This document shows, piece by piece, positions 1 through 13,175 of a DNA stretch of 13,175 nucleotides. A program made the translations under genes and the position numbers. The DNA comes from a bacterium (GTDB lineage Bacteria; BMS3Abin14): positions 1-13,175 of the forward strand of contig JARGFV010000073.1 of assembly GCA_029210545.1 (NCBI GenBank), written 5' to 3'. The notes under the pieces were generated by a model that was given only the letters and a program-made list of their open reading frames with translations, was not told the origin of the DNA and searched no databases. The first letter of the stretch is position 1, and the number at the start of each line of letters is the position of its first letter.

Positions 1-23
1 AAGCGTCGTTTTCCCTTTCCTCA

Positions 24-104
24 CAAATCAATGACTTACGGTGCGGGTCATTGATTTGGGCGCCCCGCGCGGGGCGCATTGATGACTTTTTGCGAAGTCA
101 TCAA
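24..104. repeat. Three consecutive hairpin-forming inverted repeats
   Basis: Three palindromic units lie back to back. Positions 24-35 pair perfectly with 47-58 (12 bp, CAAATCAATGAC). Positions 60-77 are an 18-bp perfect palindrome (GCGCCCCGC and its complement). Positions 79-88 pair perfectly with 95-104 (10 bp, TTGATGACTT, loop TTTGCG). The outer two share the word TCAATGAC/TTGATGAC. No T-tract follows, so this is not a canonical terminator. It resembles a multi-hairpin intergenic repeat. Its function is unknown. Confidence 0.8.
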
Positions 105-470
105 AATTCAAAATAAACCTTAACACATCGCAACGTTGGCCGGATTTTACCCTATGTTACCCGGTGTAACCAGCAATTCCATGCCTCGTTGGTCTTTACG
201 GCGCTCACCGGGGCGCTTCCCACTGTAATCCGGCTTATCCCGCGCCTTAGTGCCTGCTCTGAGTCACGCCATCCGTTTTCGTCACACCGGGGAGGTGACT
301 AAGACGTGCCCGGCCGACGTTATCGAAAAGTCATCCCGCCTGCTTTTTCCCGCCCTTCGCCCTGCTCTTTCCGCCCGGCCTTTCCCGGGTCTGAGTCTGT
401 GCCTGAACCTGTATCAGAGCCTTTTTCAAACCTGTGTCTGAGGCTGTTCTAATCGACCCAACTCCTGTAT
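105..470. other. Spacer with no convincing gene; C/T-rich word repeats near its end
   Basis: About 365 bases without a convincing gene. A 63-codon open frame (250-441, +) has no ribosome binding site and a low-complexity Pro/Leu/Ser composition, so I do not call it. From about 390 to 447 the sequence is built of degenerate words of the type CTGAGTCTG and AACCTGTATCAGAG / AACCTGTGTCTGAGG, like the word repeats seen in other spacers of this window. A weak -10-like TATATT sits at 468-473 upstream of cysM, but no good -35 accompanies it. I recognised no riboswitch. Confidence 0.5.
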
Positions 471-555
471 ATTGAAGCGGTTTTTCGGCCGTAAAGGTGG
501 CTGTCAGGGCCGAGGCCTTTCTTCAAGGTACAGCTTACCGTACAGCAAGGAAAGG

Positions 556-1533
556 ATGGAGCAAGTGAACAGAAAAACGATCCTGGATACGATCGGTCAC
601 ACGCCCATGGTGGAACTCGTCCGGATGAACCCCAACCCGGCTGTGCGTCTTTTCGTCAAGCTGGAGGGGAACAATCCGGGGGGGTCGGTCAAGGACCGTG
701 TCGCTCTTTACATGATCGAAGGAGCCGAAAGGCGGGGCGAGCTTAAACCGGGAATGATCATCCTGGAAGCCACCTCGGGCAATACCGGGATCGGTATCTC
801 TTTGGTGGCGGCCTGCAAGGGGTACCGGACAGTTCTCACCATGTCGGAGGGAGTCAGCATCGAGCGCCGCAGGGTGCTTTCGGCCCTCGGAGCGGAGATC
901 ATCCTCACTCCGGAAGCCCACGGCACCGACGGAGCCATCGTAGAGGCCCGGCGGATGCTGGAAGAGGCTCCCGGGATCTACTATATGCCGGACCAGTTCA
1001 ACAACCAGGACAATATTGAGGCCCATGTGGCAGGTACCGGCCCTGAGATCTACGAACAGACCGGTGGGGAGGTGGACTGGTTCGTGGCGGGGATAGGGAC
1101 CACCGGGACCCTTATGGGCGTTTCCAGGTACCTCAAGGGGGTCAAGCCTTCCGTTTCCATCGTGGGTGTTGAGCCGAAGATGGGGCACAAGGTGCAGGGT
1201 CTCAAGAACATGTCGGAGGCAATCGTACCGGGGATCTATGAGCCGGCGGAACTGGACAGGAAGGTCCTGGTCCAGGACGAGGATGCCTACGAGACATCCA
1301 AGCAGCTGTCGAATCAGGAGGGGATCTTCGCGGGGATGTCCAGTGGGGCGGCCCTCAAGGCGGCCATAGACCTTTCGGCCGAACTCGATTCGGGGACCAT
1401 TGTGGCCCTGCTGCCCGACAGGGGAGATCGTTACGTGACCACGGTGCTTTACTGTAACGAGAGGTGCCGGAAGGCCCTGTGCCGTGTGGAACAGTGCCTT
1501 GAGTGCCCCGGGATGAACGTCCAGGACCTGTGA
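556..1533 (+). CDS. cysM: Cysteine synthase, CysM type (O-acetylserine sulfhydrylase B)
   Basis: This 325-residue PLP enzyme of the cysteine synthase/CBS family should convert O-acetylserine and a sulfide donor (sulfide or thiosulfate for CysM) into cysteine in the cytoplasm. The PLP lysine lies in NNPGGSVKDR (about K46), the phosphate-binding loop is TSGNTG (73-78), the substrate region is DQFNNQDN, and the C-terminal motifs are GIFAGMSSGAA and LLPDRGDRY. The order and wording follow CysM more closely than CysK. ATG 556 is preceded by AAGGAAAGG; GTG at 565, after GGATGGAG, is a credible alternative. An in-frame extension to TTG 472 is not conserved-looking. The last 26 residues are unusual, with five cysteines (about C300, 304, 309, 314, 317). 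The gene appears monocistronic. Confidence 0.93.
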   Translation: MEQVNRKTILDTIGHTPMVELVRMNPNPAVRLFVKLEGNNPGGSVKDRVALYMIEGAERRGELKPGMIILEATSGNTGIGISLVAACKGYRTVLTMSEGVSIERRRVLSALGAEIILTPEAHGTDGAIVEARRMLEEAPGIYYMPDQFNNQDNIEAHVAGTGPEIYEQTGGEVDWFVAGIGTTGTLMGVSRYLKGVKPSVSIVGVEPKMGHKVQGLKNMSEAIVPGIYEPAELDRKVLVQDEDAYETSKQLSNQEGIFAGMSSGAALKAAIDLSAELDSGTIVALLPDRGDRYVTTVLYCNERCRKALCRVEQCLECPGMNVQDL

Positions 1534-1574
1534 TCCGCCATACCGGATTTTCCGCCTGCATGCGGCCTTTGCTT

Positions 1575-1617
1575 CACGAGAAATCCCCACCGGATTCTTT
1601 TTTGTGGGGATTTCGTG
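1575..1617. repeat. Inverted repeat downstream of cysM
   Basis: GAAATCCCCAC (1580-1590) pairs perfectly with GTGGGGATTTC (1604-1614). The outer CACG/CGTG extends the helix across a two-base bulge. A run of six T lies in the loop rather than after the stem, so this is not a classical terminator in either direction. It may still mark the 3' end of the cysM message. Confidence 0.7.
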
Positions 1618-1641
1618 TTCGCCTGGATTTCGTGTTCGCCT
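1608..1641. repeat. 17-bp perfect tandem duplication
   Basis: GGATTTCGTGTTCGCCT occurs at 1608-1624 and again, identical and immediately adjacent, at 1625-1641. The first copy overlaps the right arm of the inverted repeat downstream of cysM. The second runs into the -35 element of the promoter at 1641. Confidence 0.9.
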
Positions 1642-1669
1642 TGACATTGCCGGAAAGGTTGTGTAATCT
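1641..1669 (+). promoter_or_regulatory. Sigma-70-like promoter upstream of a candidate small RNA
   Basis: TTGACA at 1641-1646 is a perfect -35 consensus. A 17-nt spacer separates it from TAATCT at 1664-1669 as the -10. A start near 1676 would produce a short transcript that ends at the T-tract finishing at 1740. No plus-strand gene follows for more than 3 kb, so the promoter does not serve an obvious protein gene. Confidence 0.65.
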
Positions 1670-1675
1670 TTCACA

Positions 1676-1740
1676 TTGAAGGGAAGGGCGCTTCTCTTCA
1701 GGGGGGGACCCGGGATAGAGATATCCCGGGTTTCTTTTTT
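1676..1740 (+). ncRNA. Candidate ~65-nt structured small RNA
   Basis: Downstream of the promoter at 1641-1669 the transcript would open with a 9-bp hairpin. GAAGGGAAG (1678-1686) pairs with CTTCTCTTC (1691-1699), one G-U pair, with a GGCG loop. A single A and a run of seven G follow (1701-1707). The transcript closes with a terminator hairpin and U-tract (1708-1740). Promoter, two compact hairpins, an unpaired G-rich linker and an intrinsic terminator within 100 bp are the layout of an autonomous bacterial small RNA. The G-run could pair with C-rich targets (inference). I do not recognise the family. An alternative is that these are only transcription-termination elements between the convergent cysM and ptsP. 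Confidence 0.5.
1708..1740 (+). terminator. Intrinsic terminator of the candidate small RNA
   Basis: ACCCGGGATA (1708-1717), loop GAGA, then TATCCCGGGT (1722-1731) form a perfect 10-bp stem. It runs directly into TTTCTTTTTT (1731-1740). This is a textbook plus-strand intrinsic terminator. Confidence 0.8.
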
Positions 1741-1769
1741 GTGCGCCCGGGCGCACAAAAAAGAAACCC
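1728..1769. repeat. Perfect 42-bp palindrome
   Basis: Two 21-base arms (1728-1748 and 1749-1769) are exact reverse complements with no spacer. Each arm starts GGGTTTCTTTTTTG and ends at a GCGCCC/GGGCGC centre. The left arm overlaps the right half and T-tract of the terminator at 1708-1740, so the two RNA folds are mutually exclusive. Confidence 0.92.
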
Positions 1770-1859
1770 TCAAGTTTGCGCTTGTCACCCCGGTTTACTT
1801 TTCACGGTTTACAGTGAAAATCCCTCAAAATGAGGCTTGTTTTCGTGATTGTCTCTGGA

Positions 1860-1882
1860 ATCTGGAATTTGAAATCTGGAAT
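1860..1882. repeat. Dispersed word repeat, copy downstream of ptsP
   Basis: This 23-base segment begins ATCTGGAATTTGAAAT. It matches 4427-4449, on the far side of ptsP, at 22 of 23 positions. A further partial unit, TCTGGAA, precedes it at 1854-1860. Confidence 0.85.
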
Positions 1883-1884
1883 TG

Positions 1885-1932
1885 TCTTCAGAGATCGGCT
1901 CGGATAAACATGTTTCAGCCGATTTCTGAAGA
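1885..1932. repeat. Inverted repeat spanning the ptsP stop codon
   Basis: TCTTCAGAGATCGGCT (1885-1900) and AGCCGATTTCTGAAGA (1917-1932) pair at 15 of 16 positions around a 16-nt loop. The right arm is the last codons of ptsP (Ser-Ser-Glu-Ile-Gly and part of the stop); the left arm is non-coding. On the minus strand it would be a 3'-end hairpin. No T-tract follows. Confidence 0.85.
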
Positions 1933-4227
1933 CTTGAACATCACCTGTTCGCTGATCATCTGCTCGAGGCGGGACATGATGCGCCGGACTTCGGCTGAGG
2001 TGCCGGCCTTCAGGGCTCTCCGGGCGGCTCGGAGGCAGTCCTCATGGCGGACCAGGCGGATGGAACGCTTGATGAGGGGGATGGACGCCGCGTTCATGGA
2101 GAACTCGGTGGCCCCAAGGCCGATGAGGAGGGGGGTCCAGATGGGATCAGCGGCGATCTCCCCACAGATACCGACAGGGATTCCCGCATCTCTGGCGGCT
2201 TTCGTTGTCATTGCGATGAGAATCAGCACGGCGGGGTTCATGGGATCGTACAGGTGTGCGACCCTTTTGTTGTTCCGGTCCACCGCGAGGGTGTACTGGG
2301 TCAGGTCGTTGGTGCCGATGGAGAAAAAATCGACCTCCCTTGCCAGTTTGCCTGCCAGGTGGGCCGCGGAGGGCACCTCGATCATGAGACCTACGGGCAC
2401 CGATCCACTGAAGGGGACCTTGGCTCTCTTAAGCTCACGTTTCGTCTCCTCAATAAGCCGTTTGACCCCCAGGACCTCCTCCAGGGTGGACACCATGGGA
2501 ACCATGATGCTTACCGGCCCGTGGCGGGCCGCCCTGAGGATCGCCCTGAGCTGGGTCTTGAAGATATCGGCTTTTTCCAGGCACATCCGGATAGACCTCC
2601 ACCCCAGGAAGGGGTTGTCCTCCCGGAGCAGGTTGAGATAGGGGATGTTCTTGTCCCCTCCCACGTCCAGCGTGCGGATCTTCACCGGTTTTCCGCCCGT
2701 CCCCTCCACCATGGTGCGATAGATACGGTACTGCTCGTCCTCGGTGGGAAGGATGGAACGGGCCATGAACGGCAGCTCTGTCCGGTACAGGCCTATCCCG
2801 TCTGCTCCGTAATAGTCTACGAACTTCAGGTCGGAGAGGAGTCCGGCGTTGGACATAAGCGCTACCCTGTATCCGTCCAGGGTGACCGCCGGCAGGTCCT
2901 TCTCCGCGACCAGTTCTACAATGTGCCTCGTGTAGTCGTCAAAAAGGCGGCGATACTCCTTGATGACGTTCTCATCGGGGTTGATGAACAGACTCCCGGT
3001 GTTTCCGTCCACGATGAGGAAATCGCCCGGCTGGACCACTTCGAGCAGTTCGTCGATCCCGACAATGCACGGGATGCCCAGGGAGCGTGACAGGATGATA
3101 GCGTGGGATGTGTGGCCCCCGGCCGAGGTGGCAACACCCTGAACCAGTTCGGTGGACAAGGTGGCAGCGTCAGAAGGAGTGATGAGCCTCGTGACAAGGA
3201 TACCTTCTTCCGTGAAGTGAAGGATCCCGTCCCTGGTTTTGTCGGATAGCAGCCGGATGATCCTGCGGCCGATGTCCTCGATATCCACGGCCCGGTCTTT
3301 CAGGTATGAGTCGTCGATCTGCAGGAAGCTCTTGAGGTATCCGGCAATGACCCTTTTGACAGCGTAAAGTGCGGTGCTCCCGGTATCGATGACCTCCAGG
3401 ACCTTCTGGGTGAACCCCTGGTCCTCCAGCATCATGAGGTGGATGTTGAAGATGGAGGCGTCTTCCTCGCCCAACTGCTGCTGGACACGCTCCCGGAGAG
3501 CTTCGATCTCCTTTCTTCCGGCCAGGATCACGTCGGTAAACCGCTCTCTCTCGCCGTCGATATCCTCTGTCTGTTCCTCTACCAGATAATGGAGATCGTC
3601 ATCGGTCTCCATCAGGACCGCCGGTCCCATGGCAATGCCGGGAGTGGCCGGAGTCCCATGGAACACCAGGGAACGCCGCGCCGGTTCCATGGACGGTTGA
3701 GGCGAGGCTCCTCCTACGGAGAGCTCCCTGAGGAGCCTGGCGTTGGTGACCACACCGGCGACCTGTCCCGCGATGGTGTTGAAAAACTGGAGTTCCTGGG
3801 CGTTGTATGCCCGGTTTTCGAGGTCCTGGACGACAAGGACTCCTATCGGACTGCCACGGCTGATGAGGGGTACCCCGAGAAAGGTCCTGTATTTTTCCTC
3901 CCTGGTCACCGGGAAGTAACGGAAACGCGGGTGTTGGTGGGCGTCCTGGACTACGAGCGGGGTCTTCGTCTCGAAAACAAGGCCGGTCAGGCCCTCCGAG
4001 GGGGGCATGTCCACCCTGCCGATGGCCGAGTTTTCCAGTCCCTCTGTGGCCACCAGGACGAGCTTGTTCTTCTCCTCGTCGTAAAGATAAAGGGAGCAGA
4101 CGTCGGTGTGCATCTCCTGTTTGACCATGGCGACGATGTTGTCCACCGTCTCACGAAAGTCGTGAGAATCACTGATGAGTCGTGTGATCCTGGCGATCAG
4201 GTTGAGCTGATCCCTCACTGGGCCCAC
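1915..4227 (-). CDS. ptsP: PEP-protein phosphotransferase PtsP (nitrogen-PTS enzyme I, EI-Ntr)
   Basis: This 770-residue cytoplasmic protein should autophosphorylate from phosphoenolpyruvate and pass the phosphate to an HPr/NPr-type carrier in the regulatory nitrogen PTS. An N-terminal GAF sensory domain covers about residues 10-165, after which the enzyme-I core begins. The phosphorylated histidine lies in GGHTSHAIILSRS (H375). The PEP-binding barrel follows, with GLYRTELPFM (about 479-488), IGTNDLTQY (637-645) and the catalytic cysteine in ICGEIAADP (C688). Length fits the GAF-fused PtsP group rather than sugar-PTS enzyme I (about 575 residues). GTG 4227 is chosen because AGGAGAG lies 5-11 nt upstream. 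The gene is convergent with the candidate small RNA and has its own promoter. No NPr or EIIA-Ntr gene is nearby. Confidence 0.96.
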   Translation of the reverse strand: MGPVRDQLNLIARITRLISDSHDFRETVDNIVAMVKQEMHTDVCSLYLYDEEKNKLVLVATEGLENSAIGRVDMPPSEGLTGLVFETKTPLVVQDAHQHPRFRYFPVTREEKYRTFLGVPLISRGSPIGVLVVQDLENRAYNAQELQFFNTIAGQVAGVVTNARLLRELSVGGASPQPSMEPARRSLVFHGTPATPGIAMGPAVLMETDDDLHYLVEEQTEDIDGERERFTDVILAGRKEIEALRERVQQQLGEEDASIFNIHLMMLEDQGFTQKVLEVIDTGSTALYAVKRVIAGYLKSFLQIDDSYLKDRAVDIEDIGRRIIRLLSDKTRDGILHFTEEGILVTRLITPSDAATLSTELVQGVATSAGGHTSHAIILSRSLGIPCIVGIDELLEVVQPGDFLIVDGNTGSLFINPDENVIKEYRRLFDDYTRHIVELVAEKDLPAVTLDGYRVALMSNAGLLSDLKFVDYYGADGIGLYRTELPFMARSILPTEDEQYRIYRTMVEGTGGKPVKIRTLDVGGDKNIPYLNLLREDNPFLGWRSIRMCLEKADIFKTQLRAILRAARHGPVSIMVPMVSTLEEVLGVKRLIEETKRELKRAKVPFSGSVPVGLMIEVPSAAHLAGKLAREVDFFSIGTNDLTQYTLAVDRNNKRVAHLYDPMNPAVLILIAMTTKAARDAGIPVGICGEIAADPIWTPLLIGLGATEFSMNAASIPLIKRSIRLVRHEDCLRAARRALKAGTSAEVRRIMSRLEQMISEQVMFKSSEIG

Positions 4228-4335
4228 TTTTACTCTCCTGGCGGCGGGTCGGGAAACCTCAACACGCCGCTGACCTGCAGAATCGATACGGTCAGACGAT
4301 GCAGATAACAGGTTTCGGGATGTTATGATGTTACA

Positions 4336-4364
4336 AATATACAGTGAACCAGTAATGTTGCCAA
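4336..4364 (-). promoter_or_regulatory. Sigma-70-like promoter for ptsP
   Basis: Read on the minus strand, TTGGCA (4364-4359) is followed after 17 nt by TATATT (4341-4336). Each hexamer matches consensus at five of six positions. The start point would be near 4329, giving a ptsP leader of about 100 nt. This would uncouple ptsP from radC, which lies upstream on the same strand. Confidence 0.65.
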
Positions 4365-4375
4365 GGAGAAGCCCG

Positions 4376-4455
4376 TTTCATATTCCACATTTCAGGTTCC
4401 AAAGAAGATCAGTGTTGTAAGTCCCTATCTGGAATTTGAAATTTGGAATGTGAAA
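4376..4455. repeat. Long imperfect inverted repeat between radC and ptsP
   Basis: Arms 4376-4401 and 4430-4455 are reverse complements at 22 of 26 positions, with a 28-nt loop. Both are built of GGAAT/TGAAAT words. The segment 4427-4449, overlapping the right arm, is also the direct-repeat partner of 1860-1882. The element lies just past the radC stop and upstream of the ptsP promoter. It could be the 3' hairpin of the radC message. Confidence 0.8.
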
Positions 4456-4460
4456 TTGCG

Positions 4461-5078
4461 CTATAATTCCCCGGCATCCGAGAAAGAGTAATAGGCCCCG
4501 GCTGCCACGATGATGTGGTCCAGGAACCGGATTCCCATGAGCGCCGAGGCACTGGCGATCCTTTCGGTAAGGTTTCGGTCTTCGGGGGAGGGGGAAGGAT
4601 CTCCGGCAGGGTGATTGTGAAGACAAAGGATGCTGGGAGCCATTTCGATGACCGCCTGCCGGAGCACTTCCGAAGGGTGGATGTGCACCGTGTTCACACT
4701 GCCCACGGCGCACAGGTCCTCGGAAAGGATGATGTTGCGGGTATTGAGGGTCAGGACCAGGAAGTGCTCCTTGACCAGGGTGCCGAGGCGGGCCTCGAAC
4801 AGCCGGTAGACATCGCCGCTGCAGGACACGGAGCGGCCTTCTACCGGAGCGCTGGCCAGTTGACGGAAAATTTTGGGGAGGGACAGGATCGCTTCGGCGC
4901 GGCGGGGCCCGACGTGTCTTATCCGCAGGAGTGTTTTCCGGTCCAGGGAGAGCAGGTCCTTCAGCTCGTGTCGGCGCAGGAACTCCTCGGCTGCCTTGCG
5001 GCCGATAATCGGGATTAGGTTGCGGATACCTGATCTTTGCTGCATTCTGGACAGAAGTACCTTTTCGCTGACAGGCAT
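4461..5078 (-). CDS. radC: RadC family JAB/MPN-domain protein, short form
   Basis: The 205-residue product carries a helix-hairpin-helix (LLRIRHVGPRRAEAIL, about 50-65) and the C-terminal JAB/MPN domain typical of RadC (UPF0758). The metal-binding signature is HNHPAGDPSPSPED, with H154, H156 and D167, and the domain ends in DHIIVAAGAYYSFSDAG. RadC proteins were named for DNA repair, but their biochemical role is unsettled. Usual length is about 220-230 residues; here the first N-terminal residues containing the LSDAELL-type segment are missing or diverged. I chose ATG 5078 because residues read from further upstream (to 5648) are the antisense of the divergent gene. No clear Shine-Dalgarno precedes it, and ATG 5045 is an alternative. 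Confidence 0.88.
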   Translation of the reverse strand: MPVSEKVLLSRMQQRSGIRNLIPIIGRKAAEEFLRRHELKDLLSLDRKTLLRIRHVGPRRAEAILSLPKIFRQLASAPVEGRSVSCSGDVYRLFEARLGTLVKEHFLVLTLNTRNIILSEDLCAVGSVNTVHIHPSEVLRQAVIEMAPSILCLHNHPAGDPSPSPEDRNLTERIASASALMGIRFLDHIIVAAGAYYSFSDAGEL

Positions 5079-5108
5079 GACAGATGGCGGGTGGCTTGCC
5101 CACCCCGA

Positions 5109-5137
5109 TGGACAGTTACTGATCCATCCGATATAAC
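5109..5137 (+). promoter_or_regulatory. Candidate promoter for the gene at 5214
   Basis: TGGACA (5109-5114) and TATAAC (5132-5137) are separated by 17 nt. Each matches the sigma-70 consensus at five of six positions. The transcript would start near 5144, about 70 nt before ATG 5214. The elements lie in the 135-bp divergent spacer with radC. Confidence 0.55.
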
Positions 5138-5213
5138 GCCTTTCAAGATGGATGCCACAGCAACTTGGAGTCTGTGTGTGGATTTCCGCCAGGCTCCAAG
5201 GGAGGGGCCGAAG

Positions 5214-5666
5214 ATGAAATTTCTCGGATCGGACAAGTTGAAAAAGCTGGTCAGGTTCGCCGTGGACACTGATGAGCAGACCAGTGGTGATCGGCTGACC
5301 CTCACAGTCCTGGATGTGCTGCAGATCGCAGGTGAGGGGCGCATCGCCCGGGACACCGGGGAAGAGGATCTGGCCCGGAGGATCAGGAGGCCCGCGCGAA
5401 AAGCGGCCGGCGATCAGGCGGGACACTGGGACCTGGTTCAGGGCCCTTACTGGGTGACCTACAACGAGTCTGTCCGGATACCGGACGACTGCGCTCTCAT
5501 CCTGCAGCCTCACCATGCCGTCATGGTCAACGGGCTCTGGCATCCCACTCTGGTGGTCAGGGACTGGTCCGAGATGACCGGTATCCTGCTCATGGTGGGA
5601 GCTCGAGGGGTCAGACTGGTGGAGGGTGCTCCGCTCAGTACCGGTCACATGGTAGCGGCCACATGA
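5214..5666 (+). CDS. dUTPase/dCTP-deaminase-fold protein lacking canonical catalytic motif
   Basis: The 150-residue product has the outline of the trimeric dUTPase / dCTP deaminase superfamily. It opens MKFLGSDKLKKLV, followed by LTLTVLDVLQIAGEGRI, then a GPYWVTYNESVRIPDD segment like the family's 'G.Y.v.fnE.v.iP' core, and ends with a GARGVRLVEG strand like the 'I..GARIAQ' C-terminal motif. Where family enzymes have an R-S-S motif this protein has QPHHAVMVNG (98-107), and the following D-x-G-Y-x-G region is also unrecognisable. It may therefore be a non-catalytic or repurposed member (inference). ATG 5214 is chosen because AAGGGAGGGG lies 7 nt upstream. It precedes the trp leader by 71 nt on the same strand. 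The family assignment is moderate. Confidence 0.6.
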   Translation: MKFLGSDKLKKLVRFAVDTDEQTSGDRLTLTVLDVLQIAGEGRIARDTGEEDLARRIRRPARKAAGDQAGHWDLVQGPYWVTYNESVRIPDDCALILQPHHAVMVNGLWHPTLVVRDWSEMTGILLMVGARGVRLVEGAPLSTGHMVAAT

Positions 5667-5699
5667 TAGAGAGAGGATGGTCCCGGGATTGTGATTGCG

Positions 5700-5728
5700 T
5701 TGACTTTCCGCGCCTGTTCTGATAAATC
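5700..5728 (+). promoter_or_regulatory. Candidate trp operon promoter
   Basis: TTGACT (5700-5705) matches the -35 consensus at five of six positions. Possible -10 elements are GATAAA (5721-5726, spacer 15) and TAAATC (5723-5728, spacer 17). A start at about 5733-5735 would put the leader-peptide ATG (5738) almost at the 5' end of the RNA. I see no convincing Trp-repressor-like operator. Confidence 0.5.
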
Positions 5729-5737
5729 TAACCTGTT

Positions 5738-5818
5738 ATGAGACACATCAGCAGCTGCATCTCAAGTTTTTACTGGTGGTGGCCTGGGCCAAGTGCAGGG
5801 GAGGGTCCGCGCTGCTGA
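5738..5818 (+). CDS. trpL: trp operon leader peptide (three consecutive Trp codons)
   Basis: This 26-codon open frame encodes a peptide with three adjacent tryptophans (...FYWWWPGP..., codons 13-15 at 5774-5782) and ends at TGA 5816-5818. It sits 61 nt before the tip of a strong terminator, upstream of trpE. An in-frame TAA at 5729-5731 leaves ATG 5738 as the only possible start. No Shine-Dalgarno is visible before it, and the candidate promoter would leave almost no untranslated leader. Its role is to report charged tRNA-Trp: a ribosome paused at the Trp codons leaves 5803-5813 free, while one that reaches the stop codon covers it. The RNA model is given in the attenuator entries. Confidence 0.88.
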   Translation: MRHISSCISSFYWWWPGPSAGEGPRC

Positions 5819-5855
5819 AGTAGCAGTGAACAAGAGCTGATAAAGCCGCGGGTCC
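5803..5855 (+). promoter_or_regulatory. trp antiterminator helix (alternative fold of the attenuator)
   Basis: Segment 5803-5813 (GGGTCCGCGCT) can pair with 5844-5855 (AGCCGCGGGTCC) in 11 base pairs, with two G-U pairs and one bulged C (5846). This consumes the left arm of the terminator, so the two folds exclude each other. A ribosome stalled at the Trp codons (5774-5782) leaves 5803-5813 exposed and favours this helix. A ribosome at the stop codon (5816) covers it. A possible protecting pairing is AGCAGC (5750-5755) with GCTGCT (5811-5816), and a smaller hairpin CTGCT/AGCAG (5812-5826) is also possible. Confidence 0.7.
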
Positions 5856-5879
5856 CTACAGGACCCGCGGCTTTTTTTT
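5844..5879 (+). terminator. trp attenuator (intrinsic terminator)
   Basis: AGCCGCGGGTCC (5844-5855), loop CTACA, then GGACCCGCGGCT (5861-5872) form a perfect 12-bp GC-rich stem. It is followed by an uninterrupted run of eight T (5872-5879). The terminator lies 26 nt after the leader-peptide stop and about 105 nt before trpE. It should stop transcription when tryptophan is plentiful. Confidence 0.93.
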
Positions 5880-5984
5880 GGCGCAATCAGCGGCCCCGTT
5901 GGCTGCTGGTAGATAAAATGGCGGAAGGTCAATAACCGGCCGCGCCTGGGAATGGCGCCCGGATCGAAGATGGAGATCGCCCGG

Positions 5985-7394
5985 ATGAAATTGTCGCTTG
6001 TCGGGGAGACAGCGGAACTTCCCTACGAACTTGGTGAGATGCCCCAAATCTACGCCGCGCTTGAACCCTTCGGTCCACTGGGGTTTCTGGAAAGCCGGGA
6101 GGGTACGGAAAAATACGCCCGGTTCGGCATAGCGGCGGCGCGGCCATTGCTGACGGTTCACGGCAAGGGGCACCGTTATACCGTCAACGATGACATGGGA
6201 AACGAGGTCGTCACTGACGTTGCCGATCCTCTCCAGTTCATCCACGATCTGGAGCCCGCGGTGGATCTGCCCCACGGGCTTGAAAATTTCCGGTTCGCGG
6301 CCGGCTGGATCGGTTCCCTGGGATACGAGACGGCTGAGCTGTTCGAAGATATCCCAAGGGCCGGTATCGATGACGTCAACCTCCCGGACACGTTTTTCTA
6401 CCTGCCATCCCTGGTTGTCCTCAAGGACGCCGCCTCCCGGCGTCTGACACTGGTGGCCCTTTCAGGTGACAGGGCCGGCGCCCGGGACCTTGTTCTGGAG
6501 GCGGTACGAAGACTGAAAGAGGTGGATGTCGCGGCTCCATCCGATCAGGGAGAAGAGAAAAGGGAGGCCCGGACCACTTTTGAGGAGGGGGAGTTCCTCG
6601 AGGCCGTGGCAAAGTGCAAGGAACTGATCCATGACGGGGAACTCATCCAGGTGGTCATATCCCGTCGTTGGGAGGTCGATCCGGCCCCGCCGCCCGAGTT
6701 GGTTTACAGCGCCCTGGCAGTGTTTAACCCCTCACCTTACCACTTTTACCTCCAGATGCCCGGAGGGGTCCTCCTGGGTGCTTCTCCGGAACTCCTGGTG
6801 CGGAGGGAAGGCGATATCCTCACGGTCCGCCCCATAGCCGGAACGAGGCGAAGGGGGGGGAACGAGGAGGAGGACCTGGCACTGGAAAAGGAGATGATGT
6901 CCGATCCCAAGGAGCGGGCTGAGCACACCATGCTCGTGGACCTCGGCCGGAACGACCTTGGGCGGGTTTCCGAGGCGGGAACCGTTCAGGTAACCAGGAG
7001 GATGCTCGTTGAGCGTTACTCCCACGTCATGCACCTGGTTTCCGAGGTGCGTTCCCGGATCGACGGCAGGTACGATTCCTACGACGTCCTGAGGGCCTGC
7101 TTTCCGGCCGGTACCGTTTCCGGCGCGCCCAAGATAAGGGCCATGCAGGCCATTGCGGGACTGGAGCCGGTTGTGCGGGGGCCTTACGCAGGCGGCGTGG
7201 GCTATTTCGACGTCCGCGGCAACATGGATTTTTGCATCACTATCCGTTCGGTCTTCTATTCTGCAGGCAGGGCTTACATCCAGTCCGGGGCGGGCATCGT
7301 GGCGGACTCGGTCCCGGAAAGGGAACGGGACGAGATCACCGCCAAGGCCGCGGCCATGGTGAAGGCTTTCGGCAACGTCTCGTTTGAAAAATAA
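5985..7394 (+). CDS. trpE: Anthranilate synthase component I
   Basis: TrpE makes anthranilate from chorismate, using ammonia channelled from TrpG, as the first committed step to tryptophan. The chorismate-binding domain is complete: LLGASPELLVRREG, PIAGT (283-287, the TrpE rather than PabB wording), LVDLGRNDLGR, FPAGTVSGAPKIRAM (373-387) and IQSGAGIVADS. The N-terminal FLESREG (34-40) corresponds to the LLES element that binds inhibitory tryptophan in other TrpE proteins, so feedback inhibition is likely (inference). I chose ATG 5985 (469 residues) because GGAG lies 9 nt upstream. ATG 5952 and 5970 are in frame but lack good binding sites. The protein is slightly short for TrpE. A 126-nt spacer with two inverted repeats separates it from trpG. 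Confidence 0.95.
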   Translation: MKLSLVGETAELPYELGEMPQIYAALEPFGPLGFLESREGTEKYARFGIAAARPLLTVHGKGHRYTVNDDMGNEVVTDVADPLQFIHDLEPAVDLPHGLENFRFAAGWIGSLGYETAELFEDIPRAGIDDVNLPDTFFYLPSLVVLKDAASRRLTLVALSGDRAGARDLVLEAVRRLKEVDVAAPSDQGEEKREARTTFEEGEFLEAVAKCKELIHDGELIQVVISRRWEVDPAPPPELVYSALAVFNPSPYHFYLQMPGGVLLGASPELLVRREGDILTVRPIAGTRRRGGNEEEDLALEKEMMSDPKERAEHTMLVDLGRNDLGRVSEAGTVQVTRRMLVERYSHVMHLVSEVRSRIDGRYDSYDVLRACFPAGTVSGAPKIRAMQAIAGLEPVVRGPYAGGVGYFDVRGNMDFCITIRSVFYSAGRAYIQSGAGIVADSVPERERDEITAKAAAMVKAFGNVSFEK

Positions 7395-7413
7395 TTCAGA
7401 CGTTACCGAAAGC
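7365..7413. repeat. Inverted repeat spanning the trpE stop codon
   Basis: GCTTTCGGCAACGTCT (7365-7380), part of the last coding stretch of trpE (Ala-Phe-Gly-Asn-Val-Ser), is mirrored by AGACGTTACCGAAAGC (7398-7413) beyond the stop codon. They pair at 15 of 16 positions around a 17-nt loop that contains the TAA (7392-7394). No T-tract follows, so it is not a standard terminator. It could protect or process the upstream message. Confidence 0.88.
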
Positions 7414-7418
7414 AGAGT

Positions 7419-7475
7419 TAAGAGCTAAGTACTAAGTCCTGGGTAGATCGCGCTTGTCTTGACACTTAGCTCTTA
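7419..7475. repeat. Second inverted repeat in the trpE-trpG spacer
   Basis: TAAGAGCTAAGT (7419-7430) and ACTTAGCTCTTA (7464-7475) are perfect 12-bp reverse complements around a 33-nt loop. The surrounding sequence is built from related words (CTAAGT, CTTAGC, CCTGGGACCTGGCACC, to about 7494). Confidence 0.85.
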
Positions 7476-7520
7476 GCACCTGGGACCTGGCACCAATTGT
7501 ATGCCACAGGGAGGCATATC

Positions 7521-8117
7521 ATGATCCTCATCATCGACAACTACGATTCCTTTACCTACAACATCTACCAGGCCATCTGTACCATGACCCCGGATGCCAA
7601 AGGTGTCGAGGTAGTACGTAACGACCGGGTTACCCTGTCCGGGCTCGAAGAGATGGGTATAAGCCATCTGGTCATTTCGCCCGGCCCGGGGCGGCCCGAC
7701 GGGGCGGGGATCAGCATCGAAGCGGTCAGGGCTTTCTCCGGCCGGATACCGGTCCTGGGGGTCTGTCTGGGACACCAGACCATCGGACAGGTGTTCGGGG
7801 GAGAGGTTGTCCACGCCCAAAGACTGATGCACGGTAAACCTTCCATGATCCGGCATACCGGGCGCGGCCTGTTCGAAGGGATTCCCACCCCCTTGGAGGC
7901 CATCCGGTATCACTCCCTGGTTTTACAGAAACGGTCCCTCCCGGAGGAACTTGCGGTGACGGCCTCTTCCGATGATGGAGAGATCATGGGGGTCAGCCAC
8001 CGGTTGTTCACCGTAGAGGGTGTTCAGTTCCACCCGGAGTCCTTCGGGACTGTTGGCGGTGAGGTGATCTTTGAGAACTTCCTGAAGATGGAGGGAGGGT
8101 TGCGGCATGCTGCGTAA
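7521..8117 (+). CDS. trpG: Anthranilate synthase component II (glutamine amidotransferase)
   Basis: TrpG is the class-I glutaminase subunit that supplies ammonia to TrpE. The 198-residue product has the catalytic triad cysteine in GVCLGHQ (C82) and His/Glu in VQFHPES (H171, E173). It also has the oxyanion-region SPGPGRPDGAG (53-63) and an N-terminal ILIIDNYDSFTYNI typical of TrpG/PabA. It may also serve folate synthesis as PabA, since no separate pabA is visible here. ATG 7521 is chosen because AGGGAGG lies 6 nt upstream; the open frame back to TTG 7497 adds nothing conserved. Its end overlaps the trpD start by 11 nt, which predicts translational coupling. Confidence 0.96.
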   Translation: MILIIDNYDSFTYNIYQAICTMTPDAKGVEVVRNDRVTLSGLEEMGISHLVISPGPGRPDGAGISIEAVRAFSGRIPVLGVCLGHQTIGQVFGGEVVHAQRLMHGKPSMIRHTGRGLFEGIPTPLEAIRYHSLVLQKRSLPEELAVTASSDDGEIMGVSHRLFTVEGVQFHPESFGTVGGEVIFENFLKMEGGLRHAA

Positions 8118-9129
8118 AAAACTTGGAATGGTCGTGGAGGGCATCGACCTTGATGCCGAGGCCATGGCGGAAGCTGTGGGCGCCATCATGGAAGGGGAGG
8201 CGAGTCCCGTTCAGGTCGGAGCTTTCCTTACGGCCCTGCGGCTCAAGGGTGAGAGTGAGGAAGAGATCGCCGGTGCGGCCATGGCCCTCAGGGCGCGGTG
8301 CGTTCGTCTGCCCGGAGATGCCTTTGCCGATGCCATCGACACCTGCGGCACCGGGGGGGATGGGGCCGGAACCGTGAACGTCTCAACCCTCGCCGCCATT
8401 ACCGCTGCGGGGGCCGGCGCCAAGGTCGCCAAGCACGGGAACCGGTCGGTCTCCAGCCTCTGCGGGAGCGCCGATCTGCTTACTGCCCTGGGTGTTCGCA
8501 TTGATTTGACCCCCGAGGCCTCGGCCAGGTGCCTGAAAGAGGCCGGGTTCGCTTTCCTCTTCGCTCCCCTTTACCATCCTGCCATGAAAATGGTGGCTCC
8601 GGTGCGCCAGGAGATGGGGATCCGGACCTTGTTCAACCTCATCGGCCCCCTCTGCAACCCGGCCGGGGTCAGGCGGCAGCTCATGGGAGTCTACTCCATG
8701 GAACTGGTGCCGACCATCGCCGGGGTTCTCCGGAGACTGGGCTGCGACAGGGCCATGGTCGTCGCCTCCGAGGATGGCCTGGACGAGATCTCGGTTTGCG
8801 CTCCCACGACGGTGGCCCACCTCCACAGGGACGGCACTATCCAGGTCCAGAACTTCGAGCCGGGCGACCTTGGGATCGCCATCCACAGGCCGGAGGCCCT
8901 GGCCGGCGGCAAGCCTGAGGAAAATGCGGAAATTTCCCTGGAGGTACTCAAGGGAGGGCAGGGACCGGTCAGGGACGCCGTGGCAGTGAACGCGGCGGCG
9001 GCCCTTGTCGTTGCCGGTCTGGCTTCGGATCTCGAGGAGGGGCTCGGAATGGCAGCGTCATCCCTGGATTCGGGAGAGGCCCTCGAGGTTCTGGAAAGAG
9101 TAATAAGGATCAGCACTCAGGAGGCGTGA
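8107..9129 (+). CDS. trpD: Anthranilate phosphoribosyltransferase
   Basis: TrpD transfers the phosphoribosyl group of PRPP to anthranilate, giving N-(5-phosphoribosyl)anthranilate. The 340-residue product has the PRPP-binding DTCGTGGDGAGT (78-89), NVST (91-94), KHGNRSVSS (109-117) and the conserved FNLIGPLCNPAGVRRQLMGVYS segment in family order, and its length matches stand-alone TrpD. It is not fused to TrpG, unlike the enterobacterial arrangement. ATG 8107 has GGAGGG 7 nt upstream. The start lies inside the last codons of trpG. The TGA stop overlaps the trpC ATG by one base, so trpG-trpD-trpC form a tightly coupled block. Confidence 0.97.
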   Translation: MLRKKLGMVVEGIDLDAEAMAEAVGAIMEGEASPVQVGAFLTALRLKGESEEEIAGAAMALRARCVRLPGDAFADAIDTCGTGGDGAGTVNVSTLAAITAAGAGAKVAKHGNRSVSSLCGSADLLTALGVRIDLTPEASARCLKEAGFAFLFAPLYHPAMKMVAPVRQEMGIRTLFNLIGPLCNPAGVRRQLMGVYSMELVPTIAGVLRRLGCDRAMVVASEDGLDEISVCAPTTVAHLHRDGTIQVQNFEPGDLGIAIHRPEALAGGKPEENAEISLEVLKGGQGPVRDAVAVNAAAALVVAGLASDLEEGLGMAASSLDSGEALEVLERVIRISTQEA

Positions 9130-9914
9130 TGAAAAAGGGGTTCCTGGAAAAGGCCGCTGTCGCAGCCCGGCAGAACGTGACAGCCTGGAAAGGGCGATAC
9201 GGTGACTTGCCGGTGCTGCCGGGCCGGGATCGCCGTCCGTTCCTCCCGACCGGGCAGGATGGGTGTGCGGTCATTGCCGAGGTCAAGATCTGCAGCCCTT
9301 CCCGGGGCGACCTCATGGGTGGTTCGGACCCGCTCCGTCTGGCGCCCATGTACACAGACGCCGGTGCCAGTGCCGTGAGTGTCGTAGTGGAGGAACAATA
9401 TTTTGGAGGCAGCCCGGAACTTTTCGAAAAGGTCGCAAGATCCACGGCTCTGCCCCTCCTGTGGAAAGATTTCGTTGTCGACCCGTACCAGATCCAGCTG
9501 GCTTCCTCCCTCGGGGCGTCTGCCGTACTCCTCATCGTGGGGATGCTGGACGACCGTGAAATGAGATCTTTTCTCGACATGGCCGCGAGAGCCGGGCTCA
9601 GGACCCTCGTGGAGGTCCACGACCTGCAGGAGTATGAAAGGGCTGCAGCATCCGGCGCTGACCTCATCGGCGTCAACAACCGCAACCTCGTCACCCTGGA
9701 GGTTGACATAGCGGTATCAGAGCGAATGGCGCCACGGTTTTCCGAGGAGGTTCAGACGGTGGCTGAAAGCGGCATCAGGAAGCCGGAGGATGTGGCACGG
9801 ATGGCCGGGGCGGGGTTTGATGCCGTTCTCATCGGGGAGTCGCTGGTGACTGCGGACGATCCCGCCCAACTACTGCAGGAGATGGTAGCAGCGGGATCAC
9901 TCGTAGATGCGTGA
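9129..9914 (+). CDS. trpC: Indole-3-glycerol-phosphate synthase
   Basis: TrpC cyclises carboxyphenylaminodeoxyribulose phosphate to indole-3-glycerol phosphate. The 261-residue (beta/alpha)8 barrel keeps the family's catalytic positions: E51 and K53 in IAEVKICSPSRG, K113 in LLWKDFVVDPYQI, E162 in LVEVHD, N184 in GVNNRNL and S214 in VAESGIR. The phosphate-binding GFDAVLIGESLV is near the end. It is a stand-alone enzyme, not the TrpC-TrpF fusion of enterobacteria. ATG 9129 overlaps the trpD stop (TGATG), with AGGAGG 4 nt upstream; GTG 9126 is in frame but too close to that site. A 163-nt repeat-bearing spacer separates it from trpF. Confidence 0.96.
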   Translation: MKKGFLEKAAVAARQNVTAWKGRYGDLPVLPGRDRRPFLPTGQDGCAVIAEVKICSPSRGDLMGGSDPLRLAPMYTDAGASAVSVVVEEQYFGGSPELFEKVARSTALPLLWKDFVVDPYQIQLASSLGASAVLLIVGMLDDREMRSFLDMAARAGLRTLVEVHDLQEYERAAASGADLIGVNNRNLVTLEVDIAVSERMAPRFSEEVQTVAESGIRKPEDVARMAGAGFDAVLIGESLVTADDPAQLLQEMVAAGSLVDA

Positions 9915-9929
9915 AGCGTACGTGAGTGA
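9897..9929. repeat. Imperfect inverted repeat spanning the trpC stop codon
   Basis: TCACTCGTA (9897-9905), in the last codons of trpC, is mirrored by TACGTGAGTGA (9919-9929) past the TGA at 9912-9914. Nine pairs form, with two unpaired bases in the right arm. It is weaker than the stop-spanning repeats of ptsP and trpE but has the same layout. Confidence 0.5.
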
Positions 9930-9948
9930 GTGCGAACGATCTGACGCG

Positions 9949-10067
9949 ATCACGCCTTATGCACTTACGCACACACGGTTTAGGATGTTATTGGATGTGG
10001 AGGAGATCTATGTGAGCAAGTGTCTAAGGTCTTACGCAATCACGCCTTACGCACAAACGCACACACG
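9949..10067. repeat. Pair of 29-base direct repeats in the trpC-trpF spacer
   Basis: Copies at 9949-9977 and 10039-10067 agree at 26 of 29 positions and start 90 bases apart. Both begin ATCACGCCTTA and end ACGCACACACG. Related words in the opposite orientation (GTGAGTGAGTGCG, 9922-9934) precede the first copy, so imperfect hairpins are possible. Two copies with no fixed spacer do not make a CRISPR array. Confidence 0.8.
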
Positions 10068-10074
10068 AGATTAA
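10012..10074 (+). CDS. Possible 20-codon ORF coupled to trpF
   Basis: GTG 10012 is preceded at 6 nt by GGAGGAG (9999-10005), one of the best ribosome binding sites in this operon. It opens a 20-codon frame (MSKCLRSYAITPY...) that ends at TAA 10072-10074, three bases before the trpF ATG, which lacks a clear site of its own. The peptide largely translates the second 29-base repeat and has no recognisable family. A ribosome finishing here could reinitiate at trpF. Alternatively, the site is the original trpF ribosome binding site, displaced by insertion of a repeat. Confidence 0.35.
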   Translation: MSKCLRSYAITPYAQTHTRD

Positions 10075-10077
10075 CCG

Positions 10078-10731
10078 ATGTGCATCAAGATCAAAATATG
10101 CGGGTTCACCCGCCCCGAGGATACGCTGTTCGCATGTGAACTGGGTGCCGACATCCTGGGGTTTAACTTTGTCCCTCAAAGCAGGAGGTACACAAACCCC
10201 TACGCCGCCAGGGAGATGATATCATCCCTTCCTCCTTTCGTGACGACAGTGGGTGTTTTCGCCGACGAGGAGGCCGGAGTGGTGAACGACCTGGTTGATT
10301 TCCTGGGGCTCGACGCGGTTCAGCTCCACGGCCGTGAGAGCGCCGCTTACTGCCGAAAGATCAGGACCCCGGTTATCAGGGCGGTGCGGGTCGGTGAAGC
10401 TGCCGATCTGGAGGGGCTCGGAAATTACGAGGTGGCAGCGTTCCTCCTGGACGCGAAGGTTCCAGGGACCCTTGGGGGTTCGGGACAGACCTTTCCGTGG
10501 GAACTGGCGCGGGATCTTTGCCGGACCCGAAAGGTTTTCGTGGCGGGCGGCCTTTCCCCTGCCAACGTGGCCGAAGCCATAAAAACCCTGGCCCCCTACG
10601 GTGTGGATACTGCTTCAGGTGTGGAGTCCGGGCCGGGCATGAAGGATCCCGGACTCATGGGATCATTTATAAGGGCGGCCCGATTGGCTGCCAATTATAA
10701 CGGAGGAGCGTGCGGTGACATCCCGATATGA
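10078..10731 (+). CDS. trpF: Phosphoribosylanthranilate isomerase
   Basis: TrpF performs the Amadori rearrangement of phosphoribosylanthranilate to carboxyphenylaminodeoxyribulose phosphate. The 217-residue barrel has the catalytic cysteine in [10 protein letters not shown] (C8) and the general-acid aspartate in [21 protein letters not shown] (D126). The phosphate-binding [10 protein letters not shown] and [16 protein letters not shown] close the domain. ATG 10078 is the start implied by the conserved KICG opening, although only a weak purine stretch (CGAGA) precedes it. Translation may depend on the short upstream frame at 10012. Its end overlaps trpB by 17 nt. Confidence 0.96.
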
Positions 10732-11914
10732 TCACCCTGATGTGAACGGATTTTTCGGTACCTTCGGCGGTTGCTACATGCCGGAGATCCTCATGCCGGC
10801 GGTTAAAGAGCTTGGCATTGCCTTCGATGCCGCCAGGGCGGATGAACAGTTCAACCGCTCACTGGACAAGGTGATGAGGGAGTTTTCCGGGCGTCCCACC
10901 CCCCTGACCACGGCTTCCCGGTTCGCGGGCGCCGGAACCGGCCTCGTCCTCGAGCTCAAACGGGAGGACCTGAACCACACCGGCGCCCACAAGATCAACA
11001 ACACTCTCGGTCAGGTGATGCTGGCTTTGAGGATGCAAAAGACCCGGATCATCGCCGAGACGGGGGCGGGCCAGCACGGTGTCGCCGCAGCGACGGCCGC
11101 TGCCCTTTTCGGCCTTCCTTGCGTGGTCTACATGGGGGTCGAGGACGTTGCGCGCCAGGCTCCCAATGTGGAAAGGATGAAACTTCTCGGAGCGGAGGTC
11201 GTGCCGGTTCACCAGGGAGCAGGGACCCTCAAGGACGCCGTGAACGAGGCGCTGAGGGACTGGGTCCGGAATGTGGACAATACTTTCTATGTCCTGGGTT
11301 CGGCGGTGGGTCCCCACCCCTATCCGGTCATGGTGCGTCATTTTCAGTCGGTCATCGGCCTGGAAGCCCGCCGGCAGTTTGTGGACAAGTACGATCTCCT
11401 GCCCGACCTCCTGGTGGCGTGCGTAGGTGGCGGGAGCAACGCGGCCGGCCTGTTCTATCCTTTCGTAAACGACGAGGTTCAGATGGTGGGGGTGGAAGCC
11501 GGGGGGACCGGGCCAGGCGCCGGTCAGCACGGGGCCTCCCTCGGGCTCGGCAGCCCAGGGATCTTCCACGGCAGCCTCAGCTACATCCTCCAGAACGACG
11601 ACGGGCAGATCGTCACGGCCCACTCGGTGTCGGCAGGCCTGGATTACCCTGGCGTCGGTCCCGAGCACAGCTGTTGGAAGGAAGAGGGACGGGTGACCTA
11701 CGAGCGGGTCGAGGATCGGGAGGCTCTGCAAGCCTCCGACCGGTTCACCAGGGATGAGGGGATCCTGCCGGCCCTGGAAACCGCCCACGCCCTTGCCTGG
11801 GTCCACCGGAACCGGGAGCGCCTGTTGGGGAAGAAGGTGCTTTTATGCCTGTCGGGAAGGGGCGACAAGGATATGGAGACTTTGCTTTCCGTCAGGGAAA
11901 GCAAAGTAGAATGA
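10715..11914 (+). CDS. trpB: Tryptophan synthase beta subunit
   Basis: TrpB joins indole, channelled from TrpA, with serine to form L-tryptophan, using PLP. The 399-residue product has the Schiff-base lysine in HTGAHKINN (K93), the catalytic glutamate in [11 protein letters not shown] (E115), the PLP-phosphate loop [10 protein letters not shown] (236-245) and the late signature [11 protein letters not shown]. The opening [13 protein letters not shown] and the length match classical TrpB1 rather than TrpB2. GTG 10715 is chosen because GGAGGAG lies 6 nt upstream, inside the end of trpF. The last codons encode a perfect 12-bp hairpin. A 38-nt gap leads to trpA. Confidence 0.97.
11879..11907. repeat. 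Perfect hairpin in the last codons of trpB
   Basis: ACTTTGCTTTCC (11879-11890) and GGAAAGCAAAGT (11896-11907) are exact reverse complements around loop GTCAG. The hairpin ends 4 nt before the trpB TGA (11912-11914) and 45 nt before the trpA ATG. AGAATGAC follows rather than a T-run, so it should not terminate. It could set mRNA processing or the TrpB:TrpA ratio. Confidence 0.85.
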
Positions 11915-11952
11915 CTTTCCATTCGACATCCTGGATTTGGAAGGAATATATT

Positions 11953-12747
11953 ATGAACCGGATCTCGAAAGTATTTTCCTCCGGCAAAAAAACGCTCATC
12001 GTCTACCTCACTGCCGGGTTCCCTGAACCGGGCATGGACGAGGAACTTGTCCTGACCGCCATCGACGCCGGTGCCGACATCATCGAACTGGGTTTTCCGT
12101 TCTCCGATCCGGTGGCCGACGGACCACTCATCCAGCAGGCCTCCAGGACCGCTCTTGAAATGGGCATGACCCTGGCCGGGACCGTTGATCTCGCCGCCAG
12201 GATAAGACAACAGCGTGAAACGCCGATCCTCCTCATGGGGTACGCAAATCCGGTCTACCACATGGGGTACGGGGCCTTTGCCGGGAACCTCGCCGAGGCA
12301 GGGGCCGACGGCGCCATCATCCCGGACCTGCCCATGGAGGCGGCAGGCCCCCTGCGCGACGAGATGCGGGCAAGAGAACTGGCCCTCATTCCCATGGCAG
12401 CGCCCAACACCCCCCCCGAAAGGCTCAGGTCGCTGATCGAGGAAGGCGATGGTTTCCTTTATCTCGTTTCCATGGCCGGACTGACAGGCGATGCCCTGAA
12501 ATCCGGGACTCCCTGGAAGACGGTGGCCAGAATGGCCAGGGCGTCCGGCAGACTTCCGGTGTGCGTGGGGTTCGGGATCAGCTCGGGGCCCGATGCGGCC
12601 GAAGCGGCCGGGTATGCCGACGGGGTTATCGTCGGCAGCGCCGTGACAGCCCGGATCAACCAGGCCGGGAACCTGGAGGAAGCGAAAAGCGGTGTGCGGG
12701 AACTGGTGAAGGAACTGGCGGAAGCGATCAGAAAGGCTCCTGCTTGA
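11953..12747 (+). CDS. trpA: Tryptophan synthase alpha subunit
   Basis: TrpA cleaves indole-3-glycerol phosphate to indole and glyceraldehyde-3-phosphate and passes indole to TrpB through the alpha2-beta2 tunnel. The 264-residue barrel carries the catalytic glutamate and aspartate in IELGFPFSDPVADGP (E45, D56). It also has LLMGYANPVY, GAIIPDLPMEAA, APNTPPERL, the YLVSMAGLTG loop, and the phosphate-binding VGFGISSG and GVIVGSAV. ATG 11953 is chosen because GGAAGGAA lies about 6 nt upstream and conserved sequence starts soon after. The frame is open back to 11845, but that part is the trpB end in another frame. Confidence 0.97.
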   Translation: MNRISKVFSSGKKTLIVYLTAGFPEPGMDEELVLTAIDAGADIIELGFPFSDPVADGPLIQQASRTALEMGMTLAGTVDLAARIRQQRETPILLMGYANPVYHMGYGAFAGNLAEAGADGAIIPDLPMEAAGPLRDEMRARELALIPMAAPNTPPERLRSLIEEGDGFLYLVSMAGLTGDALKSGTPWKTVARMARASGRLPVCVGFGISSGPDAAEAAGYADGVIVGSAVTARINQAGNLEEAKSGVRELVKELAEAIRKAPA

Positions 12748-12761
12748 AATCAGGGGGTTAT

Positions 12762-12992
12762 ATGAAAGTGTTCGATAAGGAAGAACTCGCAAAATACGAT
12801 GGCATTGACGGACGTCCGCCCTACGGGGCCTATCTGGGAAAGGTCTACGATTTTACCGGCATGAAGGAAGCTGACCACGGCGACCATTACGGTCACCCCT
12901 TCGGCGTCGACCTCACCGACGCCATCGACGAAGCCCCCCATGATGACAACCTGGTGTTCGCGTTCCCCGTTGTTGGAGTGTTCAAGGAGTAA
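12762..12992 (+). CDS. Small cytochrome-b5-like haem/steroid-binding domain protein
   Basis: The 76-residue soluble protein resembles the predicted haem/steroid-binding family related to cytochrome b5 (COG4892 type). It opens FDKEELAKYDGIDGRPPYGAYLGKVYDFTG, like the b5 'y.v.GkVYDvt' core. A histidine-rich middle follows (H39, H42, H45, in DHGDHYGHPFGVDLTDAI), then EAPHDDN and a closing FPVVGVF. The histidines are plausible haem ligands, but I cannot tell which are used. There is no signal peptide or membrane segment. ATG 12762 has a G-rich site (CAGGGGG) 4 nt upstream. It starts 14 nt after trpA, so it is probably cotranscribed with the trp operon. No tryptophan-related role is known for the family. 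Confidence 0.75.
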   Translation: MKVFDKEELAKYDGIDGRPPYGAYLGKVYDFTGMKEADHGDHYGHPFGVDLTDAIDEAPHDDNLVFAFPVVGVFKE

Positions 12993-13098
12993 GTGTTCAT
13001 CCAGCCACTGTATAAGGCAGCGGCTTGCAGGTCCAGGTCCGGGCTGTGTCGTCTGGAAAGAAAATCGCAGGGGGGTGCGTGGATAGAGAGCATGGTGC

Positions 13099-13155
13099 CT
13101 AGGAGTCTGTCGGAGAACCTCCCTGTTTTTTAACAGGGAGGGCACAGACTCCTAG
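13099..13155. repeat. Nested inverted repeat, two perfect stems
   Basis: The outer stem is CTAGGAGTCTGT (13099-13110) with ACAGACTCCTAG (13144-13155), a perfect 12 bp. The inner stem is CCTCCCTGTT (13118-13127) with AACAGGGAGG (13132-13141), a perfect 10 bp with a TTTT loop. No T-tract follows. It could act as the 3' hairpin of the trp operon, or it may be a small repeat element. Confidence 0.85.
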
Positions 13156-13173
13156 CTGGAGTTTGTCGGAACA
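13102..13173. repeat. Direct repeat of a GGAGTYTGTCGGA motif
   Basis: GGAGTCTGTCGGAGAA (13102-13117) recurs as GGAGTTTGTCGGAACA (13158-13173), with 13 of 16 identities. The inverted copy of its first part is the right arm of the nested hairpin. Repeated short motifs of this type occur at transposon ends, but the window stops here and no transposase is seen. Confidence 0.5.
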
Positions 13174-13175
13174 TA

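Follow-up and report, generated by a model that had tools for sequence, protein, structure and literature searches.

A predicted small RNA gene facing ptsP, conserved across six genera of a small bacterial phylum

Single-base runs in a small hairpin RNA are familiar from 6C RNA (RF01066), whose C runs sit in loops. The cyanobacterial RNA Yfr1 is 54-69 nt long, occurs phylum-wide and folds into two stem-loops around an ultraconserved segment (PMC2190773). This segment, ACUCCUCACAC, is located in an unpaired linker of 16-20 nt. RoxS/RsaE of Bacillus and Staphylococcus is a trans-acting sRNA that is repressed by Rex, for which there is a site in its promoter region (PMC5419742), and it acts through C-rich segments.

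The locus described here is located in a window of 13,175 nt (the whole stretch of DNA that was analyzed), where an orphan sRNA gene had been proposed. The locus is like Yfr1 in its size, in its two stem-loops around a conserved segment, and in its phylum-wide spread, but its seven G stand directly between the hairpins and are predicted to be paired. The wiring proposed for it is identical to that of RoxS/RsaE, with Rex binding here as a prediction. Its conserved segment, however, is G-rich, since the predicted RNA contains G7 and has no C-run outside the CCCGGG stem. With 6C RNA it shares the single-base run in a small hairpin RNA, although the sole 6C match is sub-threshold (18.4 bits vs 47) and on the wrong strand. 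No Rfam family reaches its gathering threshold in the window, and a relaxed Rfam search of positions 1630-1790 returned only sub-threshold matches, the best of which are microRNA families on the palindrome described below. Searching the literature for an sRNA at ptsP turned up Pseudomonas papers only. The unit is very likely a real, undescribed sRNA gene of 65-70 nt. Taken as a whole, it is best explained as an autonomous, dyad-switched and trans-acting sRNA gene, to which we give a probability of about 0.6.

Layout of the locus and its distribution

The predicted RNA would be transcribed from its own sigma-70-type promoter and end at its own terminator, giving a transcript of 65-70 nt made up of two hairpins (Table 1). 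Its start is placed 7 nt past the -10 hexamer, near 1673-1676. The original prediction was right about the consensus -35 hexamer with its 17-nt spacer, the run of seven G, and the perfect 10-bp terminator stem with its T-tract. It also described a first hairpin of 9 bp, which is indeed present but has a stem of 10 bp, and it overstated the -10 as good: TAATCT agrees with the consensus at only 3/6 positions. A generic consensus scan listed neither the sRNA promoter nor the terminator, and the weak -10 explains why the promoter was missed. Our own terminator finder lets a stem continue into the T-tract by way of G-U pairs, and it also missed the terminator because the G-run pairs with the U-tract by G-U. 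The same stem extension may lie behind the miss in the generic scan, and this predicted closure of the G-run on the U-tail is a concrete feature that terminator scans can overlook. Downstream, no plus-strand gene of known type is found before trpE at about 5952, confirming the gene-free stretch claimed at the outset, and the gap is filled on the minus strand by ptsP and a radC-like gene.

Table 1. Features of the predicted sRNA locus and its neighbors (positions in the window)
Feature	Position	Strand	Basis or remark
-35 hexamer TTGACA	1641..1646	+	sequence; invariant in every homolog with a readable promoter
Weak -10 hexamer TAATCT, 17-nt spacer	1664..1669	+	sequence; hexamer differs among genomes
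Dyad TTGTGTAATCTTTCACAT overlapping the -10, candidate operator of a Rex/Crp-type repressor	1659..1676	+	
Predicted sRNA, about 65-68 nt	1676..1740	+	conserved unit, models R1/R2
5' hairpin, 10 bp (1677-1686/1691-1700), loop GGCG 1687-1690	1677..1700	+	folding
G7 run	1701..1707	+	7-8 G across all homologs; predicted closure on the U-tract
Intrinsic terminator, perfect 10-bp stem ACCCGGGATA/TATCCCGGGT (1708-1717/1722-1731)	1708..1731	+	repeat I4
T-tract TTTCTTTTTT with conserved internal C (1734)	1731..1740	+	sequence
Perfect 42-bp palindrome over the terminator 3' arm and T-tract	1728..1769	.	repeat I1
ptsP (GAF-domain phosphoenolpyruvate-protein phosphotransferase), convergent, constant neighbor	1915..4227	-	
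Cysteine synthase (cysM/cysK type), variable neighbor	565..1533	+	

A DNA search detected the unit in relatives from the window's family. Class-level and phylum-level searches gave the same 12 genomes, so that in this collection the phylum amounts to one family. The unit, consisting of the TTGACA promoter, the hairpin, G7 and the CCCGGG terminator, is found in nine of these 12 genomes (G000, G001, G003, G004, G007, G008, G009, G010 and G011), including all seven with a completeness of 90% or more and nine of the ten with ptsP. It is conserved across six genera, and the conservation of promoter, hairpin and terminator that the original prediction asked for is observed. The unit persists even though its promoter-side gene changes. 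With the covariance model R1, G008 has two strong matches and each of the other eight genomes has one, with scores of 62-92 bits. Over a wider sample of 386 genomes, about 370 of them outside the phylum, R1 found no credible match beyond the family. Its four marginal matches there (25-30 bits) align mostly the terminator part, and the stretches read at the centers of these loci hold nothing resembling the unit. Weaker matches elsewhere within the family (<24 bits) were rejected as copies, several being the sRNA locus itself read on its reverse strand. The phage records searched gave no match.

The window's assembly holds one copy, and a mobile element was rejected since the unit is single everywhere except in G008. 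The two copies of that genome (L046 4031-4102 and L047 4069-4140) lie one beside a full ptsP and the other beside a 31-aa ptsP remnant, with assembly gaps (N) close to both. With this unit, a small, apparently uncultured phylum has a conserved sRNA family of its own that is tied to ptsP, the gene of the nitrogen-PTS enzyme, and the window and eight relatives provide a ready-made covariance model.

Predicted fold and the G-run

The 65-nt RNA folds with a predicted energy of -38.9 kcal/mol, against -21.3 +/- 3.1 for its shuffles (z = -5.8). In the two helices, 94.7% of the cells from eight distinct sequences are standard pairs, compared with just 38-57% in slid controls where the partner was moved by 1-3 columns; the alignment had been fitted to the model, so this statistic leans towards structure. 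Pairing by hand agrees in G000, G001, G003, G009 and G004; G003 and G010 each show a single mismatch. In G007, folding does not predict the 5' hairpin. The compensatory changes expected for both hairpins are present in one: three pairs of hairpin 1 are changed on both sides. The base of the terminator is near-invariant, with CCCGGG/CCGGG in all homologs, and its variation towards the loop consists of one-sided changes only.

The run of seven G had been put forward as a free targeting segment. In the minimum-energy structure of each of the eight distinct homologs, however, it is paired with the U-tract, and freeing it is predicted to cost 6.3-9.7 kcal/mol. The U-tract of every homolog contains a C as its fourth or fifth base, which adds about 1-3 kcal/mol to the pairing (1.2-2.6 computed). 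The free RNA would thus expose no targeting segment, its G-run being held against the U-tail by weak G-U pairs and a single G-C pair. The orphan sRNA reading is strengthened by the conservation of the unit, and loses both its good -10 and its exposed G-run. The RNA most likely acts in trans, and a C-rich partner RNA would push the U-tail off the G-run, since such a partner could displace the tail by turning G-U pairs into G-C pairs. That the G-run is a partner-binding element is a tentative proposal, to which we give somewhat less than even odds.

The promoter dyad and its candidate regulator

The -10 region is covered by a TGTG-N8-CACA dyad, with TGTG in eight of the nine genomes (TGAG in G010) and TTTCACA in all nine. 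When columns are counted back from TTTCACA, the half-sites are near-invariant and the spacer 5' of TGTG varies. The center of the dyad, which holds most of the -10, varies more than the half-sites do. In a promoter alone the hexamer should be kept more than its flanks, whereas an operator should keep its half-sites. Here the half-sites are kept over the -10 hexamer, from which we infer an operator, and the dyad quite probably is one. In each of the six genomes searched, the combination TTGACA-N17-24-TTTCACA stands at the sRNA, and it has only two further occurrences. An extended -10 (TGn) was rejected as the explanation of TGTG: it is possible in G003, G008 and G011, and elsewhere it is out of register if the -10 is TAATnT.

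The consensus of the Rex site is TTGTGAA-N4-TTCACAA (PMC2883068). The window's 18-mer differs from it by two mismatches and some relatives by more, with a departure at position 6 from A to T or C. Six genomes contain 47 Rex-like 18-mers with at most two mismatches against 17 for the reversed pattern, both counts including sites of other origin. Among the matches examined in these six genomes, none is a classic Rex site at rex or at typical Rex targets. Rex itself is encoded in all nine sRNA-bearing genomes, and its identity in G000 (G000:C54) is given by the NCBIfam equivalog NF003993 above cut-off. No Rex was detected in G006, a genome with ptsP and without the sRNA, though at 80% completeness the missing Rex is weak evidence.

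A Crp/Fnr-type protein such as HcpR could bind the dyad instead, as TGTGN-N6-TCACA agrees equally well with Crp/HcpR-type sites. Members of full-length size (at least 228 aa) are present in six of the nine genomes (G000, G001, G007, G008, G009 and G010). However, no strong match to a Crp-type helix-turn-helix was found in G003, G004 or G011, all of which have the sRNA and the dyad, and the cyclic-nucleotide-domain frames of these three measure only 85-181 aa. The presence of Rex in all nine genomes, together with the absence of full-length Crp/Fnr from three, favors Rex, and a Crp/Fnr-type regulator appears unlikely. Rex is the foremost candidate, at odds that we put a little short of even. 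On the preferred reading, transcription would be switched by a repressor that occupies the dyad across the -10, with the NADH sensor Rex as the most probable one, and the RNA would be made when the cell is over-reduced. Redox control of the sRNA is thus plausible, and the repression of RoxS by Rex gives such wiring a precedent. If Rex control is true, the NADH sensor would govern a second sRNA unrelated to the first, a sign that regulation of redox balance by sRNAs arose on more than one occasion. The full combination of a phylum-specific, redox-controlled sRNA, RoxS-like under Rex, with a poly-G shut by the U-tail and opened only by C-rich strand exchange, is improbable as it stands.

Upstream of the rex frame of G000 (L105 1027-1845, minus strand), and on its strand, is a gene with CxxCH motifs resembling a multihaem cytochrome c. 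A compound promoter is also conserved at L147 (about 1800), L148 (about 557), L142, L143, L144, L145 and L146, in which one dyad, TTGTG..TCACAA-like, precedes the -35 and a second, TTGTTA..ACAA, covers the -10. Downstream of it are one or two small frames in tandem, membrane-protein-like and about 45 aa long (MLEFITMLSVIAMVFCAATVFVALLAGGLLK...), and a Pfam scan of two such proteins from G000 gave no match. This promoter may share its regulator with the sRNA.

Convergence with ptsP and competing readings

Every examined copy of the unit runs towards the 3' end of a convergent ptsP, or in the case of one G008 copy towards the ptsP remnant. The promoter-side gene is a cysteine synthase in the window, in G001 and at one G008 copy, and is another gene in G003, G011, G004, G009 and G007. 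G006 alone among the ten genomes with ptsP has no sRNA. Its cysteine synthase gene is separated from ptsP by a gene that, as read from the sequence, is 2-hydroxyacid-dehydrogenase-like. Neither ptsP nor the sRNA was found in G002 and G005, which are merely 73-78% complete. Two other readings of the unit were rejected: the leader of a downstream gene, because a terminator and then the convergent ptsP follow, and a peptide gene, the homologs having no ATG in common and hairpin lengths that change by non-multiples of three.

The arrangement raises the possibility of a cis-antisense function, in which the ptsP mRNA would extend across the sRNA gene on the opposite strand and the sRNA would pair along its full length with this 3' end and set ptsP stability, or in which the convergent transcripts interfere. 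The constancy of ptsP as a neighbor in 9/9 genomes while the other side rearranges is consistent with this, as are the lack of a convincing intrinsic terminator on the ptsP strand before the sRNA in most genomes and a ptsP stop codon only about 42-44 bp from the sRNA in G001 and G009. But antisense pairing would be perfect for any sequence, which leaves the invariant G-run and terminator unexplained, and the spacing from the ptsP stop ranges from 42 to 297 bp among genomes; such a function is therefore doubtful. The invariance could instead reflect a protein partner or stability only, the conserved 3' half being a closed hairpin protected by its U-tail and engaged in no RNA pairing. Every homolog is predicted to form the closure, which the conserved C backs, yet the structure would tolerate other sequences and the G-run is kept at 7-8 G in every genus. 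We regard this as only marginally less doubtful than the antisense function.

Finally, there might be no RNA gene at all, just a terminator next to a chance promoter-like sequence. Terminators are common, the -10 is weak, and the promoter went unlisted by the scan. However, TTGACA, the dyad, the pairing of hairpin 1 and the G-run are kept as one unit across six genera, and since the nearest upstream gene differs among genomes, the unit is not the conserved terminator of one gene. Coincidence is thus very improbable, and the autonomous, trans-acting sRNA gene remains the preferred reading.

The 42-bp palindrome, which was absent from the original prediction, has no spacer, and its 5' arm is made up of the terminator's 3' arm and the T-tract. 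G011 and G008 have palindromes in the same place with changed sequence and complete pairing. The counterpart is imperfect in G001, only the outer arms are kept in G003, and none was seen in the sequences of G004 and G007. On the strand of ptsP, the palindrome would fold into a strong hairpin a short way past the stop codon of that gene. A role at the 3' end of ptsP is one possible explanation for it, and an origin by repeated template switching is another.

Other repeats surround the locus. At 1580-1614, after cysM, there is an 11-bp inverted repeat (GAAATCCCCAC/GTGGGGATTTC) whose loop contains a T-run, and behind it a short tandem duplication extends up to the sRNA promoter. Short repeats of the TGGAATTTGAAATCTGGAATT type are located at 1856-1883 and 4429-4457, and the one at 1856-1883 has many dispersed copies in the window's genome and in its relatives.
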